64,000 bases of DNA from an uncultured Bacteroidota bacterium (GTDB taxonomy: Bacteria; Bacteroidota; Bacteroidia; AKYH767-A; 2013-40CM-41-45), in NCBI GenBank assembly GCA_937871435.1, contig CALMQM010000023.1, positions 1 through 64,000 of the forward strand. Direction: 5' to 3'. The notes beneath the pieces were generated by a model. That model was given only the letters and a program-made list of their open reading frames with translations, searched no databases and was not told the DNA's origin. A program made the position numbers and the translations under genes. Positions 1 to 64,000 of the stretch are shown piece after piece (the stretch's first letter is position 1; each line of letters opens with the position of its first letter).

Positions 1-1042
1 GGAGAATCTTTTCCTGATACAATGGACGAAGAACTACATTCGGACTGAAACGTTCAGGAAAATCAGTTGCTTCCTGTATTATTTCGGTTTCTGACCATTG
101 TTTCATCCCATTTGCCAAAGAATAAATATTCTCCTTCTTTACAATTCTTTCACGGCTGCTTTCAGTCAGGTAAAACAAATTGATATTTCTTGGATGTACC
201 TGGATATTGAAGTCATTTTTTAACTCAGCAATAGTTTCATTCACCAGTTTTTCAGCGGACTGATTTTTAAGATCATCGAGGATGATTGGTTGAAACTCCC
301 TTTTCAATTGCGGAGAATCAGGATCAAGAATAATCAAGCCGAATTTTTGAAAAAGCTCATGAACCAGCTTTCGGGTTGCTATAGATAAACTGGAAGAATT
401 AGAGTACGCCTCTGAAAAAATATTCAATAGTTCAAGTGCTTCAGGGGAGTTTCCAAGTTTCAGACGAATCTCTTCGATTGCATCATTTATTCCTGTACAT
501 GGAGATTTGCCTGAAGCTCCATTCCAGTTAGTTTTCCACTCAATTTTTTGTCCAAATACCGAAACAAACCGAATTTCATCCATGTCATGATCTTCACTTG
601 CCATCCAATAGACCGGGACAGTAGAAATTCCTTTGGTTGTCAGTTGTTCTGACAATTTAATTGTGGTCAGAATTTTATATAAAAAGAAGATTGGTCCGGT
701 AAACAGATTTAATTGATGTCCTGTAGTAACAGTAAAAGTTCCATTATCGAGCAGGAGATTCAGGTTTGTGTTCAAAGCACCGGTGGGAACAATTCCTGCC
801 TGTGCATACTGCTCTCTGATTAATGAAACCAAATTTTTCCGGTTGACAGAATAGTTTTTTCTCGTTTCAGAAACTTTGAAAAAAACATCAGGTTCCGGCA
901 CATAGCTATAATATCGCTCTAAACCTTCCTTGCGATTTAAATATGAAACAGGTAAAACATCAAATGAATTTGTGATCGCAAAATCAATGGAATTTTTTAT
1001 AAAAATCGGATCATGTTCTTCCGCAGTGTCATTTCGATGCAT
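1..1042 (-). CDS. bshC: BshC, bacillithiol biosynthesis cysteine-adding enzyme (3' end missing)
   Basis: Reading leftward from the ATG at 1042 gives an open frame to the window edge (347 codons), so the C-terminal part lies outside. The family adds cysteine to glucosaminyl-malate, the last step of bacillithiol synthesis. What identifies it is the nucleotide-binding-like block TTGHQLNLFTGPIFFLYK (about residues 104-121) and the strongly conserved PVYWMASEDHDMDEI about 22 residues later, both hallmarks of BshC. The start is the first ATG after an A/T-rich leader; no Shine-Dalgarno is visible, as usual in this phylum. The known family is about 520-540 aa, so roughly a third is missing. Its partner genes (bshA, bshB) are not in the window. 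Identification is secure; catalytic residues beyond the edge cannot be judged. Confidence 0.9.
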   Translation of the reverse strand, partial: MHRNDTAEEHDPIFIKNSIDFAITNSFDVLPVSYLNRKEGLERYYSYVPEPDVFFKVSETRKNYSVNRKNLVSLIREQYAQAGIVPTGALNTNLNLLLDNGTFTVTTGHQLNLFTGPIFFLYKILTTIKLSEQLTTKGISTVPVYWMASEDHDMDEIRFVSVFGQKIEWKTNWNGASGKSPCTGINDAIEEIRLKLGNSPEALELLNIFSEAYSNSSSLSIATRKLVHELFQKFGLIILDPDSPQLKREFQPIILDDLKNQSAEKLVNETIAELKNDFNIQVHPRNINLFYLTESSRERIVKKENIYSLANGMKQWSETEIIQEATDFPERFSPNVVLRPLYQEKIL

Positions 1043-1094
1043 ACTAATTTAAGCCGGCTTTTTGTTCTGAGATATAGATGAAACTACCTTTCTG

Positions 1095-1102
1095 CAAATG
1101 TA
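1095..1102 (-). promoter_or_regulatory. candidate -7 box of the bshC promoter
   Basis: On the minus strand the 8-mer TACATTTG matches the Bacteroidota -7 consensus TAnnTTTG exactly. It lies about 50 nt upstream of the bshC ATG. No TTG is present at the usual 19-20 nt spacing (one TTG is 25 nt away), so only the -7 half is supported. Confidence 0.4.
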
Positions 1103-1218
1103 ATTGAATTAGTCTTTCACCGCCAGACAAGTTGTTCAAACGGAAAGCAGATTTTCAAATCACGATTTTTAAGAAAATTTATAACATTTCCATTAAAAGA
1201 TTGGATTCTGATTTTTAC

Positions 1219-1249
1219 TTGATATAAGGAATAAAAATGTTTACATTTG
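1219..1249 (+). promoter_or_regulatory. Bacteroidota-type promoter of the first giant secreted protein
   Basis: TTG at 1219-1221, a 20-nt spacer, then TACATTTG at 1242-1249. Both elements and the spacing match the Bacteroidota consensus (TTG-N19/20-TAnnTTTG). The transcript would start near 1255 and have a leader of about 130 nt before the ATG at 1389. The rest of the 346-nt gap between bshC and this gene shows nothing else recognisable. Confidence 0.65.
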
Positions 1250-1388
1250 TTAGAGGGAAAAAATAACTTGTTGCCTCACAAGTTGTTTAGTTCCTCTCAG
1301 ATTCCGGTTCTCTCTCTTATTTTTTTCCTGCACCATCTTCCGTTGTCTGAGATTAATGAAGTCTAATCCTAATTGAAACTGCACTGAA

Positions 1389-4300
1389 ATGCAAAAAAAT
1401 TACCTGAGATATTTTATCTCTGTTGTGTGTGTTATATTTCTGAGTGTTGGTTCTTCTACAACCAACGCTCAGATCAATAACTATGTACTTAGCACAGTCG
1501 GAGCTCCTGCTTTAGACGATATGAACACGGGAACATCTTTGCTTATTTTTTCCGGCATGGATGATGCGGCCTCTACTGTTCAGAATATCGGATTTAGTTT
1601 TTCTTTCAACGGAATATCCTATTCACAGTTTTCTGTGAATAGCAATGGGTTGATGAAACTTGGGAGTTCAGTCGTTTCTTCGAGTGCCATCAACTTGTTA
1701 ACTGGTGGAACAGATTTTCCAAAAATTTGTCCGTATTGGGATGATCTGAGTACAGGTACTTCAGGTATCATTCATTTCAAAACAACAGGAGTTGCACCTT
1801 CCCGAAAGCTTATTGTTGAATGGAATGTTACAGTTCCGAAAAATACCGGAGGAGCAGCCAATGCAAAATGTCAGGTTTGGTTATTTGAAACCAGTGGCAT
1901 TGTGCAGTTTGTTTATGGTTCAGGATTTGTTGCAAATTCTTTAAATGGTGGCTACACAGTTGGTCTTTCAACCAGTGCCAGTGATTTCTTTTGTATCAAT
2001 ACTTCAACAAGTACAAAAAGTATTACTGAGATAAATAATAATACAGTTGCGATTCCTTCCACACGTACTTACAAATTCACGCCTCCTGTTCCAACTTCTC
2101 CTCCCAATTGTGCTACTTCACTTTTTCCTGCCAACGGAGCTACAGGATTAGCACCAGATTTTAACAATATCAATTGGGCTAATGGTGGTGGCAGTCCGAG
2201 TGGATATGATGTATATTTTGGAACGAATGCAGCCAGTCTTCCATTAGTATCATCCAATCAATCAGGATTGTCTTATACTCCGGGCGTTTTAAGCTGGAAT
2301 ACTACCTATTATTATAAAATTGTTCCGAGGAATGTTGTCGGGCCAGCGGTTGGTTGTAGCACGATACAATTCCAAACCGGGACCTTGCTGAATTTTGCAG
2401 TGAGTCGTCTGACAGGAATTTCATTCAGTTCAATCAGTGGAACGGGATCAAGTGTTACAAGCTGGAAAAACAGTACCAACACAGATGACAACTTAAGTGA
2501 TATCATTCCCATTGGGTTTGGTTTTGGCTACCAGGGGGCATCATTTTCAAATGTATTAATATCGACCAATGGGTTTATCACATTCAACACCTCTACATCC
2601 GCTACCGGAGGAGGATCCGGTAGTCCATACAACTATACCAATGCTAATCTGAGTGCAGTAGGCGCTTCTGCTTCGCCTTCCATTCTTGCACCATTTTATG
2701 AAGACCTCGTTTGTCAGGGCAATCCGAATACCGCGGCAAGTTTGTCAACGTCGATTCGATACCTAACTACTGGAGTAGCAGGTAGCAGGGTATTTACAGT
2801 TGAATGGATTGGGATGGAAACTTATCAGAATTTCGGCCCGAATTTGAATTTTCAGATCAAATTGTACGAAGGAACAAATACCATTGAATTCGTTTATGGT
2901 GCAATGGAAGGATACAACGGAACCACAGTGTATGATTATTCCTATTCATGTGGAATGAATGCAATGTATATAAGTCCTGTACTTCAGCCCGGTGAACTCT
3001 TTTGTTTACAAACTGTAAACAGTGAAAATTTTGGAGGTACTGCTTCAAATTCCCTCAACGTTGTCCCAGAGTGTAATTCAATGGTTAGATTTTCTTCAGG
3101 TAGTTATGTGCCTGTTTCGGTCAATACAGCTCCACCGGTAAATGACGAAATAAATTCCGCTATTTCAATTCCATCTTATGCAAGTCCATGTACAGAAATG
3201 TGCGGAAATATTTACAGTACAATCTATGCAACACCAAGTGGGCAAACATCCTGTTCTTCGACCTTAGCGGATGATGATGTTTGGTTTTCATTCACAGCTA
3301 CGAATTCAAATACAACTATCAAGGTTATTGGCTCTTTCGGATTTGATCCGGTGATACAATTATATACTGCAGGACAATCACTACTCAGTTGTACTAATTT
3401 AACAGGTTCAGGGGCTATTGAAACTCTGAGTACAACCTCATTGACAGCCGGATCAACTTACTTTATCAGGATTTATCATTCCGGTTCAGGTTCAGGATCT
3501 ACCGGAGGTCAATTTTCAATTTGTGTGAGTGCTACTCCTCTCCCTCCTTCAAATGATGAATGTTCCGGTGCAATTATTCTTCCGGTAAAAGAAAATTGTA
3601 CACCGGTTCAAGGAACTCAAACTGTAGGTGCGAGTGCATCTTCAGGCATTCCTTCTTGTTCTGTTGCCGGGACTAATCCCGATGATGATGTCTGGTATAA
3701 GTTTTTAGCTACCAATAAGGATATTACTATTACAGTTCAAAGTGGCTCATTGTTCAATGCCGTAGTTCAATTATTCAGTGGTACATGTGGAAACCTATCT
3801 CCCATTTCTTGTCAGAATAGCACGAACACTGGTCAGGCAGAAGTAATAAATGCAACCGGATTGACGATTGGGCAAACTTATTATTTACGTGTATATCATT
3901 TTGCTGTTGGAGGAGGAAGCGGGAATTTCAGTATTTGTCTTACATCTCCAAAACCAGTTTGTCCAAATGTGTTTTCTCCTGTAATGGGAACAAGTAATGT
4001 ACCTAATACCGGAATTAATCTGAGATGGAATCAGGTACCTAATGCCAATGGCTATACAGTTTATTTAGATACCATTTCTCCTCCTGTTCACTCGATTGGA
4101 AATGTAGTTGATACAACCATTTTAAGTGGAAACATGAAATTGGGATATACTTATTATTGGCGTGTCCAACCTTTTAACGCTACAGGTGCCAATAGTGTCT
4201 GTAACACATTGGTTTTTGCAACAGAACCTTTTGCATACGCACTTAATGTAAAGGTGTTTATTGAAGGGTTTTATACAGGCAACAGGCATATGGCTGCAAG

Positions 4301-4802
4301 TATTGATCCTGTTTCAATGGATACAATTGCGGATACACTTACAGTTAGTCTTGCAGCTGTTAATGCACCGCATTCAATCTTGTACACTACAAAAGCACTA
4401 TTATCAACTTCGGGTTTGGCTCCTGCATACTTCCCTCAGCCGGCTCTTCAACAGAGTTACTACATTGTGCTGAACCATCGAAACAGTATTGAAACCTGGA
4501 GCGCTACTTCATTCGCATTTAATTTGCCTGATACCACCTATGATTTTACAAATTCAAACGCGAAATCATTCGGCAACAATATGATTTTGGTTGAACCCGG
4601 TGTGTATGCTATTCAATCAGGCGATGTCAATCAGGATGATATCATTGAATCAACTGATTATAGTGAAGTTGAAAATGATGCATCCCAGTTTTTATTTGGA
4701 TATTTCTCTACTGATCTGACCGGAGACGGATTGGTTGAATCTGCTGATTATTCTATTGTAGAAAATAAGGTGAGCTTATTTTTGTTTGCCATTACTCCAT
4801 AA
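1389..4802 (+). CDS. secreted multidomain protein with PPC-like domains and a dockerin-like C-terminus
   Basis: A 1137-aa exported protein. Residues 1-27 form a signal peptide (basic start, hydrophobic core, ending TNAQ). Residues ~30-235 and ~335-575 are two related beta-rich domains with the pattern FxFNGxxYSxFxVxxNG and an acidic PYWDDL/PFYEDL block. Residues ~240-330 and ~855-945 look like fibronectin type III folds (YYYKIVPRN, YYWRVQPFN). Residues ~585-715 and ~718-850 are PPC-like domains (DDDVWFSF, DDDVWYKF, then TYFIRIYH or TYYLRVYH). The last ~190 residues carry NHRNSIETWSA and then two calcium-loop-like repeats, GDVNQDDIIESTDYSEVEND and DLTGDGLVESADYSIVEN, resembling dockerin type I. 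No classical T9SS PNPxxG sorting domain is present. Function is unknown; a surface or matrix adhesin is an inference. It has its own promoter. Confidence 0.85.
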   Translation: MQKNYLRYFISVVCVIFLSVGSSTTNAQINNYVLSTVGAPALDDMNTGTSLLIFSGMDDAASTVQNIGFSFSFNGISYSQFSVNSNGLMKLGSSVVSSSAINLLTGGTDFPKICPYWDDLSTGTSGIIHFKTTGVAPSRKLIVEWNVTVPKNTGGAANAKCQVWLFETSGIVQFVYGSGFVANSLNGGYTVGLSTSASDFFCINTSTSTKSITEINNNTVAIPSTRTYKFTPPVPTSPPNCATSLFPANGATGLAPDFNNINWANGGGSPSGYDVYFGTNAASLPLVSSNQSGLSYTPGVLSWNTTYYYKIVPRNVVGPAVGCSTIQFQTGTLLNFAVSRLTGISFSSISGTGSSVTSWKNSTNTDDNLSDIIPIGFGFGYQGASFSNVLISTNGFITFNTSTSATGGGSGSPYNYTNANLSAVGASASPSILAPFYEDLVCQGNPNTAASLSTSIRYLTTGVAGSRVFTVEWIGMETYQNFGPNLNFQIKLYEGTNTIEFVYGAMEGYNGTTVYDYSYSCGMNAMYISPVLQPGELFCLQTVNSENFGGTASNSLNVVPECNSMVRFSSGSYVPVSVNTAPPVNDEINSAISIPSYASPCTEMCGNIYSTIYATPSGQTSCSSTLADDDVWFSFTATNSNTTIKVIGSFGFDPVIQLYTAGQSLLSCTNLTGSGAIETLSTTSLTAGSTYFIRIYHSGSGSGSTGGQFSICVSATPLPPSNDECSGAIILPVKENCTPVQGTQTVGASASSGIPSCSVAGTNPDDDVWYKFLATNKDITITVQSGSLFNAVVQLFSGTCGNLSPISCQNSTNTGQAEVINATGLTIGQTYYLRVYHFAVGGGSGNFSICLTSPKPVCPNVFSPVMGTSNVPNTGINLRWNQVPNANGYTVYLDTISPPVHSIGNVVDTTILSGNMKLGYTYYWRVQPFNATGANSVCNTLVFATEPFAYALNVKVFIEGFYTGNRHMAASIDPVSMDTIADTLTVSLAAVNAPHSILYTTKALLSTSGLAPAYFPQPALQQSYYIVLNHRNSIETWSATSFAFNLPDTTYDFTNSNAKSFGNNMILVEPGVYAIQSGDVNQDDIIESTDYSEVENDASQFLFGYFSTDLTGDGLVESADYSIVENKVSLFLFAITP

Positions 4803-5430
4803 TCAGAAAACCAATCTGAACATTTGGTAATGTTCTTGGATAGCATCAAACTATCGGGAAAATTATTCACCACGGAATGCATCAATTTTAACCTTTGAAA
4901 TTTAAGGTTCATATAAAAATTTTTATTTAGAAGTCTGTTTACTTTAAATTACAAAGGTTTACACTCCTTAAACTAAATTATTCAGTCAGGGCGATCACAA
5001 TTTGTCCTGATAAATACTAATTGAAAGAACCTAAGAGACAAAACAGAAATCAGGAATAAGTTCAGGATGAAGTCTGGAAATGATAATCAATTCAGCATGG
5101 CCAAAACAGGCTTTATTATTGGATTTGCTGATTAAACCGATAAATTGAAAAGTTTGCGATGACGCAAAAATTTCACCAACTATTTTGGTACGTTGGCCAA
5201 AGGACGAATTGATATTTATGAACAAAGATTGGTTAAATTAAAATTAGTCATACCTTAGAGACCCATTAACATTGAAATTGAAGAATCGCACGGCTTCATC
5301 TTTTATTATTAATAATATTACTTCGTATTGTCCAATGCACATACATAGGCAATACGAATTGTTAATTCCCTCAACCGACTTACAGAATTAAAATCAATAA
5401 TCAATTCAAATCACTTAAATCCAAATTAAC
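4803..5430 (+). other. 628-nt non-coding interval with a promoter near its end
   Basis: AT-rich spacer between two giant genes. A weak hairpin (GAACATT / AATGTTC around 4818-4835) follows the upstream stop but has no T-run. The only clear element is the promoter at 5229-5258. A 64-codon minus-strand open frame at 5031-5225 has no recognisable features and is not called. Confidence 0.5.
5229..5258 (+). promoter_or_regulatory. Bacteroidota-type promoter of the 2437-aa protein gene
   Basis: TTG at 5229-5231, a 19-nt spacer, then TACCTTAG at 5251-5258, one base off TAnnTTTG. It predicts a leader of about 165 nt ahead of the ATG at 5431. Confidence 0.55.
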
Positions 5431-8400
5431 ATGAAGAACAACACTTACTCTATGCGAACACTCGTTCGTTGGATGCGTTGGATTGGATTGAGTTTTCTGT
5501 TTTTAACAGGAATGCTCAATGTGTCTAATGCGCAGGTTTCCCTGCTGTTGAATCCAACTTACGGATACACATTCGCAAATTCATCGGGAACCTATACTCC
5601 TCTCAGCGGAGGAACAGTGTTCCAGTCTGGTGCAACATTGAACACAGATGCGAATTCGGCCGCGATAACTCTGCCATTCGTGTTTACTTTCAATGGCATT
5701 AAAGAGAACACGATTTTCATCAACAACAATGGTTACATTACGTTTGCGTTGGCACAAACCACTGCAAGCAATACTGTCCCTTTGTCTACTACAACTACAT
5801 CAGGATATGATGGTGCTATTGCCGGTCTGGCAAACAACCTTGTTGCTGCTGCAACAGGTACGCCTGAAATCCGTTATGGTTTGAATGGAACCGGTGATTT
5901 TGTTGTTCAATACCAGGATCTGGCAGTAAGTACATTTACTTCAACACGTATTACCTTCCAGATTGTTTTGGGTGTAGATGGAAAAACAGTGAGTATCGTT
6001 TATGGTCCGAACAACACTGGTCAGGCCAGTGTAAGTGGTTCACAAGTTGGTTTAAGAGGAACAAATCAACAAGATTGGAATAACAGAACTCTTGCTTCAG
6101 GAGGTAACTGGAATACTTCCGGTGGTGCAGTAGGTACATCCAATACGAGTACAATGACTTGGACAGCTACTTCAACATTACCTACAAGTGGACGTACTTT
6201 CACATGGACTCCAAATGCATATACTCCCACCTATAAAGCGAGCGCAATTGGTTCTGCTGAAGAATTTACTACATGGATTAACGGACCTGGTCCACTGAAT
6301 ATTCCTGGTACAAACTGGGCTACGAATGGATATGGAAATGCATCATGGCAAATTGACAACACAACCGCGTCAACAACAGGAAGTGGATGGACAGGAACTT
6401 CTGGTGCTTATACACCGGTAGATTATGTAGGAGCATCGGGCGGGCACTCAGCACGTTTCCATGCCTTTAATGCCACTTCACCACAAGTAGGATATTTGGA
6501 TTATTACGTCAATTTATCCGGATGCGGAACTGCAAACAGAAGAGTTTCTTTTTATACTATGCTTACAGGAAGTGCTCCCAACCTTCAGGTTTATTTATCT
6601 ACAGATGGCGGAGCAACATTTACATTGCAGACTATGTCTCCTGCATTTGGAACTAATGCTGCATGGGTTTCAAGATTTGTAGATATTGGATCCGTTACTT
6701 CCGCAACTACAATCATTCGTTTTAAAGCTACTTCTGACTTCGGAAGTAATGATATCGGACTTGACCATGTAACGATTACGCTTACAGGTGTAACGCCTCC
6801 TTCAATTGCAGTGTCTCCAACGTCAGGTACCATTTGTGCCGGTACACCAGGTGGTGTCGCACTGACTGCTTCGGGTGCAGGTGTTGGTGGAACTTATTCC
6901 TGGTCACCAGCATCAGGATTGAATGCAACAACCGGAACGAATGTAACAGCAACACCATCAGTTACTACAATCTACACAGTTACAGGAACTGATGTAAACT
7001 GTGCACAAGGAACAGCCACAGCATCCATTTCTGTAAACCCTCAGGTTGGCGCAATAGCAACTGCTACACCGCCGGATGTTTGCTTTAATGCTAATTCTAA
7101 TTTATTAGCGACAGGAAGTCAGTCATTCACAACACCGCTTGCAAATACGTATACATTTGCCGGATCGACTACTACCTATAGCTCTATTACAGGTACAAAC
7201 CTGGGAGCTGGAGCGATTGGTGATGATGTGGGTATTGGCAACTTACCAATTGGATTCACATTCAATTATAATGGTTCTCCAGAAACAGTATTCGGTGCAT
7301 CTTCCAACGGTTTTATCCAGTTGGGAAATACTTCCCCTACATTTACTGGATTCTCAAGTAATGCACTTGCAAGTACTGCTAAAGTCATAGCCGCTCTCTG
7401 GGATGATAACAACACAACCGGAAGTACAATCACCTATGCTACTACCGGAAGCGTTGGTTTCCGCGTACTGACTGTCCAATATACCGCGATGCACGTAGGT
7501 GGTAGCGGTTCTAGCAGCAATCCTACAATTGATTGTCAAATCAAATTGTATGAGGGTAGCAATAAAATTGAAATTATTTATGGCTCCACAAGTGGTTCTT
7601 TGTCTAGTACATCTGCAACCATTGGTATTTCCGGAGCTTCAGGAAACTACATCAGTGTGACTCCGCTTTCACCAGCCAATACTTCTACAACAAGTACTTC
7701 TTCTGAAAATTCAAGTATTAGTACTGCTGCAAATTTCCCAAGTGGGACAATGTATTCATTCACACCGTCAGGAGGTCCTGCCTTTACTTATGCATGGTCA
7801 CCTGGTACCTTCTTATCTGCTACTAATGTGGCTAATCCTACAGCCACCGGCGTAACAGCTTCTACGACCTACACTGTGACTGTAACCGGTACAGGTGGTT
7901 GTTCTGCAACGGCAACTGTTTCTGTAAATACAACGGCACTTTCTGCAGGTACAATCACTGCATCAGGAACTGCTTGTGTAGGATCACAATCCATTACAAC
8001 TACTCCGTCTGGTGGTGGAACTCCTTATTCTTATTCATGGTCGCCCGGCGGCGCAACAACTCAAAGTATTCTTACTGATCCGGGAACAATTACGTATACT
8101 GTAACTGTAACCGATGCTTGTTTGAATACTGCTACTGCTACATTTACTGCAACAACAAATGCATTGCCATCTGTGTCAGTATCTCCAGGATCATCAATGT
8201 ATTGTTCACCTGCAGGTAGTGCCATTGCACTTTCTGCATCAGGAGCAACTACATATGCATGGGCACCAGCATCTGGTTTAAATGCAACTACAGGTGCTTC
8301 TGTGAATGCTACACCTGCTGCAGCCACTACTTATACAGTTACCGGAACAGATGCTAATGGTTGTTCAGCAACAGCAACATCATCTATAAGTGTATCTGCT

Positions 8401-11400
8401 TCTGTTTCTGTTAGTAATGTTACTGGAGATCCAAATCCTGCTTGTTCAGGCGGTAATTCTCAATTGAATGTAGCCGGAGGAACTACTTCTTCTTATTCAG
8501 TTGCCGCTACCACCTACGGATTGTTGAGTGGTTCAGGAACTTCCGCTGTCACAGGTGATGATGCTGCCAGTTCCGCTATTTCATTACCATTCAACTTCAG
8601 TTTCTTTGGTACAACTTATAGCAGCGTTTATGTCCATACTAATGGATTCATTTCATTCAGTTCAGGTCAGCCTACAGGTTCACCATATTTGGAAACTGTT
8701 GGAACTGCTGCTACACCAAATAACTACATTGCTATTTGTCACGATGACCTGAATGTAACAGGTGGTGGTACAGTAACATATTTTACATATGGCTCTGCAC
8801 CAAACAGAGTATTTGTAATTGACTGGTCAGCCGTTAAATTTTACAATTCAGCTTCTAATAATGGCGACATGAGCGGTCAGATTCAGATGTTTGAAAATGA
8901 CCAGCACATCGCTGTTCATGTTACGAGCAGCAATGACCCTACTCTGAGCGCACATACAATTGGTATCGAAAATTCTGGTGGCACTTTAGGTTATGCAGCT
9001 CCTGGCCGCAACAATGTATCTTACAGCTTTACCAATACAACTCCTGAGGCATGGGCATTCTATCCAAACGGAGGTACACTTACTTACAGTTGGTCGCCAG
9101 TAACAGATCTTGATAACCCTGCAATTTCAAATCCTTTAGCGTCTAATCTCTTAGCAGATGTTACTTATACAGTTACCGTTACCGATGCTTCCGGTTGTTC
9201 TAACTCCGGCTCAGTATTGATCAGTGTCGGATCTCCATTGGTTGCTTCTGCAACTTCAAACTTCACTACTGTTTGTGACGGTCAATCCGTAAACCTGACA
9301 GCTTCAGCTACAGGTGGTGGTAGTCCGTATTCTTACAGTTGGGATGATCCGAGTGCATCAACAACTGCAAATGTTACATTAGTTCCAAATCCCGGACAAT
9401 CCACTGATTATACAGTTACAATTACTGATGCTTGTGGTGGTTCAGAGAAAGCAACTGTTACTATCGTTTCCAATGCATTGCCATCTGTATCAGTTTCCGG
9501 TGGTAATTTGATTTGCGGAAGCGGTTCTGTTTCTCTTACCGGTGATGGAGCAAATTCTTATTCCTGGTCACCAGGTGGTTCAACTTCTAATCCTGTGACT
9601 GTATCCCCTACTGTAACTACTACTTACACTGTTACAGGTACTGATGCAAATAACTGTTCAAATACAGCAACACAAACGGTTGTAGTTGGTGCGGCTGTTT
9701 CAGTGAATTCTGTTACTTCATCACCTGATCCTGTTTGTCAGGGTGCTTCAGCTTCATTGAACGCAAGTGCATCCATGGCTTCATCAAGCTATTGTGCCCC
9801 TGCCACTAATAATGGTGGTACATCCGGTGATGAGATCACTGCGTTTACTTCTGCAGGTATGGGCTTTGCTTATACCAATGCGATTCAGACACCTACTCCT
9901 GGTTATCTGGACAAAACAACCATTGTTGGTAACGCCGTTGCCGGTTCAACATATTCTATCAGTATCTCTCAACAAGACGGTAGTGATGCCGCTCGTGTAT
10001 GGTTGGATGCAAATAATAACGGTAGTTTTGCTGATCCTGGTGAACTTCTGGGAACAAGTTCTGTAGGTTCTTCAGTAACCTTCAGCGTAACTATTCCTTC
10101 AGGAGCTTATAATGGTAACCTCAGACTTCGTGTTCGTAACGTTTACACAACTTCGAATCCTGTGGCGAATCTTTTAAGCTGTACTACTGGTTTATCTTAT
10201 GGTGTGTCTATTGATTTCACACTTAATGTAACCGGTGGTGTTGATCCGCTTACTTATGCATGGTCACCAGCAGCAGGCCTTACTCCTTCTGCTTCTGTAA
10301 GCAATCCTACTACTCCTGGTTTGACAAGCAATACTGTGTATACAGTGACTGCAACAAGTGTTGATGGTTGTACAGCAACCGGCACTGTAACTGCGAATGT
10401 ATATGATGCAGTTGGTGCTTCTTGCTCTATTGACAATAATGTAACTTGTAATGGTGCTGCCGATGGTTCTGCATCTGTTAGTGCTAGCGGCGGTAGCGGT
10501 TCATACAGCTATTCATGGGCACCATCAGGCGGTGCTGGTTCAACGGCAACCGGTCTTGCTCCTGGTACTTATACAGTGACCGTAACTGATGCTCTTTGTG
10601 GCACAGCTACTTGTTCTGTTACTATTACAGAACCTGCAGTACTTAGCTTAACATGCACTCCTACAAATGAGAGTTCACCGGGTTCTGCGGATGGATCTGT
10701 CACAATCGTTGCAACTGGTGGAACTGCTCCATATAGTGGTGATGGTGTACATGGCGGATTGACTGCTGGTACTTACTCTTATACTGTGACTGATGAAAAT
10801 GGATGTACGGCCAGTTGTTCTGCAACAGTTGGAACAAATTGCGTTCCTTCTACTGCTGCAACATCAGCTTCGGCTTCTGCTACAGAAATCTGTTCTGGTA
10901 ACAATGTGAACCTCTCCTTGACAGGTGGTTCTTTGGGAACAGGTGCATCCTGGAAATGGTATGAAGGTGGTTGTGGTGCCGGTGCTGTAATTGGCACAGG
11001 TGCTTCTATCACTACAGGTGCTATTACAGGTGCAGGTGTTCATACATTCTATGCACGTGCTGAAGGTACTTGCGGTACAACCGCATGTGTATCAGTCTCT
11101 GTAACTGTTACTGTTGGTCCTCCTGCAGGTTCTATTGCTGTAGTAAGCTTCCCTGCCAGCGGTTGCGTTGGTGGAACTGGAACGATTACTTGTACCAGTG
11201 TTCCAAATGCAACTGGTTACAGCTGGAGCGGGCCTTCAGGAATCTTGTTTGATGGTCAACCAAGTCCATATGTTTCAACTTCTACTACTGTAACACTTAC
11301 TTATACAGCACTTCCTCCGGCAGGTATTTCCGGATGGAACGTATGTGTATTTGCTAAGAATGCCTGTGGAAACAGTCCAAACACAAAATGTAGCTGGATT

Positions 11401-12744
11401 CGTGCTACGCTTTCTACTCCAACATTCACAAGTGCTCCTGTAATCGGATGTCCTTCAACTACCGTTGTCTATTCTGTAGCAACTGTTGATGGTGCTGCTT
11501 CATACAACTGGACATTCACTGGCAGTGCTTCCTTGAATGGCGGCGGTACTTCTGTTACAACTGTAGGTCCTGTAGTTAACGTAACCTTTGGTGCCGGCTT
11601 CACAGGCGGTACACTCTGTGTAACTGCGACTACTTCTTGCGGATATACAGGAGGTCAACGTTGTGTGTCCATTTCAACTGCTCCAGGATTGCCTGGTGCA
11701 ATCAGTGGATCAACTACAATTTGCCCGGGTGCTTCATCAGCTTACTCGATAACTCCAGTTGCCGGTGCGGTTTCTTATGTCTGGACTGCAACAGGTACAG
11801 GAGTATCTGTAGTGGGTAGTGGAACATCAGCTACTGTTTCAACTACTGGTGCTTTCGTTTCAGGAAGTGTTTGTGTTGCTGCAATTAGTTCTTGTGGAGC
11901 TTCTTCTGCTCAACGTTGTAAAACAATTGGTACAGGTAAGTTGGGAACACCTGGTAACATCACCGGAGATCCTACTACTGGTGTATGTGGTCAGACTTAT
12001 ACATACAGTATTCCTTCCATGTCAGGTGCTACAGGTGGTTATACCTGGTCATTGCCTTCCGGTGTAACAGGATCTTCTTCATCTAACTCTATTACCGTTA
12101 CATTCCCACCTGCATTCAGCAGTGGAACAATCTGTGTACACGGAAATAATGGTTGCGGTGCAGGTCCTGATCGTTGTGTATCTGTGTTTGGTAACCCTGG
12201 TACACCAGCTTCCCTGAGCGGAAATGCTACTCCATGTATCGGATTTGATGATGTTTACACATGGCCGGCTGTGCCAGGAGCAACAGATTATATCCTTGTT
12301 GTTCCGGTAGGATACACTGTTATCAGCGGTAATCCGACTATCAGCAACTTTGCTGTTATCAATATCGGAGGTGCTGCCGGTACTATCGGTGTGAAAGCTG
12401 AAAATGCTTGCGGTGTTTCAGGTACCCGTACTCTTTCTGTAACTCCAGTTGGTTGCCGTCTTGCAGGTAATCAGCCTGAAGTTGTTAAAGCTCTCGCTAC
12501 TCGTGTATTCCCGAATCCAACTAATGGTCTGTTGAATGTTGAATTCAACAGTGCTTCCAAAGATGAAGCTTATTTGATCAATGTTCTGGATCTTAGTGGA
12601 CGTGTGATCATGGCAACTGAAGGTAAAGCAAATGAAGGCTCTAACCTCCAGGTACTTGATCTGTCTCACCTTGCAAAAGGTATGTACATGATTAATTTGA
12701 AAACTAACGAAGGAAGTCAACTCGTTCGTGTTTCAGTTGAGTAA
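5431..12744 (+). CDS. giant T9SS-secreted Ig-like/SprB-repeat adhesin-like protein
   Basis: A 2437-aa exported protein. A signal peptide of about 35 residues ends in SNAQ. Several beta-rich domains follow with the FNGxxxxxxFxxxNGxIxF pattern also seen in the preceding gene. Many Ig/PKD-like repeats of the form YSWSPASGLNATTG...TTTYTVTGTDxNxC alternate with them. Residues ~1450-1573 resemble a GEVED domain (VWLDANNNGSFADPGE). Residues ~1660-1742 are a SprB-type repeat (VTCNGAADGSASV, GTYTVTVTDALCG). Residues ~1805-2437 match the C-terminal half of the next gene. The last ~80 residues are a type A T9SS sorting domain (VFPNPTNG at ~2359, LDLSGRVI, LAKGMYMINL), so the protein should cross the outer membrane through T9SS and be surface-attached or released. 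Codons look strongly biased (GGT, GCT, ACT, CGT frequent), suggesting high expression. SprB repeats occur in gliding adhesins, but no gliding role can be shown here. Confidence 0.9.
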   Translation: MKNNTYSMRTLVRWMRWIGLSFLFLTGMLNVSNAQVSLLLNPTYGYTFANSSGTYTPLSGGTVFQSGATLNTDANSAAITLPFVFTFNGIKENTIFINNNGYITFALAQTTASNTVPLSTTTTSGYDGAIAGLANNLVAAATGTPEIRYGLNGTGDFVVQYQDLAVSTFTSTRITFQIVLGVDGKTVSIVYGPNNTGQASVSGSQVGLRGTNQQDWNNRTLASGGNWNTSGGAVGTSNTSTMTWTATSTLPTSGRTFTWTPNAYTPTYKASAIGSAEEFTTWINGPGPLNIPGTNWATNGYGNASWQIDNTTASTTGSGWTGTSGAYTPVDYVGASGGHSARFHAFNATSPQVGYLDYYVNLSGCGTANRRVSFYTMLTGSAPNLQVYLSTDGGATFTLQTMSPAFGTNAAWVSRFVDIGSVTSATTIIRFKATSDFGSNDIGLDHVTITLTGVTPPSIAVSPTSGTICAGTPGGVALTASGAGVGGTYSWSPASGLNATTGTNVTATPSVTTIYTVTGTDVNCAQGTATASISVNPQVGAIATATPPDVCFNANSNLLATGSQSFTTPLANTYTFAGSTTTYSSITGTNLGAGAIGDDVGIGNLPIGFTFNYNGSPETVFGASSNGFIQLGNTSPTFTGFSSNALASTAKVIAALWDDNNTTGSTITYATTGSVGFRVLTVQYTAMHVGGSGSSSNPTIDCQIKLYEGSNKIEIIYGSTSGSLSSTSATIGISGASGNYISVTPLSPANTSTTSTSSENSSISTAANFPSGTMYSFTPSGGPAFTYAWSPGTFLSATNVANPTATGVTASTTYTVTVTGTGGCSATATVSVNTTALSAGTITASGTACVGSQSITTTPSGGGTPYSYSWSPGGATTQSILTDPGTITYTVTVTDACLNTATATFTATTNALPSVSVSPGSSMYCSPAGSAIALSASGATTYAWAPASGLNATTGASVNATPAAATTYTVTGTDANGCSATATSSISVSASVSVSNVTGDPNPACSGGNSQLNVAGGTTSSYSVAATTYGLLSGSGTSAVTGDDAASSAISLPFNFSFFGTTYSSVYVHTNGFISFSSGQPTGSPYLETVGTAATPNNYIAICHDDLNVTGGGTVTYFTYGSAPNRVFVIDWSAVKFYNSASNNGDMSGQIQMFENDQHIAVHVTSSNDPTLSAHTIGIENSGGTLGYAAPGRNNVSYSFTNTTPEAWAFYPNGGTLTYSWSPVTDLDNPAISNPLASNLLADVTYTVTVTDASGCSNSGSVLISVGSPLVASATSNFTTVCDGQSVNLTASATGGGSPYSYSWDDPSASTTANVTLVPNPGQSTDYTVTITDACGGSEKATVTIVSNALPSVSVSGGNLICGSGSVSLTGDGANSYSWSPGGSTSNPVTVSPTVTTTYTVTGTDANNCSNTATQTVVVGAAVSVNSVTSSPDPVCQGASASLNASASMASSSYCAPATNNGGTSGDEITAFTSAGMGFAYTNAIQTPTPGYLDKTTIVGNAVAGSTYSISISQQDGSDAARVWLDANNNGSFADPGELLGTSSVGSSVTFSVTIPSGAYNGNLRLRVRNVYTTSNPVANLLSCTTGLSYGVSIDFTLNVTGGVDPLTYAWSPAAGLTPSASVSNPTTPGLTSNTVYTVTATSVDGCTATGTVTANVYDAVGASCSIDNNVTCNGAADGSASVSASGGSGSYSYSWAPSGGAGSTATGLAPGTYTVTVTDALCGTATCSVTITEPAVLSLTCTPTNESSPGSADGSVTIVATGGTAPYSGDGVHGGLTAGTYSYTVTDENGCTASCSATVGTNCVPSTAATSASASATEICSGNNVNLSLTGGSLGTGASWKWYEGGCGAGAVIGTGASITTGAITGAGVHTFYARAEGTCGTTACVSVSVTVTVGPPAGSIAVVSFPASGCVGGTGTITCTSVPNATGYSWSGPSGILFDGQPSPYVSTSTTVTLTYTALPPAGISGWNVCVFAKNACGNSPNTKCSWIRATLSTPTFTSAPVIGCPSTTVVYSVATVDGAASYNWTFTGSASLNGGGTSVTTVGPVVNVTFGAGFTGGTLCVTATTSCGYTGGQRCVSISTAPGLPGAISGSTTICPGASSAYSITPVAGAVSYVWTATGTGVSVVGSGTSATVSTTGAFVSGSVCVAAISSCGASSAQRCKTIGTGKLGTPGNITGDPTTGVCGQTYTYSIPSMSGATGGYTWSLPSGVTGSSSSNSITVTFPPAFSSGTICVHGNNGCGAGPDRCVSVFGNPGTPASLSGNATPCIGFDDVYTWPAVPGATDYILVVPVGYTVISGNPTISNFAVINIGGAAGTIGVKAENACGVSGTRTLSVTPVGCRLAGNQPEVVKALATRVFPNPTNGLLNVEFNSASKDEAYLINVLDLSGRVIMATEGKANEGSNLQVLDLSHLAKGMYMINLKTNEGSQLVRVSVE

Positions 12745-12756
12745 ACTATCAACTTT

Positions 12757-12796
12757 AAAAAAAGCCCTGATGATATTTCATCAGGGCTTTTTTTTT
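12757..12796 (+). terminator. intrinsic terminator after the 2437-aa protein gene
   Basis: A perfect 13-bp stem (12761-12773 with 12778-12790, core AGCCCTGATGA), loop TATT, followed by a run of nine T. A-run upstream makes it potentially bidirectional. Confidence 0.93.
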
Positions 12797-12971
12797 ATCA
12801 ATGAAAAATGATTTATTAACGCTGGTTAAAAATTATCATTCAGCAACAACTTCCTGTTTTAAAATGCGCTATGCAGAATTTTACATTTAAGTATTTTTTA
12901 TGCAAAATAGTTTCGGAACAAACTGATTCGTAACGCATAACCTTCTGAACCCCTTGTTAACATTGATTTTT

Positions 12972-13004
12972 TTGACCATATTCAAAAAAAAGATTATACT
13001 TTTA
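12972..13004 (+). promoter_or_regulatory. possible promoter of the 1261-aa protein gene
   Basis: TTG at 12972-12974 and TACTTTTA at 12997-13004 (one base off TAnnTTTG), but the 22-nt spacer is longer than usual. A short leader of about 28 nt would precede the ATG at 13037. Confidence 0.35.
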
Positions 13005-13036
13005 CTATACCAAAAACTATTCTAAATACTGACACC

Positions 13037-16000
13037 ATGAAACATAGTAGACATCTTCACTTGATTTCTGTCCTGTTTCTTTTCAGTTTAGTAACTGAAA
13101 CGATTCAGCTGTTTGCTCAAACTGCCCCTACTGCACAATCCATTCCTTACTCTCAGGATTTTAGTGGACTTGCTGTTTCCTCAACTACCTATCCTGCGGG
13201 TTGGCAAGGTTGGACACTTGCTACGGCTTCTGGCTCGACATTCAGAACAACTGCTGCTACTGGCAATTCAAATTTATTGGGTTCGTCAAATGCATCTACT
13301 ACTACTGGTGGCATTCATAACTACAATTCAAAAATCGGAATGCTGGCTTCCGGAAGTATTGATCCATCCATTTGCCTTGCATTAAATACAAGCAATTATG
13401 CAAATGTTCAGGTTACATTTGATGTAATGACACTTCGAAACCCCGGAACGCGAACGAACCAGGTTGAATTACAGTATCAAGTTGGATCTATCAGCGGTAC
13501 CTGGACGACAGTAAGTAACAATGTGAATGGGATATACGCTAATCCACTTACGCCAACTCAAACTACAACTGTAACAACCGGATTATCAATTTCAAATCTC
13601 AGTTATACTTTACCATCTGCCTGCAATAACCAAACAGCTGTATATATTCGTTGGGTACAGCGTGATGTTTCTGGTACCGGGTCCCGTTCAAGCTTTGCAT
13701 TAGACAATATTACAGTTTGCAGTTCTACTGTAACTCCATCTGTTTCCATTTCTGTTACAGGAGGAACTAATCCAACGTGTGAAGGACTTTCTCAAACTTT
13801 AACAGCTACACCTACTAACGGCGGAGTTACTCCAAGTTATCAGTGGAAAGTGAATGGCACTTCTGTTGGAATAAATAGTGATACATATTCTGCTGTGTTT
13901 AATGGAGGAGACAATGTTACCTGTGAAATGGTGTCCAGTCTGACTTGCGCATCTCCAGCCGTTGCAGTTTCTGGAAGTATCACTATGTCGGTACTTAGCA
14001 ATCCTGTTGCTTCTTGCACTGTTACTTCTGATGTTACTTGCTTTGGTGGTAGTTCAGGCAGTATTTTGGTTTCAGCAAGCGGAGGTACTTCACCTTATAC
14101 CGGTACCGGAACTCAAACAGGTCTTAGTGCAGGAAATTATTCATACACTGTTACAGATTTAAATGGATGTACCAGCACATGTTCATCGACAATTTCGCAA
14201 CCCTCTGCTCCACTGTCTGGTTTTTCATTTGTGATCAATGATGCGAACTGCTTTTCTCTCGGTGATGGAAGAATTGGTACGAACGTTTCGAATTCTGTTG
14301 GAACTGTACATTATGCCTGGTCTCCTTCCGGTGGTACCGCTTCACAAGCCACTGGTTTGCTTGCAGGAACCTATACTGTAACTGTTTCGGATGATTGCAG
14401 TTCTTTCACAAGTTCTCAGACAATTTCCGGTCCTGCAGCACCTCTGAGTGCGACCTGTAATGTGAATTCAAATGTTACCTGTTTTTCAGGAAATGATGGA
14501 AGTGCCAGTGTCAGTGCTGTTAACAGTGTTGGCACAGTTGGATACTCCTGGTCACCCTCAGGTGGTACAGGAGCAACAGCAACAGGATTGGCATCGGGTA
14601 CATATACTGTTACCGTTACAGATTATTGTGCAACGCCTGCTACCTGTACAGTCGTGATCAACCAACCTGTTTCAGCTCTTGGCCTTACATGCAGTTCAAC
14701 TGATGAAACCGGTCCAGGCGCTAATGACGGAACTGCGACTGCGCACACCAGCGGTGGCAGTGGTGGCGCCTTAACATTCCTTTGGGCTCCATCCGGTGGA
14801 AATGCATCTACTGCAATTGGGCTCGCCCCCGGGATATATACGGTTGTGGTAACTGATGGTACTTGCAGCACGTTGTTTTGTACTACTACAGTAGGTTCAG
14901 CTTGTGTTCCTTCCACTGAAGCCACTTCGGCATCTGCAAGTGCTGCTGAAATCTGTGCCGGGAATAATGTGAATTTATCTTTGAGCGGTGGTTCACTTGG
15001 AACTGGTGCTTCCTGGGTATGGTATGAAGGAGGATGTGGAAGCGGAGCTGCAATCGGAACAGGTTCTACCATCACAACCGGGGCAATTACAGGTGTTGGT
15101 GTTCATACATTCTATGCCCGGGCAGAAGGAACCTGTGGTATTACCTCATGTGTTTCAGTTTCAGTGAATGTAATTTCCGGAGCTCCTACAAATTCAATTG
15201 CCATAATCAGTTTTCCTGCGGTCGGTTGTGTAGGCGGTTCGGGAACTATTACAGCGACTACAGTTCCAAATGCAAGCGGGTATTCCTGGAGCGGACCTGC
15301 CGGAATTTTGTTTGATGGGAATCCGAGTCCTTATGTTTCATCATCACCAAGTGTTACACTCACATACACCGCATTGCCACCAGCAGGAATTTCAGGATGG
15401 AATGTGTGTGTGTTTGCAAAAAATTCGTGCGGCAATGGTCCGAATACAAAATGCAGCTGGATTCGTGCTACATTATCTACTCCGGCATTATCAGGACCAT
15501 CCATTGGCTGTCCCGGAAATACAGAAACATATATTGTTGGACCGGTTGATGGAGCTGCTTCTTATACCTGGACAATTACTGGGAATGCAACGTTGAATGG
15601 TGGTGGAGCAACAATAACAACACTCGGACCAAGTGTCAATGCTAATTTTGCAATCAACTTCACTGGTGGTCAAATTTGTGTCTTTGCTACCACTGCTTGC
15701 GGAACAAACAGCGGGGTCAGATGTATAAATATTTCCAATGCACCATCATTACCAGGTGCAATAAGTGGTTCACCTACTATTTGTCCGGGATCAGCAGGTG
15801 TTTATTCTATCTCTCCTGTTGCTGATGCCGTTTCGTATATCTGGAGTGCAACAGGAACAGGAGTTTCTGTAATTGGATCTGGTACAAGTGCAACAGTTAG
15901 TACAACATCTGCATTTACTGCCGGAAGTGTTTGTGTTGTTGCAGTCAGTGCATGCGGTTCACCATTGGGAAATTCAGCTCAACGTTGCAAAACAATTAGC

Positions 16001-16822
16001 AGCGGAAAATTAAGTACTCCCGGAAATATTACTGGTGATCCATTTGCAGGAGTCTGTGGTCAAACATATACCTACAGTATTCCATCCATGCCTGGAGCTT
16101 CTGGTGGATATGCCTGGACTATTCCACCCGGAGCTACAGGTTCTTCCAGCAGTAACAGTATCACAATTACTTTCCCATCGGTATTTACAAGCGGTACAGT
16201 TTGCGTTCATGGAATTAATGCTTGTGGAGCCGGTTCAGACAGATGTGTCACTGTATATGGTAACCCATCAACACCTGCGAGTCTATCAGGAAATCAAAAT
16301 CCATGTGCAGGTGGAGATGAAGTGTATACATGGCCGGCGGTTCCCGGAGCAAGTCAGTACCAGGTGATTGTTCCTGTTGGATACACTGTACTTTCAGGTA
16401 CTCCTACCGTTAGTAATTTTGCGGTGATCAATGTAACCGGAACAGGCGGTCAAATCGGGGTAAAAGCGGTTAACTCCTGTGGTGTTTCCGGAACCAGAAC
16501 TTTGTTGTTGAGCCCTGTAGGATGTCGATTTGCAGGTAACAGTACAGAAGAATCAAAATTCCTTTCTGCCGAAATATTTCCAAATCCAACTTCAGGAAAG
16601 GTTTCAATTCAATTCAACAGTGCAGATGAAAATTCATTTTATCAAATCAGTGTGTTTGATTTAAGTGGACGAGAATTACACAAACAAAATGGTTTAGCAA
16701 CGGTTGGATTGAATCTTTATGAACTGGATTTATCCAAACTATCTTCCGGCATTTATCTTATCGGATTACAAACTCCTTCAGGAAATGGATTTACCCGGAT
16801 TGAATTAAACTCAAATTATTAA
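13037..16822 (+). CDS. T9SS-secreted SprB/Ig-like repeat protein, paralogue of its upstream neighbour
   Basis: A 1261-aa exported protein. The signal peptide (~28 residues) ends in LFAQ. Residues ~35-230 form a beta-sandwich-like domain with no clear name. Residues ~235-320 are Ig-like. Residues ~325-620 hold several SprB-type repeats (SDVTCFGGSSGSILVSASG, GTYTVTVSDDC, GTYTVTVTDYC). From ~623 (CVPSTEATSASAS) to the end the protein aligns almost colinearly with residues ~1805-2437 of the 2437-aa neighbour, including the WKWYEGGCG/WVWYEGGCG, SGWNVCVFAKN and CSWIRATLSTP blocks. The end is a T9SS type A sorting domain (IFPNPTSGK at ~1180, FDLSGREL, LSSGIYLIGL). The matching DNA has drifted at synonymous sites, so the duplication is not recent. 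Probably surface-displayed; partner and function unknown. Confidence 0.9.
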   Translation: MKHSRHLHLISVLFLFSLVTETIQLFAQTAPTAQSIPYSQDFSGLAVSSTTYPAGWQGWTLATASGSTFRTTAATGNSNLLGSSNASTTTGGIHNYNSKIGMLASGSIDPSICLALNTSNYANVQVTFDVMTLRNPGTRTNQVELQYQVGSISGTWTTVSNNVNGIYANPLTPTQTTTVTTGLSISNLSYTLPSACNNQTAVYIRWVQRDVSGTGSRSSFALDNITVCSSTVTPSVSISVTGGTNPTCEGLSQTLTATPTNGGVTPSYQWKVNGTSVGINSDTYSAVFNGGDNVTCEMVSSLTCASPAVAVSGSITMSVLSNPVASCTVTSDVTCFGGSSGSILVSASGGTSPYTGTGTQTGLSAGNYSYTVTDLNGCTSTCSSTISQPSAPLSGFSFVINDANCFSLGDGRIGTNVSNSVGTVHYAWSPSGGTASQATGLLAGTYTVTVSDDCSSFTSSQTISGPAAPLSATCNVNSNVTCFSGNDGSASVSAVNSVGTVGYSWSPSGGTGATATGLASGTYTVTVTDYCATPATCTVVINQPVSALGLTCSSTDETGPGANDGTATAHTSGGSGGALTFLWAPSGGNASTAIGLAPGIYTVVVTDGTCSTLFCTTTVGSACVPSTEATSASASAAEICAGNNVNLSLSGGSLGTGASWVWYEGGCGSGAAIGTGSTITTGAITGVGVHTFYARAEGTCGITSCVSVSVNVISGAPTNSIAIISFPAVGCVGGSGTITATTVPNASGYSWSGPAGILFDGNPSPYVSSSPSVTLTYTALPPAGISGWNVCVFAKNSCGNGPNTKCSWIRATLSTPALSGPSIGCPGNTETYIVGPVDGAASYTWTITGNATLNGGGATITTLGPSVNANFAINFTGGQICVFATTACGTNSGVRCINISNAPSLPGAISGSPTICPGSAGVYSISPVADAVSYIWSATGTGVSVIGSGTSATVSTTSAFTAGSVCVVAVSACGSPLGNSAQRCKTISSGKLSTPGNITGDPFAGVCGQTYTYSIPSMPGASGGYAWTIPPGATGSSSSNSITITFPSVFTSGTVCVHGINACGAGSDRCVTVYGNPSTPASLSGNQNPCAGGDEVYTWPAVPGASQYQVIVPVGYTVLSGTPTVSNFAVINVTGTGGQIGVKAVNSCGVSGTRTLLLSPVGCRFAGNSTEESKFLSAEIFPNPTSGKVSIQFNSADENSFYQISVFDLSGRELHKQNGLATVGLNLYELDLSKLSSGIYLIGLQTPSGNGFTRIELNSNY

Positions 16823-16902
16823 TTTAAGAATTCATTCTCGAAACAAACATACCGGAGTGATTGACTAACCTCTATCCACTTCTATATTGAATTCTAAATT
16901 AG

Positions 16903-16935
16903 AAAAGCAGGCTCATCTGAGCCTGCTTTTTTGTT
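16903..16935 (+). terminator. intrinsic terminator after the 1261-aa protein gene
   Basis: A 12-bp stem AAAAGCAGGCTC (16903-16914) pairs with 16919-16930 around the loop ATCT and runs into T-rich DNA (TTTTTTGTTT). Confidence 0.9.
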
Positions 16936-17198
16936 TCCTTCATTCATACCTTGGCTTATCAAAGTACTTTTCTGTTCATCAGGTGAATCGAGCTGTTGCC
17001 CACTATAAATACTGGATTTGCCATGATTTCTTTGAAATGGACCAACTTAACGGTTATTTTGCTTAAAATTTGCCAAAAAACAGGGAATTTGACTCTCCAA
17101 GTACTTATCAACATTTCAAAAGATGTGGAAATTTTCTTAAATTTACCAACATCAACGAGTAATTGTTACTTATTTAATTCTTTAAGCCCATACAGGAC
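16936..17198 (+). other. 263-nt spacer with no confident gene
   Basis: Holds a 68-codon open frame from 16996 that overlaps the start of the next gene in another frame and has no family features; it is treated as chance. No promoter of the standard type with correct spacing is seen; TAAATTTA at 17138-17145 is a weak -7 candidate. Confidence 0.4.
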
Positions 17199-20100
17199 GT
17201 GAAACATTCAAGTCTTACAGGTGGATTTTGTACTTTTTTCAAAACGAAAAATTTTCTTTTTGTCGTTCTGTTTTCGCTATTAATATTGGTTAATAGTAAA
17301 TCTGCTTATTCTCAAGTTACATGCACATCAACCGGGACCTGGGCAACTGCTACGTGGAATCCTTCCGCCCCTACTGCCGGACAATCAGTTACAGTTGCTG
17401 TTGGATGTACGCTTACAGTGGATGTGAATACACCTGTGATAAATGATTTAACAATAAACGGAGTTGTCATTGTATCGAATTCTGCAACCAGTTACCTTAC
17501 TATTTCCGGTAATCTGGTTGTGAATAGCGGAGCTAAATTGCAAAATGACGGAAGTATTGAGTTTGTTACTCCTAACAAGAGTTTCGCATTGAATGGAACA
17601 GCGATTTACATTCACAATCCAAGGAATAATGTAACGCTTGATGAAAGCATTTTTTACAACAGCGCTGAAGCTTTTTCCGCCACGAGTAGCCTTGTCATTC
17701 AGAAATGGAGTGATGGCTCAATACCGCTCGGTGATCCGAGTCGCGTGGCTTCCAGTATATTTGGAAATCTAACATTGGCAGCAACTGTTCCGGGAGGTAC
17801 ATGGGATCAGGATGGATATTTTGCTACTAACCGTATCCGGGGGACATTTACCGTGAGTGCTTCTACAATTGTGATGGATGACGGCACAGGCGTAAGTACT
17901 TCCCTGTTCCTCCAGGATGTATTGATTAATGGAACAGGAAATATTGTTTTTCAAAGGGGACTCAACCGCAGTTTATCTCTCAGTACAAACAATTTTACCA
18001 TAAGTAGTGTAGCTCCGGCAAAGCCAACTGTTGTAATGGATACATCATACGGTGTGTTGAATTGGACAGTCACCGGCAATCTGACTATTAATTATGATTT
18101 CAATGCGGTATTTGGAAATAATTTCACAGCTGGAGCTGACATCAGAGTTACAGTTACTGGCAATCTTAATCTGAATGGCGGAAATATTATTTTCAATAAT
18201 AAAGCCGATGCCCCTTTACGTTTAACTGTAAATGGAACCACAACATTTAACAATACCACAGTTGGAGGAATTACATGTTTGATAGAAGGAGGAAATGGTG
18301 CCCTCACCATGGTCACTCAGGATCTTGTCATCTCTGCCGGTAATCCAAACTGTTTTCTTGGCAAACCTGGCGCAACTTTACAGGCAAAAGGTGCCGGAAC
18401 AATCACCGTGAATAATGATCTTCTGGTAAATGGAACTGCAACAACATATTTTGCTTATTCTGATTCACTGGCTGCAAAAGTACGTGTGGAAGCAAGAAGA
18501 GATATTTTATTGAATGGTCAGGGTTCATATACAGTTGGTGCATATTCAAATGGTGCATTTACGCTAAGTGCTATACGGAATATTTCGCAGACAAAAGGTC
18601 AATTCATCGGGCAATTGTATTCAGCAAATCTTTCTATTGATTCAATTATTGCCGGTACAGATTTTACATTTAATTCAACAACTGCAACTGATTATTTTAA
18701 AGGAAATCGTTCGGCAGGAAATACCGTAATCAAAACCACAGGAAATTTCAATGTGGTGAATTCAGGATTGCTTTCCGGTCAGGGTGTAATCGGGGTTGAT
18801 TCAAGTGCAGCCCCATTATCTTTTGTCGTAGGAGGAAATTATGTTCAATCAGGAGGTAGTTTTTCAGGTGTTTTGAATGGTAGCGGAGCTGCCACATTCA
18901 ATATTACCGGCATGGTTGATGTCAATGCCGGAATTTTTAAAGGTCAAAATAACATTGTTTACTCTAACATTGGCACAATCACCTTTACTGCCGGGAGTAT
19001 TGATTACGATGGAGGATTATTTTCGGGATTTTACAGCTGTAACAATTCATCACTTACCGGTGTGTTCACCATTAATGGAAATTGCAAAGTGAATTTTACT
19101 TCCGCTACAGACGAATTCACTTTTATTGGTGTTGGCAAAGTTGGCTTTGATAATAATAACCTGATTCTTACTTTGAATATTACCGGTGGCTTAAATATCG
19201 GAGGTGCAAACGGAACATTCATTTCGAGTCAATCCGGAGGTATAGAAAATATTACTCTTGGCAGTGCTTCCTTTGCAAATGGAAATAATAGCTTCAACTG
19301 TACTCAATCGAATGCTTTGAGCACAGGTCATACAGTTAAGATGACCGTTCTGGGAAATCTTTCAGTAAGCGGCGGAATTAATTTTCTATCTGCCAGCACA
19401 CAAAATGACACTGTGATAATAAATAATGATCTGATCATTTCCGGTGGATCTTTAAGTGTAAAAGGTGCTGATGCCACAGCATCGATAGTGAATATCCTTG
19501 GTGGATATTCTCAAACCGGAGGGAATTTCTATATGCATAACAATGTATCAGATGCATTAGGAGCTTCTTCATCCATCATTATGACCGTTAATTCCAATGA
19601 TGACGCTACGGGTGATTTTACTCACTCTGCAGGAACTTTATATTTTGATAATGCCAGCAGTGTACCGGGATCTCTGAACCTGGTATTGAATGTGAAAAGC
19701 CCTAATTATACTCTTGGACCGTCAGGTAATATGACAATGACTAATCCCGGTGTCGGTACAGTAGCCGGTGTGATGAACTTTGCTCACGTAGGCACAATTA
19801 ATTTCAGCAGAAGTGGCTCTCATGATATCCAGCAAATTCGTCAAAATATTCTGACGAACTGTACAGTGGATATGATCAGTGGCAATTTACAATTGGCTTC
19901 ACACCAGACTCCATCCGCCTTGCCGGATTGGATGCTTGTAAACGTAGGAGGGGTTTTGGCAATGCGTACGAATAAATTATTCAGCAACGCAACCAAGATG
20001 TATTCCGGTATTACAAATCTTGGAAGAATTCGTACACAGAATATTAATGGCATGTACGATGCTACTACAAATGCTGCTTTTTCTACAACAGTGGCTGATT

Positions 20101-21470
20101 CACTCGATTTCTATCTGGCCAGCTCTTGTTATGTTGAATATTACGGTGTAGACAATCAAGTGGTGACCGGAATTGGAGTTGGAAAGGCCAGATCTGTTCA
20201 GCACAAATATGGGAATCTGGAAATAAATTTCACCGGTACAGCGAATACTGAATTTGTGTACCCAACAAATATACCTAATGACTCTTGTACCTTTGTCAGA
20301 AATGGATTGTATCTCACCAATGGTGAATTAAATCTCGACAATGATCATGTTCCTTCTAATGGAGGCGGAAGAATGATTGTTTTAGAAAATAAAAATGGCA
20401 CCGCAGTAACCAGAACAAACGGCTATGTAAGAAGTGAAGTTGAAAACGGAACAGGTATTTTCAAATGGATAATGGGTAATAATACGACCGCTCATATTTT
20501 CCACTTTGGATATGATGCAGCCAATTATATTCCTCTCACATTTACTCCAGCCAGTGGTACAGTTGATACTGTTAAGATTGGTACTTATCATACGACATTT
20601 GCTAATCTTCCCTACCCTCCTACAGTAACTCATGTGAGAAACAATGGTGGTGTTGACAACAGTACATATACTGTTGATCGATTCTGGAACATTGACATCA
20701 CAGGTACATCAGCGACTGCAAACGTTTTGTTTAAAGCCACAGCTGCCGAAGTGGGCAGCATCAGTACATTATTAGCACAACGTTGGGTAAATTCCGCATC
20801 TTCATGGACCAATCCCGTTCCCGGGGCACAATCCAGTGTTACAAACGGTACACAGGCAAACACTTTAGGTATATTAAATACATGGTGGACCCTTGCAGGC
20901 AGTGCAAATCTTTTACCTGTTGAACTTGTACGGTTCGAAGGAAAATGTGATGGTAAAAACATCGAACTGGACTGGACGACTGCAACAGAAATCAATAACA
21001 GTTATTTTACTATCGAACGAAGTATAGATGGTACTGAATGGGAAAGATTAAATACTATTTCAGGCAGTGGGAACAGCAATCACGTGATCAATTATCATTA
21101 TTCTGATTTCCATCCACTCTCTCAAAACAGTTACTATCGTCTCACTCAAACTGATTATGACGGTAGATTCGAAACATTTTCTCCTATCAAGGTGGAAAGT
21201 TGTGCAGGCAGTAATGTGATTGATGTATATGTTGTTTCTAAAGCGAAGAGTAATTCATTAGTGTATTTGAATTCTCCTTACAAAGGCAAATTTACTTTGG
21301 AAGTATATTCAGGTAATGGATCAATTTTGGAAAGCAGTATTGTTGAAACAGAAAAAGGAATGAATACCCTTCCTATACATACCGAATCCCTTAGTGATGG
21401 TGTATACTACGTTCGGCTGCAAAGTTCTACGGACGTCTTAACCAGAAAATTTATTGTAAGTAACGAATAA
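17199..21470 (+). CDS. T9SS-secreted beta-helix-like protein
   Basis: A 1423-aa exported protein starting at a GTG codon; this start gives a sensible signal peptide (FLFVVLFSLLILVNSKSAYSQ core region, residues ~17-38). Residues ~40-1000 are repetitive beta-strand units rich in N, G, T and V (for example LTINGVVIVSNSATS, NFTISSVAPAKPT), suggesting a right-handed beta-helix or similar solenoid. Residues ~1245-1335 carry the module common in Bacteroidota surface proteins: LPVELVRFEGKCDGKNIELD, then the TATEINNSYFTIERS stretch. The last ~80 residues (LEVYSGNGSILESS, LSDGVYYVRLQS, RKFIVSNE) are a T9SS type A sorting domain with an atypical first motif. Enzymatic residues cannot be picked out. Role at the surface is inferred. 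Confidence 0.85.
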   Translation: MKHSSLTGGFCTFFKTKNFLFVVLFSLLILVNSKSAYSQVTCTSTGTWATATWNPSAPTAGQSVTVAVGCTLTVDVNTPVINDLTINGVVIVSNSATSYLTISGNLVVNSGAKLQNDGSIEFVTPNKSFALNGTAIYIHNPRNNVTLDESIFYNSAEAFSATSSLVIQKWSDGSIPLGDPSRVASSIFGNLTLAATVPGGTWDQDGYFATNRIRGTFTVSASTIVMDDGTGVSTSLFLQDVLINGTGNIVFQRGLNRSLSLSTNNFTISSVAPAKPTVVMDTSYGVLNWTVTGNLTINYDFNAVFGNNFTAGADIRVTVTGNLNLNGGNIIFNNKADAPLRLTVNGTTTFNNTTVGGITCLIEGGNGALTMVTQDLVISAGNPNCFLGKPGATLQAKGAGTITVNNDLLVNGTATTYFAYSDSLAAKVRVEARRDILLNGQGSYTVGAYSNGAFTLSAIRNISQTKGQFIGQLYSANLSIDSIIAGTDFTFNSTTATDYFKGNRSAGNTVIKTTGNFNVVNSGLLSGQGVIGVDSSAAPLSFVVGGNYVQSGGSFSGVLNGSGAATFNITGMVDVNAGIFKGQNNIVYSNIGTITFTAGSIDYDGGLFSGFYSCNNSSLTGVFTINGNCKVNFTSATDEFTFIGVGKVGFDNNNLILTLNITGGLNIGGANGTFISSQSGGIENITLGSASFANGNNSFNCTQSNALSTGHTVKMTVLGNLSVSGGINFLSASTQNDTVIINNDLIISGGSLSVKGADATASIVNILGGYSQTGGNFYMHNNVSDALGASSSIIMTVNSNDDATGDFTHSAGTLYFDNASSVPGSLNLVLNVKSPNYTLGPSGNMTMTNPGVGTVAGVMNFAHVGTINFSRSGSHDIQQIRQNILTNCTVDMISGNLQLASHQTPSALPDWMLVNVGGVLAMRTNKLFSNATKMYSGITNLGRIRTQNINGMYDATTNAAFSTTVADSLDFYLASSCYVEYYGVDNQVVTGIGVGKARSVQHKYGNLEINFTGTANTEFVYPTNIPNDSCTFVRNGLYLTNGELNLDNDHVPSNGGGRMIVLENKNGTAVTRTNGYVRSEVENGTGIFKWIMGNNTTAHIFHFGYDAANYIPLTFTPASGTVDTVKIGTYHTTFANLPYPPTVTHVRNNGGVDNSTYTVDRFWNIDITGTSATANVLFKATAAEVGSISTLLAQRWVNSASSWTNPVPGAQSSVTNGTQANTLGILNTWWTLAGSANLLPVELVRFEGKCDGKNIELDWTTATEINNSYFTIERSIDGTEWERLNTISGSGNSNHVINYHYSDFHPLSQNSYYRLTQTDYDGRFETFSPIKVESCAGSNVIDVYVVSKAKSNSLVYLNSPYKGKFTLEVYSGNGSILESSIVETEKGMNTLPIHTESLSDGVYYVRLQSSTDVLTRKFIVSNE

Positions 21471-21483
21471 GAAATAGTTAACA

Positions 21484-21511
21484 AGAACCATATTGGTTTT
21501 CTTTCTTTCTT
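21484..21511 (+). terminator. weak terminator-like hairpin
   Basis: AGAACCA (21484-21490) pairs with TGGTTTT (21494-21500, one G-T pair) around a 3-nt loop and is followed by the pyrimidine-rich CTTTCTTTCTT. The stem is short and AT-rich, so termination may be partial. Confidence 0.35.
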
Positions 21512-21547
21512 GTTACAAACTTTTTCACCTTAGGGTGTATCTTTTAT

Positions 21548-22699
21548 ATGCTCATTCAGGAATTCACCAAAGATACATTCAAAGTACAGGTTTTTGATAC
21601 TATCCGGGATGCTGCCGTTTTTGAGAAATGGAACTGTTTACACAGACCAGGATTTGATTTTGACGTCAACTATCTGAGTGCAATTGAAAAATCACAGCCG
21701 GCTGACCTTTCATTCCGCTATTTACTGATTCAGGCGAATGAAAAAATTGTTGCAAGAGTCTATTTTCAGGTATTAAATTTTGGAAATAGAAACCTGAGTG
21801 TGGATACAGGGAATTTTCTTCTTCGAATAGCATCGTTTTTCATTCGCTTTTCTCCTTACAAAATTATCATTGGAGGAAATTTGTTTGCCGTTGACTTTTC
21901 ACCAGTAGACTATTTGAAGAATGAAATTTCGGTTGGAGAACTTTTAGAAATAATTTCTTCCTATGTCAGGAAGGAGAAATACGACATATTCGCATTAAAA
22001 GATTTGTCATCCGACTTCACATCACACAACATGTATCCATTTGGACTCACTGAATTCAAATCAGATTTGACCATGGAACTTGCTGTCCGGTCTGAATGGA
22101 AATCATTTGTCGATTATGAAAAATCCTTAACTCACAAATATGCTCAACGGGCACGCAAAATACGAAGAGCAGCTGCTTCCATAGAAAGAATTGAATTAAC
22201 ACATGATCTCTTTTTATTGCACCGAGAACGCATTTCCGAATTATTTAAATCCATCTGCGCGAAACAAACAATCAGGATGGGAATTGTGGATGATCGTTAC
22301 TTTGAAGAAATGCGTAAAGCTTGTGGAAATGATTTCATGATGACCGGATATTTTCTTGAGGGCAAATTGATTGCTTTTACTTCCATGTTTGATCGTCCTG
22401 ATAAACTGGAGGTACATTATATAGGGATGGACTATTCTTACAACAAAAGTCATTCACTGTATTTCAATATTTTGTTTGATGGAATTGAAAATGCAATTCG
22501 GTTGAAGAAAAATTCTCTCGAATTGGGAAGGACAGCACGGGAAGCAAAAGCTGTGATTGGTTGTGAACCCGTATACTTTAATGATTACATTCATATCAAT
22601 TCATACATGACGCGAAAAATTGTTGATATGCTTCAAAAATTTTTTCAACAGCGAATGGGTGAATCATGGAAGGAACGACATCCATTCAAACAACTTTAA
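21548..22699 (+). CDS. GNAT-fold (BioF2/FemAB-like) acyltransferase-like protein
   Basis: A 383-aa soluble protein without signal peptide. The C-terminal half (~195-360) has the fold pattern of GNAT-type acyl transferases: a helix with HKYAQRARKIRRA, a central strand MTGYFLEGKLIAFTSMFD, YIGMDYSYNKSHSLYFNILF, and the LELGRTAREAKAVIGCEP segment that is typical of the FemAB/BioF2 peptidoglycan-related GNAT families. The N-terminal half likely holds a second, divergent GNAT fold. Substrate is unknown; aminoacyl or acyl transfer is inferred from the family. It stands alone between the giant secreted protein and the cobalamin riboswitch, with no obvious operon partner. Confidence 0.7.
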   Translation: MLIQEFTKDTFKVQVFDTIRDAAVFEKWNCLHRPGFDFDVNYLSAIEKSQPADLSFRYLLIQANEKIVARVYFQVLNFGNRNLSVDTGNFLLRIASFFIRFSPYKIIIGGNLFAVDFSPVDYLKNEISVGELLEIISSYVRKEKYDIFALKDLSSDFTSHNMYPFGLTEFKSDLTMELAVRSEWKSFVDYEKSLTHKYAQRARKIRRAAASIERIELTHDLFLLHRERISELFKSICAKQTIRMGIVDDRYFEEMRKACGNDFMMTGYFLEGKLIAFTSMFDRPDKLEVHYIGMDYSYNKSHSLYFNILFDGIENAIRLKKNSLELGRTAREAKAVIGCEPVYFNDYIHINSYMTRKIVDMLQKFFQQRMGESWKERHPFKQL

Positions 22700-22863
22700 G
22701 TTTGTTTCAAAATTCTTCCTTGCCCGTTAAATGATTTTTCTACTTCATTTCAATTCACTTTTTTTTAATTAATCGTCTTCAAGCATCTTGCAAGTATTCA
22801 AACATAAATTTCATTTGAGGATCAATTCAATTGAGAGTCAGAATTCTATTTGAATTGTTAAAC

Positions 22864-22895
22864 TTATACAACTCATGTAATTTGTTTTATATTTG
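22864..22895 (+). promoter_or_regulatory. promoter of the cobalamin-riboswitch transcript
   Basis: TATATTTG at 22888-22895 is a perfect TAnnTTTG -7 box. TTA at 22864-22866, 21 nt upstream, is a near match to the -33 TTG. The transcript would begin at about 22901, just ahead of the riboswitch. Confidence 0.6.
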
Positions 22896-22905
22896 CATCG
22901 TTGAA

Positions 22906-23067
22906 TGGTTCCTGATTTTGTCAGGATTAAAAGGGAATCACGTGTGAATCGTGAACAGTTCCCGCTGCTGTAAGTTCCGTTTAATTGTTAAGTATAGGCC
23001 ACTGTCATTTAAAAACGATGGGAAGGCGCTTAACAAAGGGATAAGTCAGAAGACCTGCCGTCAACCA
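22906..23067 (+). promoter_or_regulatory. cobalamin (B12) riboswitch
   Basis: Conserved aptamer segments occur in the right order: AAAGGGAATCACGTGTGAATC, then CCCGCTGCTGTAAG (22962-22976 area), GCCACTG (22998-23004), GATGGGAAGGC (23018-23028) and AAGTCAGAAGACCTGCC (23043-23059). TGGTT at 22906-22910 pairs with AACCA at 23063-23067 as stem P1. In Bacteroidota, B12 binding to such elements shuts down outer-membrane corrinoid uptake genes. The ~113 nt between the aptamer and the btuB ATG would contain the expression platform; a clear intrinsic terminator is not seen there, so control of translation is more likely. Confidence 0.95.
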
Positions 23068-23180
23068 TACATGAAGGCTTTCGGGTAAAAAGCACGAATG
23101 ATACCGGCAACAGCTGCCTGCATCTTTCCCGCCTTTACTCCTTGCTTTTGAATTTATTCATTCAAATTAATAAAAGGCAG

Positions 23181-25370
23181 ATGCGCAATTTTATTTTAAC
23201 ATTCATTTTAGTTTATGTTTCAAGATCGGTTTTCTCTCTTGAACCAAGTGATTCACTTCGTAAGGACTTAAAAGAGGTAACTATTTCTGCTACCAGGCTG
23301 GAAAGAAATCTAATCGAAACAGGAAGAAGTGTAACTGTACTGACACAAAAAGATTTGGATAACAGCGTTTATTCCACTGTCGCCGAATTACTCTCAAAGC
23401 AAGAAGGGTTGTACATAGTGGGTAGCACCCAGACTCCCGGCTCTGTTGAAAGTATTTTCATGCGTGGCGCAAACAGCAATCAGACTGCAATTTTTGTAGA
23501 CGGGATACGAATCAATGACGGATCTTCTGTAAATAATACCATAGACTTAGGTGAACTTCCTTTAGCAGATGTAGAACGAATAGAAATTTTGAGAGGATCT
23601 CAAAGTACCTTATATGGGACATCTGCTATTGGCGGAGTCATCAATATCGCCACCTTCAAACCTGAAAAAACCGGCACCACATTGAAAATCGGTTTATCAG
23701 GAGGGTCGTTTGTCAAATCAGGAAATCAGATTTTTCCTTCCGCCAACATAGGTTACAAATTAAAAAACGGAATTTATTTCAGCACTGGAGGAAGCTACCA
23801 ACAAGTCAATGGTATTGACGCAACCATAGACACAGTCACCAATCCGCTTGTTTTCAAACACCGTGACAGAGACAACTGGATAAAAAAATGTGGTGGACTT
23901 GAACTCGGTTTTATATCAAAAAAGACAGATGTCAGTTTTGGATTCAAACATTTGCACATGAATACAGATATAGATAAATCTGCATTTGTTGATGATGACA
24001 ATTACACATTGAATTATGAAAGAAATACAGCATATGGAAAAGTCAGATATGTTGCCAATGATAAACTTGACATCGCTTTAACCTGTGGCTTCACAAAAAA
24101 TGTCCGTCATGCTTATAACGATTCGTCCCAGGTAGATAATAGTGGTAGCACAGACAAAACAATTTCAGAAGATCAATATTCCAGTCAAAACAACAGTGCA
24201 GATTTATTTGCCACCTGGAAAGAAAAAAACATTCACTACTCTTTAGGTGCTTCCTATCTGAATGAAAAAATGGATCAGGTGAGTAATTATTATTCTGCCT
24301 TGTATGGATTCCCAGCATTTGAATCACACTCATCATTGGACACAATTCATCCGGAAGCAAGCACGACAAGTTTATATGCGCAATTGGATCTGCATGGAGC
24401 TTTAATTTCACCATTCTTATCTCCCTTCGACATTATTCTAGGTGCCCGGATGATGAATCACTCCAAATTCGGACAAGAATTTGTCTGGGAGCTCAACCCG
24501 TCGTGGAGAATTACTAACGAAGCATTGATGTACTTTTCATTCAGCAAAGGTTTAAACGCGCCATCCTTATACCAATTGTATTCTCCATCAAGGTATTTCA
24601 CTTATGATATGAATTTCACAACCGGAATCCCTACCGGAAATGCCGATTTATCACCTGAAATTTCAGATTCATATGAATTGGGCTTCAAACAAAAAATTTC
24701 AACAACCGGATTTTTTGGATTGTCAATTTTTAAAAGCATTACGAAAAACCAAATTGATTATGTGTATTTCTGGGATCAAAATGTACCGATTGATCAATTA
24801 GGCACAGATTTTAACAGAGATGATTACAGGGGCGACAGGTATTTAAATACCGGTAAGCAGACCATGTATGGAATTGAGTTTACGTTTGAAAATAAAATTA
24901 ATGACTTTCTGCAATTGAGATTTAACCTGGGATTGGTCAATGGGTATATTGATTATTCTTCATCACAAATTTCCAATTCACAAACTGCAGGGAATCATGT
25001 TCAAGTCTTCAACAACGGTTCTTTCCTGAATGCTCCTGTCCGATCACAAGGATTGACCCGAAGACCCAACACAGCAAGAACAGAAATTCAGGTAACACCT
25101 GTTAAACAGTTAGATTTTATTCTTGGGTTGAGTTACGTAGGTTCCCGATCAGATGTCTACTACGCTGCCACCCGAGGTCCGTTTGGTGCATTGTCCACAA
25201 CCCCGGTTGACGATTATACATTGGTTGACATAAGTTGTCACTATCCGGTTGCCTCTCACCTTTCAGCATCCTTCAGGCTGGAAAACCTGTTGAATGAAAA
25301 ATATTCCGAAATCAAAGGATTCACTTCCAGAGGTAGAGGTGCATACCTGAAAATCACCTACGAGTTATAA
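23181..25370 (+). CDS. btuB: TonB-dependent outer-membrane corrinoid receptor (BtuB-type)
   Basis: A 729-aa receptor from the ATG at 23181; this start is preferred over in-frame TTG codons from 23142 because it places the signal peptide (RNFILTFILVYVSRSVFSL) at the N-terminus. A TonB-box-like segment KEVTISATRL follows at ~28-37. Residues ~45-170 form the plug (VTVLTQKDL, IFMRGANSNQTAIFVDGIRI, VERIEILRGSQSTLYGTSAI). The remainder is a 22-strand-type barrel ending in RLENLLNEKYSEIKGFTSRG and AYLKITYEL. Specificity for cobalamin or a relative is inferred from the upstream riboswitch. No btuFCD or corrinoid synthesis genes are in the window. Confidence 0.92.
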   Translation: MRNFILTFILVYVSRSVFSLEPSDSLRKDLKEVTISATRLERNLIETGRSVTVLTQKDLDNSVYSTVAELLSKQEGLYIVGSTQTPGSVESIFMRGANSNQTAIFVDGIRINDGSSVNNTIDLGELPLADVERIEILRGSQSTLYGTSAIGGVINIATFKPEKTGTTLKIGLSGGSFVKSGNQIFPSANIGYKLKNGIYFSTGGSYQQVNGIDATIDTVTNPLVFKHRDRDNWIKKCGGLELGFISKKTDVSFGFKHLHMNTDIDKSAFVDDDNYTLNYERNTAYGKVRYVANDKLDIALTCGFTKNVRHAYNDSSQVDNSGSTDKTISEDQYSSQNNSADLFATWKEKNIHYSLGASYLNEKMDQVSNYYSALYGFPAFESHSSLDTIHPEASTTSLYAQLDLHGALISPFLSPFDIILGARMMNHSKFGQEFVWELNPSWRITNEALMYFSFSKGLNAPSLYQLYSPSRYFTYDMNFTTGIPTGNADLSPEISDSYELGFKQKISTTGFFGLSIFKSITKNQIDYVYFWDQNVPIDQLGTDFNRDDYRGDRYLNTGKQTMYGIEFTFENKINDFLQLRFNLGLVNGYIDYSSSQISNSQTAGNHVQVFNNGSFLNAPVRSQGLTRRPNTARTEIQVTPVKQLDFILGLSYVGSRSDVYYAATRGPFGALSTTPVDDYTLVDISCHYPVASHLSASFRLENLLNEKYSEIKGFTSRGRGAYLKITYEL

Positions 25371-25394
25371 GAAAGTCAAAAATTCATACTTTTG
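25365..25394 (+). promoter_or_regulatory. internal promoter for the DUF6580-like gene
   Basis: TACTTTTG at 25387-25394 matches TAnnTTTG exactly; TTA at 25365-25367 lies 19 nt upstream and overlaps the end of btuB. It would give a leader of about 17 nt. If active, it would let the small membrane protein escape B12 control. Confidence 0.5.
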
Positions 25395-25416
25395 TTCAAC
25401 CTTATTTCATATACCC

Positions 25417-25944
25417 ATGAACGTAACCGTCACTAAAACTAATGCATTTCTCATAGCCGGATTGCTCATCTTCATTGCGGCAATTACCCGTATCATTCCG
25501 CATCCTTTCAATTTCACTGCGATTGGAGCAATCGCTTTGTTTTCCGGTGCTACATTTAAGGATAAGCGATGGGCTTACATTCTTCCCTTCATCGCCATGA
25601 TAATCACAGATACATATATCGGATTTCACTTTTCCATTCTACCTGTATATGCTTGTTTTGCATTGAGTGTGGCATTGGGAACGCTCATAAAGAATAAACC
25701 AAATGCATTCAATGTGATCGGATTATCTCTCATCTCATCAACAATCTTTTTTCTGGTTACCAATTTACCTATCTGGTATGCTGACATGAGTTTGTATCCA
25801 ATTTCATGGTCAGGAACGATGGAAAGTTATACTATGGCATTACCTTTTTTCACTAATCAAATCGCAGGAGACTTATTCTATTCCGGATTGTTTTTTGGTG
25901 TTTATCACATTCTTGAAAAAAGCAGAAAAATCGCTTTTTCATAA
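25417..25944 (+). CDS. small multispanning membrane protein, DUF6580-like (possible ECF S-component-like protein)
   Basis: A 175-aa protein of about five hydrophobic segments: ~10-30, ~38-52, ~54-72, ~75-95 and ~105-120, with a sixth near ~140-165. The stretch ITRIIPHPFNFTAIGAIALF and the GATFKDKRWAYILPF block are characteristic of a conserved Bacteroidota family that I know as DUF6580. These resemble the substrate-binding S-components of ECF-type vitamin transporters in size and topology. Position 46 nt behind btuB suggests a role in corrinoid or cobalt handling, which is an inference. No ECF ATPase genes are nearby. Confidence 0.7.
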   Translation: MNVTVTKTNAFLIAGLLIFIAAITRIIPHPFNFTAIGAIALFSGATFKDKRWAYILPFIAMIITDTYIGFHFSILPVYACFALSVALGTLIKNKPNAFNVIGLSLISSTIFFLVTNLPIWYADMSLYPISWSGTMESYTMALPFFTNQIAGDLFYSGLFFGVYHILEKSRKIAFS

Positions 25945-25959
25945 TCCCTTCCTGAACAA

Positions 25960-25996
25960 AAAAAAGACCCAGCCTTACGGGGCTGGGCTTTCTTTT
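25960..25996 (+). terminator. intrinsic terminator closing the btuB transcription unit
   Basis: CCCAGCC (25968-25974) pairs with GGCTGGG (25981-25987) around the loop TTACGG, preceded by an A-run and followed by CTTTCTTTTT. Confidence 0.85.
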
Positions 25997-26038
25997 TCAA
26001 CCTTACGGGGTTGATGGATTAATCAATCTTACGGGATT
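25968..26038 (+). repeat. three tandem hairpins with the same TTACGG loop
   Basis: The core CTTACGGG occurs three times, with TTACGG starting at 25975, 26003 and 26029. Each copy is flanked by a different but self-complementary arm: CCCAGC/GCTGGG, TCAAC/GTTGA and CAAT/ATTG. The arms have changed in a compensatory way while the loop stays fixed, so these are related RNA or DNA hairpins and not simple repeats. The first doubles as the terminator. The remaining ~300 nt to the next gene (26041-26342) show no other element that I can name. Confidence 0.75.
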
Positions 26039-26342
26039 GCTGAAAAATTTTATCCTCTTTTCTGTACGGGTTTGAATTAAACACACCTGTTGAACGCCCA
26101 TAGCTTTATTAAAGATTTTGTCCAATTGGCCAAGTATTACAGTTGTAATCAATAGTATATTTTAATCAAAAAATCAGGCTTTTTAGGGTTCTGAAAGCTC
26201 ACTCAAATGCGCCTTTTACTTTAATATTCAATTAAAGTAAGCTGGCATTAGCCCATTATTTCCAGTGTTTTACAGAATATAATTGAATTCCGCCCAAGCA
26301 AAATGCATTTTGCCTTTGTCGCCAGCACGATAATAGGCCGAA

Positions 26343-29024
26343 ATGAGACAAATTCATACATACACTATCATTTTCCTGCTTTTTACAGCATTTTCAAAAG
26401 TTGAAGCCTCGGCTCCACCTTTGTTTGACTGGCAAAAATGCCTTGGCGGTAGTGCTCAGGATATGCCTGTAAAAATGATCCAGTCCCAAAATGGCTGTAT
26501 TTTAATGTTAGGCAGCACCGGTTCCAGCGATGGAGATGTAACAATAAACCATGGCTCAAACGATTTATGGCTATCCAAAACCGATTCTAATGGCAATATT
26601 TTGTGGCAAAAGACTTACGGAGGTAGCAACATCGACATTGGTACAGGAATAATAGAACTTGCAAATGGTGACCTGATCTTATCAGGATATACGGCTTCGC
26701 TGGATGGTGACATAAGCACACAACATGGGAATTTCGACGCCTGGATTATAAGAACCAATTCTTCGGGAACAATTTTATGGGAAAAAACTATCGGAGGCTC
26801 CCTCGTTGACTTGTGTTATGCAATGATTAAAAGCAACGATGGTGGAATTCTTATTGGCGGCGGAACTTATTCAAATGATGGAGATATCTCCGGAGCCCAC
26901 GGAGATCAGGATTTTTGGCTTTGCAAACTGGATGCGAACGGAAATATTATTTGGGAAAAAACTTTAGGCGGCAGCGGACTTGATGTATGTTATAGTATCG
27001 GACAAAATAACTCTAATGAAATCGTTGCATGTGGAAGCACTACATCTTCGGATGGAGATGTGTATGGACAACATGGCGGAACAGATTTCTGGGTGGTCAA
27101 GCTGAATCAATATGGAACTTTGATTTGGAATTCATGCTATGGAGGCTCTGATCAGGAAAGTGCATTTACCATGAGTTGTGCAGGTACCTCTCAAATCTTA
27201 ATAAGTGGTTACAGCAAATCAACAAATGGAGATGTACATCAGAATGCAGGGTACAATGATCTTTGGACTATTCTGATTGATCAAAATGGAAACTTGATCA
27301 ACCAAAAGGTGTTGGGCGGATCCGGAACAGACATCGCGTTCACTTCCCTACACACTTCTGATGGAGGCTTTCTCCTTGCAGGAGGAACAACTTCCCAAGA
27401 CGGTGATATTTCTTCATCGCATGGGCTTGAAGATATCTGGTTAACCAAGCTGGACGCTCAATTAAATCTGGAATGGGAAAAAAGTTATGGTGGAAGCAGT
27501 AATGAACGTCCATCTTCTTTGCTTCAAACTACTGATGGCGGATACTTGTTCTGCGGATACAGCTATAGTAATGACGGAAATGTTTCCGGAAATCATGGAT
27601 CTTCTGATTATTGGCTGGTGCATCTCAGTTGTCATACTCCTAGCGCACTCTTTAGTACAACGTATGACTCTCTTTGTGTTGGAATGTCGGCGGGATTTCA
27701 CAATGACTCCAGGTTTGCAAGTACTTATGAATGGTGGTCAAATGGTACCCCACTTTCTACTCAGGAAAATGCGTCACTGTCATTAAATGTATCCGGTGCA
27801 TACAATGTATCACTGATTGCACACACCTGTTATGCTTCCGATACAACAACCAAACTCATTTATGGTATAACTCCGCCTGAATTCAAAGTTTCAAAAAGTG
27901 CAGCATACTTCTGTTCAGGTGACAGCGTACAACTTATCGCTCCTTCGGGCTACACTTGTGAATGGAACACGGGAGATAATAGTACTTCAATTTATGTTCA
28001 TTCCAGAGGGCCTTTCCAGGTGACTGTAAATTTCTCAGGATGTCCTTCTACTTCAGAAAATATCTACTTAGGCTCCTACAGCAAGCCACAGATAGAACTT
28101 GGTCCAGACACCATTCTATGCAACTCATCCACAATGTTACTTTCCACCGGTTTGAGTCAAGGTTATACATATCAATGGCAGGATGGATCTTCCAACCCTA
28201 CACTGACAGTTCAATTACCCGGGGAATATTCTGTTCTCGTATCGAATGAGTTTTGTTCATCCTCAGATTCCATCCATATCGATACAGTTTCGTGTAATTT
28301 ACCTGTTGCTGCGTTCAGTGTTTCCTCCCAGAATGTATGTGAACACAGCGCAATCTCGTTTCAAAATACTTCAGTGCTTTCAACTGCTTGTACCTGGACA
28401 TTTCCCGGAGGAAATCCTTCTGTTTCAAACCAGATGAATCCGGTTGTTACTTATGACACTCCGGGCAATTACAGTGTCATACTCACTGTCAGCAATGACC
28501 AGGGAACTCAGACACTGATGCGATGGAACTACATTGTGGTGCATGCTTCACCGATGAAACCAATTATTGATGTAAACGGGTTTCAGTTGAGCAGTACACC
28601 GGCAGAATCTTACCAATGGTTGCTGAATTCAACAATGATAACAGGAGCAAATCAAAATTATCTGAATGCAAACCAGGATGGCTTTTATCAGGTAAGAATT
28701 TCAGATGAGTATCAATGCAGTGCCACTTCAGACTCCGTTTATGTATCCATAACCGGAATACAGCATACCTCCAACGCTTCCTCTATCTCGGTATATCCAA
28801 ATCCGAATTCCGGAAAATGTGTGTGCACTATCTCATCAGTGGAATCCGGAAGTATCAGAATTATTGATTCAAATGGAAATGAAATTCTACATAGAATGCC
28901 CTTCACTCCATCCATTGATTCTAAGTATGAAATAGACCTCAATGATTATCCTTCAGGATTGTATTTCGTTGAATTTAATGGTACCCAAAAAGTACACTTA
29001 TCCTATAGAATACAAAAACTCTAA
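26343..29024 (+). CDS. T9SS-secreted seven-repeat beta-propeller protein with PKD domain
   Basis: An 893-aa exported protein with a signal peptide of ~23 residues (FLLFTAFSKVEAS). Residues ~33-440 contain exactly seven repeats of about 58 residues with the consensus GGSxxDxxxxxxxxxxGxxxxxGxTxSxDGDVxxxHGxxDxWxxKxDxxGNxxWxKxx; seven such blades suggest a closed beta-propeller. Residues ~440-650 are Ig-like, and ~655-735 is a PKD domain (CTWTFPGGNPSVSNQMNP, YDTPGNYSVILTVSN). The C-terminus (VYPNPNSGK at ~820, SGLYFVEFNG) is a T9SS type A sorting domain. Function unknown; binding rather than catalysis is suggested by the architecture. Three micro-genes follow within 12 nt. Confidence 0.88.
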   Translation: MRQIHTYTIIFLLFTAFSKVEASAPPLFDWQKCLGGSAQDMPVKMIQSQNGCILMLGSTGSSDGDVTINHGSNDLWLSKTDSNGNILWQKTYGGSNIDIGTGIIELANGDLILSGYTASLDGDISTQHGNFDAWIIRTNSSGTILWEKTIGGSLVDLCYAMIKSNDGGILIGGGTYSNDGDISGAHGDQDFWLCKLDANGNIIWEKTLGGSGLDVCYSIGQNNSNEIVACGSTTSSDGDVYGQHGGTDFWVVKLNQYGTLIWNSCYGGSDQESAFTMSCAGTSQILISGYSKSTNGDVHQNAGYNDLWTILIDQNGNLINQKVLGGSGTDIAFTSLHTSDGGFLLAGGTTSQDGDISSSHGLEDIWLTKLDAQLNLEWEKSYGGSSNERPSSLLQTTDGGYLFCGYSYSNDGNVSGNHGSSDYWLVHLSCHTPSALFSTTYDSLCVGMSAGFHNDSRFASTYEWWSNGTPLSTQENASLSLNVSGAYNVSLIAHTCYASDTTTKLIYGITPPEFKVSKSAAYFCSGDSVQLIAPSGYTCEWNTGDNSTSIYVHSRGPFQVTVNFSGCPSTSENIYLGSYSKPQIELGPDTILCNSSTMLLSTGLSQGYTYQWQDGSSNPTLTVQLPGEYSVLVSNEFCSSSDSIHIDTVSCNLPVAAFSVSSQNVCEHSAISFQNTSVLSTACTWTFPGGNPSVSNQMNPVVTYDTPGNYSVILTVSNDQGTQTLMRWNYIVVHASPMKPIIDVNGFQLSSTPAESYQWLLNSTMITGANQNYLNANQDGFYQVRISDEYQCSATSDSVYVSITGIQHTSNASSISVYPNPNSGKCVCTISSVESGSIRIIDSNGNEILHRMPFTPSIDSKYEIDLNDYPSGLYFVEFNGTQKVHLSYRIQKL

Positions 29025-29035
29025 AACTAAAAAAT

Positions 29036-29119
29036 ATGATCTACGCAATCATTGGCATTTATGTATTAGGCTTTCTTCTTATGATTAAAGAAGACCGCGC
29101 AAAAAAATCATCCAATTAA
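29036..29119 (+). CDS. single-span membrane microprotein 1 (27 aa)
   Basis: ATG at 29036, 27 codons, stop TAA at 29117-29119; too short for ordinary gene callers. It begins MIYAIIGIYVLGFLLMI (one hydrophobic span, residues 2-17), followed by KEDRAKK, a positively charged tail that predicts the C-terminus in the cytoplasm. The start sits 12 nt after the preceding stop in an A-rich leader. Two further genes of the same design follow at once, which is the main reason to believe it is real. No family is recognised. It could be an accessory subunit of a membrane complex, but nothing here says which. Confidence 0.6.
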   Translation: MIYAIIGIYVLGFLLMIKEDRAKKSSN

Positions 29120-29143
29120 TTAAACAACCTAAAAAAAAACAAC

Positions 29144-29227
29144 ATGATTTACGCTGTACTCGGATTGTATGTAGCCGGATTGTTCTTACTCATCCTCGAA
29201 GATGTGAAGAAAAAATCGACTAAATAA
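29144..29227 (+). CDS. single-span membrane microprotein 2 (27 aa)
   Basis: ATG at 29144, 27 codons, stop at 29225-29227, preceded by a long A-run. Sequence plan is the same as that of microprotein 1: MIYAVLGLYVAGLFLLI as the membrane span, then LEDVKKK. Identity to microprotein 1 is high over the span (MIYA, G, YV, G at the same positions) and at the ED-x-(R/K)-KK boundary. The gap to its predecessor is 24 nt. Function unknown. Confidence 0.6.
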   Translation: MIYAVLGLYVAGLFLLILEDVKKKSTK

Positions 29228-29249
29228 TTTAAATTAAAAACTGATCCTC

Positions 29250-29366
29250 ATGAACTTTACAATGATCGTTCTGTATGTCGCGAGTTTGTATTACATGCTG
29301 GCGGAAGATTCAAGGAAGAAAATTTCGAAAGAAGATTCTGACAAGCAGGTAGACAAACTGAATTAA
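29250..29366 (+). CDS. single-span membrane microprotein 3 (38 aa)
   Basis: ATG at 29250, 38 codons, stop at 29364-29366. The span MIVLYVASLYYML (residues 5-17) aligns with the spans of the two preceding peptides around YV, and AEDSRKK repeats their ED-x-x-K boundary. It has an extra charged, lysine- and aspartate-rich tail of about 11 residues. The gap to its predecessor is 22 nt. A palindrome (TAAATTCA / TGAATTTA, 29375-29397) lies between its stop and the convergent AIM24-family gene, but without a T-run. Function unknown. Confidence 0.55.
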   Translation: MNFTMIVLYVASLYYMLAEDSRKKISKEDSDKQVDKLN

Positions 29367-29410
29367 TACATCAGTAAATTCAGGATCATTGAATTTAAAA
29401 GGAGAAAAAG

Positions 29411-30169
29411 CTATTTATCTCCGGAGATCAGGGTGCCAAACAAACCTCCCAATCCGCGTGATTCTTCCCTATTTCCGCCCCAGCGCGATGCCGAGATAAT
29501 TCTGTCAGCAAGTCTGGAGAAGGGAAGTGTTTGTAAATAGACTACACCTGGTCCGGTTAATTTGGCGTAGAACATTCCTTCGCCACCGAACAGTACATTT
29601 TTGAATCCGCCAATAAACTGGATGTCATAATTCACAGTTGGCTGAAAAGCAACAAGACATCCCGTGTCTACACGAAGGCTCTCATTGGCTTTGAGTGTTT
29701 TTTGAATTACTGTTCCTCCTGCATGAACGAATGCAAGACCATCGCCACTTAATCTTTGGAGGATGAAACCTTCCCCACCAAAGAGTCCGGCTCCTATTTT
29801 TTTGGTAAACTCGACACTGATGTCAATACCTTCGGCAGAGCACAAATATCCGTCTCTTTGGCAAAGGAATGATCCTCCCAATTCTCCAAGGTGCAGAGGA
29901 ATAATTTTCCCCGGATATGGAGCCGCGAATGTAACTCGTGATTTTCCTACGCCATTGTTGAGGAAGGAGGTGATAAAGAAATTTTCACCGGAAATGATTC
30001 TTTTCAAACCTTGAAAAATTCCACCACCGGATGATGTTTGCATTTCAATTCCATCCTCCATGTACAACATGGCTCCAACTTCTGCTCTGACTGCTTCTTT
30101 CGGATCAAGTTCTACCTCGACCGCTTGCATATCATCTCCAAATATTTTGTAATCTATTTCGTGTGCCAT
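29411..30169 (-). CDS. AIM24/TIGR00266-family protein
   Basis: A 252-aa protein without signal peptide. It shows the family's beta-rich double-psi-like pattern with repeated glycine motifs: AEVGAMLYMEDGIEMQTS, GGGIFQGLKRIISGENFFI, GGSFLCQRDGYLCSAEG, FGGEGFILQRLSGDGLAFV and FGGEGMFYAKLTGPGVVYLQ. Length and motif order fit the family from end to end. Its molecular role in bacteria is not established; the name comes from a yeast mitochondrial inner-membrane protein. It is downstream of the phosphohexomutase gene on the same strand, with a 66-nt gap. Confidence 0.88.
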   Translation of the reverse strand: MAHEIDYKIFGDDMQAVEVELDPKEAVRAEVGAMLYMEDGIEMQTSSGGGIFQGLKRIISGENFFITSFLNNGVGKSRVTFAAPYPGKIIPLHLGELGGSFLCQRDGYLCSAEGIDISVEFTKKIGAGLFGGEGFILQRLSGDGLAFVHAGGTVIQKTLKANESLRVDTGCLVAFQPTVNYDIQFIGGFKNVLFGGEGMFYAKLTGPGVVYLQTLPFSRLADRIISASRWGGNREESRGLGGLFGTLISGDK

Positions 30170-30235
30170 GGCTTTTATAGCAAATGTTTATACCAATACA
30201 TTAAAATTTCCTGCTTATCAGGATCTATCTTTAAA

Positions 30236-31645
30236 TTAACTCAACAAGGTTTTTTCGGCCGCCTTTAGTATTTCGAATGCTTTTTCTCTGGATGTTGACT
30301 CAGCATATGTACGCAATACCGGTTCAGTTCCTGAGGCCCGTATCAATAGCCATTCAGTATTGGTATCATCAAAAAAGTACTTATATCCATCCAAATCTTC
30401 AGTGCGCTTAATTTTGTATTTACCAAACTCAGTATAATTTCCTTTCCTGGTATTTTCAATGATACGCTGTTTTACTTCTTCTTTTAGATGCAAATCACTT
30501 CTCTCAAAAGAAAAAGGACCAACAATATCATAGACTTCCTGAATTAATTCAGGAAGTTTCTTACCACTCTTTGCCATGAACTCCCAGATCACAAGCCCCA
30601 TCCAGATTCCATCTCGTTCAGGAATATGTCCTTTGATCGCAATTCCACCACTTTCTTCTCCTCCAAGCAGTACATCTTCAGTGACCATGATCTGACAAAT
30701 GTATTTGAATCCGATCTTTACGGTTTCCAAATCGAGACCATAATGTTTGCACAGCTTTTCCACCTTTGGTGTAGTACTGAAAGCTGTACAAACTTTCCCA
30801 CGAACTCCTTTGTATTTGTACAGATAATGGATCAGCAACAAAATAATGTGATGCGAATCCACAAAATTTCCCTTTCCATCATACATTCCAATCCGATCTG
30901 CATCGCCATCTGTGACCAAACCACACTCAATATTTCCTCGTTGTTTAATCAGTTCCCGAAATTCATTCAGGTTTTTATCGATAGGTTCGGGAGCTTGTCC
31001 ATGAAAACCAGGATTATTTTCACAGTGCAGTAAAGTCATATCAGGAAAGAGTCGGCGAATTACATTCTGACCTGCACCATACATGGCATCGTATGCAAGA
31101 TTCATCCCTGATTTACGAATAGCATCCAGATCAAAATTTTTCTCAACATGCTTGATGTATTCATCTTCCAAAGCAACCCATTGAAGCAATCCTGTTTTTT
31201 CAACATCGCCGATACTTCCGGAAAGATTCGTTGAAGATGAATCCGGAATCATGTCTTCAATCTGCTGAACAAGGTCCGGACTAAGAGGCCCCCCATAGCT
31301 TCCCTTCAATTTAAATCCATTATAACTTGGCGGATTGTGAGATGCAGTTATGATAATACCTAAATCACACTTATTCATCAATGTTCCCAAAGAAATCATT
31401 GGAGTTGAAACAAAGTTTTTTGCCAGGTAAGTTTTGACTCCATGTGCAGCCATCACTTTGGTCACTGTATGAGCAAACAGTTCACCGGCAAATCTGCAAT
31501 CATGACCAACCATTACAGTTGGGTTTTTCTTTTGCTTCAATAACCATTTGGCAGTCGCTTCAGAAACTCTGGCTACGTTTTCAACTGTAAAATCCTGAGC
31601 GATGATTGCACGCCATCCGTCCGTTCCAAATTTTATTTTATCCAT
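30236..31645 (-). CDS. phosphoglucomutase/phosphomannomutase family enzyme
   Basis: A 469-aa cytosolic alpha-D-phosphohexomutase that moves phosphate between C1 and C6 of a hexose. Diagnostic motifs appear in order: FGTDGWRA near the start (~7), the phosphoserine loop ITASHNPPSYNGFKLKG (~99), the metal-binding DGDADRIG (~244), the sugar-binding GEESGG (~326) and the phosphate-binding RASGTEPVLRTY (~440). The length is normal. Whether glucose, mannose or another hexose is preferred cannot be told from these motifs. It supplies sugar 1-phosphates for glycogen or polysaccharides. Confidence 0.92.
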   Translation of the reverse strand: MDKIKFGTDGWRAIIAQDFTVENVARVSEATAKWLLKQKKNPTVMVGHDCRFAGELFAHTVTKVMAAHGVKTYLAKNFVSTPMISLGTLMNKCDLGIIITASHNPPSYNGFKLKGSYGGPLSPDLVQQIEDMIPDSSSTNLSGSIGDVEKTGLLQWVALEDEYIKHVEKNFDLDAIRKSGMNLAYDAMYGAGQNVIRRLFPDMTLLHCENNPGFHGQAPEPIDKNLNEFRELIKQRGNIECGLVTDGDADRIGMYDGKGNFVDSHHIILLLIHYLYKYKGVRGKVCTAFSTTPKVEKLCKHYGLDLETVKIGFKYICQIMVTEDVLLGGEESGGIAIKGHIPERDGIWMGLVIWEFMAKSGKKLPELIQEVYDIVGPFSFERSDLHLKEEVKQRIIENTRKGNYTEFGKYKIKRTEDLDGYKYFFDDTNTEWLLIRASGTEPVLRTYAESTSREKAFEILKAAEKTLLS

Positions 31646-31732
31646 TGTATATTTGTTTGTTTTATCTTGATTTAAAGAAATTGATTCGAAAATCTCAATT
31701 GATAAATTCCTGAGTTTTCAAAACAATGTTTA

Positions 31733-32821
31733 TCATTCATATTTAGCAAAATCAGTCAACACATTCCATTTCCATGTCCTGAGCCCTTTAAGATAGGAGT
31801 CAGATTGTTCAATTGGTATGGTTTGCGAATTGATTTTGAGAATGCGAAAATAAAATTCTTTTTCATTCAGAAAATCAAGCGGTGATTTAAAATCAACTAA
31901 AAATTCCAATTTCCCGAATTCTTCACCCGACAAGGAATCCAGGGCTTTCCCATCAACATAGATCCGGACCAATTCAGGTTCAGTTTGAATCACATCTCCT
32001 TGCTTTTTCCAGCGTTCTTTCACTTCTACTCTGCTCACCAGAATTTTTCCGGGCTGCATAAAATTTCGAATCTTATCTCCACCAAGATTGTAAAATACTT
32101 CCCTGTTGTCATTCAGGTAAGTCTGCAGGATATTTATAAACACTTTACTTTTGGAACCTGAATTTTTTCCTGAATCAGTCGAATCGTCAATGGAATAGCT
32201 CACCAATTTACAATCAAAATCAGGTGTAGTTGTCTTGCCACTGACAATTTTCTTCATCTCTTCTTTCAATTGAAGCGCTTCTTTTAAATTGGCAACTTGC
32301 TTTTCTCCATATTGCATAATATTGAAGAAATAATATTTATTCAGCAGCACGCTTTCAAAAGAGGAATAGCAATTTCCATTTGCATTGGTAGGAATTGGTG
32401 TATGTCTCAATACTTCTTGTAGCGGAAGAAAGTCAACATAACCATAGGAAACTTCTTCACCTGCATTGTTTCGTCCGGAAAAATAAAACCCTAAGGTTTG
32501 CAATGCTCCTGCTTTTTTATCGATGTCCCATAATTCATAAATGAATAATTGGGTGGTTCTGGAAAATTCCACTCCGGAAGATTCTTCCAGTTTGCGTAAG
32601 GTCGATGGTTTTATCTGAACTTCTTTTTTTGGAGAATCCCACAAAGAAACACGGCCAGACATGATTTCATTGTAAACCAACGGAGGTAATTCGTTCACCA
32701 GATTATAACCGAGGGTATCAGATTGATCCCTTGAACTTAAAAAAAGCAAAACAGGTGTCGGTGCTGACAACAAATTGCCGTAAATGAATAAAATGAAGAA
32801 CGTGCACAGAAGTTTTTTCAT
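31733..32821 (-). CDS. exported protein of unknown function downstream of mltG
   Basis: A 362-aa protein from the ATG at 32821. This start gives a clean signal peptide (KKLLCTFFILFIYGNLLSA) and lies 7 nt behind the mltG stop; an upstream start at 32878 would overlap mltG and hide the signal. The mature protein is mixed alpha/beta with no motif I recognise. It contains VYNEIMSGRVSLWDSPKKE, a segment reminiscent of gliding/T9SS accessory proteins in general style, but not enough to assign it. The tight spacing suggests co-transcription with mltG and a periplasmic envelope role (inference). Confidence 0.75.
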   Translation of the reverse strand: MKKLLCTFFILFIYGNLLSAPTPVLLFLSSRDQSDTLGYNLVNELPPLVYNEIMSGRVSLWDSPKKEVQIKPSTLRKLEESSGVEFSRTTQLFIYELWDIDKKAGALQTLGFYFSGRNNAGEEVSYGYVDFLPLQEVLRHTPIPTNANGNCYSSFESVLLNKYYFFNIMQYGEKQVANLKEALQLKEEMKKIVSGKTTTPDFDCKLVSYSIDDSTDSGKNSGSKSKVFINILQTYLNDNREVFYNLGGDKIRNFMQPGKILVSRVEVKERWKKQGDVIQTEPELVRIYVDGKALDSLSGEEFGKLEFLVDFKSPLDFLNEKEFYFRILKINSQTIPIEQSDSYLKGLRTWKWNVLTDFAKYE

Positions 32822-32828
32822 GATAAGC

Positions 32829-33881
32829 TTAAGATCGAATTCCTCTCCTGTCAAGAGCTTTTTGAAAACGACGTGCATTCAACAAATGCTGGTCATAGGT
32901 TGAAGTAAAACTGTGGTAGCCACTAAAATCTTCTTTCGCACAGAAATACATGTAATTATGCTTTGTATAATTCAACACTGCATTTAATGAAGCTGTAGTT
33001 GGAAGACAAATTGGTCCAGGCGGAAGACCTTTGTACATATAGGTGTTGTAGGGAGAATCAATTTCTTTATAGACAGAGAGAACTCTGTTGATGCTGAAAT
33101 CACCTAAAGCATAAACCAATGTCGGATCTGCTTCAAGTTTCCAGTCTTTTTTATACCGGTTCAAATAAACACCTGCCATGATTGGTTTTTCATCATCCCT
33201 GTTAGTTTCAAGCTGAACAATACTGGCTAAAGTAGACACCTGAACAGGAGTCAGAGGTATTGCTCTCGCTTTTGCAAGCCGTTCAGCATTCCAGAATTTA
33301 TCGTACTCTTTTTTCATTTTTTTTATAAACTGGTCTGCTGATGTGTTCCAATAAACTTCATAGGTATCCGGTAGGAACATTGACAAAATATTCTGAGGCG
33401 TAAAACCCAGCTGATGTGTATAGTCAGAATCATCAAGCAAATTAAGAATTGAAACAGATCTGGCTTCTATTTGCTCGCTAACTTTTTGAGCCAGTTCCTG
33501 CTTAGTGCGAATATTATTAAATACCAGTTTTACCGGCACTTGTCTTCCTGAACGTAATAAGGAAATAAGTTCTTTGTTATTCATCCGGGGAAGCAATTGA
33601 TACCTTCCCGGTTTTACCTTATTTACATACTTCATTTGCTCTGCCGTCCATCGAAAAGATTTTTCATCAATCAGCATTTGCCGGTATTCCAGAATGCGAA
33701 CAACATCTTCAAAGGAAGATCCTGTCGGAATCAAAATATACTGTGGACTTTGTTTGCTTGTAATAACATTTGGAGAATAAATCATTTTATAAATCCTGCT
33801 TCCAAAAAAAGCAACAACAATCAAAAGGACGACCACAAGGCTCCACAATACTTGTTTCATTCTCGATTTTTTACCTGGCAT
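32829..33881 (-). CDS. mltG: endolytic transglycosylase MltG (YceG family)
   Basis: A 350-aa inner-membrane protein with one N-terminal span (residues ~9-30) and a periplasmic catalytic domain. It cleaves nascent glycan strands, probably ending peptidoglycan polymerisation. The N-terminal part has a LysM-like region (IPTGSSFEDVVRIL). The YceG core shows LASIVQLETNRDDEKPIMAG, where the ET glutamate is at the conserved catalytic position, then VYLNRYKKDWKLEADPTLVY and YNTYMYKGLPPGPICLP. The usual family form IVEKET is IVQLET here; the catalytic-position Glu is kept. It is the first gene of a two-gene unit and diverges from the phosphate island. Confidence 0.93.
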   Translation of the reverse strand: MPGKKSRMKQVLWSLVVVLLIVVAFFGSRIYKMIYSPNVITSKQSPQYILIPTGSSFEDVVRILEYRQMLIDEKSFRWTAEQMKYVNKVKPGRYQLLPRMNNKELISLLRSGRQVPVKLVFNNIRTKQELAQKVSEQIEARSVSILNLLDDSDYTHQLGFTPQNILSMFLPDTYEVYWNTSADQFIKKMKKEYDKFWNAERLAKARAIPLTPVQVSTLASIVQLETNRDDEKPIMAGVYLNRYKKDWKLEADPTLVYALGDFSINRVLSVYKEIDSPYNTYMYKGLPPGPICLPTTASLNAVLNYTKHNYMYFCAKEDFSGYHSFTSTYDQHLLNARRFQKALDRRGIRS

Positions 33882-33970
33882 TCTGATCGTTTTCCTTTAA
33901 GTTAAAGTATTGATTTTTAAAGCGATGTACTGTTATCGTCTGGAATTATCAAGACGAAATTACAAGCAAA

Positions 33971-34026
33971 TTGATTAAACGTTAATGCACAATTAATTAT
34001 TTCTCAACAGTGGCTGTGTTACTTTG
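33971..34026 (+). promoter_or_regulatory. candidate Pho-box array and -7 box upstream of the 120-aa gene
   Basis: Four 6-mers in 11-bp phase, TTGATT (33971), TTAATG (33982), TTAATT (33993) and TCAACA (34004), precede TTACTTTG (34019-34026), one base off TAnnTTTG. The last unit starts 15 bp before the -7 box, exactly as at 34519/34534 and 35800/35815. The individual units are weaker matches than in the other two promoters. Confidence 0.4.
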
Positions 34027-34038
34027 CAAAAAAAATTC

Positions 34039-34401
34039 ATGAAAATCTTTTTATACAGGGAAGACGGTTTCAATGCATATGCTCATTGCCTGAATACTCT
34101 GAGAAAAATTCAATTCACTGTTCAGCATTCAAATGAAATCCGGGGAATCATTCACGGCATAAAACACCATTCAACAGCAGCGAAGAGTTCTTTTCTTGAC
34201 CTGAGAATTCAGAAATTGCTGAATGGATTTCGAATAGACATTTATTCTGATTCCATTTCGGGGAGCAGTTCTGCGCTAAGTCTTGACAATGTCAATGAAA
34301 ACGAATTCGTAGAAGAATTCATTGACACTCTTCAAACGGAAAATCCTGACAATGCTTTTAAACTCCGGGAACAGCAGCAGTTATTAGCGATTGTGAAATA
34401 A
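34039..34401 (+). CDS. small protein of unknown function, possible Pho-regulon member
   Basis: A 120-aa soluble protein starting at the ATG at 34039 (MKIFLYREDGFNAYAH); an in-frame TTG 15 nt upstream is less likely because it lies inside the predicted promoter/transcript start. The protein is predicted alpha/beta with the charged C-terminal helix NPDNAFKLREQQQLLAI. No motif is recognised. Its promoter carries the same phased repeat architecture as the regulator and porin promoters to its right, so co-regulation by phosphate limitation is suggested. It reads divergently from mltG. Confidence 0.65.
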   Translation: MKIFLYREDGFNAYAHCLNTLRKIQFTVQHSNEIRGIIHGIKHHSTAAKSSFLDLRIQKLLNGFRIDIYSDSISGSSSALSLDNVNENEFVEEFIDTLQTENPDNAFKLREQQQLLAIVK

Positions 34402-34485
34402 CACATACGATTTTTTTGAGTCTTGAAACTCGACATATTTCGAATTAAATAGCTTATTATTAGCTATTTATGCAAATTGAAATCG

Positions 34486-34541
34486 TTAACAGTTTGTTTA
34501 CATACCAGTAATACCCTGTTCATATCACTCCTTTACTTTTG
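34486..34541 (+). promoter_or_regulatory. candidate Pho-box array and promoter of the response-regulator pair
   Basis: Four units in strict 11-bp phase: TTAACA (34486), TTTACA (34497), GTAATA (34508) and TTCATA (34519), consensus (T/G)TnA(C/T)A. They are followed by TACTTTTG at 34534-34541, a perfect -7 box. No -33 TTG is present, as expected for an activator-dependent promoter. The layout (direct repeats of 11-bp period ending about 10 bp before the -7/-10 element) is the known geometry of PhoB sites in proteobacteria. Confidence 0.55.
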
Positions 34542-34551
34542 AAAAAAAACA

Positions 34552-34932
34552 ATGATGGCAACTCCTTTAAAAGTATTGGTTGTAGACGATGAACCAGATA
34601 TCGTAGAAATTCTAACCTATAACCTGAAAAAGGAAAATTATCAGGTTTTCGCGGCTTACAATGGCGAGGAAGCGATTCAATCAGCAGGTGTCAATCACCC
34701 TGATTTGATCATCATGGATATCCGAATGCCTGGAATTTCAGGTATAGAAGCCTGCAGAATCATTAAACATGACGATAAAGTAAAAGACATCCCGGTTCTC
34801 TTTCTCACTGCAGATTCAGATGAATACACTACCATGAATGCAATCGATGCAGGAGGTGATCATTTTATTACCAAACCAATTCGTCCATCCCTTCTGATCG
34901 GAATGATCAAAGAATTGGTACAAAAAGCATAA
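34552..34932 (+). CDS. CheY-like single-domain response regulator
   Basis: A 126-aa stand-alone receiver domain. The acidic pocket (D12, D13 in VVDDEPD), the phospho-acceptor D56 (LIIMDIRMPG), the switch threonine T86 (LFLTA) and the invariant lysine K108 (ITKPIRP) are all present, so it should be phosphorylatable. It has no output domain. The next gene, a PhoB-like regulator, begins 1 nt after its stop. No histidine kinase is encoded anywhere in the window. The short leader (about 10 nt from -7 box to ATG) leaves two adjacent ATG codons at 34552 and 34555 as possible starts. Confidence 0.9.
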   Translation: MMATPLKVLVVDDEPDIVEILTYNLKKENYQVFAAYNGEEAIQSAGVNHPDLIIMDIRMPGISGIEACRIIKHDDKVKDIPVLFLTADSDEYTTMNAIDAGGDHFITKPIRPSLLIGMIKELVQKA

Positions 34933-34933
34933 G

Positions 34934-35629
34934 ATGCAAAATCGTTCCCACCAGAATTTTCATGTATTGCTGGTTGCAGAGCCTAAACAAGATATTCACA
35001 GTCTGGATGCCTCTTTAAAGCAATCAGGTTTCCATGTAAGATGGATTGAGAAGTATTCAATGATTCAGGATGAAGTACGCCATCGCGTTCCTGATATCTT
35101 TCTGTTGGATACACAACAAAAAGATCTTGCATGTTTTGAAATATGTCACTCTCTAAAGTCAACTTCTACATTTAAACATAGTAGAATTTTCATTCTTTCA
35201 GAAAAAGTTGATGAAAATACTGAGATAGCTGCCTTCAATTCAGGAGCAGATGATTTTGTTATTCGTCCTGTAAAACCTGAAGCGATGATCAGAAGAATTC
35301 TGGTTCGTGTTGGCGCAACTAAAGATTCCATCTCATTACAATCGAACATCGACAGCAAAATTCATTTTGTGATAGACCGTGAATCCTATGGGGTTTTCCT
35401 CAATCAGCAACAGATTAATGTCTCTCGTAAGGAATTTGAATTACTACATCTGTTAGCGAATCAACCGGGAAAAGTTTTTTCAAGAGATGAAATCTTTAAG
35501 AAAGTATGGAACCGCCACCCGGTAGATAAAGACAGAACAATCGATGTTCACGTATTGCGCCTACGCAGAAAGCTTGGGATGAATTTGATACACACACAAA
35601 AAGGAATAGGATACAGATTCAGTATTTAG
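34934..35629 (+). CDS. PhoB/OmpR-family regulator with a degenerate receiver domain
   Basis: A 231-aa protein with an N-terminal receiver (~10-125) and a C-terminal OmpR/PhoB winged helix (~135-231; NVSRKEFELLHLLANQPGKV, FSRDEIFKKVWNR, DRTIDVHVLRLRRKLG, GIGYRF). The winged helix is intact. The receiver is not: the acidic pair is A15-E16 (VAEPKQD), and the invariant lysine is R111 (VIRPVKP); the acceptor-position D59 (LLDTQQ) and a serine at the switch position (S89) remain. It may not be phosphorylated normally. Location next to the porin-pst-phoU genes and the Pho-box-like arrays points to phosphate control (inference). It is translationally coupled to the CheY-like gene. Confidence 0.88.
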   Translation: MQNRSHQNFHVLLVAEPKQDIHSLDASLKQSGFHVRWIEKYSMIQDEVRHRVPDIFLLDTQQKDLACFEICHSLKSTSTFKHSRIFILSEKVDENTEIAAFNSGADDFVIRPVKPEAMIRRILVRVGATKDSISLQSNIDSKIHFVIDRESYGVFLNQQQINVSRKEFELLHLLANQPGKVFSRDEIFKKVWNRHPVDKDRTIDVHVLRLRRKLGMNLIHTQKGIGYRFSI

Positions 35630-35642
35630 ATTAATAGGTATT

Positions 35643-35656
35643 CGGGGCAGTCCCCG
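35643..35656 (+). terminator. short GC-rich hairpin after the regulator genes
   Basis: CGGGG (35643-35647) pairs with CCCCG (35652-35656) around CAGT. No T-run follows, so this may be a weak terminator or a transcript-stabilising hairpin. Confidence 0.35.
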
Positions 35657-35766
35657 TTGAATTATTAATAATTGGTTCACCATAATCTTAAAAGACTGTT
35701 TTTCATTTGTTTATAAAAACACAAACACCGCTGAGCCTTAATACAAATGCAAGTTTCTGTTCACAT

Positions 35767-35822
35767 TTAACATTCACTTAATATTGAAAACATATTGCAG
35801 TAATTCAGTGGCAGTTTCTTTG
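35767..35822 (+). promoter_or_regulatory. candidate Pho-box array and promoter of the phosphate porin
   Basis: Units TTAACA (35767), TTAATA (35778), AACATA (35789) and GTAATT (35800) lie in 11-bp phase, followed by TTTCTTTG at 35815-35822 (one base off TAnnTTTG). First unit to -7 box is 48 bp, the same as in the regulator promoter. A TTG at 35795-35797 is 17 nt from the -7 box and is a poor -33. Confidence 0.5.
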
Positions 35823-35843
35823 GGGCAAAATTATAACACACCC

Positions 35844-37211
35844 ATGAAACAGAAGTTAACTCTACTCTTCCTCCTTGCTTCCTTGTATGCAAATGGTCTT
35901 TTTGCACAAGAAACAGAAGCCACACCACTGGACACACTCACGAACCACGTCGCGGGCATTCGTCAGGATGTGGATGTTTTGAAAAGAATAAAACTAAGTG
36001 GATACATTCAGGCTCAATTTCAGTACGGAGATTCAACAGGCGCAGCGGCGTACAATGGAGGAGCCTTCAATGCAGGTATAGATAAAAGATTTATGATTCG
36101 CAGAGGTCGTCTGAAAGCTCAATACGATGCACCTGCAAATGACAGAGGGATTTCAACGTCACAGTATGTACTCCAGTTTGATGTAACAGAAAAAGGTCTG
36201 ACTATCAAAGATGCTTATGGAAAATTTACTGATCCATGGTCTGGTTGGTTCTCGATCACGGCCGGTATGCAAAATCGTCCGTTCGGTTACGAAATCCCAT
36301 ATTCTTCCAGTCTTCGTGAATCACCTGAGCGTGGTCGTCTTTCCCAATTGATTTTCCCGGGAGAACGTGATCTAGGAGCGATGCTCAGCATTCAGGGTCC
36401 AAAGACTTCCAACTGGAACTGGATTAAACTTGATGCCGGATTCTTTAATGGAAACGGAGCGCCCGGAGCTGGTGGAGATGTTAGTGACTTTGACAAGAAA
36501 AAAGATTTCATCACTCACCTGGCTATCAACAGAACCAGCAAATCTGAAAAAGTAAAATACGGAATTGGTCTGTCATACTACACGGGAGGTTATCGCATTG
36601 ATACAGTAAACGTGTACAAATTCGGAGTTGATTCTGCAGGTGTGAAAGCATATGTGTTGGATATGAAAAAAGACGATATTAAAAAGGTGAATATCAATAC
36701 ACGTGATTATACAGAAAGAAACTACATTGGAGCAGATGCTCAATTGAGTATTGACTGGAACGCGGGAATAACAACGCTGCGTGCGGAATATATCCAGGGT
36801 GATCAACCATCAGGTTCAGGAAATACCGGCAGCACAAAAAGTATCAACTCTAATTTACCTGTAACAACAGATATCTACAAAAGAAAATTTAACGGAGCGT
36901 ACTTTTACTTTCTGCAGAACATTGCCAGAAGTCCATTTCAGGTTATCGTAAAATACGACTGGTACGATCCGAACACAGAAATTGAAGGAGATGAAATTGG
37001 TAAATCTGTCAGTTCAACAACAGTAAAAACCAATGCAACAGATATCAAATATACTACACTCGGTCTGGGTCTTGCTTACCGTTGGGATGCGAATGTTAAG
37101 TTGACTGCATATTATGATTCAGTAACTAACGAAACTTCTCAAAACTTATCAGGCTACACAAAGGATTTAAAAGATAATGTATTCACACTTCGAATGCAGG
37201 TTAAATTCTAA
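35844..37211 (+). CDS. phosphate-selective porin (OprP/OprO family)
   Basis: A 455-aa outer-membrane porin. The ATG at 35844 is chosen over an in-frame start at 35784 because it directly begins the signal peptide (KQKLTLLFLLASLYANGLFAQ) and because the predicted promoter lies between the two. A short coiled segment (LDTLTNHVAGIRQDVDVLKR) precedes the barrel. Barrel features include GYIQAQFQYGD, KRFMIRRGRLKAQYDAP, QNRPFGYEIPYSSSLRESPE and RGRLSQLIFPGERDLGA, all typical of the family, and the chain ends in the aromatic FTLRMQVKF. It should carry phosphate or other anions across the outer membrane, ahead of the adjacent Pst system. Confidence 0.9.
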   Translation: MKQKLTLLFLLASLYANGLFAQETEATPLDTLTNHVAGIRQDVDVLKRIKLSGYIQAQFQYGDSTGAAAYNGGAFNAGIDKRFMIRRGRLKAQYDAPANDRGISTSQYVLQFDVTEKGLTIKDAYGKFTDPWSGWFSITAGMQNRPFGYEIPYSSSLRESPERGRLSQLIFPGERDLGAMLSIQGPKTSNWNWIKLDAGFFNGNGAPGAGGDVSDFDKKKDFITHLAINRTSKSEKVKYGIGLSYYTGGYRIDTVNVYKFGVDSAGVKAYVLDMKKDDIKKVNINTRDYTERNYIGADAQLSIDWNAGITTLRAEYIQGDQPSGSGNTGSTKSINSNLPVTTDIYKRKFNGAYFYFLQNIARSPFQVIVKYDWYDPNTEIEGDEIGKSVSSTTVKTNATDIKYTTLGLGLAYRWDANVKLTAYYDSVTNETSQNLSGYTKDLKDNVFTLRMQVKF

Positions 37212-37258
37212 TCATTAAATTAAACAACAGTTCAAAACTTATTCAAATAAACATCAAA

Positions 37259-38077
37259 ATGAAAAAATTACTGGTATTAGCAATCACTCTGGGCTTATCT
37301 GCAGCCGGTTTTGCTCAAAAGATTGTAATCAAAGGAAGTGATACTGTACTGCCATTATCACAGAAAGAAGCGGAAACATTCATGAAAAAGAATTCCGGAA
37401 AAAGTGTCACCGTTGTTGGTGGAGGTAGCGGAGTCGGCATTTCAGCTTTGATTGATAATTCAACTGACATTGCAATGTCTTCCAGAAAAATGAAGATGGA
37501 TGAAAGAATGAAACTTCAGGATGCAGGTCGTGCATTCAAAGAAGTGATCATTGCTAATGATGCTTTGTCAGTAATCGTGAACCCTTCCAACAAAGCAGCC
37601 AAACTCACGCGTGAACAACTGGAAGGTATCTTCACCGGAAAAATTAAAAACTGGAAAGAAGTTGGCGGGGATGATATGCAGATCATTGTGTATTCACGTG
37701 AAACCAGTTCCGGAACCTATGAATTCTTCAAGGAACATGTGATGAACCGTAAAAACTATGCAAGTTCTGTATTGAACATGCCTGCTACAGGTGCAATCAT
37801 TCAATCCGTTAGTCAGACGAAAGGTGCAATCGGTTATGTTGGACTTGCTTATCTCACTAAAGATGTAAAGGATGTGGCTGTTTCTTATGATAAAGGAAAA
37901 ACATATGTGAATGCTTCTGTAGAAGCTGCAAGGAACAAAACCTACCCAATCGTTCGTCCACTTTATTATTATTATCCTACATCCAAAGAAGCAAGTATAA
38001 AACCATATCTTGATTTTGTACTCAGTCCGGAAGGCCAGGAGATTGTCAATAAAGTGGGATATATCTCTCTTAAATAA
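37259..38077 (+). CDS. pstS: phosphate ABC transporter, periplasmic binding protein PstS
   Basis: A 272-aa periplasmic protein with signal peptide (KKLLVLAITLGLSAAGFAQ). Phosphate-contact segments are visible: KGSDTVLPLSQ (~25-35), GGGSGVGI (~54-61), SSRKMK (~74-79) and SRETSSGTYEFFKEHV (~146-161). The block LTREQLEGIFTGKIKNWKEV (~116-135) is standard for PstS-like proteins. It follows the porin by 47 nt, so the two are probably co-transcribed. A cluster of hairpins separates it from pstC. Confidence 0.95.
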   Translation: MKKLLVLAITLGLSAAGFAQKIVIKGSDTVLPLSQKEAETFMKKNSGKSVTVVGGGSGVGISALIDNSTDIAMSSRKMKMDERMKLQDAGRAFKEVIIANDALSVIVNPSNKAAKLTREQLEGIFTGKIKNWKEVGGDDMQIIVYSRETSSGTYEFFKEHVMNRKNYASSVLNMPATGAIIQSVSQTKGAIGYVGLAYLTKDVKDVAVSYDKGKTYVNASVEAARNKTYPIVRPLYYYYPTSKEASIKPYLDFVLSPEGQEIVNKVGYISLK

Positions 38078-38110
38078 ATTCGCTTTTTGGTTTAGTTTCC
38101 TGCAATACAA

Positions 38111-38176
38111 AATTCATCCCATGAATTTTGAAACAGCGGTAGTGAAAATTCACTACTGCTGTTTGCATAAGCAAAC
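38111..38176 (+). other. three consecutive hairpins between pstS and pstC
   Basis: AATTCAT/ATGAATT (38111-38127, loop CCC); a 16-bp stem with one G-T pair, 38131-38146 with 38149-38164 (arms AAACAGCGGTAGTGAA and TTCACTACTGCTGTTT, 2-nt nominal loop); and GTTTGC/GCAAAC (38161-38176, loop ATAA), which competes with the second for four bases. No T-run follows. They may protect the 3' end of pstS mRNA or slow the polymerase, making PstS more abundant than the permease (inference). Confidence 0.65.
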
Positions 38177-38224
38177 GAAATCTGTTACAGCAGTGTAAAA
38201 ATAACATTAACAACAAACAATACC

Positions 38225-39430
38225 TTGAAGAATTTTCTTAAACGGCTCAGCGAAAAAACAACAGAAGGTTTTTTGATGATCAGTGGATCCATCACAACCT
38301 TAACGGTGCTGCTTATTGTAATCTTTCTTTTTAGGGAAGGTCTTGGTTTATTTACAACATCTCCTCTGGAAAACCGGAATGTAATAGTTGTGAATAAAAA
38401 TAATCCGATTGAACATTTAACTGCAAGGCAAATCAAAGAAATCTTTGATCAACAGATCACAAACTGGAAAGATGTTGGTGGAAAAAATGACACAATCATT
38501 TTATTTACAATCAATGATCTTTCTACTTATTTTTCTGATGAAGAGATTGGAGAAAATTTCGAATACCTTCCTGAGAAACTGAATACACTGGTTGATAGTA
38601 TTCCGAATTTGCTTGCAGTTTACACAGACAAATACCTTGTTAAGGACATAAAAGGAAAACTTGTCAAAGTTGATAAGAACAACATTCCGGATTTTCTTTT
38701 GGGAAAAGAATGGTTCCCGACTGCAGAACCTGCAGTTCAACTGGGTGTACTTCCTTTAATTCTCGGAACGCTTTTAGTTTCTGTATTCGCGATACTTTTT
38801 GCATTACCTATTGGGATTGCAACATCAATTTACATGGCAGAAGTTGCGAATGAAAAAGTCAGAAAAATTCTAAAGCCTATCATTGAATTGTTAGCCGGAA
38901 TTCCATCTGTGGTTTACGGTTTCTTTGGTTTGATAGTAATAGTTCCTCTGATTCATGATGTCTTTAACCTGCCGGTGGGTGAAACAGCACTCGCAGGATC
39001 AATTGTTTTGGCAATCATGGCTCTTCCCACAATTATTACTGTGTCGGAAGATGCTATTCGAAATACTCCGAGAAGTATGAAAGAGGCTTCTCTTGCACTC
39101 GGAGCAAATCGCTGGCAAACGATTCATCGGGTTGTACTGCCCTACTCTATGTCAGGGATCACTGCCGCCGCTATCCTCGGTATTGGAAGAGCTATTGGTG
39201 AAACTATGGCTGTATTGATGGTAACCGGAAATGCAGCTGTAATGCCGCATTCACTTTTGCAGCCAGTACGGACAATTCCTGCAACCATTGCAGCAGAATT
39301 GGGTGAGGCTCCTCAAGGCGGTGTGCATTATAAGGCATTGTTTGCGCTTGGGTGTATTTTATTTATTCTGACACTTGTGATCAACCTGTGGGTCGAATAC
39401 ATTTCATCCAAAAGAAAATTGAATAAATAG
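38225..39430 (+). CDS. pstC: phosphate ABC transporter permease PstC with a PstS-like periplasmic insertion
   Basis: A 401-aa inner-membrane permease. The TTG at 38225 is taken as start because it supplies the basic N-terminus (KNFLKRLSEKTTEGFL) before span 1 (~18-40). Between span 1 and the permease core (from ~170: VLPLILGTLLVSVFAILFAL) is a periplasmic region of about 125 residues. Its part ~52-96 (LTARQIKEIFDQQITNWKDV) closely resembles residues ~101-147 of the PstS next door. The core has the EAA-type loop (EASLALGANRWQTIHRVVLP) and AGIPSVVYGFFGLI. It is longer than enterobacterial PstC (about 320 aa) because of this region. It pairs with PstA, whose start is 9 nt downstream. Confidence 0.93.
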   Translation: MKNFLKRLSEKTTEGFLMISGSITTLTVLLIVIFLFREGLGLFTTSPLENRNVIVVNKNNPIEHLTARQIKEIFDQQITNWKDVGGKNDTIILFTINDLSTYFSDEEIGENFEYLPEKLNTLVDSIPNLLAVYTDKYLVKDIKGKLVKVDKNNIPDFLLGKEWFPTAEPAVQLGVLPLILGTLLVSVFAILFALPIGIATSIYMAEVANEKVRKILKPIIELLAGIPSVVYGFFGLIVIVPLIHDVFNLPVGETALAGSIVLAIMALPTIITVSEDAIRNTPRSMKEASLALGANRWQTIHRVVLPYSMSGITAAAILGIGRAIGETMAVLMVTGNAAVMPHSLLQPVRTIPATIAAELGEAPQGGVHYKALFALGCILFILTLVINLWVEYISSKRKLNK

Positions 39431-39439
39431 CATAACATT

Positions 39440-40294
39440 ATGAAAAAGCAAACCAAAGAAATAGTTGCTTTCTGGACCTTCAGGATCCTCAGTATACTTG
39501 TACTTGGTGTATTGGTTTGGATCCTTGAATTCATTTTTGTGAGAGGATGGCATATGTTGAACTGGGATTTCCTGACAAAGATGCCCGAAGATGGAATGAC
39601 AAAAGGGGGAATTTATCCTGCTATTATAGGTACTTTGTATCTGGTTGCAGGTTCTATGTTGTTTGCATTCCCGATTGGTGTGATGGCAGGAATTTATATC
39701 AATGAATACACGAAAGATTCCTGGTTTAAACGGTTTATGAAATTAATGACCAACAATCTTGCTGGAATTCCTTCAATTGTATTTGGATTATTTGGAATGT
39801 CGTTGTTTGTGAAAACACTCGGATTCGGTGATTCAATTCTTGCAGGTTCACTTACTTTGGGTTTGCTCGCTTTACCTGTGGTGATCCGTGTGACAGAAGA
39901 AGCATTGCTTGCAGTGGATGATAGCTTTCGACAAGGAAGCCTTGCTCTCGGAGCTACAAAATTACAAACCATACGTAAGGTGGTTCTGCCAATAGCAATG
40001 CCTAATATTCTGACCGGATTGATTCTTTCCATAGGACGAGTATCAGGCGAAACTGCTCCGATATTATTTACAGTTGCTGCATATTTCTTACCTAAACTAC
40101 CCTCATCCATTTTCGATCAAGTGATGGCCCTTCCTTACCATTTGTATGTAATTTCAACAAGTGGAACTAAAGTGGAAGAATCCCGTGACATGGCTTATGG
40201 AACAGCACTAGTGCTTGTTTTGTTTGTATTGATTTTAAATCTGATTGCAAATGCAATGAGAAGATACCTGGGTAAAAAAGTAAAAATGAACTAA
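39440..40294 (+). CDS. pstA: phosphate ABC transporter permease PstA
   Basis: A 284-aa permease with six predicted spans. Typical PstA blocks are GIYPAIIGTLYLVAGSMLFA, FPIGVMAGIYINEYT, NLAGIPSIVFGLFGMSLFV and the cytoplasmic coupling loop QGSLALGATKLQTIRKVVLP. It forms the channel with PstC. It lies 9 nt after pstC and 25 nt before pstB, in a clear operon. Confidence 0.95.
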   Translation: MKKQTKEIVAFWTFRILSILVLGVLVWILEFIFVRGWHMLNWDFLTKMPEDGMTKGGIYPAIIGTLYLVAGSMLFAFPIGVMAGIYINEYTKDSWFKRFMKLMTNNLAGIPSIVFGLFGMSLFVKTLGFGDSILAGSLTLGLLALPVVIRVTEEALLAVDDSFRQGSLALGATKLQTIRKVVLPIAMPNILTGLILSIGRVSGETAPILFTVAAYFLPKLPSSIFDQVMALPYHLYVISTSGTKVEESRDMAYGTALVLVLFVLILNLIANAMRRYLGKKVKMN

Positions 40295-40319
40295 TCTCAT
40301 CAAATTGAAATTCTGAAAA

Positions 40320-41078
40320 ATGAATAAAATCGAAAGTCATAATGTACATCTGTATTATGGAGAATTCCATGCTTTGAAAGGCATTAGCATGTCCATCAAA
40401 GCCAATACAGTCACTGCTTTAATCGGACCTTCAGGATGCGGGAAATCTACTTATCTGCGACTCTTCAATAGAATGAATGACCTCATTGATGATGTAAAAA
40501 TTGAAGGTGATATCCTGATCGATGGAAAAGACATTTACAAAAAGAATATCGGTATGCGTATCGATGAATTGCGCAAAGAAGTAGGAATGGTTTTTCAAAA
40601 ACCCAATCCATTTCCAAAGTCAATTTTTGAAAATGTCGCATATGGTTTGAGAGTAAACGGAATCGACCACAAAACGTACATTGAAGAAAGAGTAGAAACA
40701 TCGCTGCGACAGGCTGCCCTCTGGGAAGAAGTTAAAGACAAATTAAAAAAATCCGCATTCGAATTATCAGGTGGACAGCAACAAAGATTATGTATCGCCA
40801 GAGCTTTGGCCATAGAACCATCTGTTTTATTAATGGACGAACCTGCTTCGGCTCTGGATCCAATATCCACTTCCAAAATAGAAGAATTGATCTATGAACT
40901 CAAATCGAAATACACAATTATCATTGTCACACACAACATGCAACAGGCAGGACGTGTGAGTGATAAGACGGCGTTTTTCTATCTTGGTGATTTGATCGAA
41001 TACGATGATACACCTGTTATCTTTACCAATCCAAGTGATCCCCGTACTCAAAGTTATGTTACGGGTAGATTTGGATGA
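40320..41078 (+). CDS. pstB: phosphate ABC transporter ATP-binding protein PstB
   Basis: A 252-aa ATPase. Walker A is GPSGCGKST (~36-44), the Q-loop region is [20 protein letters not shown] (~88-107), the signature is [15 protein letters not shown] (~149-163) and Walker B is [12 protein letters not shown] (~169-180), followed by the H-loop [10 protein letters not shown]. It drives phosphate import through PstCA. All motifs are complete. Confidence 0.97.
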
Positions 41079-41145
41079 TCTGACTCATACTCAGTATTAA
41101 TAACATTAAAATAAACTTACCTATTATCTATCCATCCAAAATCAC

Positions 41146-41820
41146 ATGACTCATTTAGATGTTGAATTGAAAAGACTGAAAGAAGAGAAACTTGAAATGT
41201 TTGATCTGGTAATTCTTCAGTTGAACAAGGCGAAGTCCTCATTTTTACAAATGGATAAAGCACTTGCAAGAGAAGTAAATTTCAATGAAAAGAGAGTTAA
41301 TGCTCTTGAATTAAAGATCGACAAAGATTGTGAAAACATCTTTGCACTGTTTAATCCGGTAGCGATTGATCTTCGATTTGTTCTCGCTGTGCTGAAAATT
41401 AATTCCAATCTCGAAAGAATCGGAGATATTGCTGATGGAATTGCGAGATATGTTGCACAAACAGAGACACCCTTTGATCCGGAACTACTGAAAGTTACAC
41501 GATTGGAAGAAATGTGGAATACTGCTATTGAAATGCTGTCGGATGTCAGACTCGCTTTTGAAGCTGACAATGCAAAGATGTCCCGGGAAGTATTCAAAAA
41601 GGATGATGTACTGGATGAAATCAACAGCAATGCAAATGATGTGATTGAAACTTATATCAAATCTCACCCTGACAAAATAAGTCAGGCACTTCACATTGTT
41701 TCTTCCATCCGGAAATTGGAAAGAACAGGTGATCAGACAAAAAACATAGCAGAAGAAATTATTTTCTTTTTAGAAGCTAAGGTGCTGAAACACTTATCGG
41801 AAAAAGCGAAGAGTGAATAA
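41146..41820 (+). CDS. phoU: phosphate-signalling regulator PhoU
   Basis: A 224-aa all-helical cytosolic protein with the duplicated three-helix bundle of the family. Metal-binding and core motifs are visible in both halves: ALELKIDKDCENIFALFNP, VAIDLRFVLAVLKINSNLERIGDIAD (about 75-100) and SSIRKLERTGDQTKNIAEEI (~187-206). PhoU normally links Pst transport state to the PhoR kinase and limits phosphate uptake. It follows pstB by 67 nt. No PhoR gene is in the window. The gene converges with pyrD across 36 nt with no hairpin. Confidence 0.95.
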   Translation: MTHLDVELKRLKEEKLEMFDLVILQLNKAKSSFLQMDKALAREVNFNEKRVNALELKIDKDCENIFALFNPVAIDLRFVLAVLKINSNLERIGDIADGIARYVAQTETPFDPELLKVTRLEEMWNTAIEMLSDVRLAFEADNAKMSREVFKKDDVLDEINSNANDVIETYIKSHPDKISQALHIVSSIRKLERTGDQTKNIAEEIIFFLEAKVLKHLSEKAKSE

Positions 41821-41856
41821 TTCTTCTTTTCTTTTTGATTTTAATGTACAATTACG

Positions 41857-42942
41857 TCAGGCATGATAACCTCCCTGATTCTTTAGTGCTTTATTAATTC
41901 TTTTAATGAGAATGGGGCCTTCATAGATGAATCCGGTATACAATTGCACCAGACTTGCACCCGCATTGAGTTTTTCAATTGCATCATGTGCAGAATGAAT
42001 TCCCCCTACACCGATAACCGAAAATCTCTTTTGGGATTTTTCTGATAAGTACTTTATCACTTCTGTAGCCCGGTTACGCAAAGGTTTTCCACTCAATCCT
42101 CCGGCTCCAATATGATTGATCTCATTTATTTCTGTCTTCAATCCGGATCTTGAGATAGTCGTGTTGGTAGCAATTACACCATCCAAATTTGTTTCCAATG
42201 TCACCTCAACAATTTCATCCAATTGTGTGACAGATAAATCAGGTGCTATTTTCAGGAAAAGTGGTTTGATTTTTTTTCCATTGTGTCCATTTGAAAGTCC
42301 TGATCCTGCCAATTCTTTATTCAGGTTTTGCAAGTGTCTCAGGATTTTCAATAAAGGTTCCTTTTCCTGAAGTGCTCTCAGATCCGGAGTATTGGGTGAG
42401 CTTACATTTACCACAAAGTAATCTACATAGTTGTACAAAGCACGAAAACAGTAATCATAATCATCTACTGCATTTTCATTTGGCGTAATTTTATTTTTTC
42501 CGATGTTCCCTCCTACTACCACATTTGGAGGTCTTTTCTTCAAACGTTTCACCATCGCTTCAACACCCTCATTGTTGAATCCCATTCTGTTGATGATAGC
42601 TTCATCTTTTTTCAGACGAAACATTCGTGGCTTAGGGTTGCCTGGTTGAGGCTGAGGTGTTACTGTTCCAACTTCAATAAAACCGAATCCGAGTGCTGCT
42701 AAGGCTTCAATCATCTTCGCGTCTTTATCAAATCCTGCGGCAAGGCCAACAGGATTGGGAAAACGCAGTCCAAAAAGTTCCCTTTCTGTTGATTTATCCG
42801 TGGTTCCATACATCGCCCGAAGGATTGATTTCATACCGGGAATCCGGATCAAAATGCATAACACACGAACTACAAAATGATGTATTGTCTCCGGATCAAT
42901 CAGAAAAAAAACCGGACGAATTAACCTGGTATACCAACTCAT
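41857..42942 (-). CDS. pyrD: dihydroorotate dehydrogenase (quinone), class 2
   Basis: A 361-aa enzyme that oxidises dihydroorotate to orotate with quinone as acceptor, the fourth step of pyrimidine synthesis, on the inner face of the cytoplasmic membrane. The N-terminal helical quinone-docking extension ([20 protein letters not shown]) marks class 2. FMN and substrate segments follow: [62 protein letters not shown] (catalytic serine in NVSSPNT), [13 protein letters not shown] and [10 protein letters not shown]. The ATG at 42942 is preferred over a TTG 9 nt upstream, which overlaps the -7 box. Confidence 0.95.
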
Positions 42943-42948
42943 AAGTGC

Positions 42949-42956
42949 CAAAATTA
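42949..42956 (-). promoter_or_regulatory. -7 box of pyrD, close to a leaderless start
   Basis: TAATTTTG on the minus strand matches TAnnTTTG exactly and ends 6 nt before the pyrD ATG. Transcription would begin within one to a few bases of the start codon. A -33 TTG at standard spacing is not seen. Confidence 0.45.
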
Positions 42957-43040
42957 ATCATTTGAACCAATTAAGGGCATATGAAAATCAACGATTTAGA
43001 AGAAAGGAAATGTGTTCTTTTGCTTTTCATCCGCCAATAT

Positions 43041-43077
43041 TTACGTATATATAAATTATTTTTTAGATTTGCCTAAA
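43041..43077 (+). promoter_or_regulatory. mntR promoter overlapped by an MntR/DtxR-type operator
   Basis: TAGATTTG (43064-43071) is a perfect -7 box, with TTA 20 nt upstream at 43041-43043. The 16-bp inverted repeat TTTAGATTTGCCTAAA at 43062-43077 covers this box. TTTAG-N6-CTAAA is the half-site layout of DtxR/MntR operators. Binding would block polymerase, so the repressor probably controls its own gene and the transporter behind it when metal is plentiful. A second, looser ATTAG...CTAAT pair lies just downstream (about 43085-43106). Confidence 0.65.
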
Positions 43078-43125
43078 TTTTATTATTAGATTAATAGAAA
43101 CTAATACAAACATTCTTTTATCCAT

Positions 43126-43791
43126 ATGCATTCTCAAACTGAAGAAAATTATTTGAAAGCTATATTCAAGCTCCTGGAAAAAGGAGAAAAAAAGATCAGC
43201 ACCAATGCCATCGCATCGCTTGTTGAAACGGCCCCGGCTTCCGTTACGGATATGCTGAAAAAATTGGCGGAAAAGAAATTGATTCGTTATGAAAAATACC
43301 AGGGTGTAACATTAAGTGTATCCGGAAAAAAAGTGGCGATCAATATTATCCGTAAACACAGGTTATGGGAATATTTCCTGGTTGAAAAGCTTGGCTTCAC
43401 CTGGGATCAGGTTCATGATATTGCGGAGCAACTTGAGCACATTAAATCTGAATCCCTAATCAGCAGGTTGGACAGTTATTTGGGAAATCCGCGGGTAGAT
43501 CCACACGGTGATCCAATACCGGATGAACATGGAGTTTTTCATACTCAAAATACCATCCCGTTGAGTGTAGCATCGATAAACTCCTCAGTGATTATTACAG
43601 GAGTGATTGATCACCGACCGGTTTTTCTTCGCTTTTTAGAAAAGGAAGGATTTGGACTCGGAAAAAAAATAATCATTAAAGAGAAGGAAGACATTGATCA
43701 AAGCATGCTTGTGTTGATTTCAGGTTCAAAAAAATTGAAACACCTGAGCAATGAGATTGCGCGGAATATTCTTGTCCTTCCTGAAAAATAG
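43126..43791 (+). CDS. mntR: metal-dependent transcriptional regulator, DtxR/MntR family
   Basis: A 221-aa repressor. Residues ~1-65 are the winged helix-turn-helix (TEENYLKAIFKLLEKGEKK, ASVTDMLKKLAEKKLIRYEK). Residues ~70-135 are the metal-binding dimerisation domain (IIRKHRLWEYFLVEKLGF, EQLEHIKSE, PHGDPIPDEHG). Residues ~150-221 are a FeoA/SH3-like domain. With Mn2+ or Fe2+ bound it should repress metal uptake. Co-transcription with the Nramp gene (36-nt gap) favours manganese, hence the symbol; iron cannot be excluded. Confidence 0.9.
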   Translation: MHSQTEENYLKAIFKLLEKGEKKISTNAIASLVETAPASVTDMLKKLAEKKLIRYEKYQGVTLSVSGKKVAINIIRKHRLWEYFLVEKLGFTWDQVHDIAEQLEHIKSESLISRLDSYLGNPRVDPHGDPIPDEHGVFHTQNTIPLSVASINSSVIITGVIDHRPVFLRFLEKEGFGLGKKIIIKEKEDIDQSMLVLISGSKKLKHLSNEIARNILVLPEK

Positions 43792-43827
43792 AATTCAACA
43801 TTCATTAATCATTATTCACTTTTATTT

Positions 43828-45723
43828 ATGGCAGAATTAAAATACTCCAATACGTCATTACCAGAAGTTCATGAATCGGTGGATGTTTCATCAACCGGTA
43901 AGGGTTGGAAGAAAATCCTAGCGTTTCTCGGCCCTGCATATCTTGTCAGCGTAGGTTATATGGATCCGGGAAACTGGGCAACAGATATCGCAGGCGGAAG
44001 TCAGTTTGGCTATACCCTCATTTGGGTATTGCTTATGTCTAATCTCATGGCGGTATTATTACAAAGCCTCAGTGCGCGATTAGGTATTGTGCGCGGGCGA
44101 GATTTAGCGCAGGCTTCCAGAGAAACGTATTCTAAGCCGGTGAATCTCGCTTTGTATTTCCTTGCAGAGATTGCCATTGCAGCCTGTGATCTTGCTGAGG
44201 TACTCGGAATGGCGATTGGTCTCAATTTATTGTTTCACATTCCACTGTTGTGGGGTGTTTGCATTACAGTACTGGATACATTTCTGCTTTTGTTTCTGAT
44301 CAATTTCGGGATGCGAAAAATGGAAGCTTTTATCATTGCACTCATCACTATCATCGGATTGGCATTCCTTACTGAAATGATATTGGCAAAACCCGATCTT
44401 GGTGAGGTTGTCAAAGGATTTGCACCTATTATTCCGAATGAAACCGCACTATATATTGCTATTGGAATTATTGGCGCAACAGTGATGCCGCATAATTTGT
44501 ATCTGCATTCTTCACTTGTTCAAACCCGTAAATTCAACAGATCTTCCAAGGATATCCGAAAAGCTATTCGATACAACATATTTGATTCAGTAATCGCACT
44601 TAACCTTGCATTTTTCGTTAATGCAGCAATCCTTGTTTTAGCGGCATCCACATTTTTCAAAAATGGAATGTATGATGTTGCGGAAATTCAGGATGCTCAC
44701 AAATTTCTGGAACCGATGCTGGGAACCAGCCTTGCTCCTGCCCTTTTTGCAATTGCGCTTATCGCATCCGGGCAAAGCTCCACGCTTACAGGTACCCTTG
44801 CCGGACAAATTGTGATGGAAGGTTATCTGCGTTTGCGGATAGCTCCATGGATCCGGCGCTTGCTTACCCGAATGGTTGCTATTATTCCGGCATTGTTCAC
44901 GATAGTTTATTTTGGAGAAGCAGCCACGGGAAAGCTTTTGATCTTATCTCAAGTCATTCTGAGTATACAGTTGGGGTTTGCGGTGATTCCACTCATCCAC
45001 TTTGTGAGTGATAAAAATAAAATGAAGGAGTTTGTAATTCCTGTGTATGTTCAGATTCCTGCATGGATTACTGCTTTTATCATCGTTATCCTTAATGCAC
45101 GTCTGGTGTATAGTCAGATTGCTGATTGGTTACAGACAAGTGATAATCCACTTGTGTTATGGTTAACAGTCGTGCCTATCGCGATTCTGGCAGCGCTATT
45201 ATTGTTGTTTATCACTTTCAGACCATTGTTTAAAAAGATGAAGCACTCGCATGCTCAAGTGCCACATCTGGAGGCGAAAGAACTACTCCTTGTAGAACCT
45301 AAACCATACAAAAGAATCGCGGTTGCAGTTGATTTCTCTAAAATGGATCAACTGAATATTTCGAATGCAGTGAGTCAGGGAGGAAAGAAGGCACATTATC
45401 TACTTTTGCACATTGTGGAATCCGCGGGAGCGTTGATGATGAAACAGGATATACAGGACTTTGAATTTCGTTCAGACCAAAAGAACATGGAACTTTATGT
45501 TCAAGATTTAAGATCCAAAGGATATGATGTTGACTTAAAGATTGGTTATGGAAATCCAAAGAAGGCAATTCCGGAACTTGTGAATCAATTTCAAGCAGAT
45601 TTATTAGTCATGGGGGCTCATGGTCACAAAGGCTTTAAGGATATGATCCTGGGCACTACAGTTGATGTAGTTCGACACCGGGTTCATATTCCGGTGTTAA
45701 TTGTCAGAGAGGAAAATAGTTAA
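43828..45723 (+). CDS. mntH: Nramp/MntH divalent-metal transporter fused to a C-terminal UspA domain
   Basis: A 631-aa fusion. Residues ~25-470 are an Nramp proton-coupled Mn2+/Fe2+ importer with eleven or so spans. The metal site is complete: DPGNWATDI in span 1 (~46-54) and GATVMPHNLYLHSSLVQTR in span 6 (~214-232). Residues ~490-631 are a universal stress domain (RIAVAVDFSKMD at the start) with the ATP-binding pattern G-x2-G-x9-G-T in MGAHGHKGFKDMILGTTVD near the C-terminus. Standard MntH is about 410-450 aa, so the Usp part is an added cytosolic module that may sense ATP or stress (inference). Operon with mntR. Confidence 0.93.
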   Translation: MAELKYSNTSLPEVHESVDVSSTGKGWKKILAFLGPAYLVSVGYMDPGNWATDIAGGSQFGYTLIWVLLMSNLMAVLLQSLSARLGIVRGRDLAQASRETYSKPVNLALYFLAEIAIAACDLAEVLGMAIGLNLLFHIPLLWGVCITVLDTFLLLFLINFGMRKMEAFIIALITIIGLAFLTEMILAKPDLGEVVKGFAPIIPNETALYIAIGIIGATVMPHNLYLHSSLVQTRKFNRSSKDIRKAIRYNIFDSVIALNLAFFVNAAILVLAASTFFKNGMYDVAEIQDAHKFLEPMLGTSLAPALFAIALIASGQSSTLTGTLAGQIVMEGYLRLRIAPWIRRLLTRMVAIIPALFTIVYFGEAATGKLLILSQVILSIQLGFAVIPLIHFVSDKNKMKEFVIPVYVQIPAWITAFIIVILNARLVYSQIADWLQTSDNPLVLWLTVVPIAILAALLLLFITFRPLFKKMKHSHAQVPHLEAKELLLVEPKPYKRIAVAVDFSKMDQLNISNAVSQGGKKAHYLLLHIVESAGALMMKQDIQDFEFRSDQKNMELYVQDLRSKGYDVDLKIGYGNPKKAIPELVNQFQADLLVMGAHGHKGFKDMILGTTVDVVRHRVHIPVLIVREENS

Positions 45724-45775
45724 ACAATAAGCGATGACCAAAATGAATTAGAGAGTTACAAGACGGGTCATTCTG

Positions 45776-45783
45776 TATCTTTG
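45776..45783 (+). promoter_or_regulatory. -7 box of smpB
   Basis: TATCTTTG is a perfect TAnnTTTG. It ends 20 nt before the chosen smpB ATG and overlaps an in-frame GTG at 45783, which argues against that GTG as start. The -33 region has only a TTA at 17-nt spacing. Confidence 0.5.
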
Positions 45784-45803
45784 TGTTTCATATTTATGTT
45801 TAC

Positions 45804-46256
45804 ATGAGTCAGGATAAAATTGTCATACTCAATAAAAAAGCTTCATTTGAATTTTTTCTGCTTCAGACATTCAGTGCTGGAATGATGTTGAGCGGTACAG
45901 AAGTCAAAGCAATACGGGAAGGAAAAGCTAGCTTATCGGAAGCCTATTGCTTTGTTCAGGAAGGCGAAGTATGGATAAAGAACATGCATATATCAGAATT
46001 TAAGCAAGGTTCTTATAATAATCATGAACCCAAAAGACTGAGGAAACTGTTGCTGAATAAGGCAGAAATACGGAAGATAGAATCTAAACTGAAAGAGAAA
46101 GGAACAACGATAATACCCGTTCAATTATATTTCAATGAGCGAGGCTATGCTAAGATTGATATTGCTGTAGCCAGAGGAAAGAAAATGTTTGACAAGCGGG
46201 AAGATTTAAAAAAGAAGGATCAGGAAATGGAAATAAGAAAAGTGGTTAGAACATAG
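45804..46256 (+). CDS. smpB: SsrA-binding protein SmpB
   Basis: A 150-aa protein that binds tmRNA and delivers it to stalled ribosomes. Family motifs run through the chain: ILNKKASFEFFLLQTFSAGM, MLSGTEVKAIREGKASLSEA, IKNMHISEFKQGSYNNHEPK, RLRKLLLNKAEI and IPVQLYFNERGYAKIDIAVA, ending in the basic tail GKKMFDKREDLKKKDQ. The ATG at 45804 (MSQDKIV) is used; see the -7 box. No ssrA gene is in the window. Confidence 0.96.
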   Translation: MSQDKIVILNKKASFEFFLLQTFSAGMMLSGTEVKAIREGKASLSEAYCFVQEGEVWIKNMHISEFKQGSYNNHEPKRLRKLLLNKAEIRKIESKLKEKGTTIIPVQLYFNERGYAKIDIAVARGKKMFDKREDLKKKDQEMEIRKVVRT

Positions 46257-46264
46257 TAGAAAAA

Positions 46265-46297
46265 AAAAGTCCGGATTTTCATCCGGACTTTTTTTTC
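46265..46297 (+). terminator. bidirectional intrinsic terminator between smpB and the convergent barrel gene
   Basis: AGTCCGGAT (46268-46276) pairs with ATCCGGACT (46281-46289) around TTTC; an A-run precedes and a T-run follows, so it works for both strands. Confidence 0.93.
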
Positions 46298-46310
46298 ATT
46301 ATTCGATGTA

Positions 46311-47150
46311 TTAGAAATACATTGAAAGAACAATTTGACCACCGGCATTATCAACATCAAGGTTGAAGTTAGATGATTTACCAGTTTTAGTAGTTACAGT
46401 TTTTACACCAGGAGTAGTAGCACCTGCATCCCAGAACTCAACTGTAGATTCGCCTTCACCTGTAGAAGTGAGACCAAGTCCCCATCCATATTCAGCGCTC
46501 AATGACATTTTAGGAGCGAAGAAATATTCAGCACCGATAAAACCACGGATGTTGAATCCGAAAGTTGAACCGTTTTTAGCTTCAGTAGTGCGCTCACCGT
46601 TACCACCGAGGTTACCACCCCAGTTAGTACTGTTTGGACTGGTGTTAGTAGCAGAGAAAGCATTACCATAAGTGTAAGTAGTTTTACCACTACCAAGACC
46701 GATACCAGCTTCAGCACCATAGAAGCCTTTCAAACGGCCTTTTCCGCGGTATTTTTGAATACCTGCACCGATTGTGAAGTTCATGGAACTGATTTTACGG
46801 TTATCAGTTACAGTTGCAGGAGGATTAGAAGTGCTTCCATCCTGATCAACAATACCATCGTTAGATGTAGAACCGAAACCGATACGAACTTTCGCACGGA
46901 TAGCAGTATTCTCATCTTTCATCATTTTTCCAACGAGGGTCATGTTTTGCTGATATCTTGCAGACACTGAGTTGTCAACTGTGTTGTTGAACAGGTTACC
47001 GAAATAACCTAAGAGTGGAGCTGCATCAAATCCAATTGACCAATCATTCGCCTCCGGAAGAATCGGAGTATTCTTTTTTGACATCATGTCTTGAGCATTA
47101 GCTCCAATAATCGCTGTTGCTAAAGCTGCAGTAAGAATGAGTTTTTTCAT
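46311..47150 (-). CDS. outer-membrane beta-barrel protein
   Basis: A 279-aa protein with signal peptide KKLILTAALATAIIGANAQ. The mature chain alternates hydrophobic and polar residues with strand-like blocks (KYRGKGRLKGFYGAEAGIGL, FGFNIRGFIGAEYFFAPKMS, LSAEYGWGLGLTSTGEGEST) and ends QIVLSMYF, an aromatic C-terminus typical of barrels. It resembles OmpA-like or OmpX-type 8-strand porins without the peptidoglycan-binding domain. Codon use is very uniform, which suggests strong expression. Function is not identifiable. Confidence 0.85.
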   Translation of the reverse strand: MKKLILTAALATAIIGANAQDMMSKKNTPILPEANDWSIGFDAAPLLGYFGNLFNNTVDNSVSARYQQNMTLVGKMMKDENTAIRAKVRIGFGSTSNDGIVDQDGSTSNPPATVTDNRKISSMNFTIGAGIQKYRGKGRLKGFYGAEAGIGLGSGKTTYTYGNAFSATNTSPNSTNWGGNLGGNGERTTEAKNGSTFGFNIRGFIGAEYFFAPKMSLSAEYGWGLGLTSTGEGESTVEFWDAGATTPGVKTVTTKTGKSSNFNLDVDNAGGQIVLSMYF

Positions 47151-47190
47151 TTTTCTGTGTTTTAAGGTTTAGTTGGGTTTATAATGGTGA

Positions 47191-47223
47191 CAAATTTAAG
47201 CGCATCTCAAAATATGAGTCAAG
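47191..47223 (-). promoter_or_regulatory. promoter of the outer-membrane barrel gene
   Basis: On the minus strand, TTG (47223-47221), 22 nt or so of spacer, then TAAATTTG (47198-47191), a perfect -7 box. The leader would be about 35 nt. Confidence 0.6.
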
Positions 47224-47904
47224 TTTTTATTAGAGTTATCCACCCTACAGTGTTCATAGAGCTACCTGTCAGATGATTAAAATATCCTTGATACGCAATT
47301 TTAACAGTTAAGGTTAAATTAGGTTACGTTTTCAAATAGTCGCACAAAAATCTAAAATATTGCCCCGGAATTGAAATTTTTCCAAATGATTCTTATCATG
47401 ATTGTATAATGAGACTAAGTGAACCACTCTATAGCATTGTTATACAACAACATATGCGTCATCATTTTTAAGGTTGTATTTGAATGAAATTCAGTAAAAC
47501 CTTCTCTTTTTCTTTTTTTGAATTGTTTTAGTTTAAAATCAAGCATTCAGGTTTTGACTTTGAAGTTACCATCTAATTATGTTCACTTATTTTTTTGAAA
47601 AAATTTCATCATGCATTTTTATTGATTTCGAAGTTGATTATTTATCCCAAAATCCTCCAACTCTTTTGAATCAATTCAACTTATTAAACTGAATTATAAA
47701 ACTGTCCTGGAATTTTCCATTTCAAAAGAAATTGCGAAAAAACTCAATTTTATGAACAGCATGTTAGAAAATGATCCGATTCACTTTCAAAAGATTGTCT
47801 TGTGATCAAATAAGTTTTTAAGTTAATTTTTGTTAATCAGTTCCTTTTTTTGCTAGATTGACGTCAATTTTCAGGAAACGCTAGTTTAACCAAAATCAAA
47901 TTCT
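47224..47904 (+). other. long AT-rich non-coding interval before susC, with a 12-bp palindrome
   Basis: About 680 nt without a plausible gene. The perfect palindrome ATTGACGTCAAT at 47857-47868, about 37 nt before the susC ATG, could be a regulator site. A weak promoter may overlap it: TTG at 47858-47860, 21 nt, then TAGTTTAA at 47882-47889. Nothing else is recognisable. Confidence 0.4.
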
Positions 47905-50900
47905 ATGAGAAAAACACTTACGCTATTCGCGTTGCTGTTGGCCTTTGTATCTATCAAGGCTACAGCTCAAGACCGAACCATTACTGGTAAGGTCACATCC
48001 TCCGAGGACAACCTCACGGTTCCAGGAGTAAGTGTAGTTGTACCAGGCACCACAGTTGGTACATCTACGGATATGGATGGTAATTTTAAAATCATCATTC
48101 CGAAAACTGCAAAAGCTTTGCGCTTTTCATCAGTGGGATTAAAAACAAAAGATGTTACAATTGGAGCTGGGAATGTTTTGGATGTAATATTAGATCCAGA
48201 CGTTCTTAAATTGAATGAAATTGTTGTTACCGCTCTTGGAATCGAAAAAGAGACAAGATCTCTCGGGTATTCCACAACGAATGTAGGCGGTGACCAGATC
48301 AGAAAATCTGGTGAGGTGAACGTAGTAAGTGGTTTATCTGGTAAAGTCGCTGGAATTCAAATTACATCTTCAGCTGGAACACCGGGAGCTTCCAGTAAAA
48401 TTCTTTTACGAGGAAACAAATCATTCACCGGAGAAAATCAACCATTGTTTGTAATTGATGGAGTTCCACTCGACAACTCAACGAATGCAACTTCAGGAAA
48501 TGATTACCCTTTCAACAATTATTTGGAGCAGGTGAATTATTCAAACCGTGCAATTGACATTAACCCGGATGACATTGAATCTATCAACGTATTGAAAGGA
48601 CCAGCCGCGGCAACTTTGTATGGTGAGCGAGGTGCAAACGGGGCAATTGTTATCACAACCAAGAAAGCGAAATACGGACAAAAGACTGAAGTAGTTGTGT
48701 CATCAAACATACAATGGGATCAGGTAAACAAATTGCCAGACCTTCAAAGTACATATGCACAGGGAAATGGTGGTGGCTATACAGGAAGTCCGGGATCATA
48801 TAGTACTTGGACACCTGGTGCTGATGATATTTATGGAACTGATGACGATAATATTGGAACTGCCAATTCATGGGGTCCAAAAATTTCTGATCTTGGAATG
48901 ACATCTTATAATAATCCTGAGAATTTTTTCAAAACTGGTGTTACTAAAAACAACAGTATTTCTATTTCTTCAGGTACAGACAAAAATGCTTACAGATTGT
49001 CTGTTTCTCATACTGATCAGACTGGTATCGTTCCGAATACTGATTTCAAACGTTTATCCGCTCGTTTGACTGCACAATCTCAACTGAGTCAAAAGATCTC
49101 AGTTGGATCAACTGTAAACATCATCACAGCCGGAGGAAATAAAGCACAACAAGGTTCCAACCTTAGTGGAGTAATGTTGAGCTTGCTTCGTGCTCCTGCC
49201 AGCTACGATTTGAGAGATGGTTCAGCCACAAGCTATGAACATCCAAACGGTTCTCAGTACAATTATTTTGCAGCATACGATAACCCGTATTGGAGTGCTG
49301 ATAACAACACTTTCAACGAGTACAATACACGTATTCTTTCCAATATTGCATTGAATTATTATCCAACCAATTGGCTGAAATTCACCTGGAGACCTGGTAT
49401 CGATACCTATAATGAAGTACGTAAAGGTATTTATGCTGTTGGTTCAAATAATTCAGCCCAGACGTTAGGAGGACAAATCTCTGAGAACACCATTTTCCAT
49501 CAGGAGTTGTACAATGATTTGTTGGCGACTCTGACTCATGATTTCAACAAATTCTCCACCACATTGATTATTGGTACCAATGCAAACCAACGCTTAGACA
49601 AATTTTTATTTTCCAGAGGAAGGAATCTGGCAATACGTGGATTTTATAATCTTGGTAACGCATCAGATTTATATGCAGACCAAACAACGATTCGCCGCAG
49701 AAGTGCCGCATTGTTTGCTGACCTCAGTCTAGGTTATGATAATACCGTTTTCGTTGGACTTACAGCACGTCAGGAATGGTCGTCTACTTTTGGTGTAAAC
49801 AAACGTACTTTCTTCTATCCTGGTGCGAACCTTTCATTTGTATTCACAGAATTGAAACCATTGAAAGGAATTGCAAATGTTCTTTCCTTTGGTAAACTGC
49901 GTGCAGCCTTTGCAACAGCTGCTGCTTCTCCTCCAGCCTATTCTTCAATTAATACTTACAACAAACCATTCTTCACAGATGGATTCACCAATGGACTTGC
50001 CTTTCCGTATCTTGGACAAAATGGGTACGGAACTAATACCACAATTGGAAATCCTGATCTGCAACCAGAAGAAACCAGCGGACCAGAACTTGGAATTGAA
50101 TTGAAATTCTTTAATGACCGTTTGACCTTTGATGGAACATACTACAATCAAACAACAAAAAACATCTTGCTTGTAAGACCGGTTCCATATTCATCCGGTC
50201 ACTCAGCTTTGTATGATAATGCCGGCGAGATGGTAAATAAAGGAATAGAACTTGAATTGGGATTAATACCTATCCGTTCTAAAAAATTCAGCTGGAGCAT
50301 CGATGCGAATTATGCCGCAAATAAAAATGAAGTGACCAAGCTTGCTGAAGGTGTAGATCAAATTGAAATTGAAGTTGGTTTTGGTGACCCAGGAGTATTT
50401 GCTAAAGTAGGCGAACCATACGGAGTTTTGTATGGTACTACATGGGAAAGAGATGCATCCGGTAATTTGATTGTGGATGCAAGTGGTTTACCAATTCCAT
50501 CCTCTACTTTATCAAAAGTTGGATCTGCCTATCCAAAATTTACTGCTGGTATCCGGAACACTTTCTCTTATATGAATTTTACTCTCAGTGGGTTATTGGA
50601 TATTCGCAATGGTGGTGATATCTGGAACGGTACTCAAGCAAGATTAAATCGAATAGGACGTTCTGAAGAATCCGCTGATCGCGAACATACATTTATTATT
50701 CCTGGTGTAAAAGAGGATGGATCTGCAAATGATATTCCAGTTGAAGCAAGAGATTACTGGCAATACTATAAAGGAGACTTTGGTGCAACGGAAGAAGCTA
50801 TTCAGGATGGAGGTTGGGTTCGTTTGCGTGAACTAACATTGAGTTATCTTATCACCAAAGTGAAATTTGTGCGCAGTATTGAATTGAGTGTTTCCGGTCG

Positions 50901-51042
50901 TAATCTATGGGTAAGTACTGATTATTCCGGTGTAGATCCTGAAACCAGCCTTACTGGTGCAGGTTCTAATTATACAGGTATTGACTGGTTTGTAATGCCG
51001 AATACCAAATCGTATTCTGTTGGAGTCAAAGTCACACTTTAA
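47905..51042 (+). CDS. SusC/RagA-type TonB-linked outer-membrane transporter
   Basis: A 1045-aa receptor with signal peptide (KTLTLFALLLAFVSIKATAQ). Residues ~22-105 are a carboxypeptidase-regulatory-like domain (RTITGKVTSSEDNLTVPGVS, STDMDGNFKI). The SusC signature follows (NEIVVTALGIEKETRSLGYS). The plug spans ~115-255 (SGKVAGIQITSSAGTPGASS, FVIDGVPLDNS, ESINVLKGPAAATLYGERG). The rest is a 22-strand-type barrel ending in NTKSYSVGVKVTL. Together with the SusD-like lipoprotein 26 nt downstream it forms a lidded importer for oligomers. No glycosidase, peptidase or anti-sigma gene is adjacent, so the substrate cannot be guessed. Confidence 0.95.
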   Translation: MRKTLTLFALLLAFVSIKATAQDRTITGKVTSSEDNLTVPGVSVVVPGTTVGTSTDMDGNFKIIIPKTAKALRFSSVGLKTKDVTIGAGNVLDVILDPDVLKLNEIVVTALGIEKETRSLGYSTTNVGGDQIRKSGEVNVVSGLSGKVAGIQITSSAGTPGASSKILLRGNKSFTGENQPLFVIDGVPLDNSTNATSGNDYPFNNYLEQVNYSNRAIDINPDDIESINVLKGPAAATLYGERGANGAIVITTKKAKYGQKTEVVVSSNIQWDQVNKLPDLQSTYAQGNGGGYTGSPGSYSTWTPGADDIYGTDDDNIGTANSWGPKISDLGMTSYNNPENFFKTGVTKNNSISISSGTDKNAYRLSVSHTDQTGIVPNTDFKRLSARLTAQSQLSQKISVGSTVNIITAGGNKAQQGSNLSGVMLSLLRAPASYDLRDGSATSYEHPNGSQYNYFAAYDNPYWSADNNTFNEYNTRILSNIALNYYPTNWLKFTWRPGIDTYNEVRKGIYAVGSNNSAQTLGGQISENTIFHQELYNDLLATLTHDFNKFSTTLIIGTNANQRLDKFLFSRGRNLAIRGFYNLGNASDLYADQTTIRRRSAALFADLSLGYDNTVFVGLTARQEWSSTFGVNKRTFFYPGANLSFVFTELKPLKGIANVLSFGKLRAAFATAAASPPAYSSINTYNKPFFTDGFTNGLAFPYLGQNGYGTNTTIGNPDLQPEETSGPELGIELKFFNDRLTFDGTYYNQTTKNILLVRPVPYSSGHSALYDNAGEMVNKGIELELGLIPIRSKKFSWSIDANYAANKNEVTKLAEGVDQIEIEVGFGDPGVFAKVGEPYGVLYGTTWERDASGNLIVDASGLPIPSSTLSKVGSAYPKFTAGIRNTFSYMNFTLSGLLDIRNGGDIWNGTQARLNRIGRSEESADREHTFIIPGVKEDGSANDIPVEARDYWQYYKGDFGATEEAIQDGGWVRLRELTLSYLITKVKFVRSIELSVSGRNLWVSTDYSGVDPETSLTGAGSNYTGIDWFVMPNTKSYSVGVKVTL

Positions 51043-51068
51043 TTCATTCACCGAGAAAAAATACTATC

Positions 51069-52469
51069 ATGAAAAGAAAAATAAATATCCTCTTAGTTCT
51101 TTCGCTCTTGTTGTATTCAACAAGTTGCGAAAAATATGTCTCTAAGGATGACAGAGACCCAAACAATCCTACCACTGCAACACTTCAGACATTATTGCCT
51201 GTTGTAGAAGTTGCAGTATTCTCTACAAACACAGGTCAAATGGCTCGTACAAGCGGAATTTGGGCTCAGCATTTTACAGGTACTCAATTTCAATTTGTTG
51301 AGTATGGGAAATACTCTCTCTCTGAAAATGATGTTCAAAATGACTGGAATACGATTTACACAGCTGGAATCGCTAATGCCAACGAGGTGATCGCAAAAGG
51401 TACAGCTCAGGGTTCACCTTATTATGTCGGAATAGGAAAAATTCTGAAATGTATGTTATTAGGGATTGCTTCAGATTTTTGGGGTGATATTCCTGAACGT
51501 GAAGCTGGTTTAGGTATTGAAAATCTGACACCTCATTATGATGCGCAGCAAGTTGTAATTGCTGATATGCAAAGTATGCTCTCAGAAGCAATCGCAGCTC
51601 TTAAATTGGATATTTCTGCAAACAATGGACTCATTCCGACTACGGATGATTTCATTCATAATGGAGATGCTTCTGCATGGATCCGAACTGCATGGATACT
51701 GAAAGCGAGATATGCAAATCGCCTAAGCAAACGGGATGGTTCAGGTTCCGCTACAGCTGCATTGCAATATATTGACAATGCAATTGCTGATGGTCTGTCC
51801 GGTAATGCAGATGATGCAAATGCAATCTTTGAGGAAGCCGGTGGCTCAGCCCTGAACCAGTGGTATGCATTCGAACAAGATCGTGCCGGTTATATCAAAA
51901 CTTGCGCTACGCTTATTGATACAATGAATGCTCTTAATGACCCTCGTTTACCCTTCTATGCTGCTCCTGATACTGGTGGTGCTTTCAGTGGTACTCCAAT
52001 TGATTCTGAAGATCAAAACACCTCTTCAATTGGATCTTATTTTGCAAGTCCTTCTGCACCTATGCCATTAATTACTTATGTAGAAGCAAGATTTATTGAA
52101 GCAGAAGCGGCATTGCGTTCAGGTAATAACGCACGTGCTCAAACTGCTTACACTGAAGCACTCACTGCCGCATTAAATCGTTACGACGGTATTGATGCTG
52201 CCGGTGTTACTGCTTATCTTGCAGCAAACGGAACGCTTGGATCAAGCCCATTGGCTCAGATTATGTTCCAAAAATGGATTTCCAGCTATACTCAACCTGA
52301 AGCTTGGTCAGACTGGCGTCGGACAAATTTGCCAGCGTTGACACCTAATCCAAGTGGCATTATTCCTACTATTCCTGTCAGATATCCTACAGAACAAAAT
52401 GAAAGATTGTATAACCCGAATGCTGTGGTAGTTTCAAATCTAACCAGTAATGTTTGGTGGGCACAATAA
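51069..52469 (+). CDS. SusD/RagB-family nutrient-binding lipoprotein
   Basis: A 466-aa outer-membrane lipoprotein with a signal peptide ending in STSC, lipidated Cys at residue 20. Helical TPR-like content is typical of the family: GIANANEVIAKGTAQGSPYY, LGIASDFWGDIPEREA, IRTAWILKARYANRLSK, and YVEARFIEAEAALRSGN near ~340. C-terminal blocks QKWISSYTQPEAWSDWRRTN and PVRYPTEQNERLYNP match the SusD-like_2 subfamily. It lids the SusC partner. It ends before a strong terminator. Confidence 0.94.
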   Translation: MKRKINILLVLSLLLYSTSCEKYVSKDDRDPNNPTTATLQTLLPVVEVAVFSTNTGQMARTSGIWAQHFTGTQFQFVEYGKYSLSENDVQNDWNTIYTAGIANANEVIAKGTAQGSPYYVGIGKILKCMLLGIASDFWGDIPEREAGLGIENLTPHYDAQQVVIADMQSMLSEAIAALKLDISANNGLIPTTDDFIHNGDASAWIRTAWILKARYANRLSKRDGSGSATAALQYIDNAIADGLSGNADDANAIFEEAGGSALNQWYAFEQDRAGYIKTCATLIDTMNALNDPRLPFYAAPDTGGAFSGTPIDSEDQNTSSIGSYFASPSAPMPLITYVEARFIEAEAALRSGNNARAQTAYTEALTAALNRYDGIDAAGVTAYLAANGTLGSSPLAQIMFQKWISSYTQPEAWSDWRRTNLPALTPNPSGIIPTIPVRYPTEQNERLYNPNAVVVSNLTSNVWWAQ

Positions 52470-52483
52470 CAATTGAATGAAAT

Positions 52484-52518
52484 AAAAAAAGCTGTCACAA
52501 TGTGACAGCTTTTTTTTT
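52484..52518 (+). terminator. intrinsic terminator after susD
   Basis: GCTGTCA (52491-52497) pairs with TGACAGC (52503-52509); the symmetric loop is CAATG. A-run before and nine T after, so it can also serve the convergent pcm gene. Confidence 0.92.
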
Positions 52519-52598
52519 GCCCGATCTCTGAGTAATTTTCCTAAATAAATTTTATTATGTTAATCTATCTATAATTGAATAGTGAAATCCATCTCAAA

Positions 52599-53282
52599 TC
52601 ATTTATGGGAATTACTTGTGCTTCCCCATTCCTTATTCTCTAACATGGGTACAAACCGAAAATTTTTCAATTCATGCTTTTCAAAAGTACTTTCAGATGT
52701 TTTCAGAATGGTTGTCATCACTTGTACTTCTCCGGCACCTACCGGAATCACCATTATACCTCCAACTTTCAATTGCTTAAGTAACTCCTCAGGTACTAAG
52801 GGTGCACCACAGGTAACCAGGATTTTATCGAATGGAGCATAGGAAGGAAGACCTTTGTAGCCATCTCCATAAAAAAGCTTCGGGTTATAACCCAGGGAGG
52901 GCAGGAATTTTTGAGCCTTATCAAACAACTCTTTTTGTCGTTCTATTGAAAAGACCTTTGCTCCTAATTCAAGGAGAATGGTAGTTTGATAACCACTTCC
53001 GGTGCCAATCTCCAACACCTTGTCTCCCTTAGAGATATGCAGCAATGAAGTTTGATATGCAACAGTGTATGGCTGTGAAATCGTTTGACCTGCTCCTATT
53101 TTGAAAGCCTGATCAGTATATGCCTGATTAAGAAAAGCTTTTTCTAAAAAAAGATGGCGCGGCACTTTCATCATAGCTTCAAGCACCTGTTCATCATCAA
53201 TTCCTTTAACCCGAATGCTGTCAATCAATTGCTTACGCATCCCCTGATGCTTAAAATTATCTTCTGTTTGCTTATTCATCAT
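52599..53282 (-). CDS. pcm: protein-L-isoaspartate O-methyltransferase
   Basis: A 227-aa repair enzyme that methylates isoaspartyl residues in damaged proteins with S-adenosylmethionine. Motifs: VPRHLFLEKAFLNQAYTDQA, IGAGQTISQPYTVAYQT (~70-86), the SAM loop VLEIGTGSGYQTTIL (~100-114), VFSIERQKELFDKA and YAPFDKILVTCGAP. The start is the ATG at 53282 (or the next one at 53279); in-frame codons further upstream overlap the promoter. Confidence 0.94.
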   Translation of the reverse strand: MMNKQTEDNFKHQGMRKQLIDSIRVKGIDDEQVLEAMMKVPRHLFLEKAFLNQAYTDQAFKIGAGQTISQPYTVAYQTSLLHISKGDKVLEIGTGSGYQTTILLELGAKVFSIERQKELFDKAQKFLPSLGYNPKLFYGDGYKGLPSYAPFDKILVTCGAPLVPEELLKQLKVGGIMVIPVGAGEVQVMTTILKTSESTFEKHELKNFRFVPMLENKEWGSTSNSHK

Positions 53283-53318
53283 GTAATTGAGTCGTGCAAA
53301 GAAACCGTCAAAATCAAT

Positions 53319-53349
53319 CAATTTTAGCGAATTTTCTTTAAAATATCAA
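53319..53349 (-). promoter_or_regulatory. promoter of pcm
   Basis: TTG (53349-53347), 20-nt spacer, then TAAAATTG (53326-53319), one base off TAnnTTTG. The leader is about 30-35 nt. Confidence 0.5.
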
Positions 53350-53380
53350 CAAAATACCGTTCACATTGCCACAATAATCC

Positions 53381-53411
53381 TTTTCTGACGCCTCAGAAAT
53401 TGCTAATTTCG
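53381..53411 (+). promoter_or_regulatory. possible promoter of the Gfo/Idh/MocA gene
   Basis: TTT at 53381-53383, 20 nt, then TAATTTCG at 53404-53411 (one base off the -7 consensus). It is divergent from the pcm promoter. Confidence 0.35.
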
Positions 53412-53438
53412 CGACGCATTAAAACCGCGAATTCAACC

Positions 53439-54425
53439 ATGGTCAAAATTGGAGTGATTGGAGCAGGTCATTTAGGGAAGATCCATCTTCGGCTTTTAAA
53501 AGAGATCAGTACTGTTGAATTGGTGGGTTTTTTCGATCATCATCCGGATCACGCTGCTCTGGTGGCGAAAGATTTAAATCTGAAAGCATTCGATTCAGCC
53601 GAGGAGTTGATTGATCAATGTGATGCAGTGGATATCGTGACTCCTACCCTCGCGCATTTTGAGTATGCAGTCAAAGCTCTGCGCAAATCCAAACATATCT
53701 TTATAGAAAAACCAGTAACGCATACTGTAAACGATGCCAAAAAATTGGTTTCCCTTGTGCATGAAGCTGGAGTGAAAGCACAAGTTGGCCATGTCGAACG
53801 TTTCAATCCCGCATTTCTTGCAGCGCGTGATTATTTGAATCAACCGATGTTCATTGAAACACATCGACTAGCTGAATTCAATCCACGAGGAACCGATGTT
53901 TCGGTTGTGCATGATTTAATGATTCATGACATTGATATTGTTCTCAGTGTTGTCAGGTCACCGGTTAAAAAAATAAGCGCAAGTGGAGTCGCAGTCATCA
54001 GTGATACACCAGACATAGCCAATGCACGGATTGAATTTGACAATGGCTGTGTCGCAAATCTTACTTCCAGTCGGATGTCACTTAAGAATATGCGCAAGAG
54101 TCGTTTTTTTCAGAGAGACGCATATATTTCAGTTGACTTTTTAAAAAAGAAAACAGAAGTGGTCAGATTGAAAAATCTTGTTGGAGATGCTGGTCCACTT
54201 GATATCACCATTGATCTTGGACAAAACAAAGGTTCCAAAATCATCTACTTTGATCAGCCAAAAATTGAAGAATCAAATGCGATCAAAATGGAATTGGAAT
54301 TGTTTGCTCAAAGTATACTTGAAGACAAACCTACAGTCGTACCGATAGAAGAAGGACATCTTGCCTTACATGTCGCTCACCAGGTAATGGAAAAACTCAA
54401 TTCATCATTGAATGTTTTTGCCTGA
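53439..54425 (+). CDS. Gfo/Idh/MocA-family NAD(P)-dependent oxidoreductase
   Basis: A 328-aa enzyme from the ATG at 53439, which directly begins the Rossmann strand VKIGVIGAGHLGKIHLRLLK. The N-terminal domain contains DIVTPTLAHFEYAVKALR and the family's EKPVTH (IFIEKPVTHTVNDAKKL, ~90-105). The C-terminal alpha/beta domain has VGHVERFNPAFLAA and HDLMIHDIDIVLSVV. Members act on sugar nucleotides, inositols and related compounds. Placement before a lipoprotein and a sugar transferase favours a nucleotide-sugar step, which is an inference. Confidence 0.88.
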   Translation: MVKIGVIGAGHLGKIHLRLLKEISTVELVGFFDHHPDHAALVAKDLNLKAFDSAEELIDQCDAVDIVTPTLAHFEYAVKALRKSKHIFIEKPVTHTVNDAKKLVSLVHEAGVKAQVGHVERFNPAFLAARDYLNQPMFIETHRLAEFNPRGTDVSVVHDLMIHDIDIVLSVVRSPVKKISASGVAVISDTPDIANARIEFDNGCVANLTSSRMSLKNMRKSRFFQRDAYISVDFLKKKTEVVRLKNLVGDAGPLDITIDLGQNKGSKIIYFDQPKIEESNAIKMELELFAQSILEDKPTVVPIEEGHLALHVAHQVMEKLNSSLNVFA

Positions 54426-54437
54426 ATTATCAGAGTC

Positions 54438-55307
54438 ATGAAAAGCAGAATCATACTCAAATACAAACTTATCATTGGTGTATTGCTTTTTATCAATGCA
54501 CTGTTGTCATGCAATGTGATTAATCCTGCTGAATCGATTCCGGGTTATATTCATCTTGACTCAATCCATTTGTCAACTGACTATTTCACGGAAGGAAGTT
54601 CTGCTTCAAAAATTTCAGATGCATGGATATTTGTTGACAATGTTTACCTCGGCACATATGGTTTGCCATGTACATTTCCAGTTGCGAAAAGTGGTCAGCA
54701 TAAAATTAGTATCAGGGCCGGAGTACAGGCGAACGGGATGTCAGACAATCGTGTTGCGTACCCACCCTATTCCACTTACGATACAACTATAAACCTCGTT
54801 GCTGGTACAGTAACAAACATTCTACCGGTTGTGAATTATAAAACAGGCACCGAATTCAAACAAATAGAAGATTTTGATGACGGAAGCGTATCTCTGGTTT
54901 CCACTTCCTCCAGCCTTGCACCTTTAAATATTACACAGTCATCAGATCCGAACGCTTTCGAAAACAACTCCGGGTATTTTAGTCTGGATGATAACCATCC
55001 TTCTTTTGAAGTTGCCAGTTCAGACACATTCTCACTGCCGATAAACGTTCCTGTTTTCCTGGAATTAAATTATAAATGTGACAATGAATTTACAATTGGC
55101 ATATTTATTAGCGGTGGAAGTGTGTTACAAAATCCTCTGGTCATTGCAAGGCCAACTTCAGTATGGAAAAAAATTTATGTAAATATTTCCGAACTGGGCG
55201 GAGTAACCGGTGGCAATGTGTTTTATAAAATTTATCTCAAAGGAGATAAGAGTTCTGCTTTGTCTACAACCATGTTTTATTTTGACAACCTTAAAGTTTT
55301 GTATTGA
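54438..55307 (+). CDS. lipoprotein of unknown function
   Basis: A 289-aa protein with a long signal peptide (LIIGVLLFINALLSC) and a probable lipidated Cys at residue 25. Residues ~60-120 look like a PEGA-type beta-sandwich (DAWIFVDNVYLGTYGLPCTF, then HKISIRAGVQANGM), and ~150-289 form a second beta-rich region of jelly-roll style (PVFLELNYKCDNEFTIGIFI, TTMFYFDNLKVLY). No enzyme motif is seen. It begins 12 nt after the Gfo/Idh gene and its stop overlaps the start of the sugar transferase (TGATG), so the three are translated as one unit. Confidence 0.8.
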   Translation: MKSRIILKYKLIIGVLLFINALLSCNVINPAESIPGYIHLDSIHLSTDYFTEGSSASKISDAWIFVDNVYLGTYGLPCTFPVAKSGQHKISIRAGVQANGMSDNRVAYPPYSTYDTTINLVAGTVTNILPVVNYKTGTEFKQIEDFDDGSVSLVSTSSSLAPLNITQSSDPNAFENNSGYFSLDDNHPSFEVASSDTFSLPINVPVFLELNYKCDNEFTIGIFISGGSVLQNPLVIARPTSVWKKIYVNISELGGVTGGNVFYKIYLKGDKSSALSTTMFYFDNLKVLY

Positions 55308-56719
55308 TGAATAAACGCATTCAAACATTGGTGTTTATTCTTGCTGACTGGTTGTCGGCCGTCATGGCCTGGGGGGTATTTTATGTCTACCGGAAAATTG
55401 TAATTGAATCTCTTACACTGAACTCTCCGGAATTTTCGCTTGACAGGAAATTCTATCTGGGTATTCTTTTCATCCCTGTCTGCTGGGTTTTTGTTTATGC
55501 AATTACAGGTGCGTATCGAAATGTATATCGCAAAAGCCGACTGAAGGAACTGGGACAAACTTTATACCTTTCTGTTGTTGGTGTATTAATAATTTTCTTT
55601 TCGCTGTTATTGGATGATACTGTAATTTCTTACAAAACATATTACCATACTTTTTTCACACTACTAACACTTCATTTTGTTATCACTGCTTTGTTCAGAT
55701 TTATTTTATCTACCAATGTTGTAAACAAAATTCATAAGCGTAAGATAGGATTCAATACTGTCATGATTGGAAGCAATACCAATGCATTGAACTTGTTGAA
55801 ACAAATGGATTCCGAATTACAATCAGAAGGAAATAAATTTATCGGATTCGTTCATGTTGATGGTAACAATGACCATTTGTTGTCTGCACATTTACCCAAC
55901 CTGGGTGATATTCGCACATTAAGAGAAATCATTGAACAAAACAAAGTAGAAGAAGCCATTATCGCTCTGGAATCTTCCGAGCACGAAAATATTGGTAAAG
56001 TCATCAACGAACTTGAAGATTTGCCGGTGATCATCAAAATTATTCCGGACATGTATGACATCTTATCAGGTTCGGTGAAAATGAATGCCATTTTCGGAGC
56101 TCCACTGATTGAAATTTCTCCGGATTTAATGCCGGTTTGGCAACAGTCAGTCAAAAGATTTTTAGATATCATGATTTCTTTGTTTGTCATGATATGTTTT
56201 TCTCCTCTCTATATTTTCACTGCATTGGGTGTTGCATTTTCCTCAAGAGGACCATTGTTTTACAGCCACGAACGAATTGGTTTGCATGGTAGACCATTTA
56301 AGATCTATAAGTTCAGGTCGATGGTGGCAGATGCAGAAAAATTCGGACCGCAGCTTTCAAGTACACTCGACAAACGTGTCACGAGATTTGGCAAATGGAT
56401 GCGGAAGATTCGTCTGGATGAAATTCCACAATTCTACAATGTGTTAAAAGGAGACATGTCGATTGTAGGTCCAAGACCTGAACGTCAGTTTTTCATCGAT
56501 AAAATTATGGCTCTTGCCCCACACTACCGGCATTTACAAAAGGTTCGTCCGGGGATTACCAGTTGGGGACAAGTGAAGTTTGGATATGCTGAGAATGTGG
56601 AGCAAATGGTTGAACGATTGAAATATGATTTGATTTACATTGAGAATATGTCTCTTGCAGTCGACTTCAAAATTATGATCTATACTGTATTGATCATTCT
56701 TAAACATAAAGGAAAATAG
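55307..56719 (+). CDS. polyprenyl-phosphate hexose-1-phosphate transferase (WbaP/WcaJ-like)
   Basis: A 470-aa membrane enzyme that starts exopolysaccharide or O-antigen synthesis by moving a sugar phosphate to undecaprenyl phosphate. Four spans lie in ~5-140. A Rossmann-like CoA-binding-type domain follows (~145-255; NTVMIGSNTNALNLLKQMDS). The catalytic C-terminus (~280-470) includes a re-entrant membrane helix, then SRGPLFYSHERIGLHGRPFK, IYKFRSMVADAE, RKIRLDEIPQFYNVLKGDMS and IVGPRPER. The ATG at 55307 overlaps the preceding stop by one base. Downstream glycosyltransferases are not present. Confidence 0.92.
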   Translation: MNKRIQTLVFILADWLSAVMAWGVFYVYRKIVIESLTLNSPEFSLDRKFYLGILFIPVCWVFVYAITGAYRNVYRKSRLKELGQTLYLSVVGVLIIFFSLLLDDTVISYKTYYHTFFTLLTLHFVITALFRFILSTNVVNKIHKRKIGFNTVMIGSNTNALNLLKQMDSELQSEGNKFIGFVHVDGNNDHLLSAHLPNLGDIRTLREIIEQNKVEEAIIALESSEHENIGKVINELEDLPVIIKIIPDMYDILSGSVKMNAIFGAPLIEISPDLMPVWQQSVKRFLDIMISLFVMICFSPLYIFTALGVAFSSRGPLFYSHERIGLHGRPFKIYKFRSMVADAEKFGPQLSSTLDKRVTRFGKWMRKIRLDEIPQFYNVLKGDMSIVGPRPERQFFIDKIMALAPHYRHLQKVRPGITSWGQVKFGYAENVEQMVERLKYDLIYIENMSLAVDFKIMIYTVLIILKHKGK

Positions 56720-56792
56720 GTATAGATCCTTACGTTATAAATTCTATTCAAAGCTTCAGGCTTATTATAAAGAAATCAATTAAACATTTAAC

Positions 56793-57680
56793 ATGAAAAG
56801 AGTTGCAGTAATTGGCGCAGGAACTATGGGAAACGGAATCGCGCACGTCTTTGCACAGAGTGGATTCTCAGTTCATTTGATTGATGTTTCACAGGAAGCA
56901 TTGACAAAAGCTCTCGATACCATTGGAAAAAATCTGGACCGGATGATTGCCAAGGAAAAAATTACAGCGGCAGAAAAAGAAACTACATTGAAGAATATAC
57001 GGACATTTACCCGTGTGGTAGATGGCGTGAAAGATCGGGAACTTGTTGTTGAAGCTGCGACAGAAAATATTGATTTGAAATGTAAAATTTTCCGAGATCT
57101 TGATCAACATGCAGATTCATCTGCAATTCTTGCAACAAATACTTCTTCCATTTCAATAACAAAAATTGCGGCCCATACCAAACGTCCGGCTCAGGTGATT
57201 GGAATGCATTTCATGAATCCAGTTCCTGTAATGAAATTAGTGGAAATCATCAGAGGTTATTCAACCTCAGATGAAGTCACCAAATCAATTTTCGAGACAT
57301 CAAAAAGCCTTGGGAAAATTCCGGTTGAGGTGAATGATTATCCCGGATTTATTGCAAACCGCATTCTGATGCCCATGATCAATGAGGCAATTTATTCTTT
57401 GTATGAAGGTGTGGCAGGAGTTTCAGAGATTGATACTGTAATGAAACTTGGAATGGCTCATCCTATGGGCCCTCTTCAGTTGGCAGATTTTATTGGTCTG
57501 GATGTTTGTTTAAGTATTCTTCGAGTAATGCAGGATGGTTTTGGAAATCCAAAATACGCACCTTGTCCATTACTTGTAAATATGGTAACAGCCGGACACC
57601 TTGGGGTGAAATCAGGAAATGGTTTTTATGAATATAGTGCAGGAAACAAAGACCTGGTAGTAGCTGCGAGATTCCGTTAA
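56793..57680 (+). CDS. 3-hydroxybutyryl-CoA / 3-hydroxyacyl-CoA dehydrogenase
   Basis: A 295-aa NAD-dependent enzyme converting 3-hydroxyacyl-CoA to 3-ketoacyl-CoA. The Rossmann loop is VIGAGTMGNGIAHVFAQSG (~5-23). Other blocks are ATNTSSISITKIA, the catalytic-region GMHFMNPVPVMKLVEII (~140-156; His in GMHF), NDYPGFIANRILMPMINEAI, and the CoA/dimer segment DTVMKLGMAHPMGPLQLADF. The short single-domain form with this length is typical of Hbd/PaaH-type enzymes. It stands alone, 73 nt after the sugar transferase. Confidence 0.93.
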   Translation: MKRVAVIGAGTMGNGIAHVFAQSGFSVHLIDVSQEALTKALDTIGKNLDRMIAKEKITAAEKETTLKNIRTFTRVVDGVKDRELVVEAATENIDLKCKIFRDLDQHADSSAILATNTSSISITKIAAHTKRPAQVIGMHFMNPVPVMKLVEIIRGYSTSDEVTKSIFETSKSLGKIPVEVNDYPGFIANRILMPMINEAIYSLYEGVAGVSEIDTVMKLGMAHPMGPLQLADFIGLDVCLSILRVMQDGFGNPKYAPCPLLVNMVTAGHLGVKSGNGFYEYSAGNKDLVVAARFR

Positions 57681-57751
57681 AGACTCCGGAACGAATTGTA
57701 GACGGGTGAAAAAGCGACAGTAGTTGAGATTTACAATAGCATAATAACTCA

Positions 57752-58366
57752 CTAAAAAACTATCTGGCCGTTTTCAATTTGTTTCACAATCATTTCAATC
57801 GTTTTATCCTCTCCTTCAGGATCGTATTCATCTTTTAAATCGTGACCGAATAATTTCGCTAATCCCTGAGCGAAAAAAGCATTGAACGATCCTTTCAATT
57901 GTTTAATCAAATCATAAGATGTATGACCGGTTTCCCGGTCAATTAGTTTGATCAATACATTGCCCTGGTTAATACTCAATTTTTTTATTTGTTCTTCAAA
58001 ATCCTTCCTCACCTGTTCCTCTACAGTTTTTCTGTATCTCTTTTTCTCCCGATCCGAATTCATACTTGCCATCTTTAACTCCATTTCATTGAGCTTTACG
58101 GCAGCCAATCGAGCGTAGGGATACACTTTGATTACATTGAAACGTAGCCTGTAATAAGCCTGCAGGTTCTTCAGATATTCCGGACTGTTTACATCGATGA
58201 TATTCACAATTGGAAGATTCACGACAGGAATAGTGTCTTCACCTTCGAGAATATAGGGCAGTCTGTAACCACCAGACTTTTCGTCTTTCAGGGGACCCTG
58301 ACCAAATACATATGACGAAATCGTGAATAGAACGAAAAATGAGAAAGCAAATGAAAAACGGATCAT
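57752..58366 (-). CDS. DUF4294-family exported protein
   Basis: A 204-aa protein with signal peptide (FSFAFSFFVLFTISSYVFGQ). The mature part contains YYRLRFNVIKVYPYARLAAV, a charged coiled segment MASMNSDREKKRYRKTVEEQ, and IKLIDRETGHTSYDLIKQLK, features of a conserved Bacteroidota family known as DUF4294. Role unknown, probably periplasmic. It converges with the dehydrogenase gene across about 70 nt with no hairpin. Confidence 0.8.
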   Translation of the reverse strand: MIRFSFAFSFFVLFTISSYVFGQGPLKDEKSGGYRLPYILEGEDTIPVVNLPIVNIIDVNSPEYLKNLQAYYRLRFNVIKVYPYARLAAVKLNEMELKMASMNSDREKKRYRKTVEEQVRKDFEEQIKKLSINQGNVLIKLIDRETGHTSYDLIKQLKGSFNAFFAQGLAKLFGHDLKDEYDPEGEDKTIEMIVKQIENGQIVF

Positions 58367-58430
58367 GATTATTTCACTTCAAGAGGTGTGCCGAAAATAA
58401 AACAAAACATGTCGGCTTCATTTTTTACCA

Positions 58431-59924
58431 TCAGTCAATAAAACGCATTCTGTTCAATTTCCATTTTGAACCAGAATTTTCAACTGAAGTTTGTTTCATT
58501 GGTACATTTCTACGGCGGAGCAAATTGACACTTAACCATGCCGCCATTTCCATTTCATCAGGATTTGAAGACACCAGATATTCCGGTCTGAAATGATTCT
58601 TTACAAAATGAGTATCGAATTTTCCACTCACAAAGGCATCGTGCTCCATCACAAACCTACAAAATCCAAGAGTAGTGCTTACACCGGTAATTCTGTAATC
58701 ATCAATTGCACGAATCATACGATCAATTGCCTCTCCTCTGTCTTTACCATAAACAATCAATTTGGCAATCAAGGGATCATAATAAATCGGGATATCCATT
58801 CCTTCTTCGTAACCATCATCTACACGCACACCGGGCCCTTGAGGAATGCTGTAAGTTTCTAATTTACCGATATCAGGCAAAAAATTATTTGATGGATCTT
58901 CAGCGCAAACCCGAATTTCAATAGAATGTCCCAGTATTTTTAAATCTTCCTGTTTAAATGACAATGGTTCTCCATTCGCAATCCGGATTTGTTCCTTCAC
59001 AAGATCAAGTCCGGTAATATTTTCAGTAACCGGATGTTCAACCTGCAATCGGGTATTCATTTCAAGGAAGTAAAAATTGAGATTTTCATCCAGAAGAAAT
59101 TCCACAGTACCTGCACCGGCATAATTACAAGCTTTAGCAACCTGCACTGCGCATTTACCCATTTCATCCCTCAACTTAGCAGTAAGTACCGAAGAAGGTG
59201 CTTCTTCAACAACTTTCTGATGTCTGCGCTGAATGCTGCATTCCCTCTCGAATAAATGAACCACATTTCCGTGTAAATCTCCGAGTATCTGTATTTCTAT
59301 GTGCCTTGGAGATCCGACATAACGTTCGATGAATACTGCTCCATCACCGAAGGAAGAAATCGCCTCGCTTACGGCGAGTTTCATTTGTTCTTCAAACTCT
59401 TCCTTCTTGCTCACAACACGCATCCCTTTTCCACCACCACCTGCTGAAGCTTTGATCAGAATGGGAAAACCGATTTTGACAGCTATTTCTTTTGCTTCTG
59501 CTATATCATCAATTGCTTTTGCGGTTCCAGGAACAAGAGGAATGTTGTATTTCTCAGCAGTCGCTTTGGCCGCGAGTTTACTACCCATCATGCGCATTGA
59601 ATTCCCGTCCGGACCAATGAAGACAAGACCTGCCGCTTTTACTTTATCAGCAAAATCAGCATTCTCTGACAAAAAACCATAACCGGGGTGAATTGCATCA
59701 GCTCCGGTTTGCTTTGCTGCATTAAGTATTTTATCCATCAAGAGGTAGCTCTGACTTGAAGCGGAAGCGCCAATATGCACTGCCTGATCAGCATACCTGA
59801 CATGCAAAGCATTTCTGTCTGCATCGGAATAAACTGCCACGGTTGCAATCCCCATTTCGCGAGCTGAACGCATCACACGAATGGCAATTTCTCCACGGTT
59901 AGCAACAAGAATTTTCTTTATCAT
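58431..59924 (-). CDS. accC: biotin carboxylase (AccC-type)
   Basis: A 497-aa ATP-grasp enzyme that carboxylates biotin on a carrier protein. Motifs: ILVANRGEIAIRVMRSAREM at the start, ADAIHPGYGFLSENADFA, the glycine-rich ATP loop KASAGGGGKGMRVV (~160-173), FIERYVGSPRHIEIQILGD, ECSIQRRHQKVVEEAPSSVL, the catalytic/metal segment FYFLEMNTRLQVEHPVTE (~282-299) and EIRVCAEDPSNNFLPDIG. It is longer than E. coli AccC (449 aa) by a C-terminal extension (~450-497). No biotin carrier or transcarboxylase gene is adjacent, so acetyl-, propionyl- or methylcrotonyl-CoA carboxylase use is open. Confidence 0.92.
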   Translation of the reverse strand: MIKKILVANRGEIAIRVMRSAREMGIATVAVYSDADRNALHVRYADQAVHIGASASSQSYLLMDKILNAAKQTGADAIHPGYGFLSENADFADKVKAAGLVFIGPDGNSMRMMGSKLAAKATAEKYNIPLVPGTAKAIDDIAEAKEIAVKIGFPILIKASAGGGGKGMRVVSKKEEFEEQMKLAVSEAISSFGDGAVFIERYVGSPRHIEIQILGDLHGNVVHLFERECSIQRRHQKVVEEAPSSVLTAKLRDEMGKCAVQVAKACNYAGAGTVEFLLDENLNFYFLEMNTRLQVEHPVTENITGLDLVKEQIRIANGEPLSFKQEDLKILGHSIEIRVCAEDPSNNFLPDIGKLETYSIPQGPGVRVDDGYEEGMDIPIYYDPLIAKLIVYGKDRGEAIDRMIRAIDDYRITGVSTTLGFCRFVMEHDAFVSGKFDTHFVKNHFRPEYLVSSNPDEMEMAAWLSVNLLRRRNVPMKQTSVENSGSKWKLNRMRFID

Positions 59925-60041
59925 CTTCTATTTACTGTAGCTAATTTAACAAGAAATTCATTGCAGCACCCGAATAAAGACTACAATTAATTAACGGAAT
60001 TTTCACGAACCTGAGTTAAACAAGCCTCTGTTTCTTAAAAT

Positions 60042-60926
60042 TTATTTTGTTTCCTGGTATCCGATCAGGCGGTAAATCAATTTAGCAAGAGTGTATTCAG
60101 AAAGAATGGAACCCTCCATCGGTGCACATTCAACAACATCAAATCCGACAACATTTTTCTCTGTAAAAAGTCTTTTAAGAAATTCCAATGTTTCTACCCA
60201 GAATAAACCATTGGGTTCGGCGGTACCAACAGCCGGCATAATCGCCGGATCAAATCCATCTGCATCAATGGTCAGATACACATTCTTTCCTGTCTTGGAA
60301 ATGGCATCTGCGATCCAATTGGAGTTCTTTCGGATTGTATGTGCATAAAAGGTATGAATGTTATCCGAAGATTTTATCAAGTCGGCTTCTTCTTTACATT
60401 GAGCACGAATACCAATTTGAACCAATGGAATATCCAGTTCGTGCACCCTTGCCATTACTGAAGCATGCGAATAAGGGTTGTCATGATATGCCAATCTCAA
60501 ATCCGAATGAGCATCAATTTGAACGACTGTAAGATCAGGATATTTTGCTGCATGTGCTTTTACAAAACCCAACGTAACGGTATGTTCAGCACCAATTGAC
60601 ACCACATATTTTTCATCTGAAATCAACCGGCTGGTTTGTTTTTCGATTAAATCAATTGCCTCTCCATCCACAGCATCTTTAAAATCCATTGGTTGCAAAG
60701 TAGCAATTCCGCAACTTTTGTATGTTTCCACATCCAGCTCTTCATCATAGAATTCAACAAAATGAGAAGCAGCAACAATCGCAGACGGCCCTTTGGCACT
60801 TCCTTCGAGATAAGAAGAGGTATGTTCATAGGGAACCTGCTGAATTACAAATTTTGAATTTTTGTAATCACACAATGACGATTCAGGGACAGCCAGAAAA
60901 GCTTCCTCTTTGGATAGTACTTTCAT
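60042..60926 (-). CDS. speB: agmatinase / arginase-family ureohydrolase
   Basis: A 294-aa binuclear Mn enzyme of the ureohydrolase family. Metal ligands are all visible: H in SIGAEHTVTLGF (~113), the D-A-H-S-D block VVQIDAHSDLR (~136-146) and D-x-D in LTIDADGFDPAIMPAVGT (~213-230); VGFDVVECAPMEG is also conserved. Agmatinase (agmatine to putrescine and urea) is the most likely activity for this subgroup, but other guanidino substrates are possible. It starts 10 nt after sucC, an operon-like spacing. Confidence 0.85.
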   Translation of the reverse strand: MKVLSKEEAFLAVPESSLCDYKNSKFVIQQVPYEHTSSYLEGSAKGPSAIVAASHFVEFYDEELDVETYKSCGIATLQPMDFKDAVDGEAIDLIEKQTSRLISDEKYVVSIGAEHTVTLGFVKAHAAKYPDLTVVQIDAHSDLRLAYHDNPYSHASVMARVHELDIPLVQIGIRAQCKEEADLIKSSDNIHTFYAHTIRKNSNWIADAISKTGKNVYLTIDADGFDPAIMPAVGTAEPNGLFWVETLEFLKRLFTEKNVVGFDVVECAPMEGSILSEYTLAKLIYRLIGYQETK

Positions 60927-60936
60927 GTTTTTGGAT

Positions 60937-62130
60937 TTACTTTTTCAGAACCTCATTTACAAGATCTGCAGCTTCTTTCAGTTGAATAGCTGAAAAGACT
61001 TTCAGTCCGGATTCATCAATAATTTTTTTGGCCTCTTCAGCATTGGTTCCTTGCAATCTGACAATAATCGGAACAGGGATAGAACCGATATTTTTATATG
61101 CATCCACAATACCCTGCGCGACACGATCACATCTGACAATTCCACCGAAAATATTGACCAGAATAGCTTTTACATTGGGGTCCTTCAAAATAATTCTAAA
61201 GGCCTGTTCAACTCTTGCGGCATTCGCTGTACCACCAACATCCAGAAAGTTTGCAGGATCTCCACCGGCAAGTTTGATAATATCCATTGTTGCCATTGCC
61301 AGTCCGGCACCATTTACCATACAGCCTACATTTCCGTCGAGTTTGACATAATTCAAATTGTGCTCACCGGCTTCTACTTCAGTAGGATCTTCTTCTGTAA
61401 TATCCCGCATCGCCAGATAATCCGGATGGCGGAATAGAGCATTTTCATCAAATCCAACTTTTGCATCGACAGCTATGATTTTATCATCCGATGTTTTCAA
61501 AACCGGATTGATTTCAAACAAAGATGCGTCAATTGAATCATAGGCTTTGTAGAGAGACGCAACAAATTTTGTCATTTGCTTAAATGACTCCCCGCTTAAG
61601 CCAAGGTTAAACGCAATTTTCCTCGCCTGAAAACCCTGCAATCCAACTTTCGGATCTATTTCTTCTTTGAAAATCAGGTGAGGTGTTTTCGCAGCAACTT
61701 CTTCAATGTCCATACCGCCTTCAGTAGAATACATGATGATGTTCCTGCCTTTCTGGCGATTGAGCAATACGCTCATATAAAATTCTTTTGTAGGAGATGC
61801 ACCCGGGTAATATACATCCTGCGCAACGAGCACTTTATTCACTTTTTTTCCTTGTGAACCGGTTTGAGGAGTAACAAGGTTCATTCCGATTATTGCAGAA
61901 GCTTTTTCCTTTACTTCATCCAGAGATTTGGCTAATTTCACTCCACCTCCTTTGCCACGTCCTCCGGCATGAATCTGAGCTTTAACCACCCACCAGTTTG
62001 TACCGGTAGATTTGTTCAGTTCTTTTGCTGCTTCAACGGCCTGCTCAGGAGTATCGGCAACAATGCCTTCCTGAATGCCTACACCAAATGATTTTAGAAT
62101 GGATTTTCCCTGATATTCGTGAATGTTCAT
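60937..62130 (-). CDS. sucC: succinate-CoA ligase (ADP-forming) subunit beta
   Basis: A 397-aa TCA-cycle enzyme subunit. The ATP-grasp start NIHEYQGKSILKSFGV, VVKAQIHAGGRGKGGGVKLA (~48-67), LFEINPVL, AVDAKVGFDENALFRHPD and the C-terminal CoA-ligase domain LGNVGCM-like block with GGTANAARVEQAF, LVNIFGGIVRCD and IVRLQGTNAEEA are all present. The alpha subunit gene sucD is not next to it, unlike in many bacteria. It is followed by the agmatinase-family gene. Confidence 0.95.
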   Translation of the reverse strand: MNIHEYQGKSILKSFGVGIQEGIVADTPEQAVEAAKELNKSTGTNWWVVKAQIHAGGRGKGGGVKLAKSLDEVKEKASAIIGMNLVTPQTGSQGKKVNKVLVAQDVYYPGASPTKEFYMSVLLNRQKGRNIIMYSTEGGMDIEEVAAKTPHLIFKEEIDPKVGLQGFQARKIAFNLGLSGESFKQMTKFVASLYKAYDSIDASLFEINPVLKTSDDKIIAVDAKVGFDENALFRHPDYLAMRDITEEDPTEVEAGEHNLNYVKLDGNVGCMVNGAGLAMATMDIIKLAGGDPANFLDVGGTANAARVEQAFRIILKDPNVKAILVNIFGGIVRCDRVAQGIVDAYKNIGSIPVPIIVRLQGTNAEEAKKIIDESGLKVFSAIQLKEAADLVNEVLKK

Positions 62131-62159
62131 AAAATGATTTTAAGAGCTTATTTGCCCGA

Positions 62160-62167
62160 CAAAAGTA
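62160..62167 (-). promoter_or_regulatory. -7 box of the sucC-speB unit
   Basis: TACTTTTG on the minus strand, a perfect TAnnTTTG, about 30 nt before the sucC ATG. No TTG at normal spacing. Confidence 0.45.
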
Positions 62168-62219
62168 TCATTTTTTGCATTCCTAAGTACCTAAAACGAG
62201 GGGTTTTGACCACGTTTTA

Positions 62220-62741
62220 TCAACTATTCAGGTATCGCTCCTGAAGCACTTTCAGGTGATGCCTTTCATGGACAATTATAAAATACAGCAACGCTTTCAC
62301 TGTCACCGGAGTAGAATTTGCAGTCCCGCTGTATTCGGCCATTGACGCATCGATATTGGAAAAAAATGCCTGTGTAGCAAGTCGGATAGCTTGCCATTCT
62401 TTGAAAATGCCGGAAAGAGACCTTGAAGAATAATTTGAGTTGGTGATATACCAATTCTCATCAAATCCTTCTATCGGTGTAAGATCTTTACGGGCAATTC
62501 GAAGTGCCCTGTAGACAAGGATTCTTTCTGTATCACACAAATGTCCGATGACTTCTTTGATACTCCATTTACCGGGAGCATATGCATAATTTGCCTGCTC
62601 TTCCGTCAGACCACTAATAAATTTTGAAGTGACATTGGATTGGCTGTTTAAAGCGTCCAACAAATTCTGTTCAGTTAAATACCCCAGGTAACTTTGATAA
62701 TAGTTTGAAAGTTCTTCCTTTTTAGGAGCCGGTATGTTCAT
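62220..62741 (-). CDS. DinB-family protein
   Basis: A 173-aa four-helix-bundle protein. The metal-binding histidines of the family appear in the pattern VIGHLCDTERI (~65-75) and FIIVHERHHLKVLQERY (~152-168). Related proteins are metal-dependent thiol transferases, including bacillithiol S-transferases (BstA/YfiT). That link is of interest because bshC is also in the window, but the subfamily cannot be decided by eye. It has its own promoter. Confidence 0.85.
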   Translation of the reverse strand: MNIPAPKKEELSNYYQSYLGYLTEQNLLDALNSQSNVTSKFISGLTEEQANYAYAPGKWSIKEVIGHLCDTERILVYRALRIARKDLTPIEGFDENWYITNSNYSSRSLSGIFKEWQAIRLATQAFFSNIDASMAEYSGTANSTPVTVKALLYFIIVHERHHLKVLQERYLNS

Positions 62742-62778
62742 ACAATTGGTGTATTAATTACTGTTTAGTGAATGAATG

Positions 62779-62807
62779 CAAAAATAATACAGGTTTAAAT
62801 TGAGCAA
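62779..62807 (-). promoter_or_regulatory. promoter of the DinB-family gene
   Basis: TTG (62807-62805), 18-nt spacer, then TATTTTTG (62786-62779), a perfect -7 box. Predicted leader about 32 nt. Confidence 0.6.
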
Positions 62808-62970
62808 ATGCTTTTCTGAATACAAACGTAAGTACAATTTAGAGAATTGAAAAGCAGGGAAACAAACAAGCATTTGCCATTTATTAAGTATGACTTGAAT
62901 TGAATTCGAGAGGTGTGAAACTCAATTTACGTTTAACTTTTTATTAACCGTCATTTGAGCCCGGTTCGAT

Positions 62971-62978
62971 TATGTTTG
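62971..62978 (+). promoter_or_regulatory. possible -7 box adjacent to the last gene's start
   Basis: TATGTTTG matches TAnnTTTG and ends 4 nt before the ATG at 62983, so transcripts would be nearly leaderless. The only upstream TTG is 13 nt away, too close for a -33. Confidence 0.3.
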
Positions 62979-62982
62979 TTAA

Positions 62983-64000
62983 ATGACCTTGATCAAACGA
63001 ATATTCATTTCAGGAGTGTGTTTATTTCTCACCGGAATAAATCTCCTTTATTCAGCTGATATAGTACCAAAGCAGTATCAGGCAATGCGTGTAGAATCAT
63101 CGATTAAAATTGACGGAATTATTGATGACAAAGCCTGGGAAAAAGCCAACCTTGCAGGAGATTTTCAGCAATTGGATCCACTGGAAGGGAATGAAGTGAG
63201 TCAGAAAACAGAAGTACGTCTATTGTATGATAACACTGCGATATATATAGCAGCGATGTTGTATGATACATCTCCTGATTCTATTTTACATGAACTTGGA
63301 AACAGAGATGAAGCAAGCACTTTGAATGCGGACGCGTTTCGGTTTGGTTTGGATCCCTACAATCAACGTCAAAATGGTTATGTATTTGAAGTGACAGCAT
63401 CCAATGTTCAATCTGAATTGTATATAGATGATTACACTTTCGATGCAGTATGGCAAAGTGCTGTACACATTGGAAGTAACGGATGGAGTGTGGAAATGAA
63501 AATTCCTTATTCAGCTATCCGGTTCCCTGCAAAAAGTGAACAAGTGTGGGGAATTCAATTTGCACGGCAAATCAGGAGGAACAGGGAGTATGATCAATGG
63601 ACGCTGACACCAAAGAAATTACAAAACAAAATGTTGTACTGGGGTACACTAACAGGAATTACGAATGTTGAGCCACCATTACGTTTGTCAGTAACGCCGT
63701 ATTTATCTGTGTATGGTGAGCGCGCTCCACAAGAAACTGCAAACGGACAAACCGGTTATGCAAATTCTTACTCCTACTCCGGAGGTGCTGATCTCAAAGT
63801 TGGCCTTGATGAACGATTTACTTTAGACGTTACATTGCTGCCGGATTTTAGTCAGGTTCAAAGTGACAACAAAGTTAAAAATCTCACTGCATTCGAAACT
63901 GTGTATGAGGAGAAAAGACCTTTCTTCAAAGAAGGGATTGATTTATTCTCAAAGGGAAATCTATTTTATTCCAGGCGAATTGGCCGGACTCCAACTCTGT
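62983..64000 (+). CDS. CBM9-like/DUF5916 outer-membrane protein (3' end missing)
   Basis: 339 codons to the window edge. A signal peptide (IFISGVCLFLTGINLLYSA) precedes a carbohydrate-binding-module-9-like domain (~35-220; VESSIKIDGIIDDKAWEKA, VRLLYDNTAIYIAAMLYDTS, WSVEMKIPYSAIRF). Then comes a DUF5916-type region expected to form a barrel (VWGIQFARQIRRNREYDQWT, LDVTLLPDFSQVQSDNKVKN, EKRPFFKEGIDLFSKGNLFY). Such proteins are usually about 700-850 aa. The family is common in Bacteroidota; its function has not been established to my knowledge. Ligand binding at the cell surface is an inference. Confidence 0.85.
   Translation, partial: MTLIKRIFISGVCLFLTGINLLYSADIVPKQYQAMRVESSIKIDGIIDDKAWEKANLAGDFQQLDPLEGNEVSQKTEVRLLYDNTAIYIAAMLYDTSPDSILHELGNRDEASTLNADAFRFGLDPYNQRQNGYVFEVTASNVQSELYIDDYTFDAVWQSAVHIGSNGWSVEMKIPYSAIRFPAKSEQVWGIQFARQIRRNREYDQWTLTPKKLQNKMLYWGTLTGITNVEPPLRLSVTPYLSVYGERAPQETANGQTGYANSYSYSGGADLKVGLDERFTLDVTLLPDFSQVQSDNKVKNLTAFETVYEEKRPFFKEGIDLFSKGNLFYSRRIGRTPTL

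Follow-up and report, generated by a model that had tools for sequence, protein, structure and literature searches.

Accessory subunits of the CydX, KdpF, and AcrZ type are very short, single-span proteins, several of which are encoded beside the gene of a larger partner. Type I toxins such as Ldr, Ibs, and ShoB are short hydrophobic peptides, sometimes encoded in tandem. By analogy, the most useful experimentally studied counterpart of the microproteins described here is YohP, a 27-residue protein with a C-in/N-out orientation that is inserted in an SRP-dependent manner and dimerizes via one mid-helix glycine (PMC7549839), and that affects both the membrane and metabolism (PMC12719787).

The window analyzed here, a stretch of 64,000 nucleotides from an uncultured Bacteroidota bacterium, holds three small genes whose products resemble YohP in length (27 aa), in a single transmembrane helix, in a small residue at mid-helix, and in the C-in/N-out orientation, which was measured for YohP and is predicted here. 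No homology was detected behind this likeness: the YohP family model NF011345 gives no match for the window copies and at best 15.8 bits, against a curated cut-off of 58, for one of seven members, a score that does not amount to membership. The setting also differs: in Escherichia coli, YohP has been tied to starvation and stress, whereas the microprotein lies behind a gene for a T9SS cargo and is triplicated. With CydX, KdpF, and AcrZ the microproteins share their very short, single-span form and their place beside a larger gene; however, the neighbor is a predicted secreted cargo rather than an inner-membrane complex, and neither Pfam nor NCBIfam yields a sequence match above cut-off. Unlike the type I toxin genes, they sit directly behind a conserved gene, where an antisense RNA gene would have little space.

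Three frames behind a T9SS gene

An earlier note on this DNA had described three consecutive ATG-to-stop frames behind a T9SS-tagged gene, and these are present with the translations it gave (MIYAIIGIYVLGFLLMIKEDRAKKSSN, MIYAVLGLYVAGLFLLILEDVKKKSTK, and MNFTMIVLYVASLYYMLAEDSRKKISKEDSDKQVDKLN for copies 1 to 3; Table 1). All three copies share residues M1, Y9, V10, E19, D20, K23, and K24. The gaps had been put at 12, 24, and 22 nt; the latter two, which are the spacers between copies, agree, whereas the first, from the stop of the upstream gene to the ATG of copy 1, is 11 nt (29025–29035). The starts are spaced 108 and 106 nt apart. An A-rich leader is seen at each start, as had been noted, with adenines at −3 and −6 in copies 1 and 2 and at −6 only in copy 3. 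That no competing frame exists is nearly right, although frames of 21–48 codons, which were judged meaningless, do overlap the array. The upstream gene had been called a T9SS propeller gene. Its T9SS sorting tail (Por_Secre_tail/TIGR04183) was found, together with a PKD domain, and the propeller part of the name corresponds only to a weak resemblance of the N-terminal half to SBBP/LipL53-type propellers. None of the microproteins carries the sorting tail (PF18962/TIGR04183), which is confined to the upstream gene.

Table 1. Positions of the microprotein genes and neighboring features in the window
Feature	Position	Strand	Description	Evidence
Microprotein copy 1	29036..29119	+	27 aa, single hydrophobic span and KEDRAKK tail	ORF, HMM/homologues, selection and frame tests
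Microprotein copy 2	29144..29227	+	27 aa, LEDVKKK tail	ORF; 56% aa identity to copy 1; pS 0.90, pN 0.31
Microprotein copy 3	29250..29366	+	38 aa, AEDSRKK and acidic/basic extension	ORF; 37% aa identity to copy 1; helix prediction
T9SS-exported propeller/PKD protein	26343..29024	+	893 aa	PF18962, PF18911, TIGR04183; orthologues
Conserved block, candidate promoter	26247..26287	+	41 nt	Gap alignment of G000, G007, G008, G009
AIM24/TIGR00266 gene	29411..30169	-	Convergent neighbor	PF01987, E 4.8e-74
Phosphoglucomutase/GlmM-like gene	30236..31645	-	Convergent syntenic anchor in all five genomes	

Across the family, the microproteins comprise 25–38 residues with one predicted helix, within the YohP-type class of proteins of <50 aa with one transmembrane helix, and their best 15-residue mean hydropathy is 1.8–2.7. 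AlphaFold2 predicts copy 3 to be one continuous helix over residues 2–37 with a mean pLDDT of 79, an outcome expected for any such peptide. At residue 12, Gly stands in four of the five members that align without a gap, and Ser in copy 3. Because the N terminus is uncharged and the C terminus is rich in Lys and Arg, the positive-inside rule predicts a location in the inner membrane, and to judge by this distribution of charge the topology should be N-out/C-in.

With a DNA identity of only 47–56% among the copies and synonymous sites close to saturation, the triplication is taken to be old. The same values rule out a recent duplication or a sequencing artifact, against which it also speaks that Tandem Repeats Finder detected nothing in the array. 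The array would thus have arisen long ago by tandem triplication of a unit of about 107 bp, with all three copies retained. A profile search of the same genome found no fourth copy. The microprotein is single-copy in the four other genomes in which it occurs, such that the triplication is seen only in the present genome and the array was not seen to recur at other loci, a question that the earlier note had raised.

Coding evidence, selection, and distribution

Random sequences were generated to match the dinucleotide composition of intergenic DNA in the window. Of 60000 such sequences, 163 had an ATG within 30 nt that opens a hydrophobic frame of 24–40 aa with a basic tail; the chance of a frame of this kind behind a stop is therefore only about 0.3%, a value that serves as a guide and not as a strict test because the criteria were fixed after the frames had been seen. 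In the window itself, one of 38 long genes has such a frame 3′ of it, namely the T9SS gene. For all three copies, codon usage gives a positive log-likelihood in frame 0 and a negative one in each of the remaining five. Copies 1 and 2 are identical at 14 of the 24 residues after the Met, yet their nucleotide identity is 56%, and their residue identity is higher than when the same mismatches are placed at random (P = 0.0005). Over the 24 aligned codons, the mismatches fall 10, 4, and 18 times at codon positions 1, 2, and 3, respectively, which corresponds to the pS and pN values of Table 1. When the three copies are compared with one another and with their homologues in G004 and G008, pN is below pS in 10 of 10 pairs, with P < 0.05 in nine (the exception is copy 3 with G004, P = 0.27), although the ten pairs are not mutually independent and a gene of 27 codons gives weak statistics. 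The microproteins are, to judge from these comparisons, related, frame-specific, and under purifying selection, and the proposal of duplication and selection in the earlier note is borne out by the relatedness of the copies and by their synonymous-biased substitutions.

The frames are almost certainly real protein-coding genes. They are very short, and the case for their translation is drawn from sequence, so it might be argued that they are untranslated, with the likeness arising by chance or the DNA being kept for some other reason. We consider this highly improbable in view of the frame-specific codon usage, the synonymous bias, and the rarity of chance frames of this kind; in addition, there are no inverted repeats in 28900–29450. 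A profile built from the three window copies also reaches orthologous sites in other genomes. Over 120 genomes, its best outside match is a 25-aa frame in G004 (E = 3.2e-4), and the weaker matches include a 29-aa frame in G008 (E = 0.05). These genomes represent two other genera, and in both the frame occupies exactly the orthologous site: it directly follows the orthologous T9SS gene and faces AIM24 in convergent orientation. Both outcomes that would have told against the proposal, a lack of related frames in close relatives and a lack of synonymous bias, are thus contradicted.

Two further single-span members, MMYAIAFICLYAGAVYLYMMLSRDKK in G007 (26 aa) and MMMIYTVVFILAYAGAIYFLAQEKKEDNSTKSERN in G009 (35 aa), lie 15–20 nt 3′ of the orthologous T9SS gene; they were found by synteny rather than by the first profiles, and their alignment needs a 2-residue gap. 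In total, five of the six full orthologues of the T9SS gene have the microprotein immediately behind the stop, at a distance of 5–20 nt in the five genomes. The sixth, in G002, is located elsewhere and has no microprotein, which implies that the propeller can do without it. A microprotein-like frame was found at none of 23 further propeller loci, a set that includes the G002 locus and in which four loci end within 60 nt of the propeller stop or before it, and none of the paralogous propeller genes examined has a microprotein behind it.

Enlarged profiles, run on 42 genomes from the order and on class-wide and phylum-wide samples of about 395 genomes each, gave nothing convincing outside the same taxonomic family. 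Weak profile matches in other Bacteroidota fell mostly inside long reading frames or covered the model only in part, and all were set aside. A DNA-level search for the array in 61 genomes returned noise only, besides the array itself. Pfam contains no microprotein match near cut-off, NCBIfam none above cut-off, and the PDB none; the best PHROGs value (E = 0.055, a single member) was not counted as a match, and no paper on this microprotein family was found in the literature searched. By these searches, the microproteins form a new family, unannotated and narrowly distributed, within the well-known class of small membrane proteins with a single span. The suggestion of an overlooked family of membrane peptides is thereby supported, yet the family is confined, in the genomes searched, to five genomes of one taxonomic family.

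The surrounding locus and its hairpin array

The syntenic order is TonB receptor, DUF6580 membrane protein, intergenic hairpin array, T9SS gene, microprotein, and convergent AIM24 and/or glmM. The microprotein lies between the propeller gene and glmM in five of five genomes, with or without AIM24. AIM24 was rejected as a functional partner: G007 and G009 lack it but keep the microprotein, with glmM next in line, and the microprotein is absent from many genomes that have AIM24. In G009 (L209), the interval of about 240 nt between microprotein and glmM, read by eye, may hold a decayed remnant of a lost AIM24.

Upstream, a cobalamin riboswitch stands 5′ of the TonB receptor, and riboswitch, receptor, and DUF6580 gene are consecutive in the window (22888–25944). 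This arrangement, with receptor and DUF6580 conserved in related genomes, suggests a role for DUF6580 in B12 uptake. In G001, the B12-uptake genes appear tentatively to be followed directly by glmM, without propeller and microprotein; the junction falls at a contig break, and contigs L278 (B12 locus) and L246 (glmM) carry an identical 119-nt stretch at the hairpin array.

The DUF6580 gene is followed, at 25968–26039, by three hairpins in a row that share the invariant loop CTTACGGG and differ in their stems (CCCAGC, CAAC, and CAAT). Their order is conserved in G000, G004, G007, G008, and G009, with CAGC as the second stem in G008; G002 has three such hairpins and G001 five. Rfam has no match for these hairpins. 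Arrays of 3–14 hairpins occur in other Bacteroidota (L284, L286, L288, L281, L283, L285, and L290), and overall in 18 of 199 genomes, the microprotein-bearing taxonomic family included, mostly at one locus each; a reversed-pattern control matched one genome. At least three flanking stem pairs were found for 89 of 110 loops, compared with 28% when partners were shuffled, and 61 distinct 5′ stems occur, that is, varying paired stems surround a fixed loop. The arrays are intergenic, and their neighbors differ between genomes. They may be an as yet unclassified RNA that binds protein, or a repeat element of that status.

Possible roles of the microproteins

The A-rich start sites stand 11–20 nt behind the propeller stop, and the microprotein is probably on the same mRNA as the propeller gene. 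In Flavobacterium johnsoniae, adenines at −3 and −6 increase translation (PMC6847099). The 41-nt block conserved in four genomes lies about 55 nt 5′ of the T9SS gene and could serve as the promoter for propeller and microprotein together. The reading that we favor, and hold to be somewhat probable, is that of an unannotated inner-membrane family, co-transcribed with the T9SS gene, oriented N-out/C-in, and acting, much as YohP and similar small proteins do, as accessory or regulator. Its members would be made together with the T9SS protein and would act through helix–helix contact; it is analogy and gene order from which we infer the accessory role.

A more specific proposal, in which a dedicated inner-membrane micropeptide in three diverged copies would aid the export, attachment, or regulation of one T9SS-exported protein, seems to us quite unlikely; if true, one T9SS cargo gene would have a small-protein partner of its own. 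The microproteins could instead be general membrane modulators like YohP, which have no fixed partner but insert, dimerize, and alter the membrane, three copies raising the dose and the propeller-gene link reflecting shared regulation only. The length class, the predicted C-in form, and the NCBIfam YohP match of one member (15.8 bits) agree with this proposal, but that match is far below cut-off and likely reflects hydrophobic composition, and nothing would oblige a general modulator to keep its place beside the same cargo gene in five genomes; we regard this proposal as unlikely. Their size, hydrophobicity, basic tail, and tandem repetition also resemble toxins of the Ldr/Ibs type, which would make the array a type I toxin-antitoxin-like set of small hydrophobic toxins checked by antisense RNA. 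With spacers of 22–24 nt in which each copy could hardly have an antisense gene and promoter of its own, with every member tied to one upstream gene at 5–20 nt in five genomes, and with no RNA found by Rfam at the site, this explanation is very doubtful.

That three copies, old and diverged, have been retained suggests a role for dose or hetero-oligomerization. Genes so short often escape standard annotation, and comparative evidence alone here makes a strong case that the family is real. A small-protein family of little-studied Bacteroidota that is linked to one exported protein constitutes a concrete, testable pair.
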